From the NCBI GenBank assembly GCA_009711825.1, contig VEMY01000017.1, positions 1 through 44,691 of the forward strand: 44,691 bases of DNA, given 5' to 3'. This DNA comes from Bacillota bacterium (lineage in GTDB: Bacteria > Bacillota > Proteinivoracia > UBA4975 > VEMY01). The notes beneath the pieces are model-generated. The model saw nothing but the letters and a program-made list of their open reading frames with translations, did not search any database and was not told the origin of the DNA. Within the stretch, counting starts at the first letter, position 1, and every line of letters starts with the position of its first letter. Position numbers and translations under genes: made by a program. Below are positions 1 to 44,691 of the stretch, piece by piece.

Positions 1-57
1 GCTGCTGTAATGGGTAGCACGCTAACGGGGCGTCCTTTCCTTTCATAAGATAAGGTC

Positions 58-86
58 ATTATACCTAGCAGTTGTTGGACAGGCAA
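58..86 (-). promoter_or_regulatory. candidate sigma-A promoter reading out of the window
   Basis: On the minus strand a TTGCCT -35 box (86-81) and a TATAAT -10 box (63-58) are separated by exactly 17 bases. Transcription would begin near 51 and run left into host DNA. An ATG at 46-44 follows at once, too close for an ordinary leader, so the real start of any gene may lie further left. Evidence is the hexamers and spacing only. Confidence 0.4.
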
Positions 87-302
87 TACAGTCAACTTTT
101 GGGCTATATGGCTCAGCAAAAACACCTTGGTGCGGAAATAGCTATTTATTTCTTCCCTCAAAAAAGCATATAGTGGCGAGGACTCCCTGCTGCTAACTTT
201 TAACGGTTACCCCAATCTTTCAACAATTACCACCTGTCGATATCGCTGAAATTAATCAGGGTTAAGTCTATAACTCCAAAAAATACTTTTTGAAACTATA
301 AA

Positions 303-336
303 GGCCGCTCCTGTAAAAACGAAGGAACGGCTTTAT
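303..336 (-). terminator. hairpin, probable former terminator of the rRNA/tRNA operon
   Basis: GCCGCTCC (304-311) pairs with GGAACGGC (324-331) with one mismatch, and on the minus strand the stem is followed by CTTTAT. Before integration this would have lain about 75 bases beyond the tRNA-Ala 3' end, a natural place for the operon terminator. The U-tract is weak, so the role is inferred from position. Confidence 0.4.
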
Positions 337-406
337 TACTGGGCTTCAGGGCAAAATAAAACCACCTGCTGATAAAATACTTTTTATCAATAGATGGTAG
401 ATTTTA

Positions 407-459
407 TGGTGGAGATGAGGGGGATCGAACCCCTTACCTCTTGAATGCCATTCAAGCGC
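407..459. repeat. left attachment repeat (3' part of tRNA-Ala)
   Basis: These 53 bases are identical to 44158-44210, and similarity stops sharply on both sides. They cover the tRNA-Ala gene from the 5' side of the anticodon arm to the encoded CCA end, in the same orientation. This is the duplicated core left by site-specific integration of a tyrosine integrase. It is not a functional tRNA because the acceptor 5' strand and D arm are missing. Position 460 marks the first phage-specific base. Confidence 0.95.
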
Positions 460-460
460 C

Positions 461-480
461 GACCCCTATTTTTCAGGGGT
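461..480. repeat. small inverted repeat next to the left att core
   Basis: ACCCCT (462-467) and AGGGGT (475-480) form a short hairpin with an AT-rich loop directly inside the phage end. It lies between the att core and the arm-type repeats at 492-511. It could be a structural element of attP; no function can be assigned from sequence alone. Confidence 0.4.
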
Positions 481-491
481 TGAGGGGTATT

Positions 492-511
492 TTGTTGGCT
501 GTGTGTTGGCT
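492..511 (+). repeat. two phased TTGTTGGCT-type repeats, candidate integrase arm sites
   Basis: TTGTTGGCT at 492-500 and GTGTTGGCT at 503-511 are 11 bp apart. The same 20-bp block recurs at 44032-44051 near the other phage end, where four copies lie at 11-bp steps. Once the phage circularises, the copies flank the att core on both sides in one orientation, as arm-type integrase sites do. Function is inferred from placement. Confidence 0.6.
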
Positions 512-544
512 GTAGCGGAACCGCTGGGCAATTAAAATAAAATA

Positions 545-583
545 AAAAAGGGCCTCGCCGCGATAATGCAGCAAGGCCCTTTT
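545..583 (-). terminator. terminator after the lysis genes
   Basis: AAGGGCCT (581-574 on the minus strand) pairs with AGGCCCTT (555-548), and the stem is followed by TTTTTATTTTATTTT. It begins ten bases after the holin stop codon and ends the long leftward late transcript before the att site. Confidence 0.85.
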
Positions 584-592
584 GCATGTAGT

Positions 593-1036
593 CTATTCAG
601 TTGGCGAAGATTTGGCGCCAGCATCGGGGGCAGGTGGCTCCTCGCTTTCAGCCTTGCCCTTAAGTATCTCGACAGCTTTAAGCAGCACGTCCGGAACCGG
701 TAACCCTAACACTCCGGCGTTCTCGGTGATGCTAAGTAACTCATTGGCCAGGTAGAAGAAAATAGCCGCGTTCATGAACACCCCAGGATTACCCAGGGCG
801 CGATCCACCTGGTGGGCAACAGCCACCAGCACAAAAATCATGATCTTAACAAAAATGCCCTTGAACCCGACTGCGGAACTCAGCTGACCGCGATACCCGG
901 CTGCCAGCACGCCAGTGATGTAGTCCAGGATAACGAAAGTCAGCAGAATCCCCAGCAACGCACTCCACCCTCCCCATAAAAAAGTTGCAGCTCCACCTGC
1001 TACAGCAGCGACGGTTTGAAAAAATGGGTATTTCAT
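593..1036 (-). CDS. phage holin
   Basis: The 147-residue product forms holes in the membrane that let the endolysin reach the wall. Several hydrophobic segments are visible: residues about 5-25, 28-48 and 65-85, plus a weaker one near 95-110. The tail after about residue 125 is hydrophilic and rich in Glu, Lys and Pro. This matches the phage holin family that accompanies endolysins in Bacillota phages (PF05105-like). The ATG at 1036 has a clear GGGAGG site 5 bases upstream; in-frame codons further out run through the endolysin gene and were rejected. It lies 25 bases after the endolysin gene and is the last gene of the late operon. Confidence 0.85.
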   Translation of the reverse strand: MKYPFFQTVAAVAGGAATFLWGGWSALLGILLTFVILDYITGVLAAGYRGQLSSAVGFKGIFVKIMIFVLVAVAHQVDRALGNPGVFMNAAIFFYLANELLSITENAGVLGLPVPDVLLKAVEILKGKAESEEPPAPDAGAKSSPTE

Positions 1037-1061
1037 TTTGAAACCTCCCGTTAGATTTGCC

Positions 1062-1751
1062 CTACAGGGCCTTTTTGACGTTGGCCAGCTTTTTCTCCAG
1101 GGCTTCGACGCGCTTCTCGAGTGCATCATGGTCAGCTTGACTGACGCCACCAGTGTTGACCGGCTCAGATACAATCAAAACGGTGCCGATCTCCAGGTTC
1201 CGGTCCTGGGCCGATGTCCGGTTGTTCCACTTACGCAGATCCTCGACAGTGACTCCAAACTTTTTGGCAATATCGTAAAGAGTATCGCCGCGAACTACAG
1301 TATAAGTTTTCATGTTGCCGGTACCTCCAAAATTAAAATTTGCCGGGTCGCCCCAAACTGGGCTGCCCAATGTGCTGCCGTTGTCGACACGGATTTCATA
1401 ATGCAGATGCGGGCCGGTTACGTCCCCGGTGGTTCCGTTGGTTCCGATGGGGGTGCCGGTGTTGACTTGGTCACCCTTTTTAACCAGTGCCTTGTCCAGG
1501 TGCTGGAAAATATGCAGGGTGCTGCCGACTTTGATTGCAACCACCAGGCCGCGCCCACCCTGGGTGCCAACGTAGGTGACCACTCCGGGATAAGGACTTG
1601 TCCAGACATGGCCACGGGGCTTACCGCCAAAATCTGTTCCATTGTGCATCCGCTGATTGCCGGGGTTCATGGGGTCGTTACGCATGCCAAAAGGGCTGGT
1701 CACCCTGGCTCCGTGTGCCGGGCCGGTGAAGTATTTGACTGGGGTTGTCAT
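1062..1751 (-). CDS. endolysin: M23 metallopeptidase with LysM
   Basis: The 229-residue enzyme should cut peptide cross-links of peptidoglycan during lysis. An M23 (lysostaphin-type) domain fills residues 1-130, with zinc ligands H36 and D40 in HNGTD and the HLH pair at H115/H117. A LysM wall-binding domain follows (about 148-195), then a short heptad coil (about 204-227) that may allow oligomerisation. No signal peptide is visible, consistent with holin-dependent release. Start ATG 1751 has AAGGAGGC upstream. Together with the adjacent holin it forms the lysis cassette. Confidence 0.93.
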   Translation of the reverse strand: MTTPVKYFTGPAHGARVTSPFGMRNDPMNPGNQRMHNGTDFGGKPRGHVWTSPYPGVVTYVGTQGGRGLVVAIKVGSTLHIFQHLDKALVKKGDQVNTGTPIGTNGTTGDVTGPHLHYEIRVDNGSTLGSPVWGDPANFNFGGTGNMKTYTVVRGDTLYDIAKKFGVTVEDLRKWNNRTSAQDRNLEIGTVLIVSEPVNTGGVSQADHDALEKRVEALEKKLANVKKAL

Positions 1752-1867
1752 TGGCTTGCCTCCTTGTCAATTTTTAGTCCGTCTCAGGTGTTTTTTGCGT
1801 GCTGTTTGATGGTTTTGAGCGTCATTTCTGCCGTTTTCGCTTAGTTTCCTTGTCCAGTTAACATAAA

Positions 1868-1901
1868 CATAAAACGGCCACGCAGAAGCCCCTGTGACCG
1901 C
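1868..1901 (-). terminator. terminator after the 97-residue gene
   Basis: On the minus strand CGGTCAC (1900-1894) pairs with GTGGCCG (1881-1875), including one G-U pair, followed by TTTTATG. It lies three bases after the stop codon of the gene at 1904 and would reduce readthrough into the lysis cassette. About 115 bases of otherwise featureless DNA separate it from the endolysin start. Confidence 0.7.
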
Positions 1902-1903
1902 CT

Positions 1904-2197
1904 TCAATCCTCGCCGAAGGTATTTACCCTTGGTGGGTGGTTTGCGGCTAAGAGCGGCGAATCTGTGCGTCCGTTTCCCGGCGTTTTGGTGATTTTCTCC
2001 ACGATGACAGGAGCGGCGTAGTTTTCGGACTGTTTTGACTGCGACTTGCGTTGAATCTGCCCCAACCAGCGGAGAATGCAGTTTCGTTCTTGTTTTGAGT
2101 AGGCGTAGATACCGTTTTCGTCATGGACGAAGGGGCAAAATCCAGGCCATGTGGTTCTGATCAGCCAGGTTGGTTTTTGACCGTTAATAGTGAGCAT
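1904..2197 (-). CDS. hypothetical protein, tail-lysis accessory
   Basis: A 97-residue protein that I do not recognise. The N-terminal part (residues 1-50) is rich in aromatic residues, with WLIRTTWPGF and two Cys (C21 and C40); the C-terminal half is polar and probably disordered. No signal peptide or membrane segment is seen. The ATG at 2197 follows TCAGGAGAC. It stands between two terminators (1868-1901 and 2220-2243), so it may form its own small unit. It could be an accessory gene; nothing indicates function. Confidence 0.6.
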   Translation of the reverse strand: MLTINGQKPTWLIRTTWPGFCPFVHDENGIYAYSKQERNCILRWLGQIQRKSQSKQSENYAAPVIVEKITKTPGNGRTDSPLLAANHPPRVNTFGED

Positions 2198-2219
2198 GAT
2201 TGTCTCCTGATTTTTTCTG

Positions 2220-2243
2220 CAAAGAAAAAGCCCTGGTGGGCTA
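2220..2243 (-). terminator. terminator overlapping the end of the small membrane gene
   Basis: On the minus strand AGCCC (2242-2238) pairs with GGGCT (2233-2229) around an ACCA loop and is followed by TTTTTCTTT. The stem overlaps the TAG stop of the gene at 2241-2384. It separates the tail/secreted-protein transcript from the gene at 1904. Confidence 0.75.
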
Positions 2244-2384
2244 TTTATTGATTAAGTTGATTTTTAGCTCTCCCCTCGCCAGCAGGGAGAGGATGATCGC
2301 CACATATGCCAGGGGCACAAGGCCCCAGTTCCAGCTGAAAAGGATAACGTGGACGGCGAAGGCCAGGCATATGATTAGCTTCAT
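2241..2384 (-). CDS. small membrane protein, 47 residues
   Basis: The frame beginning at ATG 2384 encodes 47 residues: a short start, two hydrophobic stretches (residues 2-16 and 21-35) around a Trp-Asn-Trp turn, and a basic-polar tail ending in NLINK. The start lies two bases after the stop of the upstream gene, so it is probably translated by coupling; no strong SD of its own is visible. The next feature is a terminator that overlaps its stop codon. It could be a second lysis factor or a small holin-like or antiholin-like protein, but that is a guess from size and location. Confidence 0.6.
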   Translation of the reverse strand: MKLIICLAFAVHVILFSWNWGLVPLAYVAIILSLLARGELKINLINK

Positions 2385-2386
2385 TT

Positions 2387-3136
2387 TTAGTCGTTCTGCC
2401 AGTTTATATAAAAGTGGGGGTCGTTGCGGTGCCAGTCCATGGGGTTATCTGGCTTAAAAGGCTTGTCATTTATGCGGCTGTCCAGATAGGCAATCACGTC
2501 CGAACGGCTACCAAAACTTTTGCCCTCGACAATCTCACGAAGAAGGGGGTCGACGGTGAGCTCGGTGATGGTGTAGTCGGTGATACCATATTTTGCGAAC
2601 CTTGCTTTTTCTTCATCGAGCTCCGTTTGGGAATAGATAGACTTTTGCTTAGCATTCCAGTAATTAGCCAGGGGCAGAGTGTTTGCCACCTTCTCGTCGC
2701 TTACTTCAATGCACCACTGGCCGAAAACTGCCTTATGGTCCCGCATGGCCACATGCACACCGTCAATGCTCAAATGGGCGTAAGGATTCGGCTCCGGCTC
2801 GGGTTCCGGATCAGGTTCGCCAGACTCCCCAGAGTCTCCCGACTCGCTTGGCTCTTCAGTCTCTATGGGCTCTTCAGGTTCCGTTGGTTCTTCCGGCTCA
2901 GTTGGTTCTGGTTCAGTAGGATCCTCCGGCTCAATGCGCTCAGCCGCTTGTTTTTCCAACTCATCAATACGTGCCTGCATGCGCTCCATCTCCTCCTCCT
3001 GCTGCTCTACCTTCGTAAGCAGGTCGATGACTAATTGATATAGGTCAACATCCCCGCCGGTTGCAGCCTTTACACCAATGGGGGCGATTAGTAGGGCAGC
3101 CAGGATGATGGCGGTTATTACCAGTAAGCGTTTCAT
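2387..3136 (-). CDS. secreted protein with coiled coil and Pro-Glu-rich linker
   Basis: A 249-residue protein. Residues 1-25 look like a signal peptide (basic start, hydrophobic core, cleavage near VKA-AT). A short Glu-rich coiled coil follows (about 30-70), then some 50 residues of EPTEPEEP-type and DPEPEP repeats, a typical extended linker. The globular C-terminal part (about 118-249) has Trp and Tyr clusters; I do not recognise its family. ATG 3136 has a strong AGGAGGTGAG site. It lies downstream of the tail spike gene. It could be a virion accessory or a lysogenic-conversion protein displayed at the cell surface. Confidence 0.75.
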   Translation of the reverse strand: MKRLLVITAIILAALLIAPIGVKAATGGDVDLYQLVIDLLTKVEQQEEEMERMQARIDELEKQAAERIEPEDPTEPEPTEPEEPTEPEEPIETEEPSESGDSGESGEPDPEPEPEPNPYAHLSIDGVHVAMRDHKAVFGQWCIEVSDEKVANTLPLANYWNAKQKSIYSQTELDEEKARFAKYGITDYTITELTVDPLLREIVEGKSFGSRSDVIAYLDSRINDKPFKPDNPMDWHRNDPHFYINWQND

Positions 3137-3177
3137 AATCTCACCTCCTGGCTTATTCTACCATACTAATCAAAAAA

Positions 3178-5898
3178 TTAAAACCTATTGCCTGGCGAGA
3201 TGACGGTTCCTGATCCGCCATCAGCAATTGGGCCCAACGTGTTCCCGGACAAAGAATTATTGGTGACAAAGTTTTGCTCACCTGATATATCAATGCCCCA
3301 GCCACCGTTGTTGGTAACTTGGTTTTCTTGCGCCATATTGAAATCAACGCCTTGCAAACTGATCCCGTGGCCCACGTTGTCGGAGACAAAATTTCCTGTA
3401 ATCTTGTTTTGTGGGGACCAGAAAAACACAAGTATCCCGTCCCAATTGTTTTCGCGAACGACGTTTTCGCTTACAACATTACGCCCAGACCTTGGGCCCA
3501 GGGCAATCAGGATTCCCGCGCCGTAGTTTTCCTCGCACGAATTTCCGGTTATGATGTTATGGCTGCTGTGGTAATCCTCCGTATCTGCCCACACAGAAAT
3601 TCCAGATGCTGCGTTCCGGCTACATGTGTTACCCTGAACCAGGTTGTGCGAAGAGTACTCTAACCTTATGCCACCATATTGATTCTCGACGTCTCCGCTC
3701 CCTGTGAACTCTTGCCTACATTTATTAGAACTCACACTAGAACGCTCCGTCCTATATAGGTGTATGCCTCGGGCGCTATTTCGCAAGCATGTGTTTGCCT
3801 CAATGGTAATATCCTCTGAGCTTAAAACATGAATCCCAGACTCGCCGTTGTCATTACAAGTGCTTCCCAAGACAATAATCTCCGATGCGCTTTCCACAAC
3901 AATCCCGCTGCCACTCAACTCTCGGCACGTTACATTCTGCAGCTTGCCGCCCTGGGCCTCAACCATAACCCCGGCTTGGCAGTCAGCCTGACCCTTGTTG
4001 CCATCGATAGCCAAATCGCTCACCGTCACATCGTTGCCCGTAACTGCGATAGCAGCAGATATGTCAGCCCCGTTCGCGACGCTGATAACCGTCCCGGCCC
4101 CCTGGCCGCTCACCTGCACGTTGTCGCGGTCAACCACAAGCGGGGCATCGATGCGCTGAGTGCCCTCCAGCAAAATAACCTGGCCGCCTCGCTCAGGCAA
4201 CAAATCCATGATTATCTCCCAATGGTCGCTCAACAACTCACCCGCTGGCACGATGTATCTTGCGTACCATGGAACAAGACTCGTGTCCTCACTAGCCACG
4301 GTCACCGTGGCCGGTCCGATACCCCGGTTAAACTGGCGCCTGCGCCGGTCAACCCAGCGCTGCCACTCCTCTAAATCCTGAAGCCGTTTGGACTGTAGCG
4401 GGAGAGGGTCGCCAAGCTCGACTTGCGTCTGCTCAGGGGCCTTGAGAGGCCGGATCAAGCGCATCAGTCGGACAGACAGGTCTGCCACGATGCCTTTATG
4501 CCGGGCCAGCACATAGGTGATGTTGCCCAGCCGGATTTTCTCGTGGCTTAGTTTAACCGGCTCGCCTGTCTCGATGTCGGTGATGATAGCCTCGGATAAG
4601 TCTGCGACGGTCGCCTCGGCATGTATTTGGGGCCGGTTGCGCCTTTGCAAGACCGTCCATGTGCCCTGCAATACCCCCTCGGGCGTTGTGCCCTGGGGCT
4701 CGTGCTTGCCGAATCGGTGCAACATACCGCCCTGGCCGTCGGGAATACCGTAAAGTCGCCGTGCTTGCTCATCGCCAACCCAATTCTGCCCGCAAGGCTT
4801 GTCCGCCGGGTCTCCGTTGGCCCGGCTCCACTCCACTCGGCGAAAATCCATCGGTACGGGGTTGTCGTTTTTGTCGACCTCCTCGCCGACGGCGGTGCCA
4901 ATAAGAGCAGTTTTTATCTGGCTAAAATCCGCGGTGATTTTGACTGATTGCAGGTTGTGGCCAAACTCAAACCTCATGCCCTTAAAATCGTTATCAATCT
5001 CCAATAGGTCAACGAATAATCCGTAAATACCAACCCCACCACGCTCTTGTCCGTCCATGGTGATGGTCAGACTGCGAAGCACAGGGGTGATTACAAAAGG
5101 TTGCTCTGATGTCAACACTTGCCTGCACCAGAGGAATTTGCCGGAAAGGTTTTGCCCTGGGTCGATACCGGGGATTGGCTGGCCGTTAGTGGCCTGCTCC
5201 CAGCCTGATGTCGGTGGGTTATCGCCGTCCTCAGTGATGGCGGTGTAAATTTCCAGGGTTGTTATGGAGTCGGTGCCTCCATCCCACTCAATCAGGGTGC
5301 TGTCTGCTCGGGCGAAGTTGTCGAGGGCAAGGGGCGGGGAAGTTCGTGTTCCCTCGGGCACGCCGTCCTGCAGTATAAGCCCGTCGTTCCAGACCTCGGT
5401 GCCGTCATGTTCCCCGTCCCCCCAGTCTGCCTCGGTTTCCTCGGTCCGGGCGAGCTGGGCAGGTTTGAGCGCGCCTGGCTCGCACCGGAACCTCAACCTC
5501 GCCTCGTATTCGCTCTCAATCTGCCTCAGCCGTTGCAAGGGATTCAGCAGTTCGCCACTCATGTCCTTGGTGATGCTGACCAGGCTGTCGTCGATGTCGC
5601 CTACCTGCCAACGTGTGCCGTCTAGGGCGTCGGCGATTGCGGTGGCTGGGGTTGCATTGGTCAGGACATAGCTTTTGGGCTCGCCGAATCCAAGCTCGTA
5701 GTAGAGGTGGTCGGCTTCGACTGATTTGACCATCGTGTCGCCGATGTCGGTGTCGGCTTGGCGGATGGCGAAAGGTTGGAGTGCGCCGTCCGGGTCGGGG
5801 ATGAGGATGATGTTGCCGCCGGTGAGGGTCTCGGCGTCGGCGGCGGTGTGGTCGAAGCCAGGGTCTAGCTTGGTGTAGAGGTCGGCTAAGGTGTTCAT
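3178..5898 (-). CDS. tail hub/endopeptidase with beta-helix tailspike
   Basis: A 906-residue structural protein at the tail tip. The first 490 or so residues resemble the prophage tail endopeptidase/Gp37-like hub family (e.g. VKSVEADHLYYEL, then the FGHNLQSVKI stretch). Residues about 185-290 look like an extra beta domain inserted in that fold. A linker with RRRRQFNRG follows, and from about 570 to the end come short parallel beta-helix coils with recurrent N..G.. and GI turns, as in NosD/pectate-lyase-like spikes that bind or degrade surface glycans. ATG 5898 overlaps the upstream stop as ATGA and has GAGG 9 bases upstream; ATGs at 5904 and 5919 are too near their SD. It probably contacts the host surface. 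Confidence 0.85.
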   Translation of the reverse strand: MNTLADLYTKLDPGFDHTAADAETLTGGNIILIPDPDGALQPFAIRQADTDIGDTMVKSVEADHLYYELGFGEPKSYVLTNATPATAIADALDGTRWQVGDIDDSLVSITKDMSGELLNPLQRLRQIESEYEARLRFRCEPGALKPAQLARTEETEADWGDGEHDGTEVWNDGLILQDGVPEGTRTSPPLALDNFARADSTLIEWDGGTDSITTLEIYTAITEDGDNPPTSGWEQATNGQPIPGIDPGQNLSGKFLWCRQVLTSEQPFVITPVLRSLTITMDGQERGGVGIYGLFVDLLEIDNDFKGMRFEFGHNLQSVKITADFSQIKTALIGTAVGEEVDKNDNPVPMDFRRVEWSRANGDPADKPCGQNWVGDEQARRLYGIPDGQGGMLHRFGKHEPQGTTPEGVLQGTWTVLQRRNRPQIHAEATVADLSEAIITDIETGEPVKLSHEKIRLGNITYVLARHKGIVADLSVRLMRLIRPLKAPEQTQVELGDPLPLQSKRLQDLEEWQRWVDRRRRQFNRGIGPATVTVASEDTSLVPWYARYIVPAGELLSDHWEIIMDLLPERGGQVILLEGTQRIDAPLVVDRDNVQVSGQGAGTVISVANGADISAAIAVTGNDVTVSDLAIDGNKGQADCQAGVMVEAQGGKLQNVTCRELSGSGIVVESASEIIVLGSTCNDNGESGIHVLSSEDITIEANTCLRNSARGIHLYRTERSSVSSNKCRQEFTGSGDVENQYGGIRLEYSSHNLVQGNTCSRNAASGISVWADTEDYHSSHNIITGNSCEENYGAGILIALGPRSGRNVVSENVVRENNWDGILVFFWSPQNKITGNFVSDNVGHGISLQGVDFNMAQENQVTNNGGWGIDISGEQNFVTNNSLSGNTLGPIADGGSGTVISPGNRF

Positions 5899-6638
5899 TT
5901 CCATTTTCCTCGCGCCCATACTCCAATTGTAAAAATAGAAGTTGGTTCGTGGCCGTAAACGCGGAATGGCATTCTGTCGCCCCTTATTAACCCCGAGGGA
6001 GCTACCCAGTTGCTTGAGGAACTAGTCCATCCCCCGCCGACAACCCCCGCCTTTGCATCAAATTCCTCGCCCCCCAAAAATACAACAGGAAAATACCAAA
6101 TAAGCGCAGCACTCCGAAACAATGCTCCTGCTGTCAACGTTGACTCTATATCGCCAAATTTATCATTTGCATCTTCACTTCCCAGCACTAGGTGACAGTC
6201 TGCTTCTCCGCTTGCGTATTTTTTATAATATCCGTTCTCGGGGGCATTAACGTGCAGATTGTCCTCTGTCAACTGCCCTCCATCTGCCCAGACTACATCT
6301 GTGCCGTCAACCATCACCCGTTTTATCCGTGGATGGTCGGGGAGGTTGGCTTGTTGGATTGGCACTCCTGTCCCAGATAAGGTCTTGACGGTGAGAGTGT
6401 ATGTTCCCGTGGTCAGGTTTTGGACGTGGTATACCATGGGGTAGTCCGGGACTATCACGGTCTTGTTGCCGGTCAGCGTGCCGGTGAAAACCAGCTGTGC
6501 GTTGTCAGCTTGCTCGTTGGTCAAATCCATGTTGCCTGAGCCAGATGCGTCAACCACTAGCCGCCCGGCAATGCGGTTATCCACAATCTGGAAAAAGTCC
6601 TTCATGTAGCCTGCTTTGTCAAATCGCGTCAGGGTCAT
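5895..6638 (-). CDS. tail-tip structural protein, fibre-like
   Basis: A 247-residue protein whose first half (about 20-110) is a beta-rich domain of the kind seen in fibre-type proteins, with LVVDASGSGN and LTGNKTVIVPD. The second half ends in Gly- and Ser-rich loops and WARGKWK. I infer a baseplate or short fibre component. ATG 6638 follows GAGGTGGAG and overlaps the previous gene by 20 bases; its stop overlaps the next ATG. It sits between two genes that each seem to carry part of the hub N-terminal domain, so it may be an insertion into the hub gene. Confidence 0.7.
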   Translation of the reverse strand: MTLTRFDKAGYMKDFFQIVDNRIAGRLVVDASGSGNMDLTNEQADNAQLVFTGTLTGNKTVIVPDYPMVYHVQNLTTGTYTLTVKTLSGTGVPIQQANLPDHPRIKRVMVDGTDVVWADGGQLTEDNLHVNAPENGYYKKYASGEADCHLVLGSEDANDKFGDIESTLTAGALFRSAALIWYFPVVFLGGEEFDAKAGVVGGGWTSSSSNWVAPSGLIRGDRMPFRVYGHEPTSIFTIGVWARGKWK

Positions 6639-6849
6639 AAGTCTCCACCTCCTCTAGTGTAAGGTTCCAAATGTCTCCTAATGTCAAAGGGACTCGGCGC
6701 GCCGCAGTTGGCCCGGTCAAGGGATAGCCAAGGCTCAGGGTGTGCTCGCCACTGTCCCAGTCCTCGATGGTCTGAGGGTCGATGACGGCGTCAGGGTCAA
6801 GTTCGGTCAGTGCCCGCAGGTGCGGGTCTGTGACGATTATTTTCATCAT
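6619..6849 (-). CDS. small tail protein, N-terminal hub-like domain
   Basis: 76 residues beginning MMKIIVTDP. The opening strand, an Asp-rich turn and the GEHTLSLGYPL segment resemble the first beta strands of prophage tail endopeptidase/hub proteins, where a similar S/T-L-x-Y-PL motif precedes the rest of the fold. The rest of that fold seems to continue in the 906-residue gene. ATG 6849 overlaps the Dit stop as ATGA, with AGAGGTGG upstream; a GTG at 6855 is possible. It could be a complete small adaptor or a separated hub N-terminus. Confidence 0.7.
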   Translation of the reverse strand: MMKIIVTDPHLRALTELDPDAVIDPQTIEDWDSGEHTLSLGYPLTGPTAARRVPLTLGDIWNLTLEEVETYDPDAI

Positions 6850-7571
6850 AGCCACCTCTCTCGATATACATAACTCAGCGTTGCGTTGTCCGCGGTCAAA
6901 GTAAAAGCCCCCGCTGGGAGCAGGAACTGCCTGAGCTCGCTGTCGTAGGTCAGCTTGTCCCGAGCGTCAAGGCCATTGAGTGCCACCCAGCCCTGATTGG
7001 TGTCGATGATGACCTCGTCGCCGGTGATGAGTGCGGTCTCCAGCCGGATGTATTGGTCGCCGAGGTTGATTTGCAGGTGGTCGGCGTTGGCGGTCATGGT
7101 TGCGGTTATGCGGACTGGTGTGGGCGCTGTGCCCTCGTTTGGGCTGGCGGTTTTGGTGGTGGTGGCGTAGGCGTGGGGGTCGGGGCAGAACATAAAAATG
7201 TCGGCAAATCCCATGTGGATTATGTCCTCGGTCAAAGACCGCCCGGTCCGTCGGGCAAAATATTGCTTATCAGGCTCATCCTCGTAAATCAATGGCCCGA
7301 CCTTCGTGTGGTCGAGCCATGCTGAGATGTTCCTGGCGTACTGTCGGAGTTGAAACTCGTCTGCAGCTTTTATCGCTATCCGAATACGGTGGGTTTCTGC
7401 TTCCAGGTCGGCACCCATGTCCCAGGTGCCGTCGCGGCCGATGACGTCTAAAGTCCTGTCCCTTGTTCCGGCAGCCAGGGGGCGTTCAACTTCCATCACC
7501 GACTCAATGCCAAACTGAGGGTCGGTGCTACTTAATCCGCGGAAACTAAAAGAGTCGTTAGTTTGTGTCAT
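6846..7571 (-). CDS. distal tail protein (Dit family)
   Basis: 241 residues. Dit forms the ring connecting the tail tube to the tip and anchors the receptor-binding apparatus. The N-terminal 130 residues fit the siphovirus tail component family (PF05709-like): a start with FSFRGL, a conserved RDGTWD turn, and the LIYEDEPDKQYFARRTG strand pair. The C-terminal part is a galectin-like beta domain with GDEVIIDTNQGWVAL and the closing FLLPAGAFTLT strand. It begins just upstream of the tape measure stop (3 bases away) and precedes the hub genes, the usual order. Confidence 0.88.
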   Translation of the reverse strand: MTQTNDSFSFRGLSSTDPQFGIESVMEVERPLAAGTRDRTLDVIGRDGTWDMGADLEAETHRIRIAIKAADEFQLRQYARNISAWLDHTKVGPLIYEDEPDKQYFARRTGRSLTEDIIHMGFADIFMFCPDPHAYATTTKTASPNEGTAPTPVRITATMTANADHLQINLGDQYIRLETALITGDEVIIDTNQGWVALNGLDARDKLTYDSELRQFLLPAGAFTLTADNATLSYVYRERWL

Positions 7572-7574
7572 GCC

Positions 7575-9908
7575 CTAACCTCCTAACCCTTGTGGGCTCA
7601 GCGTGCGGCGCTGATTCTTTTCGCTGACCTCGTCGAGTTTACGCTGCACTCGGCCGTTATCTAAAAACTTCATGAAAGTATCGACCGACGCGACCAGCTG
7701 GCCGCGGTCGTTGACACCCTCGTGCCGAATGGTGCCGGAGATTTCCAGCTTTTTCGTGGCTCCGCCACCTCCACCGCTGCCACCAGCATCGGGGTTGTAT
7801 TTTTTAGGTACAACAGCCTCGCCTTTATGGATCCACGCCAGCATGTCATCGGGGACAAAATTTGTGCCAGTGGCGAGCTTCGGGATTTTGGGGAACGAAA
7901 CCTTGGGGATGTTGGGCAATCCAAATTCGCTACCGCCTATCAAGGGGACCCAATTGGGGACCTTGAATTTCGGGATCTTATTGATGGCGTTCCCGATGGC
8001 GTTGACCATCCTCTCAGCGGCGCCGATAATCCCATTGATGAGGCCAATGATGACATTGACCACTCCTTTGAGGATGCCGGCCATACCGTCCCACATCCGC
8101 TCCCAGTCGCCGGTGAAGAGGCCGATAAAAACGTCAAGGATGCCACGTATTATGGTGAGAGCGCCGTCGATGGTGCTTTTTATGACATCCCAGACGGTGG
8201 TGAGTATGCCGACGATGCTGTCCCACACAAATCCCCAGGCGACCATAATCCAGTCGCCCCACTTGTCCCAGACCCACTCTATCCAAGTTAGTGCCACGTC
8301 GATAACCGCCTGGATCAACTCCATCACCTGACCGATGATTGCCCAGATTTCTTCAAAGGCGTTGGTTACAAAGCCGATGATGTCGGCTCCCCAGTTGTCC
8401 CAAAACTCCCGAATATAGTCCAGCGCGATTGTTATAACCTCACGGATCACACCGATGACAGCCGTCACAACCTCCCGGATGGCCTCAAAAACCTCTGTCA
8501 CAACTTCCCTGAAGGTTTCGCTGGTGTGCCAGGCGTAAATAAAAAGCGCGACCAAAGCCGCGATGCCGAGGACAACCAAAGTGGTCGACGTGAGAAGCCC
8601 GCCTAGCGTACCAACCAGGAGTTTTAGTGTCCCAATCACAGAAGACGCTGTCCTGTAGGCCATGGAAAGTCCCAGCAGGAACGGTCCAATGGCTGCAACA
8701 ACGGCAATAATTACACCGATGACGGCCCTCATGCGGACGCTTAGCCCTGAGAACCATTCGGCAATTCTGCTCAGCCAGTCAACCCCTTTTTGCAGGGCTG
8801 GAATCAGGTAGTTGTTGAGTGCGGGCTCCAAATTTTTATATAGTTCCAGGGCGACATCAATAAGCTGGTCCTTAATCAGGCCAAGTTTATCCCAAAAGTT
8901 GTCGAGTTGTTTCTCGGCAACTTCGTCAGTGACGCCGCCTGCAGATTTCAAATCCTTTTCGTAGTTCCGGAGTGCATCCGAGTTGCCCATGAGGGCCAGG
9001 ATACCTTCCCGGGCTTGTTTCGTAAAGCCCATCTTTGCAAGCTCGGCCAGTTTTTCCTGCTCGCTCATGCCGCCGAGCGCGTCTTCTAGGTCCTCGGTGA
9101 TGTCCGCCATGTTACGCATGGTGCCGTCGGCGTTAAAAACATCAATACCTAACCGCTTAAAATCAGCTGCGGACTCGCGGGCGCGATCAGAGAGACCAAA
9201 CAGAGTGTTAGTGAGCAGCGTGCCCGCAGCCTCACCTTTGATGCCCTGGTCGGCGAAAACTGCTAACGCTGCCACGCCCTCCTCAACCTCTTTGTTGACG
9301 GTATTTAGAGCGTTACCAGCTTTGCTGGTGAGTGATGACGCAAACTCCTCGGTGCTGGCGTTGGCCAAAGTTTGCGCTTTGGTAAGCGTATCGCTAACGC
9401 GGCTCATGTTCTCGATATTTTCTGCTGTATCGTCAGATGCCAAGCCAAGCGCGCTCTGGGCGTCAGTGAGTAAGTCGGTTGCCCGCGCCATGTCAAAGTT
9501 CCCTGCCTGGGCAAATGCGGCAACTTTTGGTAAGGCCTCGATACTCTGTGCAGCGTCCAGGCCGGCGCTGGCCAGAAAATAATAACTCTCCGCAGCTTCA
9601 GTTGCGGAGAATCGGGTTGTTTTGGCCACGGAGCGAGCAGCACCTTCCATGTCGCCCCGCATTGCGTCCGAGACGTCACCCATGATGGCCAAAGATTTAG
9701 TCATGGCTGAATCAAAATCGGCGCCGAACTTTATAACGGCGCCGGTCGCGGCCACAATGGGGAGGGTGACGTGTGTGGTCATGGTTTTGCCGACACGGCC
9801 AAGTTTGTTTGCCGTCCGGTTGAGCTTGTTTTCAATTTTGCCTAGGTCTTTTTCGAGGCCCTTTGCATCTGAGCCGATGCGGACTATTAATGATGCTAAA
9901 GTTGACAC
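7575..9908 (-). CDS. tail tape measure protein (TP901 type)
   Basis: 777 residues. The protein sets tail length and is ejected with the DNA. A coiled start (KIENKLNRTANKLGRVGK) leads into the TP901 core, about residues 30-340, with FSATEAAESYYFLASAGLD. Hydrophobic helices lie at about 395-460, followed by Trp-rich amphipathic repeats (about 470-640) and a Gly-rich stretch near 715. By the usual rule of about 0.15 nm per residue the tail would be near 115 nm. The GTG at 9908 has GGGGAGGTGA upstream; that SD includes the stop of the frameshifted chaperone. Confidence 0.92.
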   Translation of the reverse strand: MSTLASLIVRIGSDAKGLEKDLGKIENKLNRTANKLGRVGKTMTTHVTLPIVAATGAVIKFGADFDSAMTKSLAIMGDVSDAMRGDMEGAARSVAKTTRFSATEAAESYYFLASAGLDAAQSIEALPKVAAFAQAGNFDMARATDLLTDAQSALGLASDDTAENIENMSRVSDTLTKAQTLANASTEEFASSLTSKAGNALNTVNKEVEEGVAALAVFADQGIKGEAAGTLLTNTLFGLSDRARESAADFKRLGIDVFNADGTMRNMADITEDLEDALGGMSEQEKLAELAKMGFTKQAREGILALMGNSDALRNYEKDLKSAGGVTDEVAEKQLDNFWDKLGLIKDQLIDVALELYKNLEPALNNYLIPALQKGVDWLSRIAEWFSGLSVRMRAVIGVIIAVVAAIGPFLLGLSMAYRTASSVIGTLKLLVGTLGGLLTSTTLVVLGIAALVALFIYAWHTSETFREVVTEVFEAIREVVTAVIGVIREVITIALDYIREFWDNWGADIIGFVTNAFEEIWAIIGQVMELIQAVIDVALTWIEWVWDKWGDWIMVAWGFVWDSIVGILTTVWDVIKSTIDGALTIIRGILDVFIGLFTGDWERMWDGMAGILKGVVNVIIGLINGIIGAAERMVNAIGNAINKIPKFKVPNWVPLIGGSEFGLPNIPKVSFPKIPKLATGTNFVPDDMLAWIHKGEAVVPKKYNPDAGGSGGGGGATKKLEISGTIRHEGVNDRGQLVASVDTFMKFLDNGRVQRKLDEVSEKNQRRTLSPQGLGG

Positions 9909-9912
9909 TTCG

Positions 9913-10616
9913 TCACCTCCCCAGCCGGTATTTAAGGTCGCGATACTCCCGCCGCGCCTGTGCGACGGGTTTCTTGGTTTTCGCCCTAGTGTAGTGCTCC
10001 AAGGGTTTTAGTCGTTTTTGCCTGCTCATGCTTTCGTTCCACCAAGCAACCGCTATTTGTTGTTCCTGGTAAGCATTTATTGCGGTGATCAACTCACCAG
10101 GGGTGTAGCGGCCAACCTCCCAGGGGCGAATCCCGGTTTTATGGATGTTCTTTTCTAACCGTTGGAGCCATTTTTGAAGACGGAAGTCAGCCAGCCCTTT
10201 TTCTTGCTGTCCGCTTCCGTCTCGGTGTTTTTTGCCTCGCCATCCCCGGGGAGGTCTTCGCCATCTCCGTTGCCAGGCGCACCTGCCTCGTAGATGTCGG
10301 AATCCTCATCTTCTTCATCCTGTTTGACCAGTCCGCTGGCAACGATCGCCTCGGTGATCTTGATACCGATTTTCTCGATATCGCCGCCGTCCTCGACAAA
10401 CCTTTGAAGCATCCCGCCCACCTTTTCAGGGGTCAGGCGCCGGTGCTGCCATTTCAAGCCAGCCCACAGCATTACCCGTAAAAAACTCATGGACAGCTCT
10501 TGGTGCATTATCTTGCCAAAACCCATGCCCAGGCGTTCTTCGGCATCAGCCATTGCGTTTATGTCAATCCTCAGCCGGTATTGTTCGCCGTTGAGGGTCA
10601 TCGGGACGTTCTTCAT
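9913..10616 (-). CDS. tail assembly chaperone fusion (gpG-T like) by -1 frameshift
   Basis: Reading the gene at 10155-10616 to codon 130 and slipping back one base at AAAAAAC gives an uninterrupted frame of 104 more codons to a TGA at 9915-9913, 234 residues in total. Without the slip the region 9916-10154 would be an unexplained gap. The extension has WLQRLEKNIHK, EVGRYTPGEL and WWNESMSRQKRLKPLEHY, typical of the T part of such chaperones. The long form usually links tail tube subunits to the tape measure. Position before the tape measure gene, the canonical heptamer and a stem 5 bases downstream all support it. Confidence 0.85.
10155..10616 (-). CDS. tail assembly chaperone, short form (gpG like)
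   Basis: 153 residues produced when ribosomes do not shift. The N-terminal half is helical with DINAMADAEERLGMGFG, close to GTA-TAC/Phage_TAC families, and an RVMLWAGLKWQHRRLTPEKV helix pair. The C-terminal 45 residues are acidic then basic and low-complexity, as is common around the frameshift site. Start ATG 10616 lies 14 bases after the major tail protein gene; the leader has AAGGGAGGGTTAGTCG. It coats the tape measure during tail assembly together with the frameshifted form. Confidence 0.88.
   Translation of the reverse strand: MKNVPMTLNGEQYRLRIDINAMADAEERLGMGFGKIMHQELSMSFLRVMLWAGLKWQHRRLTPEKVGGMLQRFVEDGGDIEKIGIKITEAIVASGLVKQDEEDEDSDIYEAGAPGNGDGEDLPGDGEAKNTETEADSKKKGWLTSVFKNGSNG
10179..10233 (-). 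promoter_or_regulatory. programmed -1 frameshift site with stimulatory stem-loop
   Basis: The heptamer A AAA AAC (10233-10227) is in the correct register of the gpG frame (GCA AAA AAC). Five bases later GACGGAAG (10221-10214) pairs perfectly with CTTCCGTC (10186-10179), an 8-bp stem with a 27-base loop that can form an inner CAGC/GCTG pairing. The -1 frame is open for 104 codons afterwards. All of this is directly visible; the efficiency of shifting is unknown. Confidence 0.85.
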
Positions 10617-10630
10617 CGACTAACCCTCCC

Positions 10631-11047
10631 TTATACAATCTCGGTGATTTCGCCAGTGCCTTGCAGCTCAATGCTGTAGGTGGCTTCACCGTCGTAGGGG
10701 CCTTCAAGTTCGCGGCTAGTGACGAGCGCCATGCCCTCTTTTGCATCTTCGCCGCCCTCTTGCCAGCGGGCCTTTACCTTTTTGCGGTTCCTCATGGCCT
10801 GAACCAGCTTGTTGTAGGCCTCTTCGGACTCGACATACACGCCGTCGCAGGAGATGGACCACTCGCCAAAGCCATACTCATTTTCGTGCATCCTGCCGGG
10901 GGACAGCTTGGATGTGGTGCTTACGGTGTCACGGGACTCAGAGAGCGTTGCACCACGTTGACCGCCAACAGGAGTCCAAACACTTTCGGGGTCAGTTTCT
11001 GTCTCAACCAGTATTAAGATGTCAACGCCGGTAATCTTCTCAGGCAT
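10631..11047 (-). CDS. major tail protein (tube)
   Basis: 138 residues. The protein polymerises into the tail tube. The short beta-rich sequence with VDILILVET at the start, the GQRGATLSESRDTVSTTSK segment and a YSIELQGTGEI end matches the TP901-1-type major tail family (PF06199-like). The position, after the tail completion gene and before the chaperones, is the usual one. ATG 11047 has AAGGAG 8 bases upstream; a GTG at 11056 would lie inside that SD and was rejected. Confidence 0.87.
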   Translation of the reverse strand: MPEKITGVDILILVETETDPESVWTPVGGQRGATLSESRDTVSTTSKLSPGRMHENEYGFGEWSISCDGVYVESEEAYNKLVQAMRNRKKVKARWQEGGEDAKEGMALVTSRELEGPYDGEATYSIELQGTGEITEIV

Positions 11048-11052
11048 GTCTT

Positions 11053-11484
11053 TCACTCCTTTTCATTTTCGTGCCAGATGTTGTAGACTGAGGCGATTAG
11101 GTAACTGTCGACCTCATCATCGTAAAAATCGTCCTGGTCGTCCAGGGCAATTGACTTTATTGTCAAACCACCCATGTCGCCGCGAAAAAACCCAACCAGG
11201 GCAGTTTCGATTGCATCTGAGCCGCGGGCAGCGTCTAGTTTGCGCCTAGCGGCCACCGTGATGCTAACCCGAGATTCGGTGATGCCGGTCAGGCCCAGCT
11301 TGGAGCGTTTGCGGTCAGTAAACGTGCGGCTGACTGCGGCAGCGGCCGGCTGCTTGAATCCCTGGGGGATGGTTTCAGGAAAAACCCCCTTGAGGGGAGA
11401 TTGCTTTATTGCCGGATGCTGTTTGAGGTATTGGATCACTACTTCGCGCAGCGTGTCCTTTTTGACTTCGGTTTGCTCGGTCAT
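11053..11484 (-). CDS. tail completion/terminator protein (DUF3168-like)
   Basis: 143 residues. The N-terminal helix (LREVVIQYLKQHPAI) and the alternating strands ending in VYNIWHENE resemble the DUF3168/gp17-like tail completion proteins that cap the tube and join it to the head. It overlaps the preceding HK97 gp10-like gene by 4 bases (ATGA) and is 6 bases from the major tail protein start, a typical tightly coupled order. Assignment rests on pattern and gene order. Confidence 0.75.
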   Translation of the reverse strand: MTEQTEVKKDTLREVVIQYLKQHPAIKQSPLKGVFPETIPQGFKQPAAAAVSRTFTDRKRSKLGLTGITESRVSITVAARRKLDAARGSDAIETALVGFFRGDMGGLTIKSIALDDQDDFYDDEVDSYLIASVYNIWHENEKE

Positions 11485-11915
11485 GTTACGGACCCCCTAA
11501 CAATTCTTCGCAAGCCATTGGTAATCTCACGTTCGACGTCAGCTTTTTTGTTGATTACGGCGGGCTCAAAAAACGGTTTTGATGGCATCCTGCCGACACT
11601 CTTTCCGCTTCTGTGGTGTCTTTCGACTGTGCCGCTTTCATACAGATGCGCGTGGGGCGCCTTTTTCCGGTCGACGGCTGCAAAAGCGCTGCGGAACATG
11701 TTGCCGCGGCGCTTGCTTTTCTTGGCCACCAAGGACCGCTTAAGTCTACCAGTCTTTTTGCCTCTGACGCGGCCCCGGGCTTCTTTTTTAATTATCCGCG
11801 CGCCAGAGAGCATGACGTTCTCGACGTCGGTCGAATCTACTGCAGACAGTAAGCTTTTTATCTTCTTTTCCGCCGCTTCAACACCACGAACATCGACCTC
11901 AATCCGAAAACCCAT
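11481..11915 (-). CDS. HK97 gp10-family head-tail protein
   Basis: 144 residues. The family joins the connector to the tail. Features: an N-terminal beta strand and a helix beginning VRGVEAAEKKIKSLL, a very basic middle (RGRVRGKKTGRLKRS), and the typical HAHLYESGT, then SKPFFEPAV motif before the last helix. ATG 11915 overlaps the upstream stop as TAATG and has GGTGGAG just upstream; a TTG at 11939 is less likely. Confidence 0.88.
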   Translation of the reverse strand: MGFRIEVDVRGVEAAEKKIKSLLSAVDSTDVENVMLSGARIIKKEARGRVRGKKTGRLKRSLVAKKSKRRGNMFRSAFAAVDRKKAPHAHLYESGTVERHHRSGKSVGRMPSKPFFEPAVINKKADVEREITNGLRRIVRGSVT

Positions 11916-12253
11916 TACTCCACCACCCGGCAGCGGCAAACGAGTTCGCGCCGGAGCCCTGTTGGGTCAGCAGGCCCGCCCACCAGTTCCAGGAGGCGAT
12001 CACCATGTTGCAACCGATAACCGGCCTTAACCACGGCTGTATAGTGGAGCCGCACCTCGACGGTCGTTTCTGCGTGCTCTTGCTGAGCCGCGTAGAGGCG
12101 GCGCCCAGTGAGGTCGGTGACCTCTGCCCAGCGGGTGCCGACGTGGGGCCAGTCATCAATCACCTGCCCCATTTCATCGGTGTTCCCCTGCTCGGTTGGG
12201 TCAGGAGGGGCATAGATTTTAACCCGGTGTATCATTTTGCCGGCTCGCACCAT
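11915..12253 (-). CDS. head-tail adaptor / head closure protein (SPP1 gp16 like)
   Basis: 112 residues. A compact beta-barrel type sequence: HRVKIYAPPDP at the start, then WAEVTDLTGRRLYAAQQ, VEVRLHYT and GDRLLELVG. This pattern is characteristic of the phage head-closure family (PF05521-like), which plugs the connector after packaging. ATG 12253 lies one base after the upstream stop and has GAGGAGGGG ahead; codons further upstream are in the preceding gene. Confidence 0.87.
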   Translation of the reverse strand: MVRAGKMIHRVKIYAPPDPTEQGNTDEMGQVIDDWPHVGTRWAEVTDLTGRRLYAAQQEHAETTVEVRLHYTAVVKAGYRLQHGDRLLELVGGPADPTGLRRELVCRCRVVE

Positions 12254-12254
12254 A

Positions 12255-12560
12255 TTACCCCTCCTCGCCGTTTTCTTCTCCATCTGTATCGCCGTCGCCA
12301 TCAGGGTAAGAATTTTGGAGCTGGCTGATTAAGCTTTTCCTGGTGTCTGCCATCTCCGAAACGCGAAAATACCAGTCGTGGATCCACGCGAGCATATACA
12401 GCCTGGCCAGCGCATTTTCTTCGCTGACATTCTCTGTCGCGTTTTTTAGCTGCTCTTTTGCTGCAGAAAGATAGCCCTGGAGCAGGCTGATCTCGTCAGG
12501 CGGTAAATCGTCCTGCTCCAGTCTCAACCACGTGATTACCTCTGGTAGGGTGAGTGCCAT
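12255..12560 (-). CDS. head-tail connector protein (HK97 gp6 like)
   Basis: 101 residues. An all-helical sequence (LPEVITWLRLEQDDL, LLQGYLSAAKEQLKNAT, LARLYMLAWIHDWYF) followed by an acidic tail. This is the phage_connect_1/gp6 fold that forms the ring below the portal. ATG 12560 follows an AGGGAGGGTGACC leader, 13 bases after the preceding small gene. The terminal DGDGDTDGEENGEE run is probably disordered. Confidence 0.9.
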   Translation of the reverse strand: MALTLPEVITWLRLEQDDLPPDEISLLQGYLSAAKEQLKNATENVSEENALARLYMLAWIHDWYFRVSEMADTRKSLISQLQNSYPDGDGDTDGEENGEEG

Positions 12561-12573
12561 TGGTCACCCTCCC

Positions 12574-12771
12574 TTACTTTTTCTCGGCGTTGGACTTGTC
12601 CTCAGCCTTTTTGCCTTTGGCCTCAGCCTTCTTTTCCGCCTCGGCCGGCTCGGCGACAGCAGCTTTAATCAACTGCTGCCCCCGGGCCTTGGTGACTTCG
12701 ATTTCCTGGCCGGGTTTACGGTGTTCGCCGGTCTCCCGGTCGCGGAAAGGGTACTTAACAATCATTTTCAT
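12574..12771 (-). CDS. small capsid-region protein
   Basis: 65 residues. The first 40 form a small beta domain (MIVKYPFRDRETGEHRKPGQ, then RGQQLIKAAVA) seen widely in phages directly after the capsid gene, with a conserved KPG turn and an R-x-x-x-LI helix. The remaining 25 residues are a charged Ala-Lys-Glu tail. Three bases separate it from the capsid gene. It may decorate or stabilise the head or act at the connector; its role is not established. Confidence 0.8.
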   Translation of the reverse strand: MKMIVKYPFRDRETGEHRKPGQEIEVTKARGQQLIKAAVAEPAEAEKKAEAKGKKAEDKSNAEKK

Positions 12772-12774
12772 GGC

Positions 12775-13959
12775 TTACACCTCCACGGTTATATGGCCGT
12801 ACTTAGCGGCGCCAGTATCCCACAGGCGAACATCGTCGCGGGAGATTGCCCGGAGCTCTAAGCTGTCACGCCGCCAGGCTTCGCCGCCCTCGCGGGTCGA
12901 TGCCAGGGCAAAGCGGCCGCGAGTGAAAAGGACAGCAGTCTGAGCCAAGTTGCCGATGAAGAACGGGGCGTTGGTGACCTCGGGGTCACCCTCGGTGATG
13001 TTGGACAGGTGCCGGTTAGAGACAACGCCAATCGGACGGCTGAGTAGCATTTTCTGGCCAGGGCGAGTGATGTCGTCCTGGAGCAGGTAGCGGCCCTTGT
13101 CGTCTTTGAGGGTGTCCAGCCAGTGGAAACCGCTTTGGTTGGTGAGGATCATCGAGGTGTTGCTGATGGCCGGGTCCAGCTCAACGTTCAGGACGTACTT
13201 GATTTTGTCGATGTCGGCGCCGGTCAGATCGTCAGGAGTCAAGCCTTTCAGCAGCGCGGTGATCAGAGTGTTCTTGGTAACAACGCCTTTGCGGGCCAGC
13301 CAGTCAATCACATACTGCAAGATGTTTTGATCGCTGTCAGCCAAAAGCTCACCCGTCAGCGGCAGGTATCCAGCACGTTTGACCAACTTATAGGTGACCG
13401 GGGTGAATTTGGGGTTGTCGGTCTTTTGGATCTCACCGTATTCCTCCACCTCAGCAAAAGGAGTCATATCTTCGTCGAGCTCAAGAACCCGGCTGCCGGA
13501 TGCGGTGTTGACGGTCTCAACCCGGATGTACTGCGACAGGTCGTTAAATTGCCGCATGAGTTCATTGATTCGAGTTTGGACGTCCTCAGGGATAATCAGA
13601 CCGGCATCGCCATCGGGCTCTCCGGTAACATCGCCAGAGTGCATAACCGCCTTGTAATCACGAACGATACCTTGTTCGTCGGCGTTCAAAGGCTTATTCC
13701 GGACGGCCTTAACGAAGGCTTTTTTATAAGCCTTGGCCAGCTCATCACGGTCCTTCTTTTCGCCGGCGGGGGCAGCATTGTTAATTTCACGCTGTTCCTC
13801 TTCGCCCAGCTCCTCCAGCATCTTGATCTGGTTCCGAATGTTTCTGACTTCCTTCATCTTGTTCTCGGCCTTGGCAGTTTCGCCCGCAGTGATATGATTG
13901 CGGACCTCCTGCTCGGCGTCGGCCAGCTTTGCTTGCAACTCACGCATTTGCCTTTTCAT
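12775..13959 (-). CDS. major capsid protein (HK97 fold)
   Basis: 394 residues. The first 75 or so are a charged coiled coil (the delta/scaffold domain normally removed by the prohead protease). The capsid fold follows: the N-arm and E-loop region (LIIPEDVQTRINELMRQFND, SGSRVLELDEDMTPFAEVEE), the P-domain helix and the A-domain with ILTNQSGFHWLDTLKDDKGR and PIGVVSN. ATG 13959 has AAAGGAGG upstream. It directly follows the ClpP-like protease, as in HK97-type cassettes. Confidence 0.93.
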   Translation of the reverse strand: MKRQMRELQAKLADAEQEVRNHITAGETAKAENKMKEVRNIRNQIKMLEELGEEEQREINNAAPAGEKKDRDELAKAYKKAFVKAVRNKPLNADEQGIVRDYKAVMHSGDVTGEPDGDAGLIIPEDVQTRINELMRQFNDLSQYIRVETVNTASGSRVLELDEDMTPFAEVEEYGEIQKTDNPKFTPVTYKLVKRAGYLPLTGELLADSDQNILQYVIDWLARKGVVTKNTLITALLKGLTPDDLTGADIDKIKYVLNVELDPAISNTSMILTNQSGFHWLDTLKDDKGRYLLQDDITRPGQKMLLSRPIGVVSNRHLSNITEGDPEVTNAPFFIGNLAQTAVLFTRGRFALASTREGGEAWRRDSLELRAISRDDVRLWDTGAAKYGHITVEV

Positions 13960-13961
13960 GG

Positions 13962-14816
13962 TTAATCAACCTCCTTTGTTTGGTCGACCGGGTTCCCGGT
14001 CTCTAGTTCTAATTCCAGTGCCAACAGTTTAAGCTTGTCCTCCTGGCCCTTAGCCTCAGCGGGGTCTGGCTCGGGGTTAGGGTCGGAGGTGTTGGGGTCA
14101 GGGTCAGCTAGGGTTGGGTCAGGACCGGCTGCTTTGGCCGCCACCAGGAACTTCGGGGCTTTGTTGTACCGAGTTAAGTCCATCTCCTGGCCGTTAATGA
14201 CGACTGTCCGGCCTCTGACGCTTGCTGCTACTTGCTTGGACTCCTCGACTTCATCAGCAAAGCCCGCCTCAACAGCTTCAGCAGCGGTCAGCCAGGTTTC
14301 AGCGTCCAATAAATCAATGATTTCCTGATCATCCTTGTCTGTTTTGGTTTTGTAGGCCGCCACCATGCTCCCCCGGATTTGGTCCAGGTCGTCAGCCAGC
14401 TTGCGGAAATCGTTAGCCTCCCCGAAACCAAAGGTCCATGGATTGTGGATCATAAGCATAGAGTTGACCGGCATGATGATTTTGTCGCCGGCCATGGCGA
14501 TAACGCTGGCGGCAGATGCTGCCAGGCCATCAATATAGACGTTGATCGTGGCGCTGTGGCGTTTGATTATGCTGTAGATTGTTTGTCCGGCAAAAACATC
14601 ACCGCCCGGGGAGTTAATATACACACGAATTTCGTCAACATCGCCAAGCGCGTCCAGGTCTTCCCGGAATTGTTTTGGGGTCACTTCGTCTCCCCACCAA
14701 CTGTAGTTGGAAATTTCGCCGTAAAGCAAAACCTCGCCAACCTTTTCGTCGCTTGCGGAGTTACGGATTGTCCAAAACTTTTCAGCCTGCTTGCCCTTCT
14801 TGCCCTTCTTGTCCAT
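13962..14816 (-). CDS. ClpP-like prohead protease
   Basis: 284 residues. A serine protease that matures the capsid. The ClpP core spans about residues 25-190: the INSPGGDVFAG oxyanion/turn motif (68-77), the nucleophile in DGLAASAAS (S101 most likely), the catalytic His in MLMIHNPW (H124) and a candidate third residue in the LLDAETWLTAAEA region. The C-terminal 90 residues are low-complexity (Asp-Pro-Asn repeats). ATG 14816 has GGAGGTGAG upstream; GTG 14825 overlaps that SD. It overlaps the portal gene end by 35 bases. Confidence 0.92.
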   Translation of the reverse strand: MDKKGKKGKQAEKFWTIRNSASDEKVGEVLLYGEISNYSWWGDEVTPKQFREDLDALGDVDEIRVYINSPGGDVFAGQTIYSIIKRHSATINVYIDGLAASAASVIAMAGDKIIMPVNSMLMIHNPWTFGFGEANDFRKLADDLDQIRGSMVAAYKTKTDKDDQEIIDLLDAETWLTAAEAVEAGFADEVEESKQVAASVRGRTVVINGQEMDLTRYNKAPKFLVAAKAAGPDPTLADPDPNTSDPNPEPDPAEAKGQEDKLKLLALELELETGNPVDQTKEVD

Positions 14817-16095
14817 TTTTCTCACCTCCCTCCCCGGAGTTGGTTATCTGTTTTTCGATTAGCTGTTCCAGTTGAGACAGAGGGACCATTGCTTTGTTAA
14901 CCAGTAGCATGTCGCCACCGTCAAACGGCGCAAGCTCTTCTTTTTCTCTGGCCTCATTGGGAGCGAGCATCCCACCCTGGATGCCCTTCCTGTAAGCCTC
15001 CATCCTGGTGCCAATGTCCGCCCGGAGAATGGAATCGACGTTGAAGCGAATGTAATACCCCGCCTCGAACTCAGACGGGGTGAACAATTTGTATGTCATT
15101 TCTTGCTCGTACATCGTTAAGATTGCTTGCAGCGTGTCGGAATAAAACTGCCGCTGCTGGTGCTCAATGTTGGTGTGGGTGGAGCGGTCCAGGTTGTTCA
15201 GCTGGTGCATTTTTATCCCGAAAGCGGTGGCAATCTGGACGGCGGTCAGCTGAGCGTTTTCCAAAAACTGTGCATCGGCCATGGTCAACTGAAGCTGTTG
15301 GAACTGGTACCCAAAGGGGAGCAATGCAACCCTGTGGGCATTTTTAAGGCCCGCCGCCATGCGTTCAAACCGCTCCCGAAACTTATCCTCGGCCTCTTTA
15401 TTTAAATCCCCGGTATAGTGGACAATGCCCTTCGCCTGGAGGCCTTGCTTAAAGAAGTCCCGAATGTACTTTGTGCCAGAGGCACCGGCCTCGACCAAGT
15501 ATTTGAGATACATAAGCGGCGGTACGCCAGTTATCCCGTCTAGGGTCATCGCTTTTAGGTGGATGATCTCTTCGGGATCCAGGCGAATTTCATCGCCGCC
15601 CGACTGGATTACGTACCAAACCCGCTTTTGCCGACCAAAAATGCCGGCATCGTCAACCCAAATTTGGACGTTCTCAGCATCAACTGGCCAGAGGTGGCGG
15701 AATTTACCCTTGTCGGGACCGCTGCGAACAACTTCGGGCACGATATATGCGTTACCGTGGAGGTTTCGCTGCGCTTCAGCGGCTCGGAACATGTCAATCG
15801 CAGTCATGTAGGGATTGGGCCGGTTTTTAAGTAACGGATAAAGCGGGTGTCCGGGGCGCTTTTTTATGCCCTGACTGGTCTCCTCGAAGATTTTACAGGG
15901 CAACTTTGCCACAGACTCACTCAGAATCTTGATACACGCGTAAACTGTGGCCTCTTTGAGGGCGTTTTTGCCACGGAGATTGATTTCGTCAGGCTGGATG
16001 CCTAGCATCTCCAACAAGCGGCGGTCGCCCAGCTCAACGGTTTCCGCTTCTGCGCGTACGTTTATTGTGTTGTGGACCAGGCGCCGGAATAACAT
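14782..16095 (-). CDS. portal protein (HK97 family)
   Basis: 437 residues. The dodecameric portal is the DNA channel of the head. Typical landmarks: ALKEATVYACIKILSESVAK near residues 45-64, LYPLLKNRPNPYMT, the NGNAY-like NLHGNAYIV, and the LLPFGYQFQQL region. The last 40 residues are hydrophilic. It starts 14 bases after the small membrane gene; the leader has AAAGGGGGCGTAAGCT. Confidence 0.92.
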   Translation of the reverse strand: MLFRRLVHNTINVRAEAETVELGDRRLLEMLGIQPDEINLRGKNALKEATVYACIKILSESVAKLPCKIFEETSQGIKKRPGHPLYPLLKNRPNPYMTAIDMFRAAEAQRNLHGNAYIVPEVVRSGPDKGKFRHLWPVDAENVQIWVDDAGIFGRQKRVWYVIQSGGDEIRLDPEEIIHLKAMTLDGITGVPPLMYLKYLVEAGASGTKYIRDFFKQGLQAKGIVHYTGDLNKEAEDKFRERFERMAAGLKNAHRVALLPFGYQFQQLQLTMADAQFLENAQLTAVQIATAFGIKMHQLNNLDRSTHTNIEHQQRQFYSDTLQAILTMYEQEMTYKLFTPSEFEAGYYIRFNVDSILRADIGTRMEAYRKGIQGGMLAPNEAREKEELAPFDGGDMLLVNKAMVPLSQLEQLIEKQITNSGEGGEKNGQEGQEGQAG

Positions 16096-16109
16096 AGCTT
16101 ACGCCCCCT

Positions 16110-16343
16110 TTACTGCTTATTGCCTTGTTTGCTTTGCTGCTTTAGGCCCGCGGACAGTGCCAGTCCTAAAAGAACCAGGACGCCGCCCAGGGTGTAGTTG
16201 CCTGCCAGTGGGCTGAGCATAAAAGATGCCCGGACGACAAAGCCCAGGCCCACGAGGACCAGGATGTCCTCAAAATACTCGGCTAATTTTCCCCGCAAAA
16301 AGAGCGCCGACGTTTTCGCCAGCGCAATGATGCCTGCTCCCAT
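16110..16343 (-). CDS. small membrane protein between terminase and portal
   Basis: 77 residues, ATG 16343 one base after the TerL stop. Two hydrophobic segments (about 25-42 and 48-65) flank a short Gly-Asn-Tyr turn, and the tail is basic (KQQSKQGNKQ). A longer reading in the same frame would lie inside TerL and is rejected. Small membrane proteins at this place are known in some phages, but the function is unknown; a role in superinfection or head assembly at the membrane would be speculation. Confidence 0.7.
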   Translation of the reverse strand: MGAGIIALAKTSALFLRGKLAEYFEDILVLVGLGFVVRASFMLSPLAGNYTLGGVLVLLGLALSAGLKQQSKQGNKQ

Positions 16344-16344
16344 T

Positions 16345-18150
16345 TTAATCACCCCATATTTTGTCGAGGAATTCTTCCTCGGCGTATTGGTTTGGATCCG
16401 GTTGGTAAGTATCGCCATGTATCGCCCGGACCAGAGCGTTGATGATGGCCGCCAAAAGGTCAATTCGTTGACTGTCATCTTTGTGCTTTTTGCTGAGCTT
16501 GATGTTTCCGTTGTTGTCCATGATTTCGATGGCATTATCGACGCACCAAGTAAGCAGCGGGCTCCCGTCGTGGACCAGTTTGCCTTTAAGCACCAACTCA
16601 CGGAAAAACTTTGTCGGCTCCGACAAGGTCTGCACGCCCTGGCGGATCTCCACCCGGGTGTAGCCATCCTCCTCAAGCTCGCCGGTGAAGTGCGTGGCGT
16701 TATATGGGTCATAACAAACTTCTTTGACGTTCCACTTCTCGTCCATCTCTATGTCGTATATATGGGTTTTTATATAGCTGTAATCAGTAACCGCCCCAGG
16801 GGTAAGAGTGCACCAGCCTTCCTTGGCCCAATATTTATACGGAACGCGGTCTGAGTGCTCGTGCTGCTGTGCCCTTTCTTCAGGCATAAAGCCGTGAGCT
16901 GACACGGCGTAACGTCCATCCGCTAAAGGAAACACAAAGCCCGCTGCCGTGAGGTCAGTGGTTTTTGACAGGTCAAGACCCACCCAGCAGACTTGCCCTT
17001 TGACAAGCTTGAGGAACTCTTCCCTGGACACCGCCAAGGCCTTGTATTTGTCCATGCAGCCGGACATGTACTTGTTCTCGGAGTCTGCTTGCCAGAGATC
17101 ACAACGCTTCGTAAGCCATTCCCTGATTTTACTGGGGTCTCCGGAACCGAACGCCAGGTTATATTCGGTCTCGATTTGGTCCAGCAGGATCCGGGAATAT
17201 TCGTTGTCATCCTGGAGGATGGGGTTTGCTTTTACCCAGTTGGTTTTGTCGTGAGGGTCATCGTCCGGATCCAGTTCGCGGATCATAACGTAGTAAGTCT
17301 CATCGACGATGTCGCCCTCTAGGATTTTCTTGCAAATATCGTATTCCTTTTTGCAAGGGTTGTTTTCAGCGTCCTGTCCGGCCGTCGTGATTATGGCCAT
17401 GTGAGATTGCCACCGTTTACCAAAGCCGGAGAACAAGACATCGTGAATCAAGCTGGTGGGGTGTGCGTGGTATTCGTCGATAATTACCCAGCAGGGGGCG
17501 CCGGAGTCTTTGTTCTTTGTGTCCTTTGAAAGCGGACGGATAAAGCCACCCCGGCTCTGGTGGCTGATATAAGTCTCCTTGATGTTTAACCGCTTACGGA
17601 TGTCGGGGCTGCCTTCGGCCATCAGTTTCGCATCGCGCCATACACGCATTGCTTGGCCACGGTCAACCGCGGCGCACTCTACTTCCGGGCTGCTCTCATA
17701 CTGCCGGAGTTCTGGCTGCCCGGGAGGGTATATGCAGTCACCTGCCATACCATATAGCCCGATGCCGGACATCTCGGTTGATTTTACATTACCCCGAGCC
17801 CGCATGTTAAAGGATTTTTTGAACCGGCGGGCGCCAGAGTCTTCATGCACCCAGCCGAAGATGCTGCCAAGGTCAAATTTTTGGAACGGCACCAGCTGGA
17901 TGAGTTGGCCAGACAGCGGTCCCCGAACGTGCCGACAGCACCGCTCGAACCAGTCGAAGACTCTATCTGCTCTGGTCTCATCGAAAACAAATGGAAATTC
18001 TTCGGTGCCTTGGCGCTGGAGGTCCTTTAAGTGTCGCTCGCAGGCCTGCCATTCCTTTTTACAGCTGACCCTCAGGCCGGAGACGACTTCGGCTGCATAC
18101 CGGGTTGTGGGATGCAGCTTATCAAGATCCTTAATCGAATAGGTCTGCAT
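16345..18150 (-). CDS. terminase large subunit
   Basis: 601 residues. The ATPase-nuclease that packages DNA. The ATPase half has a Walker A-like ARGNVKST (about residue 120), Walker B WVIIDEY (about 217) and the ITTAG coupling motif (about 248). The nuclease half has GLDLSKTTDLTA (the first Asp ligand), YDPYNATH, and the distal DDSQRIDLLAA motif. It belongs to the HK97-like Terminase_1 group. The Walker A Gly before Lys is replaced by Val. ATG 18150 overlaps TerS by 20 bases; SD is weak (AAGGCGG). Confidence 0.93.
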   Translation of the reverse strand: MQTYSIKDLDKLHPTTRYAAEVVSGLRVSCKKEWQACERHLKDLQRQGTEEFPFVFDETRADRVFDWFERCCRHVRGPLSGQLIQLVPFQKFDLGSIFGWVHEDSGARRFKKSFNMRARGNVKSTEMSGIGLYGMAGDCIYPPGQPELRQYESSPEVECAAVDRGQAMRVWRDAKLMAEGSPDIRKRLNIKETYISHQSRGGFIRPLSKDTKNKDSGAPCWVIIDEYHAHPTSLIHDVLFSGFGKRWQSHMAIITTAGQDAENNPCKKEYDICKKILEGDIVDETYYVMIRELDPDDDPHDKTNWVKANPILQDDNEYSRILLDQIETEYNLAFGSGDPSKIREWLTKRCDLWQADSENKYMSGCMDKYKALAVSREEFLKLVKGQVCWVGLDLSKTTDLTAAGFVFPLADGRYAVSAHGFMPEERAQQHEHSDRVPYKYWAKEGWCTLTPGAVTDYSYIKTHIYDIEMDEKWNVKEVCYDPYNATHFTGELEEDGYTRVEIRQGVQTLSEPTKFFRELVLKGKLVHDGSPLLTWCVDNAIEIMDNNGNIKLSKKHKDDSQRIDLLAAIINALVRAIHGDTYQPDPNQYAEEEFLDKIWGD

Positions 18151-18646
18151 TGGGGTCAGCCGCCTTTTGTTTTGCCTTCTTCGGCACATTCTTTACCCGA
18201 GCAGTGGGATTAAGGAATAGGCGATCCTCCAGCTTAATCATCATTTCCCGTTTCTTTTCAATGCGTACTTCGAGTTTGGTCAATCTGTCCAGAAGCTCAA
18301 CCCGTGTCTCCCAATCAATGTCTGCCCCGGGGGCGTTTATCTGGTCAATGAGCCCTTGTCTAAATTGTCTGAGCTCTATGTGCTCAGCATGAATCATGCA
18401 GTATCGGTTGATGGCATTCTCATCCAAGGCCTCCACGTAGTCAATGTCTTTATACAGCTTCTTTAGCCGGCTGAACATCTTCTTGGCATGCTCGTTGTCT
18501 CGGACCTCGGGGGCCTGTTTGGGGTTGGTGTTGCCGGAGCGGAGCTTCTCTTCATGGGCTTGCCGCGCTTCGATTTCCGCTTTGGTCAGCCCACGGGTGT
18601 TACCCTTTGCAAGATGCAATTGCACCGGCATTGCTGGCCGTCCCAC
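18131..18646 (-). CDS. terminase small subunit (P27 family)
   Basis: 171 residues. Recognises the packaging site and recruits TerL. The start MGRPAMPVQLHLAKGNTRGL is diagnostic of the P27/Terminase_4 family, followed by helices (NRYCMIHAEHIELRQFRQGL, LLDRLTKLEVRIEKKREMMI) and a basic tail with NVPKKAKQKA. GTG 18646 has AGGAG 8 bases upstream. The neighbouring HNH nuclease is 138 bases upstream. Confidence 0.92.
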   Translation of the reverse strand: MGRPAMPVQLHLAKGNTRGLTKAEIEARQAHEEKLRSGNTNPKQAPEVRDNEHAKKMFSRLKKLYKDIDYVEALDENAINRYCMIHAEHIELRQFRQGLIDQINAPGADIDWETRVELLDRLTKLEVRIEKKREMMIKLEDRLFLNPTARVKNVPKKAKQKAADPNADLFD

Positions 18647-18784
18647 TTAGACCACTCCTTTCACGAACGTTTTTTTTGGAAATGTAAATTCCCGGAAGTT
18701 TCATAAAACGATATTTTATCACAGACGAGTATGCCGCCGGTTTCTGGGAATAACTGGTAAAAATTTTCCACCTACCCCCTACCT
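18647..18784. other. TerS-HNH gap, candidate cos region
   Basis: 138 bases without a gene. On the + strand it ends in a C-rich run CCACCTACCCCCTACC (18769-18784) and has a small hairpin ATAAAA/TTTTAT (18702-18718). In phages with an HNH nuclease beside the terminase, DNA is normally cut at a cos site close to these genes, so this gap is a natural candidate. No cohesive end can be read directly from an integrated prophage. Confidence 0.35.
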
Positions 18785-19165
18785 TCAGTGCCCTTTGCGG
18801 TTATGGCATGGCAAGCATACACTCTCCAGGTTGGAAAGCTCCAGCCTCAGCTCCCAGAACTCTAGCAGTGGTTTGATGTGGTGGACCGTGACGGCTTTGG
18901 TGAGGCGCCCGTGCCTCAAGCACTCCTGGCAGATGTGGTTGTCTCTCACCAGGGCCCGCTGCCGTGCACCACCAGGACCTTTCCACTCCTTTGATTGGTA
19001 GAAGGCCTTGGCTTTTTTGTTGCGGGCATAGCGATCGTAATGCCGCTGCTGACCACGGCGCCGTTCAGCCTCTTTCTGCTGGTGAGCTGCGCAGTATCTC
19101 GCCGGCGGCTTAACCAGCTGGCTGCAGCCTGGGTGATTGCACACCCGGTATGGCTTCCCCGGCAT
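18785..19165 (-). CDS. HNH endonuclease of the packaging module
   Basis: 126 residues. An N-terminal Cys/His cluster (C-x4-C and C-x2-H around residues 8-28) precedes a basic region and the HNH domain: CQEC, then TVHHIKPL (HH with the catalytic His) and ESVCLPCHNRKGH. In HK97-type phages such a protein works with TerS and TerL in cutting cos ends. ATG 19165 follows GGAGGTGG; the in-frame ATG at 19180 overlaps that SD. It is the first gene of the late block, after a 725-bp gap. Confidence 0.9.
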   Translation of the reverse strand: MPGKPYRVCNHPGCSQLVKPPARYCAAHQQKEAERRRGQQRHYDRYARNKKAKAFYQSKEWKGPGGARQRALVRDNHICQECLRHGRLTKAVTVHHIKPLLEFWELRLELSNLESVCLPCHNRKGH

Positions 19166-19350
19166 CCTGTCCACCTCCATATCGCGCCGGCCCCCACCCT
19201 CGGCATTAGTGGCGCGTAGTCCTCTCCGGCTGTCACCTCCGGCAGCCGGCACCGTATAGTCCAAATATCCAAATGCCAAATTAGCCAAATAAAGTGCCCC
19301 GACAGAGGACCTCTCCGCTGCCGGGGCTAACAAGGGGGCTCAAGGGTGCA

Positions 19351-19374
19351 AAAATACCCGCCATCAGGCGGGTA
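19351..19374 (-). terminator. leftward terminator in the non-coding region
   Basis: ACCCGCC (19373-19367 on the minus strand) pairs with GGCGGGT (19362-19356) around a TGAT loop and is followed by ATTTTTG. Since the early operon already ends at 19865-19891, this one may end a short RNA made from within the repeat region. Confidence 0.7.
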
Positions 19375-19498
19375 AGCTACTGTTAAATTATGGTAATGCA
19401 GGGGCGCAACTCTATTGAATGCAGTTTACCATAAAGTCAATACCTTTTGCAAGGACTTTTTCCCAATTGATGCAAATTGTTGGCAAGCGGACTGCCCA

Positions 19499-19806
19499 GG
19501 TGGGAACAGTGGGAACAGTGTGGGAACAAAGGTGGGAACGCGATAACCCTATATAATATATATATTTATAGAGTACTTAAGTACTATGTTCCCATGTTCC
19601 CACCACTGTCATGGGTTGCAGAGCAAATTGGCCTGCACACGCTTTTATGCTCTAAAGAATAAAACAAGCGCGTACTATACTTTTTATATATGCATATATC
19701 GTGACACACAGGTGGGAACAAAAAATCAAAATGGCGCGAAACCCTATAAACACTAGGGGTTGTGACGTTTTTTGCTGTTCCGCGCAGGTGGGAACTGTTC
19801 CCACCT
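19499..19806. repeat. GTGGGAAC iteron-like repeat cluster
   Basis: Direct copies of GTGGGAAC start at 19500, 19509, 19520 and 19532. Inverted copies (GTTCCCAT with one change, then GTTCCCAC) start at 19588 and 19596. Another direct copy starts at 19712. A perfect 21-bp palindrome, AGGTGGGAAC and its complement around a central T, spans 19786-19806. Copies flank an AT-rich core. The arrangement resembles iterons or a multi-site operator; the binding protein is unknown. Confidence 0.8.
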
Positions 19807-19864
19807 AAAACGCAAAATTAACCTAGTTTTTTGTATTTTTGGCACAAAAAGCAACACCGCAAAC

Positions 19865-19891
19865 AAACAAAAAACCAGGCCTTCGCCTGGT
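19865..19891 (-). terminator. terminator after primase-helicase
   Basis: ACCAGGC (19891-19885) pairs with GCCTGGT (19880-19874) around a GAAG loop, followed by TTTTT. The stem begins in the stop codon of the primase gene. It ends the long leftward early transcript. Confidence 0.88.
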
Positions 19892-22800
19892 CAGTCCAAA
19901 ATATCGTTGTTCCCAATATCATCGTTTATATCTAATGCGTCTCTACGCACAATTATCATTCTTACCAAATTGCCCTCACATCGAACACGCTTAGTCATCC
20001 GCTTATTTTCCCCTGCGTCGGTTTCGATCCAATCGCGTTCCCGCCAAACTCTAATTACGGGGTCTGATTCATACCCCTGGTTCTCCAGGATCTCTTTTAA
20101 CTTGTGAGGGAAAAAGCCAATCCACTCCCAATCACTCCCCGAATCCCATCTGCCGGCATAGCTGATATTCGATGTTGGACCATATAAACCGGTTGGAGCG
20201 CGCCCACAAAATTGCCTTTGGTTGGCCACGGCCCATGAAAACACATTGTCCAGCGCCGACTTAGCCCGATCGCCCTCCTCGGCTTCATTTATTAGTTGTT
20301 CCCAAACTTGAGCCACAGGGTCTTGAAAGTCCCAGGGAAGCTTTAAAGCAACGTCAGCTATGTCAGCCACAACTTGGAGCACAGCAAAATACGCCGCCAG
20401 GCGCCCAGCGATAGAATTACCGCTTGAACGATCCAGGTAGTCGGCCTGAGCATTTTTATATGCCTCCTTGATTTTAGGCCACATTGGCCGGTTTTTTAGC
20501 AACCACTGAACCAACACCTTGCCCGGCTCACCGTAGTTAGCCTTTACGCCGTTTTCAATTCCTTGTACCACTTGGCCGGTTTCTTCGTTAGCTGCTCCAA
20601 AAGGTGCGCCCCAGAGCGTAAGTACTCTGGCCCGCGTCCCGCCATCTTGCGTAAAACTCACCGCTGACGCTTCTCCCGATGAAAGCAGCACTGTCGACCA
20701 TGTTCCGGTTCGCCTCATCCCCTTTAAGCTGCCTCTGCCGCGCCCACGCCCGCTTGTTACATCATAAAGTATTTTAGCCACGTTAGCTGGCCGCCTAGCT
20801 CGCTTAGTGTCATCAAGGATAAGCGGCAGCCCGTTTAGAATCCGGCAAGTTTGCTCCACCCAAACCGGTGTAACGTCCCAGCTCCAGAGAGCGCTGCCGT
20901 CAGCTCGCTCGTCTGGGTTTCCCCAGCAGCTGGCAGCAACTCGCAAAACAGTCGTTTTTCCGGTTGATGTGCCATAAGCCCAATCCGCGACAAAGTTCGG
21001 CGCTCCCAGGATGGCCAGAAGAGGCGGGGCCAGGGCAGCGTAAACAGCCAGCATTGCTCTAGGGTAGTTTGCCAAAGGGGCTACAGCTTGCCGCCATCCG
21101 TCTAGCGTGCCGGCAGAGCAAAAAGCATCGGCAATCTGCTCATCTCCGGAATCAGCGCCTCGGAATGAAATATGATCCTTCCACTCGCTTGGCGGAACAT
21201 CATCAATATCCAGAGCAGCCACAGTTTCGCCGTCCGGACAGAGTAGTCGACGTCCCCACAGGAACCCCTGGCTGCCGTCCTTTCCTACCCATCCCAGCTG
21301 GCTTGTTACCCTGGCCCGAGGAAGGTGCTCGATATTCGCCGCTTCAAAGGCTGCCAGGTAATCTACCTGGCCAGCAGCATTGCTTGATGTAACGGGCAAG
21401 CCCAGTGCAGCAAGCTCAACAATACTTCTGGAGTTTGCGAGCGTTTTTCGTTCAACAGTGTATGATTGCCAATGCCCGTCTCTGAGCCAAGCAATTCGAG
21501 TGTGCTCGTTCCCGTCAGCAATGTCCCGCAGCCGCCCCGTAATCACAACCGGCGCCGAGCAAACATCCTCCAACACAATCTCATCCTCGCCACCATCCCG
21601 GCTTGCCCGAGTTTTTAACTTGGCCACGCAGTGAGGAGCAAGATGCCACCCGTCCGGGATTACTGCCGACTCCGGGCACGGAGCATTTTGAACAACCTGG
21701 CTAACCTTAATAAGCTCGCGTTTTTCGTCCTTGTTGGCCAAGCGAATATGTCGGAGCTTTGCCTTCTCCTGGTTCACCGCCCGCTGCAGCGCCTGCACGT
21801 CCCGACTGAGCACACCGGCGTCCCGGAGCTCTGCCCAAGTCAGCTCAATCACGTTTTGTCGCTGATGAGCGACCATAGCAAGCGCGCCAATGGCCTTTTG
21901 GTCGGCAAGCAGTTCTTTGACAACATCCTTTGGCTTAGATTCGGCCCGGGATTTCAGCTCCTTGACCAACCTTTCCCCGTCTTCAAGCTGTGCACCTGTC
22001 TCGCTTACAGTGACCTTTTTAGCCGGAGTTGCGTTCCCCGCTCTTGGATCGGCGGGCTTGGCTGCCTGTTTCTTGGCGATACTGTCGACAATCTTCTGCA
22101 CCTCGGTCTCGGTGAGTGGCGGGTCGCAGTGCTTTTGGTTCCAGGCCATCAGCATCGGCATCACCTCAGCTGGAGGCATCTTAACCAGGAGGCTGCCGGC
22201 CCGGCGGGTGAGTTCAACATCCCGCGCCCCCTGGGTGATTTTGCTGGCCCAATCGTTCTGGGTGAGGGTGCGGCCACCACCAGATTGCCCTTTAGCCACA
22301 TGCTCCCTGATTTTGCTTATCAGCCACTCCGGAGCGTTTCCTACAGGGTGCATGTCTGGTGCCATGCCCCACTCGTACCAGTTGCCTGTATAGTGGCGGC
22401 TCGGGGGCGCAACAATTAACCCTCCATCACCGCGAAAGTCTACGCTCGGCAGGATGGTCTCCCCAATTTTGCCGGCAAAGTTCCGGCAATCTCCGCCCGG
22501 GTGCTTGTATATATAATGCCAGCCCCGGCCAGTGTTACTGATTACCGTTGGCGGGGTGAGGTATTTTCCATTTTTCAGGGTCTTGGCGCCCTCAGCTCCA
22601 TCCACATCCAGGACAATGATTCCGGAGATAGCGCCTGTAATGATACCGATATTACTCGCCGGCCGATCAAACCACCATTTGCGGATTTCGTCCTGGGTTG
22701 CCCGCCGCTTTTGGTAATCCACCCAGCTCACCCAGGGGTGTTTACCTGGGCTCTTGCAGGCGGCGCCGGCTTTGCAATTACATATAAGCTTTCCGTCCTC

Positions 22801-22896
22801 TGTTTTGCGGATACCATATAGCGGCACCACAGACCAGCCTCGGCGAGCATAGTCTAATGCCGGCTTCAACATTTTTGGCTCTTTTTGATTACTCAT
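19891..22896 (-). CDS. replicative primase-polymerase / DUF927 helicase
   Basis: 1001 residues. A Prim-Pol domain (about 8-210) with the metal-binding pair in LDVDG (D97, D99) and the VDFRGDGGLIVAPPS motif; a PriCT-like helical part (about 235-285); a DUF927 helicase from about 390, with Walker A YGTSTGKTT near 642 and an LILDDTKR Walker B near 691. The last 90 residues (about 911-995) form a separate domain with GRWDSG, WIGFFPHKLKE and RVWRERDW that recurs at the end of the antirepressor at 38454. ATG 22896 has GGGGGACTGAGA upstream. It probably initiates phage replication at the neighbouring repeats. Confidence 0.92.
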   Translation of the reverse strand: MSNQKEPKMLKPALDYARRGWSVVPLYGIRKTEDGKLICNCKAGAACKSPGKHPWVSWVDYQKRRATQDEIRKWWFDRPASNIGIITGAISGIIVLDVDGAEGAKTLKNGKYLTPPTVISNTGRGWHYIYKHPGGDCRNFAGKIGETILPSVDFRGDGGLIVAPPSRHYTGNWYEWGMAPDMHPVGNAPEWLISKIREHVAKGQSGGGRTLTQNDWASKITQGARDVELTRRAGSLLVKMPPAEVMPMLMAWNQKHCDPPLTETEVQKIVDSIAKKQAAKPADPRAGNATPAKKVTVSETGAQLEDGERLVKELKSRAESKPKDVVKELLADQKAIGALAMVAHQRQNVIELTWAELRDAGVLSRDVQALQRAVNQEKAKLRHIRLANKDEKRELIKVSQVVQNAPCPESAVIPDGWHLAPHCVAKLKTRASRDGGEDEIVLEDVCSAPVVITGRLRDIADGNEHTRIAWLRDGHWQSYTVERKTLANSRSIVELAALGLPVTSSNAAGQVDYLAAFEAANIEHLPRARVTSQLGWVGKDGSQGFLWGRRLLCPDGETVAALDIDDVPPSEWKDHISFRGADSGDEQIADAFCSAGTLDGWRQAVAPLANYPRAMLAVYAALAPPLLAILGAPNFVADWAYGTSTGKTTVLRVAASCWGNPDERADGSALWSWDVTPVWVEQTCRILNGLPLILDDTKRARRPANVAKILYDVTSGRGRGRGSLKGMRRTGTWSTVLLSSGEASAVSFTQDGGTRARVLTLWGAPFGAANEETGQVVQGIENGVKANYGEPGKVLVQWLLKNRPMWPKIKEAYKNAQADYLDRSSGNSIAGRLAAYFAVLQVVADIADVALKLPWDFQDPVAQVWEQLINEAEEGDRAKSALDNVFSWAVANQRQFCGRAPTGLYGPTSNISYAGRWDSGSDWEWIGFFPHKLKEILENQGYESDPVIRVWRERDWIETDAGENKRMTKRVRCEGNLVRMIIVRRDALDINDDIGNNDILD

Positions 22897-23001
22897 TCTC
22901 AGTCCCCCTGCAGGTGATGATCGTTATGATGATGTATGTACAACTGTTGGTGGGTGTCCTGGCCGAGACTGTGGTTAAGTAGCCCCGGCCAGGATGGATG
23001 T
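22897..23001. other. intergenic stretch with 8-bp hairpin
   Basis: CCTGGCCG (22959-22966) and its complement CGGCCAGG (22987-22994) can form a stem in the leader of the primase gene. No U-tract follows, so a terminator is unlikely. It might affect primase translation. I see no convincing gene in the interval. Confidence 0.45.
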
Positions 23002-23352
23002 CTATTTGCCTGGTTGTTGCGGGTGTTGCGGTGTCTCTGACTCCAACATCGCCTTGACTGCCTTAGTCGCATCTTGGACATCGCGCTTAATTTCCTTTTG
23101 GAGTTTATAAAATGCAAATTCGTGCTTTTTTGCCTTAGTTTTGCGCATTAACTCCTGGATTTTGTTAAGTTTTTGACGTTTTTGGGCAACCTCTACCGGC
23201 TCAGCGTAGGAGAAAAATTCAGCCCCACACTTTGGGCAGCCCAGGTAATAGCAGAGATATTGCCGGCCGTCGAGGTCCAGTCCTCCCGTCCTGAGCTTGG
23301 GCCGAAAAGTCCTACCACACTCATCGCACTCAATCTTATAGTTTGTGGCCAT
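23002..23352 (-). CDS. zinc-ribbon protein, hypothetical
   Basis: 116 residues. The N-terminal half carries a treble-clef-like zinc ribbon: CDEC, then CPKC after a YLCYYLG stretch. A basic helical second half follows (QKRQKLNKIQELMRKTKAKK) that may bind nucleic acid. ATG 23352 overlaps the upstream stop as TAATG and has a strong AGAGGAGG site; in-frame codons upstream belong to another gene. Function unknown; one of the many Cys-pair proteins of this operon. Confidence 0.78.
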   Translation of the reverse strand: MATNYKIECDECGRTFRPKLRTGGLDLDGRQYLCYYLGCPKCGAEFFSYAEPVEVAQKRQKLNKIQELMRKTKAKKHEFAFYKLQKEIKRDVQDATKAVKAMLESETPQHPQQPGK

Positions 23353-23513
23353 TACGAGACCTCCTCTTTGGGCGGCTGGGCATCTTCGGGCAACCCAGCC
23401 GGGATGAGCTTGTAACATGTCGAACACCAATAGTCCACCAACTGGCCGGTGGCGCGGTCAAATACTCTGATCAAGCCAGCGGAGCAATCGGGACAACGTG
23501 GGCCCTTAGTCAT
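23352..23513 (-). CDS. mini zinc-ribbon protein
   Basis: 53 residues: PRCPDC, a short beta hairpin (GLIRVFDRATGQLVDY) and CSTCYKL complete a four-Cys rubredoxin-like knuckle, then a Pro-rich acidic tail. ATG 23513 overlaps the upstream gene by 8 bases; a GTG at 23537 is possible but lacks an SD. Function unknown. Confidence 0.72.
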   Translation of the reverse strand: MTKGPRCPDCSAGLIRVFDRATGQLVDYWCSTCYKLIPAGLPEDAQPPKEEVS

Positions 23514-23856
23514 TTCGACACCCCGATGAGCCTCCACCCGGGAAGTTGATAACCTTTACATCAGCCACCTTAAAGCTTCCCGACGTCAATTCCCTCTTCA
23601 ACCTACACACCGGGCAGTCGCATTCAGAGGCCTGTTCTGCCGCCATCTTTTTAGCATATTCCTGGACTGGAGTTAACAGGGTGACAAGCTTCTCCAGGAC
23701 TTCAAGGCCTTTTTTGTTCTGCAGGTATTCCTTCGGCTGAACCAGGGGCCCAAACTTATGCGCCTGGGCAACTCTATCTTGGACATCTTCCAGCGGCAAG
23801 GCCAGCACTTGTTCCAGTATGTCAACCATCTGATTCGTAACCTTATCAACGTCCAT
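23506..23856 (-). CDS. hypothetical helical protein with CxCxxC
   Basis: 116 residues. The first 85 are mostly helical (MVDILEQVLALPLEDVQDRV, GLEVLEKLVTLLTPVQEYAK). A CDCPVC cluster at about 90 and a beta C-terminus rich in Gly and Ser follow. ATG 23856 has GGGGGAGC four bases upstream and overlaps the preceding gene by 11 bases. I do not recognise the family. Confidence 0.75.
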   Translation of the reverse strand: MDVDKVTNQMVDILEQVLALPLEDVQDRVAQAHKFGPLVQPKEYLQNKKGLEVLEKLVTLLTPVQEYAKKMAAEQASECDCPVCRLKRELTSGSFKVADVKVINFPGGGSSGCRND

Positions 23857-24469
23857 CTTTGCTCCCCCTTGTAGTGCTCTGTGCACTTGCTTTCTTTTTC
23901 CCCGACTCAGGCTTAGCCTTAACCAACGTCAACACATACCCGCCTTTAACGGCGCCTGGACTATATATGCCAAGCTTAAACCCTGCAGCAACAATCTGAT
24001 CTACCAGCTGCTTCGTGCCGGAAACCAGACGTTTTTGCTTCCCAGTCGATTTCACCTTCACGCAGTTTTCTTTGTTGGCGTCAAATATCCGAAACGCCAG
24101 GTAAGTTTCCCGACCCGCCTTCAGCTGCCCAAACCGGATATACTTCCCCTCAACCTCTTTATACAGGTTGTCCGGGAACGACATCCACGACTTATTCAGC
24201 ACGCAAAGCCCGTGCTTAAGCGGCGCCGATTCCGGAGTGTTTTTCTGTTTGGGCGCCTTTTTCCCGGCCTTAAACGGAACAAACTCCATATCCTTCTTGG
24301 GCTTGATAACCTCAACTCCCAGCTCCTCCATTTCCTTGTCAAACGGTAACCGCTCGAACTGCTGACTGAGCTCATCCACAGTCGTTACAGAGCCAATAAC
24401 ACCTTTCTCGCCAGGCAACGTCTTGCTTGCATCTGGGTTTAACCCGTTAGGCTTCCTACCTTTCGGCAT
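23846..24469 (-). CDS. hypothetical protein, early operon
   Basis: 207 residues. A disordered, basic N-terminal third (about 1-80), then a globular part with LCVLNKSWMSFPDNLYKEVE, IRFGQLKAGRETYLAFRIFD and a KQLVDQIVAAGFKLGIYS helix, and a basic tail. The ATG at 24469 follows TAAGGAGGCAGG. Three CAATAAGG octamers stand just upstream of that SD. No family recognised. Confidence 0.78.
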   Translation of the reverse strand: MPKGRKPNGLNPDASKTLPGEKGVIGSVTTVDELSQQFERLPFDKEMEELGVEVIKPKKDMEFVPFKAGKKAPKQKNTPESAPLKHGLCVLNKSWMSFPDNLYKEVEGKYIRFGQLKAGRETYLAFRIFDANKENCVKVKSTGKQKRLVSGTKQLVDQIVAAGFKLGIYSPGAVKGGYVLTLVKAKPESGKKKASAQSTTRGSKDGR

Positions 24470-24485
24470 CGTCCTGCCTCCTTAA

Positions 24486-24509
24486 CCTTATTGCCTTATT
24501 GCCTTATTG
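24486..24509. repeat. three tandem CCTTATTG octamers
   Basis: Perfect head-to-tail copies at 24486-24493, 24494-24501 and 24502-24509. On the coding (minus) strand they read CAATAAGG three times and end two bases before the TAAGGAGG site of the 24469 gene. The repeats lie in the leader, so a change of copy number would alter spacing, not frame. Confidence 0.85.
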
Positions 24510-24513
24510 CGGC

Positions 24514-24879
24514 TTAGTAATTATCCAGCCATGGCATCGGTCGCCTGACTGGTTTTTGCTTTTTCCTGCGCCGTCCACTTCGCCCCGACTTGCCTTTGGA
24601 GCCCTTGCCTTTCCACTCGTCCGGGATCAGCGTGATACGGCTTAGATCCTCAAACCCTTTGCGGCCGGGGAACCAGGTTTGCCCCCACAGCTCCCCGCCG
24701 CAATCCGGGCACTCGTGCCAATACCGGTGCTTGATCATCATCACATTGTTACAGTCTGGGCAGGCCTTGATTTTGCGCGGGATCCTGTCCCTGACCTGGT
24801 GGGCTTGTTGGTTGTCTCGTTGTTGCTTGCTAAGCTGCTTACCAGGTTGCCTAGTTACCCTTTGCCTTTCGCCGCTCAA
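24514..24879 (-). CDS. zinc-ribbon protein with basic tail
   Basis: 121 residues. A basic, Gln-rich N-terminus leads to a four-Cys ribbon, CPDC about residue 42 and CPDCGGELW after a WHE turn, then a very basic tail with GRSGRRRKKQK. The best start is TTG 24879, with GGAGGG 6 bases upstream and a 29-base overlap with the preceding gene. Further upstream the frame runs through that gene and was rejected. It may bind nucleic acid; function unknown. Confidence 0.68.
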   Translation of the reverse strand: MSGERQRVTRQPGKQLSKQQRDNQQAHQVRDRIPRKIKACPDCNNVMMIKHRYWHECPDCGGELWGQTWFPGRKGFEDLSRITLIPDEWKGKGSKGKSGRSGRRRKKQKPVRRPMPWLDNY

Positions 24880-25189
24880 TCTCAGCCCTCCAATCGTAAG
24901 GTCTGCGCTTATGCCACAGGGTCGCGCACGCCGTGCAAAGCTCCATCCGCTTCCCAATAAATCGGACCATCACAGTCTGTTCTCGACACCCTGGGCAGCA
25001 CCTGCGTTGCGGTTTGCCTACTTGGGCCCTCCTAGCCTGCTCTCTTTGCTCCCAGAGTTCCCGGATAAACTCGGCCGTCGCCGGCTCCTTTATCCGCCAG
25101 ACGCAGGCTGCAGCTCGGTATTCGTCGCACCGCTTACGGGCAGTCGGCCCCTCAGGGCATCTTGGGTGATAGCATAGCTTGCCGCTCAT
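24851..25189 (-). CDS. zinc-finger protein, hypothetical
   Basis: 112 residues with Cys clusters at the start (LCYHPRC, KRC), CCPGC near 66 and CTAC near 86, connected by basic helices (EQREQARRAQVGKPQRR). The spacing suggests two zinc sites. ATG 25189 has GGTGAGGC upstream, 7 bases after the DUF1064 gene. Function unknown. Confidence 0.74.
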   Translation of the reverse strand: MSGKLCYHPRCPEGPTARKRCDEYRAAACVWRIKEPATAEFIRELWEQREQARRAQVGKPQRRCCPGCREQTVMVRFIGKRMELCTACATLWHKRRPYDWRAEIERRKAKGN

Positions 25190-25196
25190 GGCGGCC

Positions 25197-25619
25197 TCAC
25201 CTGGCCTTGTGGATTGTCAGCTTGATGTGCCGATACTTGTGATTAAACAGTTTTTGTTTTAACTTGAAAACTGCAGTCTCCATGCCCTTAACATCTACGA
25301 CCTCACAGGTGCCATCGTTATGCTCAATTTCAAAGTCCGCTATGTAGGTCATGGCCTTGTACTTCTTTTCCTGCTTTTCAAACGCCGGCATCAGTTCAAA
25401 TTTTGGCTGGCAACGAAAATCTTTTATGTGGCCATACTGTTTCCGTAGTTTCAGCTCCGAGTAGTATCTGGCCTCGGCTTTGCTGTCGAATATAATTCCA
25501 TCAACTTCAGTCTTTTTGTTGCTATACTTGTTATATTTCGGTGCCTTTTTGTTAGATTTCGCCACTTTTTTGTTATATTCAGCTAGAGTCTGGGTATTTG
25601 CGCTCATTTTTCTGCTCAA
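25197..25619 (-). CDS. DUF1064-family nuclease-like protein
   Basis: 140 residues. After a basic N-terminus the DUF1064 core begins: KTEVDGIIFDSKAEARYYSE (conserved FDSKxEARYY), then QPKFELMP, YIADFEI and VVDVKG with the D-x-(K) pair of a PD-(D/E)xK-type nuclease. The family is common among phage recombination genes. The TTG at 25619 has GGGAGG 9 bases upstream; the ATG at 25607 is 21 bases from it and less likely. Confidence 0.83.
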   Translation of the reverse strand: MSRKMSANTQTLAEYNKKVAKSNKKAPKYNKYSNKKTEVDGIIFDSKAEARYYSELKLRKQYGHIKDFRCQPKFELMPAFEKQEKKYKAMTYIADFEIEHNDGTCEVVDVKGMETAVFKLKQKLFNHKYRHIKLTIHKAR

Positions 25620-25622
25620 CCC

Positions 25623-25760
25623 TCATCGCCTCCCTTTCCGTCTGTCCGTCTCGATGATCATCAACCAGATACACCAAAGCCCCAAGGCCAGAAAGGCCAA
25701 ACCAGCTACAGTCAAAACCACGTTCCAGGTTAGGTCCAGCCAAAACGCTAGGCCACTCAT
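25623..25760 (-). CDS. small single-span membrane protein, 45 residues
   Basis: ATG 25760 overlaps the upstream TGA as ATGA and opens a 45-codon frame ending at 25623. It encodes MSGLAFWLDLTW, a hydrophobic helix (about 13-36) and a basic tail (DRRKGRR), the pattern of an inner-membrane protein with a cytoplasmic C-terminus. The competing longer frame from 25767 has no comparable start and is a shadow. Function unknown. Confidence 0.7.
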   Translation of the reverse strand: MSGLAFWLDLTWNVVLTVAGLAFLALGLWCIWLMIIETDRRKGRR

Positions 25761-26041
25761 AACTCAATCAGCTTCAACCACTGATAGATAAGTCGCAATG
25801 CATAGGCTGCAGCTAAGATAAATGCAATAAACACACTTGTAGCTACGATCCGTTTAAATAACGTCCAGGGCAGAGGGTATCCGGCTACAGCCCAATCTCC
25901 GTAATCCTTAAGCTGACCATTGACCCTCAAGAACAGCTTCTGACATTTGTAACATCCGTGGGTGGTCGCTGATACGCTACGTAGGGCTGATTTACACACT
26001 GGGCAGCACCAGGCTTCTTTTAGTCGCGGGATGTGTGTCAT
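25757..26041 (-). CDS. zinc ribbon fused to a membrane helix
   Basis: 94 residues. CCPVC and CYKCQKLF form an N-terminal four-Cys ribbon (about 12-37). A hydrophobic helix (about 64-84, IVATSVFIAFILAAAYALRL) follows near the C-terminus. ATG 26041 overlaps the preceding stop as ATGA and has GGAGCG 6 bases ahead. A membrane-bound sensor or scaffold would fit; the role is unknown. Confidence 0.74.
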   Translation of the reverse strand: MTHIPRLKEAWCCPVCKSALRSVSATTHGCYKCQKLFLRVNGQLKDYGDWAVAGYPLPWTLFKRIVATSVFIAFILAAAYALRLIYQWLKLIEL

Positions 26042-26214
26042 GATAAACGCTCCGCAATGCACTGTATTTTCTTAAGCTGGCCCATTAGTTCTTCCTTGGT
26101 GTTGGCCGATTTATAGTGGGTAGTCAGCCGGCCAAGGTTTTCCTGTGCTGCAGCCGCTATAACAGCCATTTCCTGCAGGCTTGTTTTAAGCATCTTGCTT
26201 CCGATTGTTTCCAT
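26038..26214 (-). CDS. small helical protein, 58 residues
   Basis: This 58-codon frame fills the gap between the transglycosylase gene and the zinc/membrane gene. It starts at ATG 26214, six bases after the upstream stop, and ends in an ATGA overlap with the next start. The product is one or two amphipathic helices (MLKTSLQEMAVIAAAAQENL, EELMGQLKKIQCIAERL). Coupling at both ends is the main support. Function unknown. Confidence 0.65.
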   Translation of the reverse strand: METIGSKMLKTSLQEMAVIAAAAQENLGRLTTHYKSANTKEELMGQLKKIQCIAERLS

Positions 26215-26220
26215 ACTCTT

Positions 26221-27003
26221 TCAGCCCCTCCTCAACTCGTTATAAGTGCTCATCACGCGCTGCACATACCAGTGGTCCTGAGCCTGGTTCCCGGCACGGA
26301 TAAAATTCCTGCCTCCAGTCGGACCGGCATTGTATGCCAGCACTCCATCCCAGGTATCGCCGCCCATGTCCTTTGTCACCGCCCAGAGATAATAAGCGGC
26401 AAACTCGGTATTCATCTTCACATCAAACATATCTGCCGGCTGCCAATTCTCGTAGCCTAGCCGGCCGGCAATCCAGCGGCCCGTCCCCGGCATAACCTGC
26501 ATCATGCCATACTCGCCACTGCCGCCCCGGACATTCGGCCGGATATGGCTTTCGACTATCGCCATGCTGAGCAGGAGCATCGGGTCAACATCTATCGCCA
26601 CAGCATTCAGCACCAAAGTCTCGCTGATCTGCGAAACATCATCAGGTGTGAGCGCGGCATTGATTTCGGCAATTACCTCCGCCACAACCTCAATACGCTC
26701 TTGTATCTCCTCCCGAGTATATGGGCCATACGCCAACGCCTCCAGTGTCTCAGCAACCTGCCCCAGGACATGCACAGTGGTGTCGGTTTGGAGCCTGTAT
26801 GCCTCCAGCAGTTCCTCCTGGGCGCTGATTACGGTGTCGCGGTCATGAATCTGCAGCTCGAGTTCTAAGGTTTCTGCTTTAAGTTCCTGGATTTCTTCCC
26901 CGGCCCTCACAAAGCCGACCAAGAGCACAACAGCGATGATGGCCATCATGACCAGCATCATGCCCAGGTCACCCTTGCTAAAGCCCAACTTCTCCTTGCT
27001 CAT
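26221..27003 (-). CDS. membrane-anchored lytic transglycosylase (SLT)
   Basis: 260 residues. An N-terminal membrane helix (about 13-33), a coiled coil (about 38-70), a helical spacer, then a lysozyme-like SLT domain (about 130-258): the catalytic Glu in SMAIVESHIRP (E151), GEYGMMQVMPGTG, the AAYYLW helix and VLAYNAGP. The enzyme cuts peptidoglycan glycan strands. It is in the early replication region, far from the lysis cassette, so a role other than final lysis is likely, e.g. entry exclusion or wall remodelling. ATG 27003 has GGAAG upstream. Confidence 0.85.
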   Translation of the reverse strand: MSKEKLGFSKGDLGMMLVMMAIIAVVLLVGFVRAGEEIQELKAETLELELQIHDRDTVISAQEELLEAYRLQTDTTVHVLGQVAETLEALAYGPYTREEIQERIEVVAEVIAEINAALTPDDVSQISETLVLNAVAIDVDPMLLLSMAIVESHIRPNVRGGSGEYGMMQVMPGTGRWIAGRLGYENWQPADMFDVKMNTEFAAYYLWAVTKDMGGDTWDGVLAYNAGPTGGRNFIRAGNQAQDHWYVQRVMSTYNELRRG

Positions 27004-27004
27004 A

Positions 27005-27310
27005 TCATCCACTTCCTTCCCACTCAATTTCGATATACCGCTTAAACTCCCAGCCACGTCCAGAAAGCTTGTCCTCGTGCTCTTGCATCAGCGACTCTAT
27101 GTCCGCTCCCTGGTCGGCCAGGGCGTCAAGCATGGCGATGGCTACCTGCACCACATCCAGCGCTTCCTTTACTGCGTTGTCCCGGTCTGGGATACGGCCG
27201 GTAATCTGGTAGTTCATAACCTCGACCGACAGCTCTCGCGTCTCATCGGCCAGTTTAGGCAATAGAATTCTCAGATCATCGTTGTTTTTTAGTACCGGCA
27301 TTTTGGGCAT
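27005..27310 (-). CDS. MazG-like nucleotide pyrophosphohydrolase
   Basis: 101 residues. An all-helical sequence with ADETRELSVEV and KEALDVVQVAIAMLDAL: the E-x2-E and E-x2-D motifs bind Mg in the MazG/dUTPase superfamily. It would remove unwanted NTPs or dNTPs during phage replication. The length agrees with single-domain phage forms. ATG 27310 has GAGGAGAACC and overlaps the preceding gene by 22 bases. Confidence 0.78.
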   Translation of the reverse strand: MPKMPVLKNNDDLRILLPKLADETRELSVEVMNYQITGRIPDRDNAVKEALDVVQVAIAMLDALADQGADIESLMQEHEDKLSGRGWEFKRYIEIEWEGSG

Positions 27311-27618
27311 AGCGGTTCTCCTCTCTCCTCTAGCAAGTCGTAAATATCGATTTGCCCTGGGGCTTCATCTTTGGCAATTTCGCTCCAGGGGATTACGACC
27401 TCAATCCAGCCATCTCCATGTTTTTCGCCCAGGAGCGTCACGCCTTTGTTCTTGTTGCGGCCAAGGACGTTCCAGCTCCACCACTGGCCAATTTCCCGGT
27501 TGATTGTTCCTCCCTGAATCGGCAAGTTCTTTAACTCAGCGATGGTAAGCCCGGCGAACCTCCCCCGGAGCATTTCAATGATTTCTCTGCGCTCATCGAA
27601 CTTCATCTCGCTTGCCAT
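27289..27618 (-). CDS. hypothetical protein, early operon
   Basis: 109 residues. A helical start (MKFDERREIIEMLRGRF), a Trp-rich middle (GQWWSWNVLGRN) and a strand pair WIEVVIPW, ending with a CPKC pair. ATG 27618 has GGGGAGGTTA upstream and overlaps the preceding gene by 16 bases. I do not recognise the family. Confidence 0.74.
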   Translation of the reverse strand: MASEMKFDERREIIEMLRGRFAGLTIAELKNLPIQGGTINREIGQWWSWNVLGRNKNKGVTLLGEKHGDGWIEVVIPWSEIAKDEAPGQIDIYDLLEERGEPLCPKCRY

Positions 27619-28112
27619 GGCGTAACCTCCCCGGTCCTTATCCGCAGGCTTTTGAGCGTTGACAGGACTTCCTGCCTGATTGGATCCAAGTATTTCTTGC
27701 AGGCCGCTCGGTAATCCGCCTCACTTGGCCACGCCTCCTCACCCACCACCGGTCGGAGTTTATACCCCCCCTTAGGTGTTTGCTCCAGGGCCGTCCCAGC
27801 GCAGCGCATACCATGAAACGCGCCCAACAGCTTGCCAGGGGTCTTGGCCTTGGCATCATTGGCCAGCGCCAACATGAGCAGGTCCTGATACAGCTCAGAG
27901 TCTGGGAGGTCAGGGCGAGGGTCGGCGAGCCTGGAATGGTTGTTGCCCGCCTGGCTCCTGGGGGCCTGTGGCGTTGCAGCAACAGTGCTTTTTGCTGGGC
28001 TTACCTCGCCCTGGCCGTCTTTGCCTCCTTGTTCCTCGCCGGGAGGAACCGACGCCGCTACCGGCACCGGCTCCCCGGTCAGGATTCGTCTATACCTGGT
28101 CATCGGTGGCAT
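27603..28112 (-). CDS. hypothetical protein, early operon
   Basis: 169 residues. The first 70 are polar and Pro/Ala-rich, probably disordered. The rest is helical with SELYQDLLMLALANDAK, LLGAFHGMRCAGTALEQ and YRAACKKYLDPIRQEVL. The C-terminal half looks like a helical adaptor but I cannot name it. The start is uncertain: ATG 28112 or ATG 28103, both with weak SDs. It overlaps the preceding small gene by 23 bases. Confidence 0.7.
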   Translation of the reverse strand: MPPMTRYRRILTGEPVPVAASVPPGEEQGGKDGQGEVSPAKSTVAATPQAPRSQAGNNHSRLADPRPDLPDSELYQDLLMLALANDAKAKTPGKLLGAFHGMRCAGTALEQTPKGGYKLRPVVGEEAWPSEADYRAACKKYLDPIRQEVLSTLKSLRIRTGEVTPWQAR

Positions 28113-28269
28113 CGTCTTCGGACCTGTCCAACGGAACTTCAGTCCCTAAGTATCGGCAAAACCCGAACTTCTCTTCGTTGACGTTTTTTAGCTCAACGTA
28201 ACACACGCAGTAACTGTCCTTGCAAGGATCTTTGATTATAGGGCACCAGCTATGCTTTTTAGCTTTCAT
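28090..28269 (-). CDS. small Cys-rich protein, 59 residues
   Basis: A 59-codon frame from ATG 28269 with GGGGGCTGAAGA upstream and an ATGA overlap with the previous stop. The product has six Cys in its first 38 residues (WCPI, DPC, CVCY, GFC), a pattern for a zinc or Fe-S site, then an acidic tail (DRSEDDATDD). Function unknown. Confidence 0.7.
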   Translation of the reverse strand: MKAKKHSWCPIIKDPCKDSYCVCYVELKNVNEEKFGFCRYLGTEVPLDRSEDDATDDQV

Positions 28270-28457
28270 TCTTCAGCCCCCTTAAGAGTAATGCTTGCTT
28301 CGGGATGAGTTGCTTCATCAGCGTAATGGACAAAAACTTCTATTGTATCAAGTATTGGCTCATCACTGTGCCCGATGACGTAAACATTAGTGTCCTCCGT
28401 GATGACACCAGAGTCTACAAGTTGGCTTAACTTCGCAATGACATCTTTAGCTTTCAT
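28266..28457 (-). CDS. hypothetical protein, 63 residues
   Basis: 63 residues with a helix (KDVIAKLSQLVDSG), an acidic loop and beta strands (VYVIGHSDEP, IEVFVHYADE). The ATG at 28457 has AAGGAGG 6 bases ahead and overlaps the RecD2 gene end by 11 bases. The fold resembles small phage alpha/beta proteins but no family is recognised. Confidence 0.72.
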   Translation of the reverse strand: MKAKDVIAKLSQLVDSGVITEDTNVYVIGHSDEPILDTIEVFVHYADEATHPEASITLKGAEE

Positions 28458-30678
28458 CCTTATCCTCCTTAATACGCTCTTTCAACCTCGTAAACCGTTC
28501 CTGCACAACATCGTTATCTACAGCCCGCTTAATCGACCACTCATCGCCCACCAAACAGAGCCGCTTCTTTGCCCTGGTCATGCCGGTATAGAGTAAGTTC
28601 CGCTGCAGCATCACATAGTGCTGCCGGACCAGGGGCATGATTACCAGCGGGAACTCACTGCCCTGGCTCTTGTGGATAGTGGAAGCGTAGGCCAGCGTGA
28701 GCAGCTTCATCGTGTCATCCTCGTAGCTAAACTCGACGTCCTCGCCATCAATGGCCGCGGTCAATCCTTTCTTTCCAACCTCGACCACGATACCTAAGTC
28801 ACCGTTGAAAACCTCCAGGCTATAGCAATTCTTCACCACCATCACCTTGTCGCCAACCCGATAACCGCCGGCACCCTCTTCGCCACCTGGATTCCAAATT
28901 TCCCGGGCAAGCTGGTTTAGAGCGATTACCCCGGCCACGCCTTTCCTCATCGGGGCAAGTATCTGCCAGTCCATCAGCTTCCAGCCGTCTTGCTTAATGA
29001 GCTTGATCATGGCGGCGATTTTGTCGGCTGCCTCCTCAGCGTTATCCCGCGGAAAATACCGGAAGTCTCCCTCACTTTCCAACGGCGGGCAAACACCATC
29101 CCGCACCAGGTTGGCAAACTCAGCGATTTTACTGCCCCCGGCCTGCCGGTAGTTGTAGGTCAGCCGGACCGTCGGCACCCTACCGCAATCAATACAGTCC
29201 CTAAGCACGTTCCCCGGCCCTACACTGGGTAGCTGGTCCACATCACCCACCAGGACAATCTGCAGCTCCTCGCAAGCTTGTAGCAGGCTATGGGCAAGCT
29301 CAACGTCCATCATGCTTACCTCGTCGATAATCAACAGCCCCGGACCCGGCAGCGGGTTACCAATGTCGTATTCAAACCCACCTTCGTGGGGGTTGTAGCC
29401 CAGCAGCCGATGTATGGTTTTAGGACAATCGTAGCCCGTGGCTTCTTTCATCCGCTTAGCTGCCCGCCCAGTTGGTGCCGCCATGTAGAGCTGTTTGTCA
29501 AGCCATAGTTTGGGCTCTATGTCAGCGTAGATGTCGCATATGGCTCGCTGGACCGTTGTCTTACCCACACCGGGGCCGCCAGTAATGATGCTCATTGGCT
29601 GGGTCAACGCCGTTTTTATTGCCTCCCGTTGCTCTGGGGCGAAATTGTCAAAGAACTCAAACTTCCGGCGATACTCAGCCTCAACGCGCTCAATCCGTGC
29701 GTCCAGGTCCGGTATGTCCCTGGTCGGCTCCTGCAGCTTGTTCCGGATGGCGGCAGCAGCGCCCACCTCAGCCTCGTAGAGACCCTTAGCGTAAACGAAG
29801 TCGCCTTCACGCACACACCGCTCCTCACGGATAAGCCGCTCATTCGCCTGGGCGATATCCTTTATGCCAACCCCGCTCGCCTCGATTAGGCCTTTGCGAC
29901 CAATCAACTTCCTGACAATCGTCTTTGGTTGCAGATAGACATGGCCATCGCTGCCCGACTCTTTCAGCGTGTAGTCGAGGGCTGCCAACACCCGGTGGGG
30001 GCTGTTCGGCGCAACTCCGACCGCTTGAGCGACACTGTCGGCCTTCCTGAATCCAACCCCCCAGAGCTCATCGCTCAGCACATACGGGTTTTCCTTTACA
30101 ATCCGAACCGCCTCGCTGCCAAACCTTGCCATGACTTTGCCTACCATACCCATCCCGATACCGTCCCGGACAATCATCCCGGCAAGCTCAGCCTGGATGC
30201 TGTTACCGACCAGGTGCTGATGGATGTCGGTCCGCTGCTTTTCGGTGAGCCAGGTCAGGGTATCTAGGCAGCTTGGATTTGCCTTGATTTTCTGCAGGGC
30301 ATCTTCGCCCAGCTCAGCGACAATCCGCTTGGCCTTGGCAATGCCAACTCCGTAGGTGACTTGACTAAGATACCGGGCGACCCCGCTTGTTCCGCTTGGC
30401 ATCTGCATCTCGGCGCCGGTAAACTCAAACTGCCGACCCCACTTCTTGGTTTGCTTCCAGTTGCCAGTAAACAGGTACTCCTCGTCCTCCCTGACGCTGG
30501 TCATGTGACCGACGCAGGTTATCGAATCTTCCAGGTTGTTGCCCTTCGGCACCTGGACGTTGAGCACCGTGTAGCCGTTCTCGCGGTTATGGAAAACTAC
30601 TCTGTATATCCGGCCCCGGAGCGTTTGAGTCTCCGACTCCGGGGCTTTGTTTGTTTGTTGTCGTTGTGTTTGGGCCAT
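28447..30678 (-). CDS. recD2: RecD2-type 5'-3' helicase
   Basis: 743 residues, the usual length. An N-terminal OB-like domain (GRIYRVVFHNRENGYTV), helix-hairpin-helix segments (GVGIAKAKRIVAELG), a Walker A GGPGVGKTT near 367, Walker B LLIIDEVSMMD near 446 and a C-terminal UvrD_C_2 motif with STIHKSQGSEF. It unwinds DNA with 5'-3' polarity and, with SbcCD and the nuclease genes here, would serve recombination-dependent replication or end processing. ATG 30678 follows GGGGAGG; codons further upstream have no SD. Confidence 0.93.
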   Translation of the reverse strand: MAQTQRQQTNKAPESETQTLRGRIYRVVFHNRENGYTVLNVQVPKGNNLEDSITCVGHMTSVREDEEYLFTGNWKQTKKWGRQFEFTGAEMQMPSGTSGVARYLSQVTYGVGIAKAKRIVAELGEDALQKIKANPSCLDTLTWLTEKQRTDIHQHLVGNSIQAELAGMIVRDGIGMGMVGKVMARFGSEAVRIVKENPYVLSDELWGVGFRKADSVAQAVGVAPNSPHRVLAALDYTLKESGSDGHVYLQPKTIVRKLIGRKGLIEASGVGIKDIAQANERLIREERCVREGDFVYAKGLYEAEVGAAAAIRNKLQEPTRDIPDLDARIERVEAEYRRKFEFFDNFAPEQREAIKTALTQPMSIITGGPGVGKTTVQRAICDIYADIEPKLWLDKQLYMAAPTGRAAKRMKEATGYDCPKTIHRLLGYNPHEGGFEYDIGNPLPGPGLLIIDEVSMMDVELAHSLLQACEELQIVLVGDVDQLPSVGPGNVLRDCIDCGRVPTVRLTYNYRQAGGSKIAEFANLVRDGVCPPLESEGDFRYFPRDNAEEAADKIAAMIKLIKQDGWKLMDWQILAPMRKGVAGVIALNQLAREIWNPGGEEGAGGYRVGDKVMVVKNCYSLEVFNGDLGIVVEVGKKGLTAAIDGEDVEFSYEDDTMKLLTLAYASTIHKSQGSEFPLVIMPLVRQHYVMLQRNLLYTGMTRAKKRLCLVGDEWSIKRAVDNDVVQERFTRLKERIKEDKDES

Positions 30679-30727
30679 GTGACCTCCCCCCTTGTTACTG
30701 TTGCAGTGTTTCTGCAAGGCTGCTAAG

Positions 30728-30973
30728 TTACATTCTTGACATAATCGTCCTATATCGTTTATACAATCGCTTGCGTTTTAAGGTTTCCAGCCTCTGTGCT
30801 GCAGAGCGGTAAGTCCGACCCAGGGCGAGTGCAATATCCCCGATTTTCATTGACCCGTGCATCGCACAGAGATACATGTCATCTTCTTTATCCCATGGTT
30901 TGCGGTGATTTTCGTGGTAGTCGGGATGGTATTTCATCCTGCCCCAGCGGTCATATTGGACGTTAGATTCCAT
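30728..30973 (-). CDS. Myb/SANT-like DNA-binding protein
   Basis: 81 residues. A helical segment KPWDKEDDMYLCAMHG, then IGDIALALGRTYRSAAQRLE and a basic C-terminus: the pattern (W...E-D, then a recognition helix with R-x-x-x-A) fits a Myb/SANT-like HTH. It could regulate phage transcription or bind a specific phage site. ATG 30973 overlaps the preceding stop as TAATG, with AGGAGG upstream. Confidence 0.72.
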   Translation of the reverse strand: MESNVQYDRWGRMKYHPDYHENHRKPWDKEDDMYLCAMHGSMKIGDIALALGRTYRSAAQRLETLKRKRLYKRYRTIMSRM

Positions 30974-31320
30974 TACCAAAAGCCTCCTTGCCCAATCGCT
31001 AGCCTGCTAAGCTTTATCCATTCCTTGACTAGGTGAACATCATCGTCGTCCAGCGATACAAAATCGCCGTAGCTGTTACTTTTGGTAAACAGTGCATTGC
31101 CAACTAAAACACCAGTTTTATGATAAAGATTGGGACTTAACCCCTTAAGCCTGCCTTCTTCGTTTACCAGTATGGTGTAATTGTGGTGGCCCAGTTTAAG
31201 TGTTACCGCCTCGATGTAGCCGTCAACAGCTTTCTGAAGTGTTTCCAGAGTGTTAGGAATCTCCCTAACTTGGGGGCTGTCATTAACAGGCAAATAGACT
31301 ACCTTGATGCTCTCGCTCAT
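30973..31320 (-). CDS. DUF3846-family protein
   Basis: 115 residues. The start (VVYLPVNDSPQVREIPNTLE, followed by LQKAVDGYIE) is the hallmark of DUF3846, a small alpha/beta domain frequent in phages and plasmids near antirestriction genes. The middle has NEEGRLKGLSPN and GVLVGNALFT, also typical. Function is unknown. ATG 31320 overlaps the preceding stop as ATGA. Confidence 0.83.
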   Translation of the reverse strand: MSESIKVVYLPVNDSPQVREIPNTLETLQKAVDGYIEAVTLKLGHHNYTILVNEEGRLKGLSPNLYHKTGVLVGNALFTKSNSYGDFVSLDDDDVHLVKEWIKLSRLAIGQGGFW

Positions 31321-31457
31321 TTCGTCACCTGCTCTCCGCGTTCGCAGTTATTACAGTCACCGTTACACTCGTTCGTTCCTTCTGTTAACTCGACAACGTC
31401 ATCACACCACATGCCATAAAAGTTGCAGAACACCCCATAGGGGTAATATTGACTCAT
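31317..31457 (-). CDS. small Cys-rich protein, 46 residues
   Basis: A 46-codon frame from ATG 31457 with GGAGGTGGAGTG directly upstream. It overlaps both neighbours by one to four bases (TGATG in, ATGA out), strong evidence of coupled translation. The product has five Cys (FC, WC, C-x3-C-x2-C) and aromatic residues near the start. It could hold a metal; function unknown. Confidence 0.72.
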   Translation of the reverse strand: MSQYYPYGVFCNFYGMWCDDVVELTEGTNECNGDCNNCERGEQVTK

Positions 31458-31681
31458 CACTCCACCTCCACTTTCCCTCCATATGGGCACCTTCCATCGA
31501 CAAGTTCCGGGTCTTGAATCTCCTGAGCGCCCATCTTAATGCAAGCCGCTGGAAGGTCGGATGCGGGTGTCGGTATTTCCTCCAGGAAGTGCGGGCACTG
31601 TTTGCAACTTTCAACCTGGATTATCCGCACCTTGGTTCTCGCCCTACACAGGGGGCAAACCTTGTAAGCGTGTTGTTCCAT
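31457..31681 (-). CDS. zinc-ribbon protein, hypothetical
   Basis: 74 residues. CPLC near residue 9, CKQCPHF near 26, C47 and C65 give one or two zinc sites; KVRIIQVESC forms the first strand. ATG 31681 overlaps the SbcD stop as TGATG, with GGGGGTG upstream. Function unknown. Confidence 0.73.
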   Translation of the reverse strand: MEQHAYKVCPLCRARTKVRIIQVESCKQCPHFLEEIPTPASDLPAACIKMGAQEIQDPELVDGRCPYGGKVEVE

Positions 31682-32682
31682 CACTGCACCCCCAAAGCTT
31701 CCTTAGCCATACTCAGCCGCCTAAGCGCTTCCTTCTTGACCACCTCAGGTAGCTTGTCCCTCGCCGAAATATCCTCAATGATCTCCTGCATCTCCATAAA
31801 CCGGGCCGCCCCCTCCTCAGCCAACAGGCCCAGGAAGTCTGCAATCCGCTCCTCCCGTTCCTCGGCGGCGTCCAGGTGCTCCCGGCTCAAAACCTCATGC
31901 CCTGGTCTCGCCGACAACAGCGGCACCAGCTCGGCATCACAGCGACCATCCTTGTCAACCGTTAACAACGCCACCTGCACTTCTCTGGTTAAATCGCTCG
32001 CACTCGCCGCAGTCCTGGCCAATGCCCCTGGGTTAACGAACAGCACCCCATCCTCACGGCGATGCACCCCAAATCCGGGATGATAGTGGCCGGAGATTAC
32101 GACATCAGCGTTGGTCTCCACCTGGTCGATAAGTGTGTGTCGCATGTCATGGCCGGGGGAACTGTGCATCAGGTTGGCATGGACGATGTGAATTTTGGCC
32201 GTTGGCTGGTCCCGATGCGCCGGCAGCTCCGGAGCCATGAACTGGTTTGCGCCGGCCGGGGTGTCGGTTTCTGCGGTGTAGCCGTGGCCGGTTATCCTCA
32301 CCCAGGGGGGTGGGCCCGGACAACTCTGCCAGACAAAACCGTCCCGGCAGGCATCATTTATCTCGCCGATCATCTGCATCAGGCCGTAAGGTGTGCGGGC
32401 GACACTTGCGAGATTTGAGCCGAAAATGTCGTGATTCCCCGGGATGGTTATAATCGGGTTGTTGAAATAGTTAAGTATCCGTATCAGCTCGCCTACAACC
32501 CACCAGGCGGTGTTGGGTGAATTGAAAATGTCGCCGGTCTGGATTACTGGGGCGTTGTGTTCACGGGACAACTCTTCAATTTCCAAGAGCTTCAAGGTCA
32601 AGGCCCCCACGTAGTGATCAGTGCGCGCTCGTGGGTTCGTGCCCCGCCAGTGGATGTCACCAACGATGATGAATTTAAGCAT
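31681..32682 (-). CDS. sbcD: SbcD/Mre11-like metallophosphoesterase
   Basis: 333 residues, a little shorter than the usual SbcD. All five calcineurin-type metal motifs are present: VGDIHWRG (about 8), QTGDIFNS (48), IPGNHDIFG (80), VHANLMHS (about 165) and SGHYHPGF (about 194). The C-terminal third is helical, the region that contacts SbcC. It processes DNA ends or hairpins with the ATPase halves at 32882 and 34254. ATG 32682 overlaps the preceding stop as TGATG; in-frame upstream ATG lacks an SD. Confidence 0.9.
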   Translation of the reverse strand: MLKFIIVGDIHWRGTNPRARTDHYVGALTLKLLEIEELSREHNAPVIQTGDIFNSPNTAWWVVGELIRILNYFNNPIITIPGNHDIFGSNLASVARTPYGLMQMIGEINDACRDGFVWQSCPGPPPWVRITGHGYTAETDTPAGANQFMAPELPAHRDQPTAKIHIVHANLMHSSPGHDMRHTLIDQVETNADVVISGHYHPGFGVHRREDGVLFVNPGALARTAASASDLTREVQVALLTVDKDGRCDAELVPLLSARPGHEVLSREHLDAAEEREERIADFLGLLAEEGAARFMEMQEIIEDISARDKLPEVVKKEALRRLSMAKEALGVQ

Positions 32683-32885
32683 CAAATCAACCCCATTTCT
32701 ACATCCTGGCAGTCTGGGCAGATGTCTTCCCACTCACCGTTGCGCTTTTTGCTCTGCCAGCCATTAGCTTTTTTGTAGTCCACAGCATCATCAAAGTCAT
32801 TAAATATTTCTGGTGGCTCTTCACCACAAACATCGCAAGTTAAGAAATAAACATCTTGGCTACCATAAAATCTCTCAACGCTCAT
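32682..32885 (-). CDS. mini zinc-ribbon protein
   Basis: 67 residues. CDVC and CPDC at the two ends enclose a helix (FDDAVDYKKANGWQSK), giving one four-Cys site. It lies between the Rad50 C-terminal half and SbcD and overlaps both neighbours by a few bases (ATGA, TGATG). A role linked to SbcCD is possible only by position. Confidence 0.73.
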   Translation of the reverse strand: MSVERFYGSQDVYFLTCDVCGEEPPEIFNDFDDAVDYKKANGWQSKKRNGEWEDICPDCQDVEMGLI

Positions 32886-33556
32886 ACCCTCGCCACCTCA
32901 CTCACTCCATCTTTCTGCTCCACCCGATAAGCCACGTCTGCCACATCGGCCAAGGCCTCCTGGTGGGTAATGAGGATAATTTGACGCCCCGTGCGCTGAG
33001 CATATTGCTTCAAAAACTCAGCAACATTGGGGGCGAACTCCCGTGACACATGCTTCCCGGCTTCGTCCAGTATTACCGGCCCCTCAGGCTTGGGCCTTGC
33101 AAGCTCCAGCAAGGCCAACCTCAACGCCAGACTGACCACATCGGTAATCCCTCCGCCCCGAGCGTCCTCCGGATTGGCCGTCACGGTGATTGGCCCGGCC
33201 AACTCATCACCACCGGGGGCATTATACTGCGAGATAACCTGCCATTCGGCCGCCGGCTTGTTGGCCACCGTTTTCAGCTGGATCCTAAACTCCAGCCGGC
33301 TGTCCTCGAAAATTGCCTGCAGCGCAGCCGTGACTGTCTGCTCCACCCTGGCCTTCAGCTGCTCCCTGGCGAACTCGGACACCTTGCCGAACAGCGTTTG
33401 GACTTGCTCCCAGTCAGCGATGTCTGCCTCGGCTGATGTGAGCTCTTGTCGCGCGGCGTTGAGCTGCTCTTCCAAGGCCTCTTTACGGCCCTTGAGCTGG
33501 TCGTGTTTGGTTCGGAGTTGCCTGGTCTTTTGCTCCAGCGATTGGAGTCGGTTCAT
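32882..33556 (-). CDS. Rad50/SbcC C-terminal half
   Basis: 224 residues. Residues 1-50 are a coiled coil. The rest is the C-terminal lobe of an SMC/Rad50 ATPase: the signature region RGGGITDVVSLALRLALLE (133-151), Walker B PVILDEAGKHV (160-170) and the switch His in ILITHQE (H198). It has no Walker A, which is carried by the 434-residue product at 34254. The two must meet to form an active head, so the gene is a natural split of SbcC. ATG 33556 overlaps YopX by 4 bases. Confidence 0.85.
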   Translation of the reverse strand: MNRLQSLEQKTRQLRTKHDQLKGRKEALEEQLNAARQELTSAEADIADWEQVQTLFGKVSEFAREQLKARVEQTVTAALQAIFEDSRLEFRIQLKTVANKPAAEWQVISQYNAPGGDELAGPITVTANPEDARGGGITDVVSLALRLALLELARPKPEGPVILDEAGKHVSREFAPNVAEFLKQYAQRTGRQIILITHQEALADVADVAYRVEQKDGVSEVARV

Positions 33557-34002
33557 GATTTCACCTTCAGCAGTTCGGGGTTGTCGTGGATGTTACCGAT
33601 GACCTCGTATAAACTAGACTGTATTGCGATAAAGTCAATTGTATTTAGTAAGTGTGGATGCTCTATGTTTGGCTTATGTGCTCGGAAGCTAGCTCTCAAC
33701 TTATCCCACGTTACAACAAACGGCTTTTGCGAAACGCCATACCCTGCATCTCCGGGCGAAAACTTGAAATAGGCCTGAACAATATCTCCCTCGTAAATCT
33801 CCATGCCGTTTTTGTCCACTCGTCCGATGTATTGCCCAACGGTGTTGACGCAGACGATGTGCGACTTGTACGTATACGACCCAAGAGGGTTGTTATTGCT
33901 CGATTCGCTTAAAATCACAGTTTTGTCGGGCAGGACGACTATGCCCCCATAAACCCATTCGCCATTATCCGGTCGCTTGCCCCTGAATTCAATCTTTCTC
34001 AT
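33553..34002 (-). CDS. YopX-family protein
   Basis: 149 residues. The start IEFRGKRPDNGEWVYG and VGQYIGRVDKNGMEIYEGDI are hallmarks of YopX (PF09643), a beta-barrel phage protein of unknown function. The closing YEVIGNIHDNPELL is typical too. ATG 34002 overlaps the coiled-coil gene as ATGA, with GGAGGGGCT upstream. It stands between the two Rad50 halves. Confidence 0.92.
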   Translation of the reverse strand: MRKIEFRGKRPDNGEWVYGGIVVLPDKTVILSESSNNNPLGSYTYKSHIVCVNTVGQYIGRVDKNGMEIYEGDIVQAYFKFSPGDAGYGVSQKPFVVTWDKLRASFRAHKPNIEHPHLLNTIDFIAIQSSLYEVIGNIHDNPELLKVKS

Positions 34003-34253
34003 AGCCCCTCCGTCTCATTCATAATCCCCTCGGCCCGTTCAAGCGTTTCCAGAATCACCTTGTCCAAGCGTTCAATCTCCCCGTCCAGCTGGTCAGGCTT
34101 TAACCCATATTCCCGCTGCAGCTCCTCAGTCAGTCGCTTGATTTCGACCTCAGCATGGTCTAAGTTAGCCTCGGCCCTGGCCTTCTCGGTCTTGGCTTTT
34201 TCAATCTTTCCCCGCAGCTGTTCCATCCTGCCGGCAACATCGTTAATATCCAT
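33999..34253 (-). CDS. coiled-coil protein beside split Rad50
   Basis: 84 residues, almost wholly a heptad coiled coil in two parts: MEQLRGKIEKAKTEKARAEA through LTEELQREYG, a short turn at KPDQLDGE, then IERLDKVILETLERAEG. ATG 34253 is the base after the upstream stop, with AAGGGGGTAGTG as SD. Its place directly after the hook-bearing Rad50 half suggests that it could supply part of the returning coil. That is inference. Confidence 0.72.
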   Translation of the reverse strand: MDINDVAGRMEQLRGKIEKAKTEKARAEANLDHAEVEIKRLTEELQREYGLKPDQLDGEIERLDKVILETLERAEGIMNETEGL

Positions 34254-35558
34254 CTACACTACCCCCTTGATTTTTGTCGAATCTATTTCGCCACCGCAGG
34301 TCGGGCACTGTCCGGCCTCAACCAGGGCGTCCTTATATGCCCCGGTGTATTGGGCTAGCTTGTGCTCAGCCCCCTCCACCATCTGCTTGCTGGCATCAGC
34401 CCGGAACTCAGCGCCGATGAGCGCCTTGTTGATGGCCTTAAGCTCACTCAGCTTCGGCGCAACCTCAGCCGCCTCTGTCAGGTCAATCTCGGCCCAACCA
34501 ATCTTCCTAGCTAACCCGTCCCGGCAGTCCTCAGCCTTCCATTTGGCATCCTCGGCGGCATGGAGCTGGGAGCGGATTTTCTTTATCCCAGCCAGCTTTT
34601 GCGAGTCGCGTTGCACCCCCTCACAAAGACACCATGCTTCTCCTATCTTGGCCGTCTTTGCAAGGACTTTTTCCGCAATATTTTTTAGGGTGCCGTTATT
34701 CCAGAGGTGTCCTTTGGTGCCGGTAAGTTCGAATTGCAGGTCAAGGCTTGCTCCGGCCTTAAAGGCAAGAATTTCAGCCTCCGACACCACCGCCAGCTTG
34801 GCCAAAACCGCTTGCCACTGCTGGGCCTGTCCCTGCCTTGCGTGCAGCTTGTCCCGGACTGCTCGCAGTCGTTGAATCCGCTCCACATCGTTCCTGGCCT
34901 GGGCAATCAAGCTCTCCAGCTGCTCCACCAACTCACCCAGCCGGGGCAACCCCTTGAACTGCTCCAGCTGAGTCTGCAGCTCATCAATCCGAGCCTTGGC
35001 ACGCTCTCTGTCCTGTTTCCGTCTATGTAGGTCCGTGCCGAGGAGTTTGTTGGCGTGGTCAATTTCTTCCGTGCCTGCAAGTTTACCGAGTATGCGTGCC
35101 CGTGCGCCGACGCTGATAATGGAGCCAAGGAACGGGCCGTCCAGCTGCTCAGCCAGGTTCAGGTTGAGCGGCACATCGCCCACCATTGTCTGGCGGACCC
35201 CGGTTAGCTCTTGCACCTCAATGGGCACCTCGTTGCCGAAGCCTTCAAGTGTGGTGTAGCCATCCTCGAAGTAATCGCCTTTGAATACTTCATATCTATT
35301 CACCCCAGCGCTACGCTGCCGAGACACAACACCATTTATGAGCGTGACTGACACCATGGCCTTCTTGGCCCCAACCCGGATAAACTCATTGCCATGGGGC
35401 CGGTTATACAAGACCCATTTCAGCGCCCGGATGATGGCTGTTTTCCCAGAGTCGCTAGGTCCAGTAATTACCGTCAACTGCCCAGGCGGCGCCGGCTCGA
35501 TTTCAGTCTTTTTATGGGATTGGAAGTTCTCAACGGTTAGCTTATTGATTACGCTCAT
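34254..35558 (-). CDS. Rad50/SbcC N-terminal half with zinc hook
   Basis: 434 residues. The start INKLTVENFQSHKKTEIEP and Walker A GPSDSGKTA (33-41) are the SbcC N-lobe, followed by the Q-loop region and a coil from about 175. The protein ends right after a zinc-hook motif CPTC (C418, C421). Signature, Walker B and the returning coil are absent; they are in the product at 32882. The hook would dimerise two such molecules. ATG 35558 overlaps the preceding stop as ATGA, SD GGTGATTC. Confidence 0.88.
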   Translation of the reverse strand: MSVINKLTVENFQSHKKTEIEPAPPGQLTVITGPSDSGKTAIIRALKWVLYNRPHGNEFIRVGAKKAMVSVTLINGVVSRQRSAGVNRYEVFKGDYFEDGYTTLEGFGNEVPIEVQELTGVRQTMVGDVPLNLNLAEQLDGPFLGSIISVGARARILGKLAGTEEIDHANKLLGTDLHRRKQDRERAKARIDELQTQLEQFKGLPRLGELVEQLESLIAQARNDVERIQRLRAVRDKLHARQGQAQQWQAVLAKLAVVSEAEILAFKAGASLDLQFELTGTKGHLWNNGTLKNIAEKVLAKTAKIGEAWCLCEGVQRDSQKLAGIKKIRSQLHAAEDAKWKAEDCRDGLARKIGWAEIDLTEAAEVAPKLSELKAINKALIGAEFRADASKQMVEGAEHKLAQYTGAYKDALVEAGQCPTCGGEIDSTKIKGVV

Positions 35559-35806
35559 CCCGAATCACCATCAGTGGCATTGTCTTCACTGTGCAGTTCT
35601 TTCAGCCGATCAAGGTAAGAGTTGACCGCAAAGCCAATTTTGGCATGTGCATCGACGAGATCATCGGCCAGCCACTCACCAACGTTCTGCCCGTGGCACA
35701 TGATAGGGTTAATCACAGCATCAACAACCTGCTGAACGAAATCACCACTAATGCTAACCACCGTAGCTTTTACAACGGTTTCATAGAGATTCTCATCATT
35801 TTTCAT
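35555..35806 (-). CDS. hypothetical protein before Rad50
   Basis: 83 residues, predicted helical (ETVVKATVVSISGDFVQQVV, EWLADDLVDAHAKIGFAVNS) with an acidic tail. No motif recognised. It is the first gene after the terminator at 35828-35858 and is coupled to the Rad50 N-half by ATGA. ATG 35806 has AAAGGAGCAG upstream. Confidence 0.72.
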   Translation of the reverse strand: MKNDENLYETVVKATVVSISGDFVQQVVDAVINPIMCHGQNVGEWLADDLVDAHAKIGFAVNSYLDRLKELHSEDNATDGDSG

Positions 35807-35827
35807 ATAACTGCTCCTTTATCTGGT

Positions 35828-35858
35828 AATAAAAAACCGGGGGCTATGTGCCCCCGGC
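35828..35858 (-). terminator. strong terminator inside the early operon
   Basis: GCCGGGGGC and GCCCCCGG (35857-35850 with 35844-35837) form an 8-bp G+C stem with a five-base loop, then TTTTTTATT. It lies 34 bases after the end of the gene at 35892. It would attenuate transcription between the ssDNA-binding-like gene and the recombination/replication genes unless antitermination occurs. Confidence 0.88.
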
Positions 35859-35891
35859 ATTCCTTGGAGGGCTTGTCCTGGCAACCTGTTC

Positions 35892-36725
35892 CTAGTAACC
35901 TTCCTCTTCGTTGTCCGGACTCTGGTATGCGCCCTCAGCTGGCGCGGACTCGGTGTTGTATTCTGTGCTATCGATGGCGACTGACCTCATGGCCGGCTTC
36001 ATCGTCCGGGCGTAGTCTTTGATGGCCTTTTTCTCGGCCGGGGTCAAATCAGCAGCCTTAGCGAACGAGACCTTGCTATACTCGATGCCGCCCTCGTTGC
36101 GGTCCTTTTCAAGCTTGGCCACAGTCACAACAGAGTAGTAGTGCTTGAGCTTGTTGGTCAGTCGCTGCACATACTGCTTCCAGTTGCCGATGCTGGTCGG
36201 CGGTAGAGCCAGGAGCACCGGGAAAACTGAATCCTCCTGCAGGATATAAACTCGATACATATTCTTGCAGGCCTTACCACGACCGCTCTTCGGGTCGCTG
36301 CCCCACTGGTTCTTCGGGCACTTTGCGCAGGCTTGTCCAGCCGGGATGCCATGTTCTTCGCTGCCAGTTCCGGTCTTGCAATCCATGCTGGAACAGGTGG
36401 GAGCGTTCTTCTCGCCACTAAACTCATCGTGCCACCAGGCGTTTATGGGATAGTAGTCGACCACAACGCCCTTGAGCTCCTTGACCGGAGTCGGTTCCCC
36501 GGCTTCGTCGACAACTTCAAAACTGATTCCACCACCGCTGGGGATCTTCACCTTGTCGAACTTGAACTGGCCTTCCATACCCTCCAGGTTTTCCTGCATG
36601 ACCTCCAGCGCCTCTTCCTTTTGGGTCAGCGCCGGCAGGTTGATGGTGGCTTGCGGATCGGGTTGAGTCGCAATGTCGGTGCTTTCTTGTGTTGCAACTT
36701 CGGTGTTTTTGTTGTTGTCACTCAT
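35892..36725 (-). CDS. zinc-containing protein, candidate ssDNA-binding protein
   Basis: 277 residues. A disordered acidic N-terminus (1-45), then FKFDKVKIPSGGGISFEV, a zinc-like cluster (CSSMDCKTGTG, then CAKCPKNQWGSD and KACKNM, about 111-155) and a strand-rich part with YRVYILQEDSVFPVLLALPP and KQYVQRLTNKLKHYYSVVTV, ending in an acidic Glu-rich tail. The arrangement resembles zinc-containing ssDNA-binding proteins such as gp32-type phage proteins, but the family is not certain. The following terminator may make it more abundant than later genes. ATG 36725, GGAGGTATGTAA upstream. Confidence 0.75.
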   Translation of the reverse strand: MSDNNKNTEVATQESTDIATQPDPQATINLPALTQKEEALEVMQENLEGMEGQFKFDKVKIPSGGGISFEVVDEAGEPTPVKELKGVVVDYYPINAWWHDEFSGEKNAPTCSSMDCKTGTGSEEHGIPAGQACAKCPKNQWGSDPKSGRGKACKNMYRVYILQEDSVFPVLLALPPTSIGNWKQYVQRLTNKLKHYYSVVTVAKLEKDRNEGGIEYSKVSFAKAADLTPAEKKAIKDYARTMKPAMRSVAIDSTEYNTESAPAEGAYQSPDNEEEGY

Positions 36726-37004
36726 TTACATACCTCCAGATGATTTTGATTGATTAGATCCAGGCTTCCCTAGTGAGCAAAAAGAGCCAGTATTGAGGAA
36801 AACTTCTCTCCTGTAACGCTTTATGCGGGCGCTGTGAAGTCTTTTGCAGTGAGTGCAATACCATCCGCCAAAGCAATACCATCCGCCAAAGGCGAGGACT
36901 AAGTGTTCTCCAATGTTGTTCAAAAACTCGATGAGCTTTCGACAAGGTGATGAGAAGTAGAACTCCCACACACTATACTTCTCAGGTTTCTGACGCCGCT
37001 TCAT
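36726..37004 (-). CDS. hypothetical protein with tandem FGGWYC
   Basis: 92 residues. The middle has FGGWYC twice in tandem from a perfect 18-bp duplication (36856-36891), then CTHCKRLH and a basic stretch (ARIKRYRRE). The Cys pattern may form a zinc site. ATG 37004 has GGAAGG upstream; the preceding stop is one base away. No family recognised. Confidence 0.62.
   Translation of the reverse strand: MKRRQKPEKYSVWEFYFSSPCRKLIEFLNNIGEHLVLAFGGWYCFGGWYCTHCKRLHSARIKRYRREVFLNTGSFCSLGKPGSNQSKSSGGM
36856..36891. repeat. 18-bp tandem duplication in coding sequence
   Basis: CAATACCATCCGCCAAAG occurs twice head to tail without a mismatch. It adds six residues (FGGWYC) to the product in frame. The perfect identity suggests a recent event. 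Confidence 0.95.
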
Positions 37005-37005
37005 C

Positions 37006-37521
37006 CTAATATCCTTCCTCTCTGTCCCTCGCCGCAGCCACCTCCTGGGCACTTATCCCGACGCTCCCGCCGCTTCCGTTGCCAACCTCGCCACCAGGCT
37101 CGAACCCAGCCAGCAGTCTCAGCTCAGCTGTGGTCAGCTCGGCAATCACCCGGTAGCTCCGATACTTGTCGACAATCTCATCCAGCTCATCCTTGGCCCC
37201 TTCGTAGTCCGCTTTGGCTGCCCGCTGTTCCTTCTGGGCTTCTAGGTATGTTGGGTCGTGGGCTTTGCGGCGAGTCAGCTCTGCAGCCCTCGCCTTTTCG
37301 TTGCTAAAAACTGCCTTGCCGGTCTCCGGATCGGTCTCGGCGCTGATGTCGGTCATCAGGTCGGCTTCGGCCAGCTTGAGGCCTTGCTCTGCGTTCTGAA
37401 GGCCTTCATACATCGACCGCAGGTCTTCCTTGCGCTGACGGATTTCAAGCGGCGCCTCCCGTAGGAAGGTCTTGATGGCCTTCGTCTCATACTGGACTAG
37501 CAACATTTCCGCGCTTTTCAT
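37006..37521 (-). CDS. coiled-coil protein, early operon
   Basis: 171 residues. Two long heptad regions (about 25-65 and 85-130) with KEDLRSMYEGLQNAEQGLKL and DYEGAKDELDEIVDKYRSYR, then a Gly-rich link and a charged tail ending EEGY like its neighbour at 35892. Similar helical proteins occur beside phage ssDNA-binding or recombinase genes. ATG 37521 overlaps the preceding stop as ATGA. Confidence 0.72.
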   Translation of the reverse strand: MKSAEMLLVQYETKAIKTFLREAPLEIRQRKEDLRSMYEGLQNAEQGLKLAEADLMTDISAETDPETGKAVFSNEKARAAELTRRKAHDPTYLEAQKEQRAAKADYEGAKDELDEIVDKYRSYRVIAELTTAELRLLAGFEPGGEVGNGSGGSVGISAQEVAAARDREEGY

Positions 37522-37712
37522 GGCGCACCCCCTTGATTTGTTTTTGTTTTATTGTTTACTGCTGCTATGATTATCGAACTTAGTTTTTCAATGGTGTCTC
37601 TGTCTTGGTGGAGGGCAAGGTGCTTCAGCGTCAGTTCCTCGCCTATTGTGAGCTCGACGTTACCAATAGCGGATTTTAGGATTTCAAGCTTTCTTTCTTC
37701 GAGAACACCCAT
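37518..37712 (-). CDS. hypothetical protein, 64 residues
   Basis: A helical 64-residue protein (LEERKLEILKSAIGNVELTI, DTIEKLSSIIIAAVNN) without a recognisable motif. ATG 37712 follows GGGGGAATTTCG. It is coupled to the coiled-coil gene by an ATGA overlap. Confidence 0.7.
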   Translation of the reverse strand: MGVLEERKLEILKSAIGNVELTIGEELTLKHLALHQDRDTIEKLSSIIIAAVNNKTKTNQGGAP

Positions 37713-37739
37713 CTTTCGAAATTCCCCCTGTCTTGCCGT

Positions 37740-37934
37740 TTAATCACCAGCGAAATAATCAACGATGATTCGTTGCCGTTGCCCCTCCCCCCCCTCTGAC
37801 AGTCCGTCCTCCGTTTCCCCGGATTCCGGCGTTTTTTGATGGTCCCTCGGCAGGGGAGGGGGGAGGATGTCAAAGATCATAAAGATCAGAATCACAATCA
37901 GCAGCTTGTAGAGTGACCAGAAAACATCAATCAA
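37740..37934 (-). CDS. small membrane protein, 64 residues
   Basis: An N-terminal hydrophobic helix (about 7-24, KLLIVILIFMIFDIL) and a polar Pro/Gly/Glu-rich rest. TTG 37934 overlaps the upstream TGA (TTGA), with GGTGAG upstream; no later start would keep the helix. A competing shorter frame at 37676-37873 is a shadow. Function unknown. Confidence 0.65.
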   Translation of the reverse strand: MIDVFWSLYKLLIVILIFMIFDILPPPLPRDHQKTPESGETEDGLSEGGEGQRQRIIVDYFAGD

Positions 37935-38197
37935 GCCCTCTCACCCACTTGTACCCTGCCGCTTGCCTTGCCACTTTGGGCTGTATTGACTTTGCCACTT
38001 TGGGCTGTGTTGACTTTGCTCGCCCGGTTAGTGGTGTTTTCTAGGATTGCGCCTAGGCGGACGTTGTGGCCGGTGAGAAACTTGTGTTGACGGGCATGCT
38101 CCTGGACAGTCTCCCGGCAGGTGCCCTGGCTAACTGTAGCTTTGCACTTGTCACATCGCGCAACCCACATGCTCTGCATCGCCTTGGTTAAAATCAT
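37931..38197 (-). CDS. zinc-finger protein with tandem repeat
   Basis: 88 residues. CDKC and the downstream C27 with HARQH (about 35-39) suggest a C2H2-like finger. An eight-residue repeat (KVNTAQSG twice) lies near the C-terminus, encoded by 37967-38014. ATG 38197 has GGAGGTGG upstream and overlaps the excisionase-like gene by 47 bases. It may bind DNA; function unknown. Confidence 0.7.
   Translation of the reverse strand: MILTKAMQSMWVARCDKCKATVSQGTCRETVQEHARQHKFLTGHNVRLGAILENTTNRASKVNTAQSGKVNTAQSGKASGRVQVGERA
37967..38014. repeat. 24-bp tandem repeat in coding sequence
   Basis: Two 24-bp units, 37967-37990 and 37991-38014, differ at only two positions. They encode the duplicated KVNTAQSG. 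A partial third unit (TTTGC) follows. Confidence 0.9.
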
Positions 38198-38450
38198 TAT
38201 CCACCTCCTCCCTGCCTAGGGGGCCATCCATCCATTTAATGAACCTAGCCGTGTTGATGTAATAGCTCCACCGGCCTGACATTTTTACCGCGGCACCAAA
38301 GGGAAATTGCGGACAAGGTATTTGGGTGTCTTGCTGTAAACCCATATGCAGATACCTCGGGGTAACACCCATAATGGCGGCGGCTTGGTTGACGGTGATT
38401 TTTGTTGGGCGCTTGGCCTTGAGTTCGTTCAGCGTCATCATGTCCCTCAT
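38151..38450 (-). CDS. excisionase-like HTH protein
   Basis: 99 residues. A winged-HTH start (KITVNQAAAIMGVTPRYLHM), then FPFGAAVKMSGRWSYYINTA and FIKWMDG. This arrangement is common in Bacillota phages directly after the cro/antirepressor gene and is often labelled as excisionase or DNA-binding. ATG 38450 has GGGGGTTGAG; ATG 38441 or 38438 is possible. It may control excision or early transcription. Confidence 0.75.
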   Translation of the reverse strand: MRDMMTLNELKAKRPTKITVNQAAAIMGVTPRYLHMGLQQDTQIPCPQFPFGAAVKMSGRWSYYINTARFIKWMDGPLGREEVDNDFNQGDAEHVGCAM

Positions 38451-38453
38451 TGC

Positions 38454-39614
38454 TCAACCCCCTTGTTGTGTGGCCTTTAGAGCCTTTTCGATGGCGCTCC
38501 GCTTAACAACAACCATTTTCTTATGGCCAAGCTTGCCCACTCTAACGGTCCTGGTTAACCGCTTCTGGCGGTCTTTGTCAATTTTTAACCAGCCTCTATC
38601 CCGCCAAGCTCGCAGGATCTCATCTGGATCGTTACCGCCACTGCTAATCAACTCCCTAATCCAGTGGGGCAGGAACCCGATGTATTTCCAGCGGCCAGTA
38701 TCCCAGCGGCCAACATATTCCCAACCAGGCCGTACGCTGTGCGGGTAGAACGATTGCTTGCAAGCCTTAGCGACGTTAAAGACGTGCCGCAGCTCTAAGG
38801 TTGCAAGGTCTAGTTCATTTGTTTCTAGGGCCCTTTCCTCTGGTGCCCCTGGGTGAGATTGCACGCTTGATTGTTCCAGAACGGCCAGCCTGCGGTCTAC
38901 CTCTTCAAACTTTGCAGACATCATGGTCTCGACCGCCCGGAGAAGGATTTTTGCCGCCAGCTCTTGGGCCTGAGAATTGTCCACCAGTTGGGCTTGTTTG
39001 GTTCTCAACTTTTCAACTACGTCCCACACCCAGTCCATAAACGCATCGGCCTTGGGTTGGCGGCTCCAGCGACAGATTTCGTAGACACCTTTGGCGGAGT
39101 AGAGATAGGTTTCATAGGCCTTTCCGTCAGTTGTCGTCACTTTGTCGACAACTGAAAAATTGTCTAGTCTGTCCTGGTGACGTTCGTGGATTTTTGCAAT
39201 CGCCTTCCTGGGGGTTTCGTAATCAAGGGCTACACCAATTTGCTCCCTGGTCATCCAGACTTGTTCCCCTCGCTGGTAAAAGTCACACTGCACTGCGCCA
39301 AACTGCTCCTGGGTTACGAGTGACATATGGCTTTGCATTAGACTTCCCTCCTTTTTTGAATGGTGTCGGGTTTTAACCCTCACGGCCCACAGTGCTGCTA
39401 CCAGTTTCCATTTCTGAGACCTCATGGTCAAAAAAATTTCTTCAATTGGCATGTTAAGTTTATTTGCAATTAGTCTGGCCTCTTCAATGCTAAACTTATG
39501 GACGCCACTTTCTTTTTTGTAATAAGCGCCCCTAGTCTGTAGCCCTAGCAACTCAGCCATTTCCTGGACTGTAATTCTGTTTTTGCGGCGAAGCTCTTTC
39601 AATTTTGGATACAT
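38454..39614 (-). CDS. Cro-like HTH fused to BRO-N antirepressor
   Basis: 386 residues in one frame. Residues 1-61 form a Cro/XRE HTH (LRRKNRITVQEMAELLG, then SIEEARLIANKLNMPIEEIF). A basic linker is followed at M93 by a second start with a strong AAGGAGGGAAGTCTA site (ATG 39338), which would give a 294-residue antirepressor alone. The BRO-N domain fills about 104-205 (VWMTREQIGVAL, YLYSAKGVYEICRWSRQPKA). A coil follows, then residues about 297-375 match the C-terminal domain of the primase. Transcribed from the promoter at 39654-39682; the fourth operator overlaps its first codons. Likely lytic-switch factor. Confidence 0.85.
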   Translation of the reverse strand: MYPKLKELRRKNRITVQEMAELLGLQTRGAYYKKESGVHKFSIEEARLIANKLNMPIEEIFLTMRSQKWKLVAALWAVRVKTRHHSKKEGSLMQSHMSLVTQEQFGAVQCDFYQRGEQVWMTREQIGVALDYETPRKAIAKIHERHQDRLDNFSVVDKVTTTDGKAYETYLYSAKGVYEICRWSRQPKADAFMDWVWDVVEKLRTKQAQLVDNSQAQELAAKILLRAVETMMSAKFEEVDRRLAVLEQSSVQSHPGAPEERALETNELDLATLELRHVFNVAKACKQSFYPHSVRPGWEYVGRWDTGRWKYIGFLPHWIRELISSGGNDPDEILRAWRDRGWLKIDKDRQKRLTRTVRVGKLGHKKMVVVKRSAIEKALKATQQGG

Positions 39615-39753
39615 AACCTGCTCAACTCCTCGGTTTGTGTCGCTTTTGGAAACATTATAGTATCTATTTTGGCCACTGTCAACCAATTAAACTTATAAAT
39701 ATTCCTTTTCCGATATTTTTATTCATTTTCTCTGGTGTTTCCATTTTGGATAC
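39596..39753. promoter_or_regulatory. four 17-bp repressor operators
   Basis: Sites at 39737-39753, 39660-39676 and 39637-39653 share GTNTCNNTTTTGGNNAC, and 39596-39612 matches except for its first base. The outer GT/AC and inner C/G form an imperfect dyad suited to an HTH dimer. The second fills exactly the 17-base spacer of the leftward promoter, the third covers its start point, the first lies before the -10 box of the repressor gene, and the last covers the start of the cro-like gene. Confidence 0.85.
39654..39682 (-). promoter_or_regulatory. leftward early promoter
   Basis: A perfect TTGACA (39682-39677) and TATAAT (39659-39654) with a 17-base spacer on the minus strand. The spacer is itself an operator. 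It should drive the whole early operon and be shut by the repressor in the lysogen. Confidence 0.92.
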
Positions 39754-39761
39754 TGTATAAT
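39730..39761 (+). promoter_or_regulatory. repressor promoter
   Basis: TATAAT at 39756-39761, preceded by TG, lies 20 bases before the repressor ATG. No good -35 box is seen at 17-base distance (TGGTGT at 39733-39738). Operator 39737-39753 covers the spacer, so the repressor could control its own gene. Confidence 0.65.
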
Positions 39762-39781
39762 ATTGTCGGGAGGTGTTGAAA

Positions 39782-40417
39782 ATGGTAAGTCTGGGTAAAA
39801 GGTTAAGAATGCTCAGGGAGGAGCGGTGGTTAACTCAAGATGATATTGGCAAGGTAATCGGTGTAACAAAGTCGAATATATCTAAATATGAGCTGGATAT
39901 CATAGAGCCCAACCTCGAAACATTGAAGGCCCTTGCGAAGTTCTACCAGGTTTCCGTTGACTTTTTGGTTGGACGTCCAGACGAGATTCGTGAAGCGCCC
40001 ACACCTTATGGGGTTAAGGAGTTTGTTACTTTACCCATATTGGGGGTTATAAGGGCAGGTGAACCGCTTTATGCTGAGCAAAACATAATAGGGTATGAAA
40101 GTGCTCCAGCGGATCTAGTTAAGGGCGGCGAATATTTTTATTTGAGGGTCACCGGGGATAGCATGTTTAATCCAGTGGCCGGGAAATACATACAAGAAGG
40201 CACGCTAGTTATGGTGCGCAAGCAAGATGATGTAGATAACGGAGAAGTTGCAGTTGTTTTGATTAATAATGAGGAGGCGACTGTAAAGCGGGTATATAAA
40301 AATAACGGACAGGTTGTTCTTCACGCTGACAACACCAATTACGCCCCGCTGATTATATCCAAGGGAGACCTTAAAATAATAGGCAAAGTTGTAAAGGCAA
40401 CTTTTGACGTGCTATAA
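39782..40417 (+). CDS. CI/LexA-like lysogeny repressor
   Basis: 211 residues. An XRE HTH (residues 5-62, LTQDDIGKVIGVTKSNISKYE) and an S24 autopeptidase domain (about 80-211) with cleavage site A92-G93 in IRAGEP, catalytic S127 in GDSMF and K169 in ATVKR. After DNA damage RecA-stimulated self-cleavage would induce the prophage. ATG 39782 has GGGAGGTG 6 bases upstream; GTG 39773 lies in that SD. It is read away from the early operon, and a terminator follows at once. Confidence 0.94.
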   Translation: MVSLGKRLRMLREERWLTQDDIGKVIGVTKSNISKYELDIIEPNLETLKALAKFYQVSVDFLVGRPDEIREAPTPYGVKEFVTLPILGVIRAGEPLYAEQNIIGYESAPADLVKGGEYFYLRVTGDSMFNPVAGKYIQEGTLVMVRKQDDVDNGEVAVVLINNEEATVKRVYKNNGQVVLHADNTNYAPLIISKGDLKIIGKVVKATFDVL

Positions 40418-40457
40418 AAGACCACCTGAGACGGACAAGCCTTCGGGTGGTCTTTTA
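40415..40457 (+). terminator. terminator after the repressor
   Basis: AAAAGACCACC (40416-40426) pairs perfectly with GGTGGTCTTTT (40446-40456), 11 bp, with an 19-base loop. The stem starts at the stop codon and is followed by ATATAAAA; its own T-run makes it work on either strand. Confidence 0.88.
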
Positions 40458-40487
40458 TATAAAATCATTTTTAGGAGGTAAGATTGA

Positions 40488-40793
40488 ATGCAAACTTTTA
40501 GAGCCAGCCGATGGGGAGGAATGCTTTCGTGGACCAAGCTGCTAATGCCCGACTCCATCACCATCACCGATACCCGGGTTGAGATCTGCAAGAGAAAACT
40601 CCTGGGCCTTAGCCACACCACAGAAGAGGTGCCGTTTTCCCGGATCGCGTCCGTCAGGTTAAAATCTGGACTATTTTTTAGCGACATAATTATCGAAACA
40701 ACCGGCGGGGCAACTGCGGATCTAACAGTTAAGATGATGAAAAAGCGTGTTGGACGGGCTGCAGCCGACGTAATCCGAGAGCTTGTGGCTTGA
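40488..40793 (+). CDS. bacterial PH-like domain protein
   Basis: 101 residues. A beta-rich sequence (DSITITDTRVEICKRKLLG, then VPFSRIASVRLKSGLFFSDI, IIIETTGG) with a C-terminal helix (MMKKRVGRAAADVIRELV) fits the bacterial PH/bPH fold. No membrane helix or signal is present. It is rightward, after the repressor, with its own AGGAGG site and terminator, so it may be expressed in the lysogen. Function unknown; a conversion gene is likely. Confidence 0.78.
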   Translation: MQTFRASRWGGMLSWTKLLMPDSITITDTRVEICKRKLLGLSHTTEEVPFSRIASVRLKSGLFFSDIIIETTGGATADLTVKMMKKRVGRAAADVIRELVA

Positions 40794-40823
40794 TGGCGGC
40801 CCTTCGGGGCTTCCATCTTTCTT
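40792..40823 (+). terminator. terminator after the PH-like gene
   Basis: GATGG and CCATC (40792-40796 with 40813-40817) plus an inner GCCC/GGGC with a TTCG loop form a hairpin followed by TTTCTT. It overlaps the stop codon. Confidence 0.8.
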
Positions 40824-40906
40824 CCCGTCACCGAACATTTGTGCTATAATGAGCCAAACAACAAAGAACAAAACAGCAATGCAACAATGATCAACCCCCA
40901 GTGGGC

Positions 40907-40934
40907 AAAAAGAAAAGCCCGCCGAAGCGGGCTA
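40907..40934 (-). terminator. terminator after the accessory block
   Basis: AGCCCGC (40933-40927 on minus) pairs with GCGGGCT (40922-40916) around TTCG, followed by TTTTCTTTTTG. It overlaps the stop of the gene at 40932 and keeps transcription out of the PH gene. Confidence 0.88.
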
Positions 40935-41684
40935 CCGCAGATATTCCTCCACCGCCTGGCGGAAAAACTCTTGGATTGATTTGCCCTCGTCGAGCAACTT
41001 CTTCTTGAGATCCTTGCGCAAGGATTCGGGTAGCCTGACCTGCACACCAACAACCTTCTCTTTGCTAAGAATTTCGTCGGCTTCGTCAGCCCGGTCGATG
41101 CTCACCAGGTAGCCTCTCAGCTCAGTGGCGGTCATGATGGCAGCGGTGTCCTTGCTACCTTCCCACTGGCTGGACAGGACCAGGACATAACGTCCGTCAG
41201 TGGTTTTGTAGACATGGGCATGGTTGCCGGTGCCGCCAGTGGTCATGTTGCTACCATCCCAGCGGTCGATACAGACTGCATCAGTCTCAACCTCGACAAC
41301 CTCTTGCCATCTATCCTCGACCAGGTTGTGATACCGGGTGTTGCTACCATCCCAATGGGTGACGGTCGGGGCGGTGTCCAAATCCTCAAGCAGGCCCCAC
41401 TCTTGGGTTTCCATGTCGTAGATTACGGTGCCTGTGTAGACATTGGAGTGCATGGGCATGTGGGTGTAAGGGATTTCGTTCTCGTTGAGATAGTCGTGGA
41501 TGTCCTCGCCTTTTTGGGCTTCGGCGTGGTGCTGGATGTCGGCCGGGTTGATTTCCACTTCGAGGCAGTCGCCAGTGTAGGCCATTTCTTCCGGTTCCCG
41601 CTCGCCTGTCAACCAGCCCAAACCTTCTTCGGTCTCGAATGAGCCGTCCCTGTCAAACCAGATGTAGAATTTCCGTGTTTTCAT
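40932..41684 (-). CDS. hypothetical protein with RHH-like C-terminus
   Basis: 250 residues. The last 40 (VQVRLPESLRKDLKKKL, then SIQEFFRQAVEEYL) have the strand-helix-helix pattern of ribbon-helix-helix DNA-binding domains. The first 170 are unrecognised, acidic and Trp-rich, with the motif WDGSN twice (about 112 and 142). The middle has YVLVLSSQWEGSKDTAAIM. It is the last gene of a three-gene leftward block between repressor and integrase. It could be a regulator or antitoxin-like factor; no toxin partner is evident. ATG 41684 has TAGGAGG upstream. Confidence 0.72.
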   Translation of the reverse strand: MKTRKFYIWFDRDGSFETEEGLGWLTGEREPEEMAYTGDCLEVEINPADIQHHAEAQKGEDIHDYLNENEIPYTHMPMHSNVYTGTVIYDMETQEWGLLEDLDTAPTVTHWDGSNTRYHNLVEDRWQEVVEVETDAVCIDRWDGSNMTTGGTGNHAHVYKTTDGRYVLVLSSQWEGSKDTAAIMTATELRGYLVSIDRADEADEILSKEKVVGVQVRLPESLRKDLKKKLLDEGKSIQEFFRQAVEEYLR

Positions 41685-41689
41685 TTTTC

Positions 41690-41771
41690 ATCCTCCTAAG
41701 ATATTTTTTGGCTTCCGCCGACGCCCCGGAGGGCGTTTCGCCTGGTTGCCAGCCAGGCTCGTCAGGACGGC
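41690..41771 (-). other. structured leader with three hairpins
   Basis: Upstream of the 40932 gene the minus strand can form GCCTGG/CCAGGC, ACGCCC/GGGCGT with a TCCG loop, and GGC-GGAA-GCC, one after the other. The last is followed by AAAAAATATC and the SD. It could be a transcript-stabilising or attenuating leader. No known riboswitch is recognised. Confidence 0.5.
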
Positions 41772-42140
41772 TTAGTAATAGCATATCCGGGCTGACGTCT
41801 GGATGGAGTTAGTGTGGAGAGCAAAACTATTTTGGTATGTGGTGGTGTGGTCGTAGTCTTTAATCTGGGCGTTAAACTCCCAGATTTTCAAGGTAAGTTT
41901 TTTGTCAGCGCGCTGCCATGCAGCGTTGGTGAACGCTGCAACAACAGCCAGGGTGACGCGGGTCAGGCCGGTGATGTAGAGGTTGATAGTGGTGCCCGAC
42001 TCCGCTGCCGAGAAAAGCTCCTCCGCAGCCGTATATGCTACCTTCCCAGCGGTGTTAAAGTCCAGTTCGCTATCTTCTATAAGATAGCAATCGACGGGTA
42101 GTTCGTGACGGCCTTTGATTGTGCCGATGGTGATTTCCAC
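41772..42140 (-). CDS. hypothetical protein, accessory block
   Basis: About 122 residues. An alpha/beta sequence with GTIKGRHELPVDCYLIED, INLYITGLTRVTLAVVAAF and LTLKIWEF. It resembles an unnamed family known from phages and mobile elements, but I cannot name it. The start is probably GTG 42140: AAGGAG lies 9 bases upstream, whereas the ATG at 42149 directly abuts that SD. Second gene of the block. Confidence 0.68.
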   Translation of the reverse strand: MEITIGTIKGRHELPVDCYLIEDSELDFNTAGKVAYTAAEELFSAAESGTTINLYITGLTRVTLAVVAAFTNAAWQRADKKLTLKIWEFNAQIKDYDHTTTYQNSFALHTNSIQTSARICYY

Positions 42141-42205
42141 TTTGTTCATCTCCTTAAATTTTATTTTGTGGGGGCTTTGCCCGGCCCCCGGCGGGGTTGT
42201 GCGGT

Positions 42206-42721
42206 TTACTTCAAGAATCCGGGTTGGTAGTAGCCAGCTGCTTTGAGCGCTTCTTCCAAGTTGACGGGCTTGCCGTTGGCATCGACCAGAACCCAGGCGT
42301 CGTTCTTCATGTAGTATTCCGGGTCAAATGCTTCGCGGTCCTCTTCGGTGTATTTAACCCAGCGGTAACCGGCGGCTCTGAGTGCGTCGTTCTGCTTTTG
42401 GCGCTCCATCAGGCGCTCATCGCGCTCCATGTTGCGGGCGTGAGCTTCTTGCTTGCGCTCGTATGCTTCACGCTTTTCGCGAGCCTTGCGCTCAGCTTCG
42501 GTTTCGACTTCGACGTCGGTGTCAGCCTTGGGCAGCAATGCGGTCAATTCTTCGTCGGTAAGCTTTTTGGCACTTGCTGGGGTGTGGTCGGCAGGAACTC
42601 CGTTCTTCGGTAGCCCCATTTCCTCCAACAACCGGGCAGCCATATCGTAGCTGCCGTCATGCTCCTTGCCTAGTAATTCCAGAACCCGAACCTGCATCTT
42701 GCTTGCCGTTATCTTAGCCAT
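42206..42721 (-). CDS. hypothetical protein, first of the accessory block
   Basis: 171 residues. A small helical N-terminus (SKMQVRVLELLGKEHDGSYD), a charged coiled coil in the middle (about 75-120, ERKAREKREAYERKQEAHAR) and a C-terminal part with GYRWVKYTEEDREAF and EALKAAGYYQPGF. Unknown family. ATG 42721 has CCGGAGGTG 6 bases upstream; earlier codons lie in the promoter. It is transcribed from 42774-42802, divergent from integrase. Confidence 0.75.
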   Translation of the reverse strand: MAKITASKMQVRVLELLGKEHDGSYDMAARLLEEMGLPKNGVPADHTPASAKKLTDEELTALLPKADTDVEVETEAERKAREKREAYERKQEAHARNMERDERLMERQKQNDALRAAGYRWVKYTEEDREAFDPEYYMKNDAWVLVDANGKPVNLEEALKAAGYYQPGFLK

Positions 42722-42773
42722 TTTAGCACCTCCGGCGATGGTCGCCACCCCGTTTTGCTTATCTCTTGTGTCT

Positions 42774-42802
42774 ATTATACATGCAAACATGCAAACATGC
42801 AA
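42774..42802 (-). promoter_or_regulatory. promoter of the accessory block
   Basis: TTGCAT (42802-42797) and TATAAT (42779-42774) with a 17-base spacer on the minus strand, and TG just before the -10. Three ACATGCAA units cover the spacer and -35 box, so binding there would control it. Confidence 0.82.
42779..42802. repeat. three tandem ACATGCAA octamers
   Basis: Perfect units at 42779-42786, 42787-42794 and 42795-42802. They coincide with the spacer and -35 box of the accessory promoter, so they may be operators. Confidence 0.95.
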
Positions 42803-42813
42803 GCATTATTGCA

Positions 42814-42854
42814 TTACAATTATATTACAGTTTTGTTACAGTTATATTACAAAA
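42814..42854. repeat. TTACA repeats at 11-bp steps
   Basis: TTACAATT at 42814, TTACAGTT at 42825 and 42836, and TTACAAAA at 42847 lie exactly 11 bp apart, on one helical face. They are between the accessory promoter and the integrase gene. Binding by an excisionase, integrase or host factor is plausible. Confidence 0.85.
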
Positions 42855-42914
42855 CAACAGCATTGCAAGGCCCCAACCTCGCAACCCCACACCACTACTA
42901 CACCACCACTGGAG

Positions 42915-43955
42915 GTGATTACAATTCGCAACGCCAACGGCCACGGCTCCGTCTATAAGCTCTCCGGCAAACGTCGCAAGCCCTGGGTGGCCAGGATAAC
43001 CACCGGTTGGACAAGTAAAGGTAAACAGGTCAGGCAAATCATTGGATATTTTGAAACCAAAAGTGAGGCCCGTGCCGCGCTAAATGCCCACCAGGTTGAC
43101 CCGGTGTCCCCTAAGGCCACAATCACCCTGGGCGAATTGTATGAGGAGTGGGCAGCCTCCAGGTATAAAAAACTTACAAAATCGACTGCAGATAACTACC
43201 GGGCCGCCTGGAACTATCTCAACGCCCACAAGGACATCAAGATGCGGGACTTGCGGACTGCCCACCTGCAGCAGGTTGTTGATGGCTGCGAGGCCAGCGG
43301 CAAGAGCCGGTCAACCCTGGAGAAAATTAAAACTGTCGCAATCATGCTCTATAATTACGCGCTCCAGGAGGATATCGTTAAAAAGAACTACGCTCAGTTT
43401 GTAGAGTTGCCTCGCGTCGACAAGACCGAAAAGCAACGGTTTACCGATTTTGAGGTCAAGAAGATATACCAAAGCAGCCTGGACGGCCTCCCCTGGGCAG
43501 ACACGGTCGCTATTATGATCTACACCGGTATGCGGATCAGTGAGATGCTGAACCTCACCAGGTTTAATGTGGATATGGAAAATAATTCCATCACCGGTGG
43601 CGTCAAGACAGACGCCGGGAAAAACAGAATCATTGCCCTGCACCATAAGATCATCCCGTTTGTCCAAAGCTGGTACGACAAAGGCGGCGAGACGCTAATC
43701 TGCCGGAATGATGGCAAACCCATTCGGCCGGACTACTATCGCCGCCAGATATACTATCCGCTACTTGAAGAGATTGGTGTCCGCAAGCTCAACCCGCACT
43801 GCTGCCGCCATACCTGGGTGACAATGATGGCTGAAGCAGGTGCCGACCCACGGCTTACCCAGGAGATGGCCGGGCATGCTAAACTTGAGACCACTGCGGG
43901 CTACACCCACCCCGACATCGAGGCCCTGCGAAAGGCCGTAAACTTGATACCCTAA
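42915..43955 (+). CDS. int: tyrosine-type phage integrase
   Basis: About 343-346 residues. An arm-binding N-terminus (NANGHGSVYKLSGKRRKPW), a SAM-like core-binding domain (about 70-160) and the catalytic domain with R204, K228, H292, R295, H318 and Y327 (TGMRISE, HCCRHTW, GHAKLETTAGYTHPD; numbers from the AUU start). It catalyses integration at tRNA-Ala and excision. Coordinates start at GTG 42915, but GGAGG (42911-42915) overlaps that codon; AUU at 42924 lies 8 bases after the SD and is the better start. A longer upstream frame lacks an SD. A terminator follows. Confidence 0.93.
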   Translation: MITIRNANGHGSVYKLSGKRRKPWVARITTGWTSKGKQVRQIIGYFETKSEARAALNAHQVDPVSPKATITLGELYEEWAASRYKKLTKSTADNYRAAWNYLNAHKDIKMRDLRTAHLQQVVDGCEASGKSRSTLEKIKTVAIMLYNYALQEDIVKKNYAQFVELPRVDKTEKQRFTDFEVKKIYQSSLDGLPWADTVAIMIYTGMRISEMLNLTRFNVDMENNSITGGVKTDAGKNRIIALHHKIIPFVQSWYDKGGETLICRNDGKPIRPDYYRRQIYYPLLEEIGVRKLNPHCCRHTWVTMMAEAGADPRLTQEMAGHAKLETTAGYTHPDIEALRKAVNLIP

Positions 43956-43987
43956 GTTGCCTTGCCGTACCCCTTAACCCTTCACTT

Positions 43988-44011
43988 GGCGCCCGCTTGG
44001 GCGCCCTTTTT
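43988..44011 (+). terminator. terminator after integrase
   Basis: GGCGCCC (43988-43994) pairs with GGGCGCC (43999-44005), loop GCTT, followed by CTTTTTG. It lies 33 bases after the integrase stop. Confidence 0.88.
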
Positions 44012-44051
44012 GTTGGCTATTTGTTGGCTATTTGTTGGCTGTGTGTTGGCT
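44010..44051 (+). repeat. four TTGTTGGCT repeats at 11-bp steps, candidate arm sites
   Basis: Copies start at 44010, 44021, 44032 and 44043 (the last as GTGTTGGCT). The final two with their spacing are identical to the 492-511 block at the left end. In the circular phage they stand on the opposite side of the core from the left copies. Confidence 0.75.
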
Positions 44052-44103
44052 ATGCATCAAAATTGACCTCACTGGCCTGGATTTTTAAAGGCAAAAAAGA
44101 AAA

Positions 44104-44144
44104 TAAAAAAAACCCCGGCGGCCTTAGTGGCTACCGGGGTTTTC
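44104..44144. terminator. bidirectional terminator, now ending the rRNA/tRNA operon
   Basis: ACCCCGG (44112-44118) pairs with CCGGGGT (44134-44140), with T-runs on both sides (TTTT rightward, eight T leftward). It is phage DNA 14 bases beyond the tRNA-Ala 3' end, so leftward rRNA-operon transcription would stop here and not enter the integrase gene antisense. Confidence 0.85.
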
Positions 44145-44157
44145 GGGTGTTTTGGTT

Positions 44158-44233
<76 letters not shown>

Positions 44234-44238
44234 ATAAA

Positions 44239-44315
<77 letters not shown>

Positions 44316-44353
44316 ATAAATTATTAAACCGCTCGTGAGAGCGGTTAATAAGA

Positions 44354-44468
44354 TCCGGCGACGACCTACTCTCCCGGGGGGAAATCCCCAAGTACCATCG
44401 GCGCTGGAGAGCTTAACTTCCGTGTTCGGTATGGGAACGGGTGGGACCTCTCCGCCATAGTCACCGGA
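44354..44468 (-). rRNA. rrf: 5S ribosomal RNA
   Basis: About 115 bases, beginning TCCGGTGACTATGGCGGAGA and ending GTAGGTCGTCGCCGGAT, both typical of Bacillota 5S, with terminal helix TCCGG/CCGGA. It lies between 23S and tRNA-Ile in the leftward operon. Ends are approximate by a few bases. Confidence 0.93.
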
Positions 44469-44620
44469 TACGTCTTTTGAAAAATGCAAGGCATTTTTCA
44501 AGAAACGTTCCTTGAAATACCACACTTAGGTAAGTAAAGCTAAGCAACTTGAAAGCCTATTGCAACGCTCCTAAACTGCTATGCAATCAGGAGCGTTTTT
44601 TGCCTTAGGCAAAAAACGTA
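44469..44620. other. 23S-5S spacer with processing hairpins
   Basis: Contains a hairpin TGAAAAATGC/GCATTTTTCA (44477-44499), an ACGCTCCT/AGGAGCGT stem (44565-44597) and a TTTTTTGCC/GGCAAAAAA palindrome (44597-44616). These likely serve in rRNA processing. No gene. Confidence 0.6.
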
Positions 44621-44691
44621 GGTCAAGCCCTCGACCTATTAGTACCGGTCCGCTGAAGGCATTGCTGCCCTTACACTCCCGGCCTATCAAC
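44621..44691 (-). rRNA. rrl: 23S ribosomal RNA, 3' end (partial)
   Basis: The minus strand reads into the conserved 3' end of 23S: GGCAGCAATGCCTTCAGC, then CCGGTACTAATAGGTCGAGG and GCTTGACC at the terminus. The gene continues beyond the right edge. The exact end is within a few bases of 44621. Confidence 0.93.

Follow-up and report, generated by a model that had tools for sequence, protein, structure and literature searches.

A probable three-piece Rad50 (SbcC) and its SbcD partner in phages and chromosomes of Bacillota

A prophage in a Bacillota genome carries genes that likely specify an SbcC (Rad50) made in three pieces which, with SbcD (Mre11), would assemble in trans for DNA-end processing. 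One gene encodes the N-terminal half of Rad50 and ends just after the zinc hook, a second encodes the C-terminal half, and a third encodes a small two-helix protein, here called k. The same split set is found in Bacillota phages, jumbo phages and Bacillota chromosomes, amounting to hundreds of genomes. The sequences directly show the genes, their motifs, conservation and neighbours, the joint occurrence of the halves and the natural fusions; from these we infer assembly in trans, hook dimerisation, nuclease activity and the position of k. Judged by the sequences of relatives, the split is old and general and not a recent break, and the three-gene Rad50 looks like a stable design, not a broken gene.

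Gene layout in the window

The window, meaning the whole stretch of 44,691 nucleotides analysed, is contig C17 of a 3.09-Mb genome. Its surroundings are those of a temperate siphophage prophage, including a terminase, portal, major head protein, tape measure, primase-helicase, RecD-like helicase, anti-repressor and integrase, and the split Rad50 genes lie within the phage replication region:

34254..35558, minus strand: SbcC/Rad50 N-half, 434 aa, with Walker A, Q-loop, repeat-built arm and CPTC hook
33999..34253, minus strand: k, two-helix protein, 84 aa, with the conserved break GLKPDQL (family consensus LGVxPExL)
33553..34002, minus strand: YopX protein, 149 aa (Pfam YopX, E 4e-17)
32882..33556, minus strand: SbcC/Rad50 C-half, 224 aa, with RGGG signature, Walker B and switch His
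32682..32885, minus strand: 67-aa ORF with two CxxC pairs (weak phrog_17873 match, E 1e-3)
31681..32682, minus strand: SbcD/Mre11 phosphoesterase, 333 aa from the ATG at 32682 (Metallophos, E 9e-12)

The genes are read on the minus strand in the order N-half, k, YopX, C-half, 67-aa ORF, SbcD. All six are coupled through TAG or ATGA, mostly with 4-nt overlaps: the k start abuts the N-half stop (TAGATG), and the YopX gene overlaps both k and the C-half by 4 nt each. An earlier note on this DNA had described a Rad50/SbcC in two genes with YopX and a coiled-coil gene between them, and every one of these features is present. It also had SbcD following the C-half; SbcD is indeed downstream, but the 67-aa ORF intervenes.

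Since N and k share a reading frame in the window, stop-codon read-through into one N-k chain was considered. It was rejected, as the gap between N and k varies in size and frame among relatives and a purine-rich tract lies upstream of k.

PHROGs holds the N-half in phrog_16465 ('exonuclease', E 2e-65), the C-half in phrog_15167 ('ATPase', E 5e-61) and k in phrog_18563 (no function given, E 2e-7), which are not annotated there as parts of one Rad50. Because separate families are kept for the two halves and the coil protein, the split is not due to chance.

Two further observations concern the genomic context. A phage integrase and tRNA-Ile/tRNA-Ala genes lie at the contig end (42666-43955 and 44158-44315), a possible attachment region. 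A short repeat, catctaacctccgtccc, occurs in more than one copy close to a host ABC transporter gene (L248, ~775-815 and 1440-1470).

The two halves and SbcD

Both elements of a Rad50 N-lobe, Walker A and Q-loop, are present in the N-half. Walker A (GPSDSGKT) occupies residues 33-40 (35439-35462) and the Q-loop (LAEQLDGPF) residues 135-143 (35130-35156), with G33, G38, K39 and Q138 invariant in the N-half alignment (A6, from which k-only rows were dropped since they were misplaced in the first N+k alignment, A5). The hook, CPTC, is at residues 418-421 (34296-34307), 13 residues before the C-terminus, so the protein does end right after it, as had been noted. Together with its post-hook helix, this tail can be aligned to the solved zinc hook of P. 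furiosus (1l8d, E 4e-6); in relatives there is likewise a short post-hook helix as in canonical Rad50, and then the protein ends. Among ~160 distinct N-halves, nearly all carry CPxC near the C-terminus, at the arm apex, and terminate 7-32 residues beyond it. An independent set of named genomes agrees, the end lying at most 35 residues from CPxC in 63 of 69 N rows; several of the remaining rows are broken fragments or run on further past their CPxC.

The C-half supplies the complementary lobe, and the signature, Walker B and switch His previously read in it all hold. RGGG is at residues 133-136 (33149-33160), the Walker B DE at 164-165 (motif at 33056-33073) and the switch His at 198 (within 32960-32971); D164, E165 and H198 are invariant across C-halves. 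Most C-halves carry RGGG where LSGG(E/Q) is canonical, retaining the glycine pair with Ser replaced by Gly, so ATP engagement may differ. In the model of a homologue (L039), the N-terminal helix of the C-half is ~83 residues long, of which the distal ~60 are coil, which makes the earlier estimate of about 50 coil residues roughly right.

The best solved-structure profile match is Rad50 for both the N-half (5f3w, E 7e-14) and the C-half (3qkr_B, E 2e-16), and the predicted structures of the halves match Rad50/SMC heads in Foldseek. In the SbcD partner, which is adjacent in most loci, the metal-binding motifs GDIH, GDIF, GNHD, HxxH and GHYH are intact, and D9, H11, D51, N83, H84, H168, H199 and H201 are invariant.

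Head similarity of this kind also reaches defence systems. PADLOC matched N to LmuB (E 8e-14) and C to mad3 (E 2e-10), which might indicate an anti-phage defence ATPase, Lamassu LmuB-like or MADS. SMC-head similarity is generic, however, and the partner here is SbcD. PADLOC gave no match on SbcD or YopX, so that the weak, head-only match stands without LmuA/LmuC context. The chromosomal neighbours (recA, rny, nurA, herA) and the place of the window copy in a phage replication region also speak against a defence role, which we regard as barely credible.

Distribution and gene order

The split is shared widely, and its gene order is conserved across related phages: typically N-k-C-D in phages, as in IMG/VR phage contigs, and D-N-k-C in hosts. 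Variants exist. For example, Bacillus phage vB_BboS-125 (NC_048735) has N, an AP2-domain gene, k, C, a 118-aa gene and SbcD, while a 485-kb phage has N, HNH, SbcD, k, sliding clamp and C. In vB_BboS-125, the SbcD ORF is unannotated and lies inside a 1-kb annotation gap (L002, 7019-7999). No relative turned up when viral_contigs was scanned with the C-half protein alone, whereas alignment-based searches found them.

For chromosomes, 398 genomes of the host's phylum were searched with a C-half profile, which gave ~63 strong matches, most in a D-N-k-C cassette. Of 70 host loci, recA and rny enclose 23, and herA and nurA adjoin 29. Named Bacillota genomes, including Alkalihalophilus pseudofirmus OF4 and Halalkalibacterium halodurans, show D-N-k-C in 66 of 80 cases, and the interval from recA to rny holds 57 of the 80 loci. 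The C-half stands alone in 13 of the 80 (in the one examined, Acetivibrio mesophilus, as folD-C-rny; L264, 5965-6642). D-N-k was found at another locus in all 10 C-alone genomes tested, so the halves can be unlinked and yet both be present.

Separation of genes in some genomes, namely Magritte and the Acetivibrio group, would fit two independent ATPases that are mere neighbours of SbcD. Against this, the lobes are complementary, each lacking half of the ATP site, the partner half is present in every unlinked genome tested, and natural SbcD-N-C fusions exist; independence of the halves is thus very unlikely. In Microbacterium phage Magritte, the halves are ~93 kb apart (L003, 4001-5053; L004, 284-934), and its N-half has no CxxC hook. 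Proteins of the phrog_1499 type from Streptococcus, Paenibacillus and Bacillus phages (L005-L007) were not counted as half-Rad50s: they are compact ATPases made as a single chain, beside Sak4-type genes.

The SbcD-N-C fusions are single chains of 684-700 aa beside addA/addB in three genomes of one family (L176, 7652-9754, minus strand; L177, 6264-8318, plus strand; L178, 7583-9670, minus strand). They have no hook and almost no arm. The C-half tree places the window in a phage clade (100/91) apart from a host-chromosome clade (99/95), and the single chains nest in the host clade, within the split clade, which makes them re-fusions and not ancestors.

This bears on whether a once full-length sbcC was recently broken in the window prophage and is turning into a pseudogene. 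An extra gene between the pieces, YopX here and an AP2-domain gene in a related phage, is what such a break might leave behind. However, all motifs are intact and the starts are coupled, the same split with very deep distances occurs in essentially all relatives, and no full-length SbcC was found in close relatives, where everything is split and the single chains nest within the split clade. The relatives refute a recent break, to which we give next to no credence. Essentially all relatives keep separate half genes with unequal N-side and C-side arms, in place of the one long antiparallel coiled coil that joins the lobes of a single-chain Rad50.

The gene between the pieces is not constant: YopX in the window, the AP2-domain gene in vB_BboS-125 and a ParB-like gene, named by eye from its sequence, in locus L184. 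Besides the window, a YopX of this kind turned up in a single locus (L011), elsewhere in the order, so YopX is not part of the machine; by these sequence comparisons it is an incidental insert. The 67-aa ORF between the C-half and SbcD is probably incidental too. The inserts look like incidental cargo, and the original fission possibly came from a homing endonuclease.

Divergence of the parts is correlated, with distance correlations of 0.80 (N-C), 0.81 (k-C) and 0.89 (C-D); the partial N-C correlation given D is 0.38, so the correlated distances partly reflect shared ancestry. The split set also replaces the usual enzyme. Canonical SbcC, defined as a TIGR00618 match above 100 bits, was found in 0/56 cassette or fusion genomes and in 22/56 others of the phylum (Fisher p 4e-8, uncorrected for kinship). 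In the genome that contains the window, there is neither a canonical SbcC nor a further copy of the N-half or the C-half. Eight named genomes were checked, and one, Bacillus solitudinis, has canonical SbcC as well as the split set. Many Bacillota seem to have no SbcCD other than the split version. The multi-part SbcCD-like machine proposed earlier is thus strongly supported, by gene order, unlinked co-occurrence, correlated divergence, the SbcD-N-C chains and the replacement of canonical SbcC.

The repeat-built arm and the small protein k

The N arm (34308-35070 in the window) is a tandem 47-residue repeat of variable copy number. The period has harmonics at 94 and 141, and its signal is strong in hosts (z 38) and long-arm phages (z 26) and weak in short-arm phages. 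Arm length ranges from 120 to 333 residues, and host arms cluster near 233, 278 and 330, i.e. in unit steps, while k and the C-half are nearly constant. AlphaFold gives the arm low confidence and no information between chains, and the arm may be either extended or folded back.

Across the family, k is 77-117 aa long with a fixed pattern of a ~45-residue helix, the LGVxPExL break and a ~28-residue helix. It is predicted to be helical in two contexts and, alone, to form a two-helix hairpin. Called by HMM or coil-like composition near C, it was found no more than 900 nt ahead of C for 141 of 194 C loci, a partly redundant set; in jumbo phages it is further upstream. It was not found in the short-arm actinophage-like group that includes Magritte, and no fusion of k with N or C was seen among the loci examined.

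The earlier suggestion that the 84-residue protein contributes coil remains plausible, k being predicted helical and following the post-hook helix. Its simplest form, one k as the missing strand, is contradicted by arms of such different lengths: N-arm length does not rise with k (Spearman -0.52) or with the C-half (-0.07), so the absent strand of all these arms cannot come simply from one k. As the N-arm copy number varies and k and C hardly do, k does not match the arm in length as a missing coil would. It could brace a part of the arm, be bound in several copies or act elsewhere; k is probably a splint of the arm.

It is also possible, if rather less so, that k is a separate regulator or loading factor on the head, SbcD or DNA, and that the N arm folds on itself through its 47-residue units. 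The stepwise arm beside a near-constant k and C, the negative correlation, the failure to find k in the short-arm group, the lack of fusions and the predicted hairpin all fit such a role. Set against them are the position of k, nearly always between N and C or adjoining one of them, and a hook-plus-k alignment that continues into the coil after the Rad50 hook, although similarity between coils is generic. A modular Rad50, whose arm changes by 47-residue units and is lined by several k copies as exchangeable splints, is an unlikely but conceivable further reading.

A proposed assembly

In the three-piece Rad50 favoured here, the N-lobe (Walker A, Q-loop) and the C-lobe (signature, Walker B, switch His), on separate chains, would form one ABC head in trans. 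The N-half would provide the ascending arm of tandem 47-residue units up to the zinc hook, which would join two complexes through Zn2+ coordination. Of the descending arm, the C-half would contribute only a short base, at which the C-terminal region of SbcD would dock, and k would lie against the N arm, the C-half arm or both, serving as a helical splint. By analogy with what is generally known of SbcCD and phage recombination genes, the complex may process DNA ends and hairpins for phage recombination-dependent replication, and the chromosomal version beside recA or HerA-NurA may serve repair.

Relation to known systems and significance

Canonical SbcCD/Mre11-Rad50 shares with the split system both Rad50 lobes, a CxxC hook with its post-hook helix, and an Mre11-type partner with complete metal motifs. 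It differs in that the window's Rad50 consists of three chains cut after the hook, with an arm of 47-residue units, RGGG and unequal arms. Chromosomal split cassettes flank nurA and herA and so resemble the archaeal HerA-NurA-Mre11-Rad50 end-resection system, but here the cassette is bacterial and Rad50 is in three pieces.

A 218,948-bp phage contig (L043, 4534-6843 and downstream) encodes an SbcD-N fusion with separate k and C-half genes, and is presumably that of Bacillus phage 0305phi8-36. Non-canonical SbcD/SbcC (Mre11/Rad50) fusion proteins have been reported in viruses, plasmids and Firmicutes, the fusion of 0305phi8-36 being noted with a P-loop NTPase segment missing (PMC3175470). If the contig is that phage, its k and C-half genes would be the missing segment. 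Those proteins are fusions whereas the split system is a fission; non-canonical SbcCD is common to both. No description of a split or half Rad50/SbcC was found in the open-licence literature, and the three-gene design is apparently undescribed so far.

In the usual view, Rad50 is a single chain, and its long coil links the ATPase head with the zinc hook. Here, a natural and widespread Rad50 is cut just after the hook, with one strand of the arm largely missing or coming from a separate subunit. This makes it possible to test whether covalent coupling of head and hook by both strands is needed, what difference the length of the arm makes, and whether opening of the apex on one strand is possible. 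In addition, phage genes listed as 'exonuclease', 'ATPase' or hypothetical are in several cases reassigned to a split Rad50. If the modular reading were true, arm length or stiffness would be set by subunit loading and not by one continuous chain, and Rad50 would be a multi-subunit assembly with an apex open on one strand.
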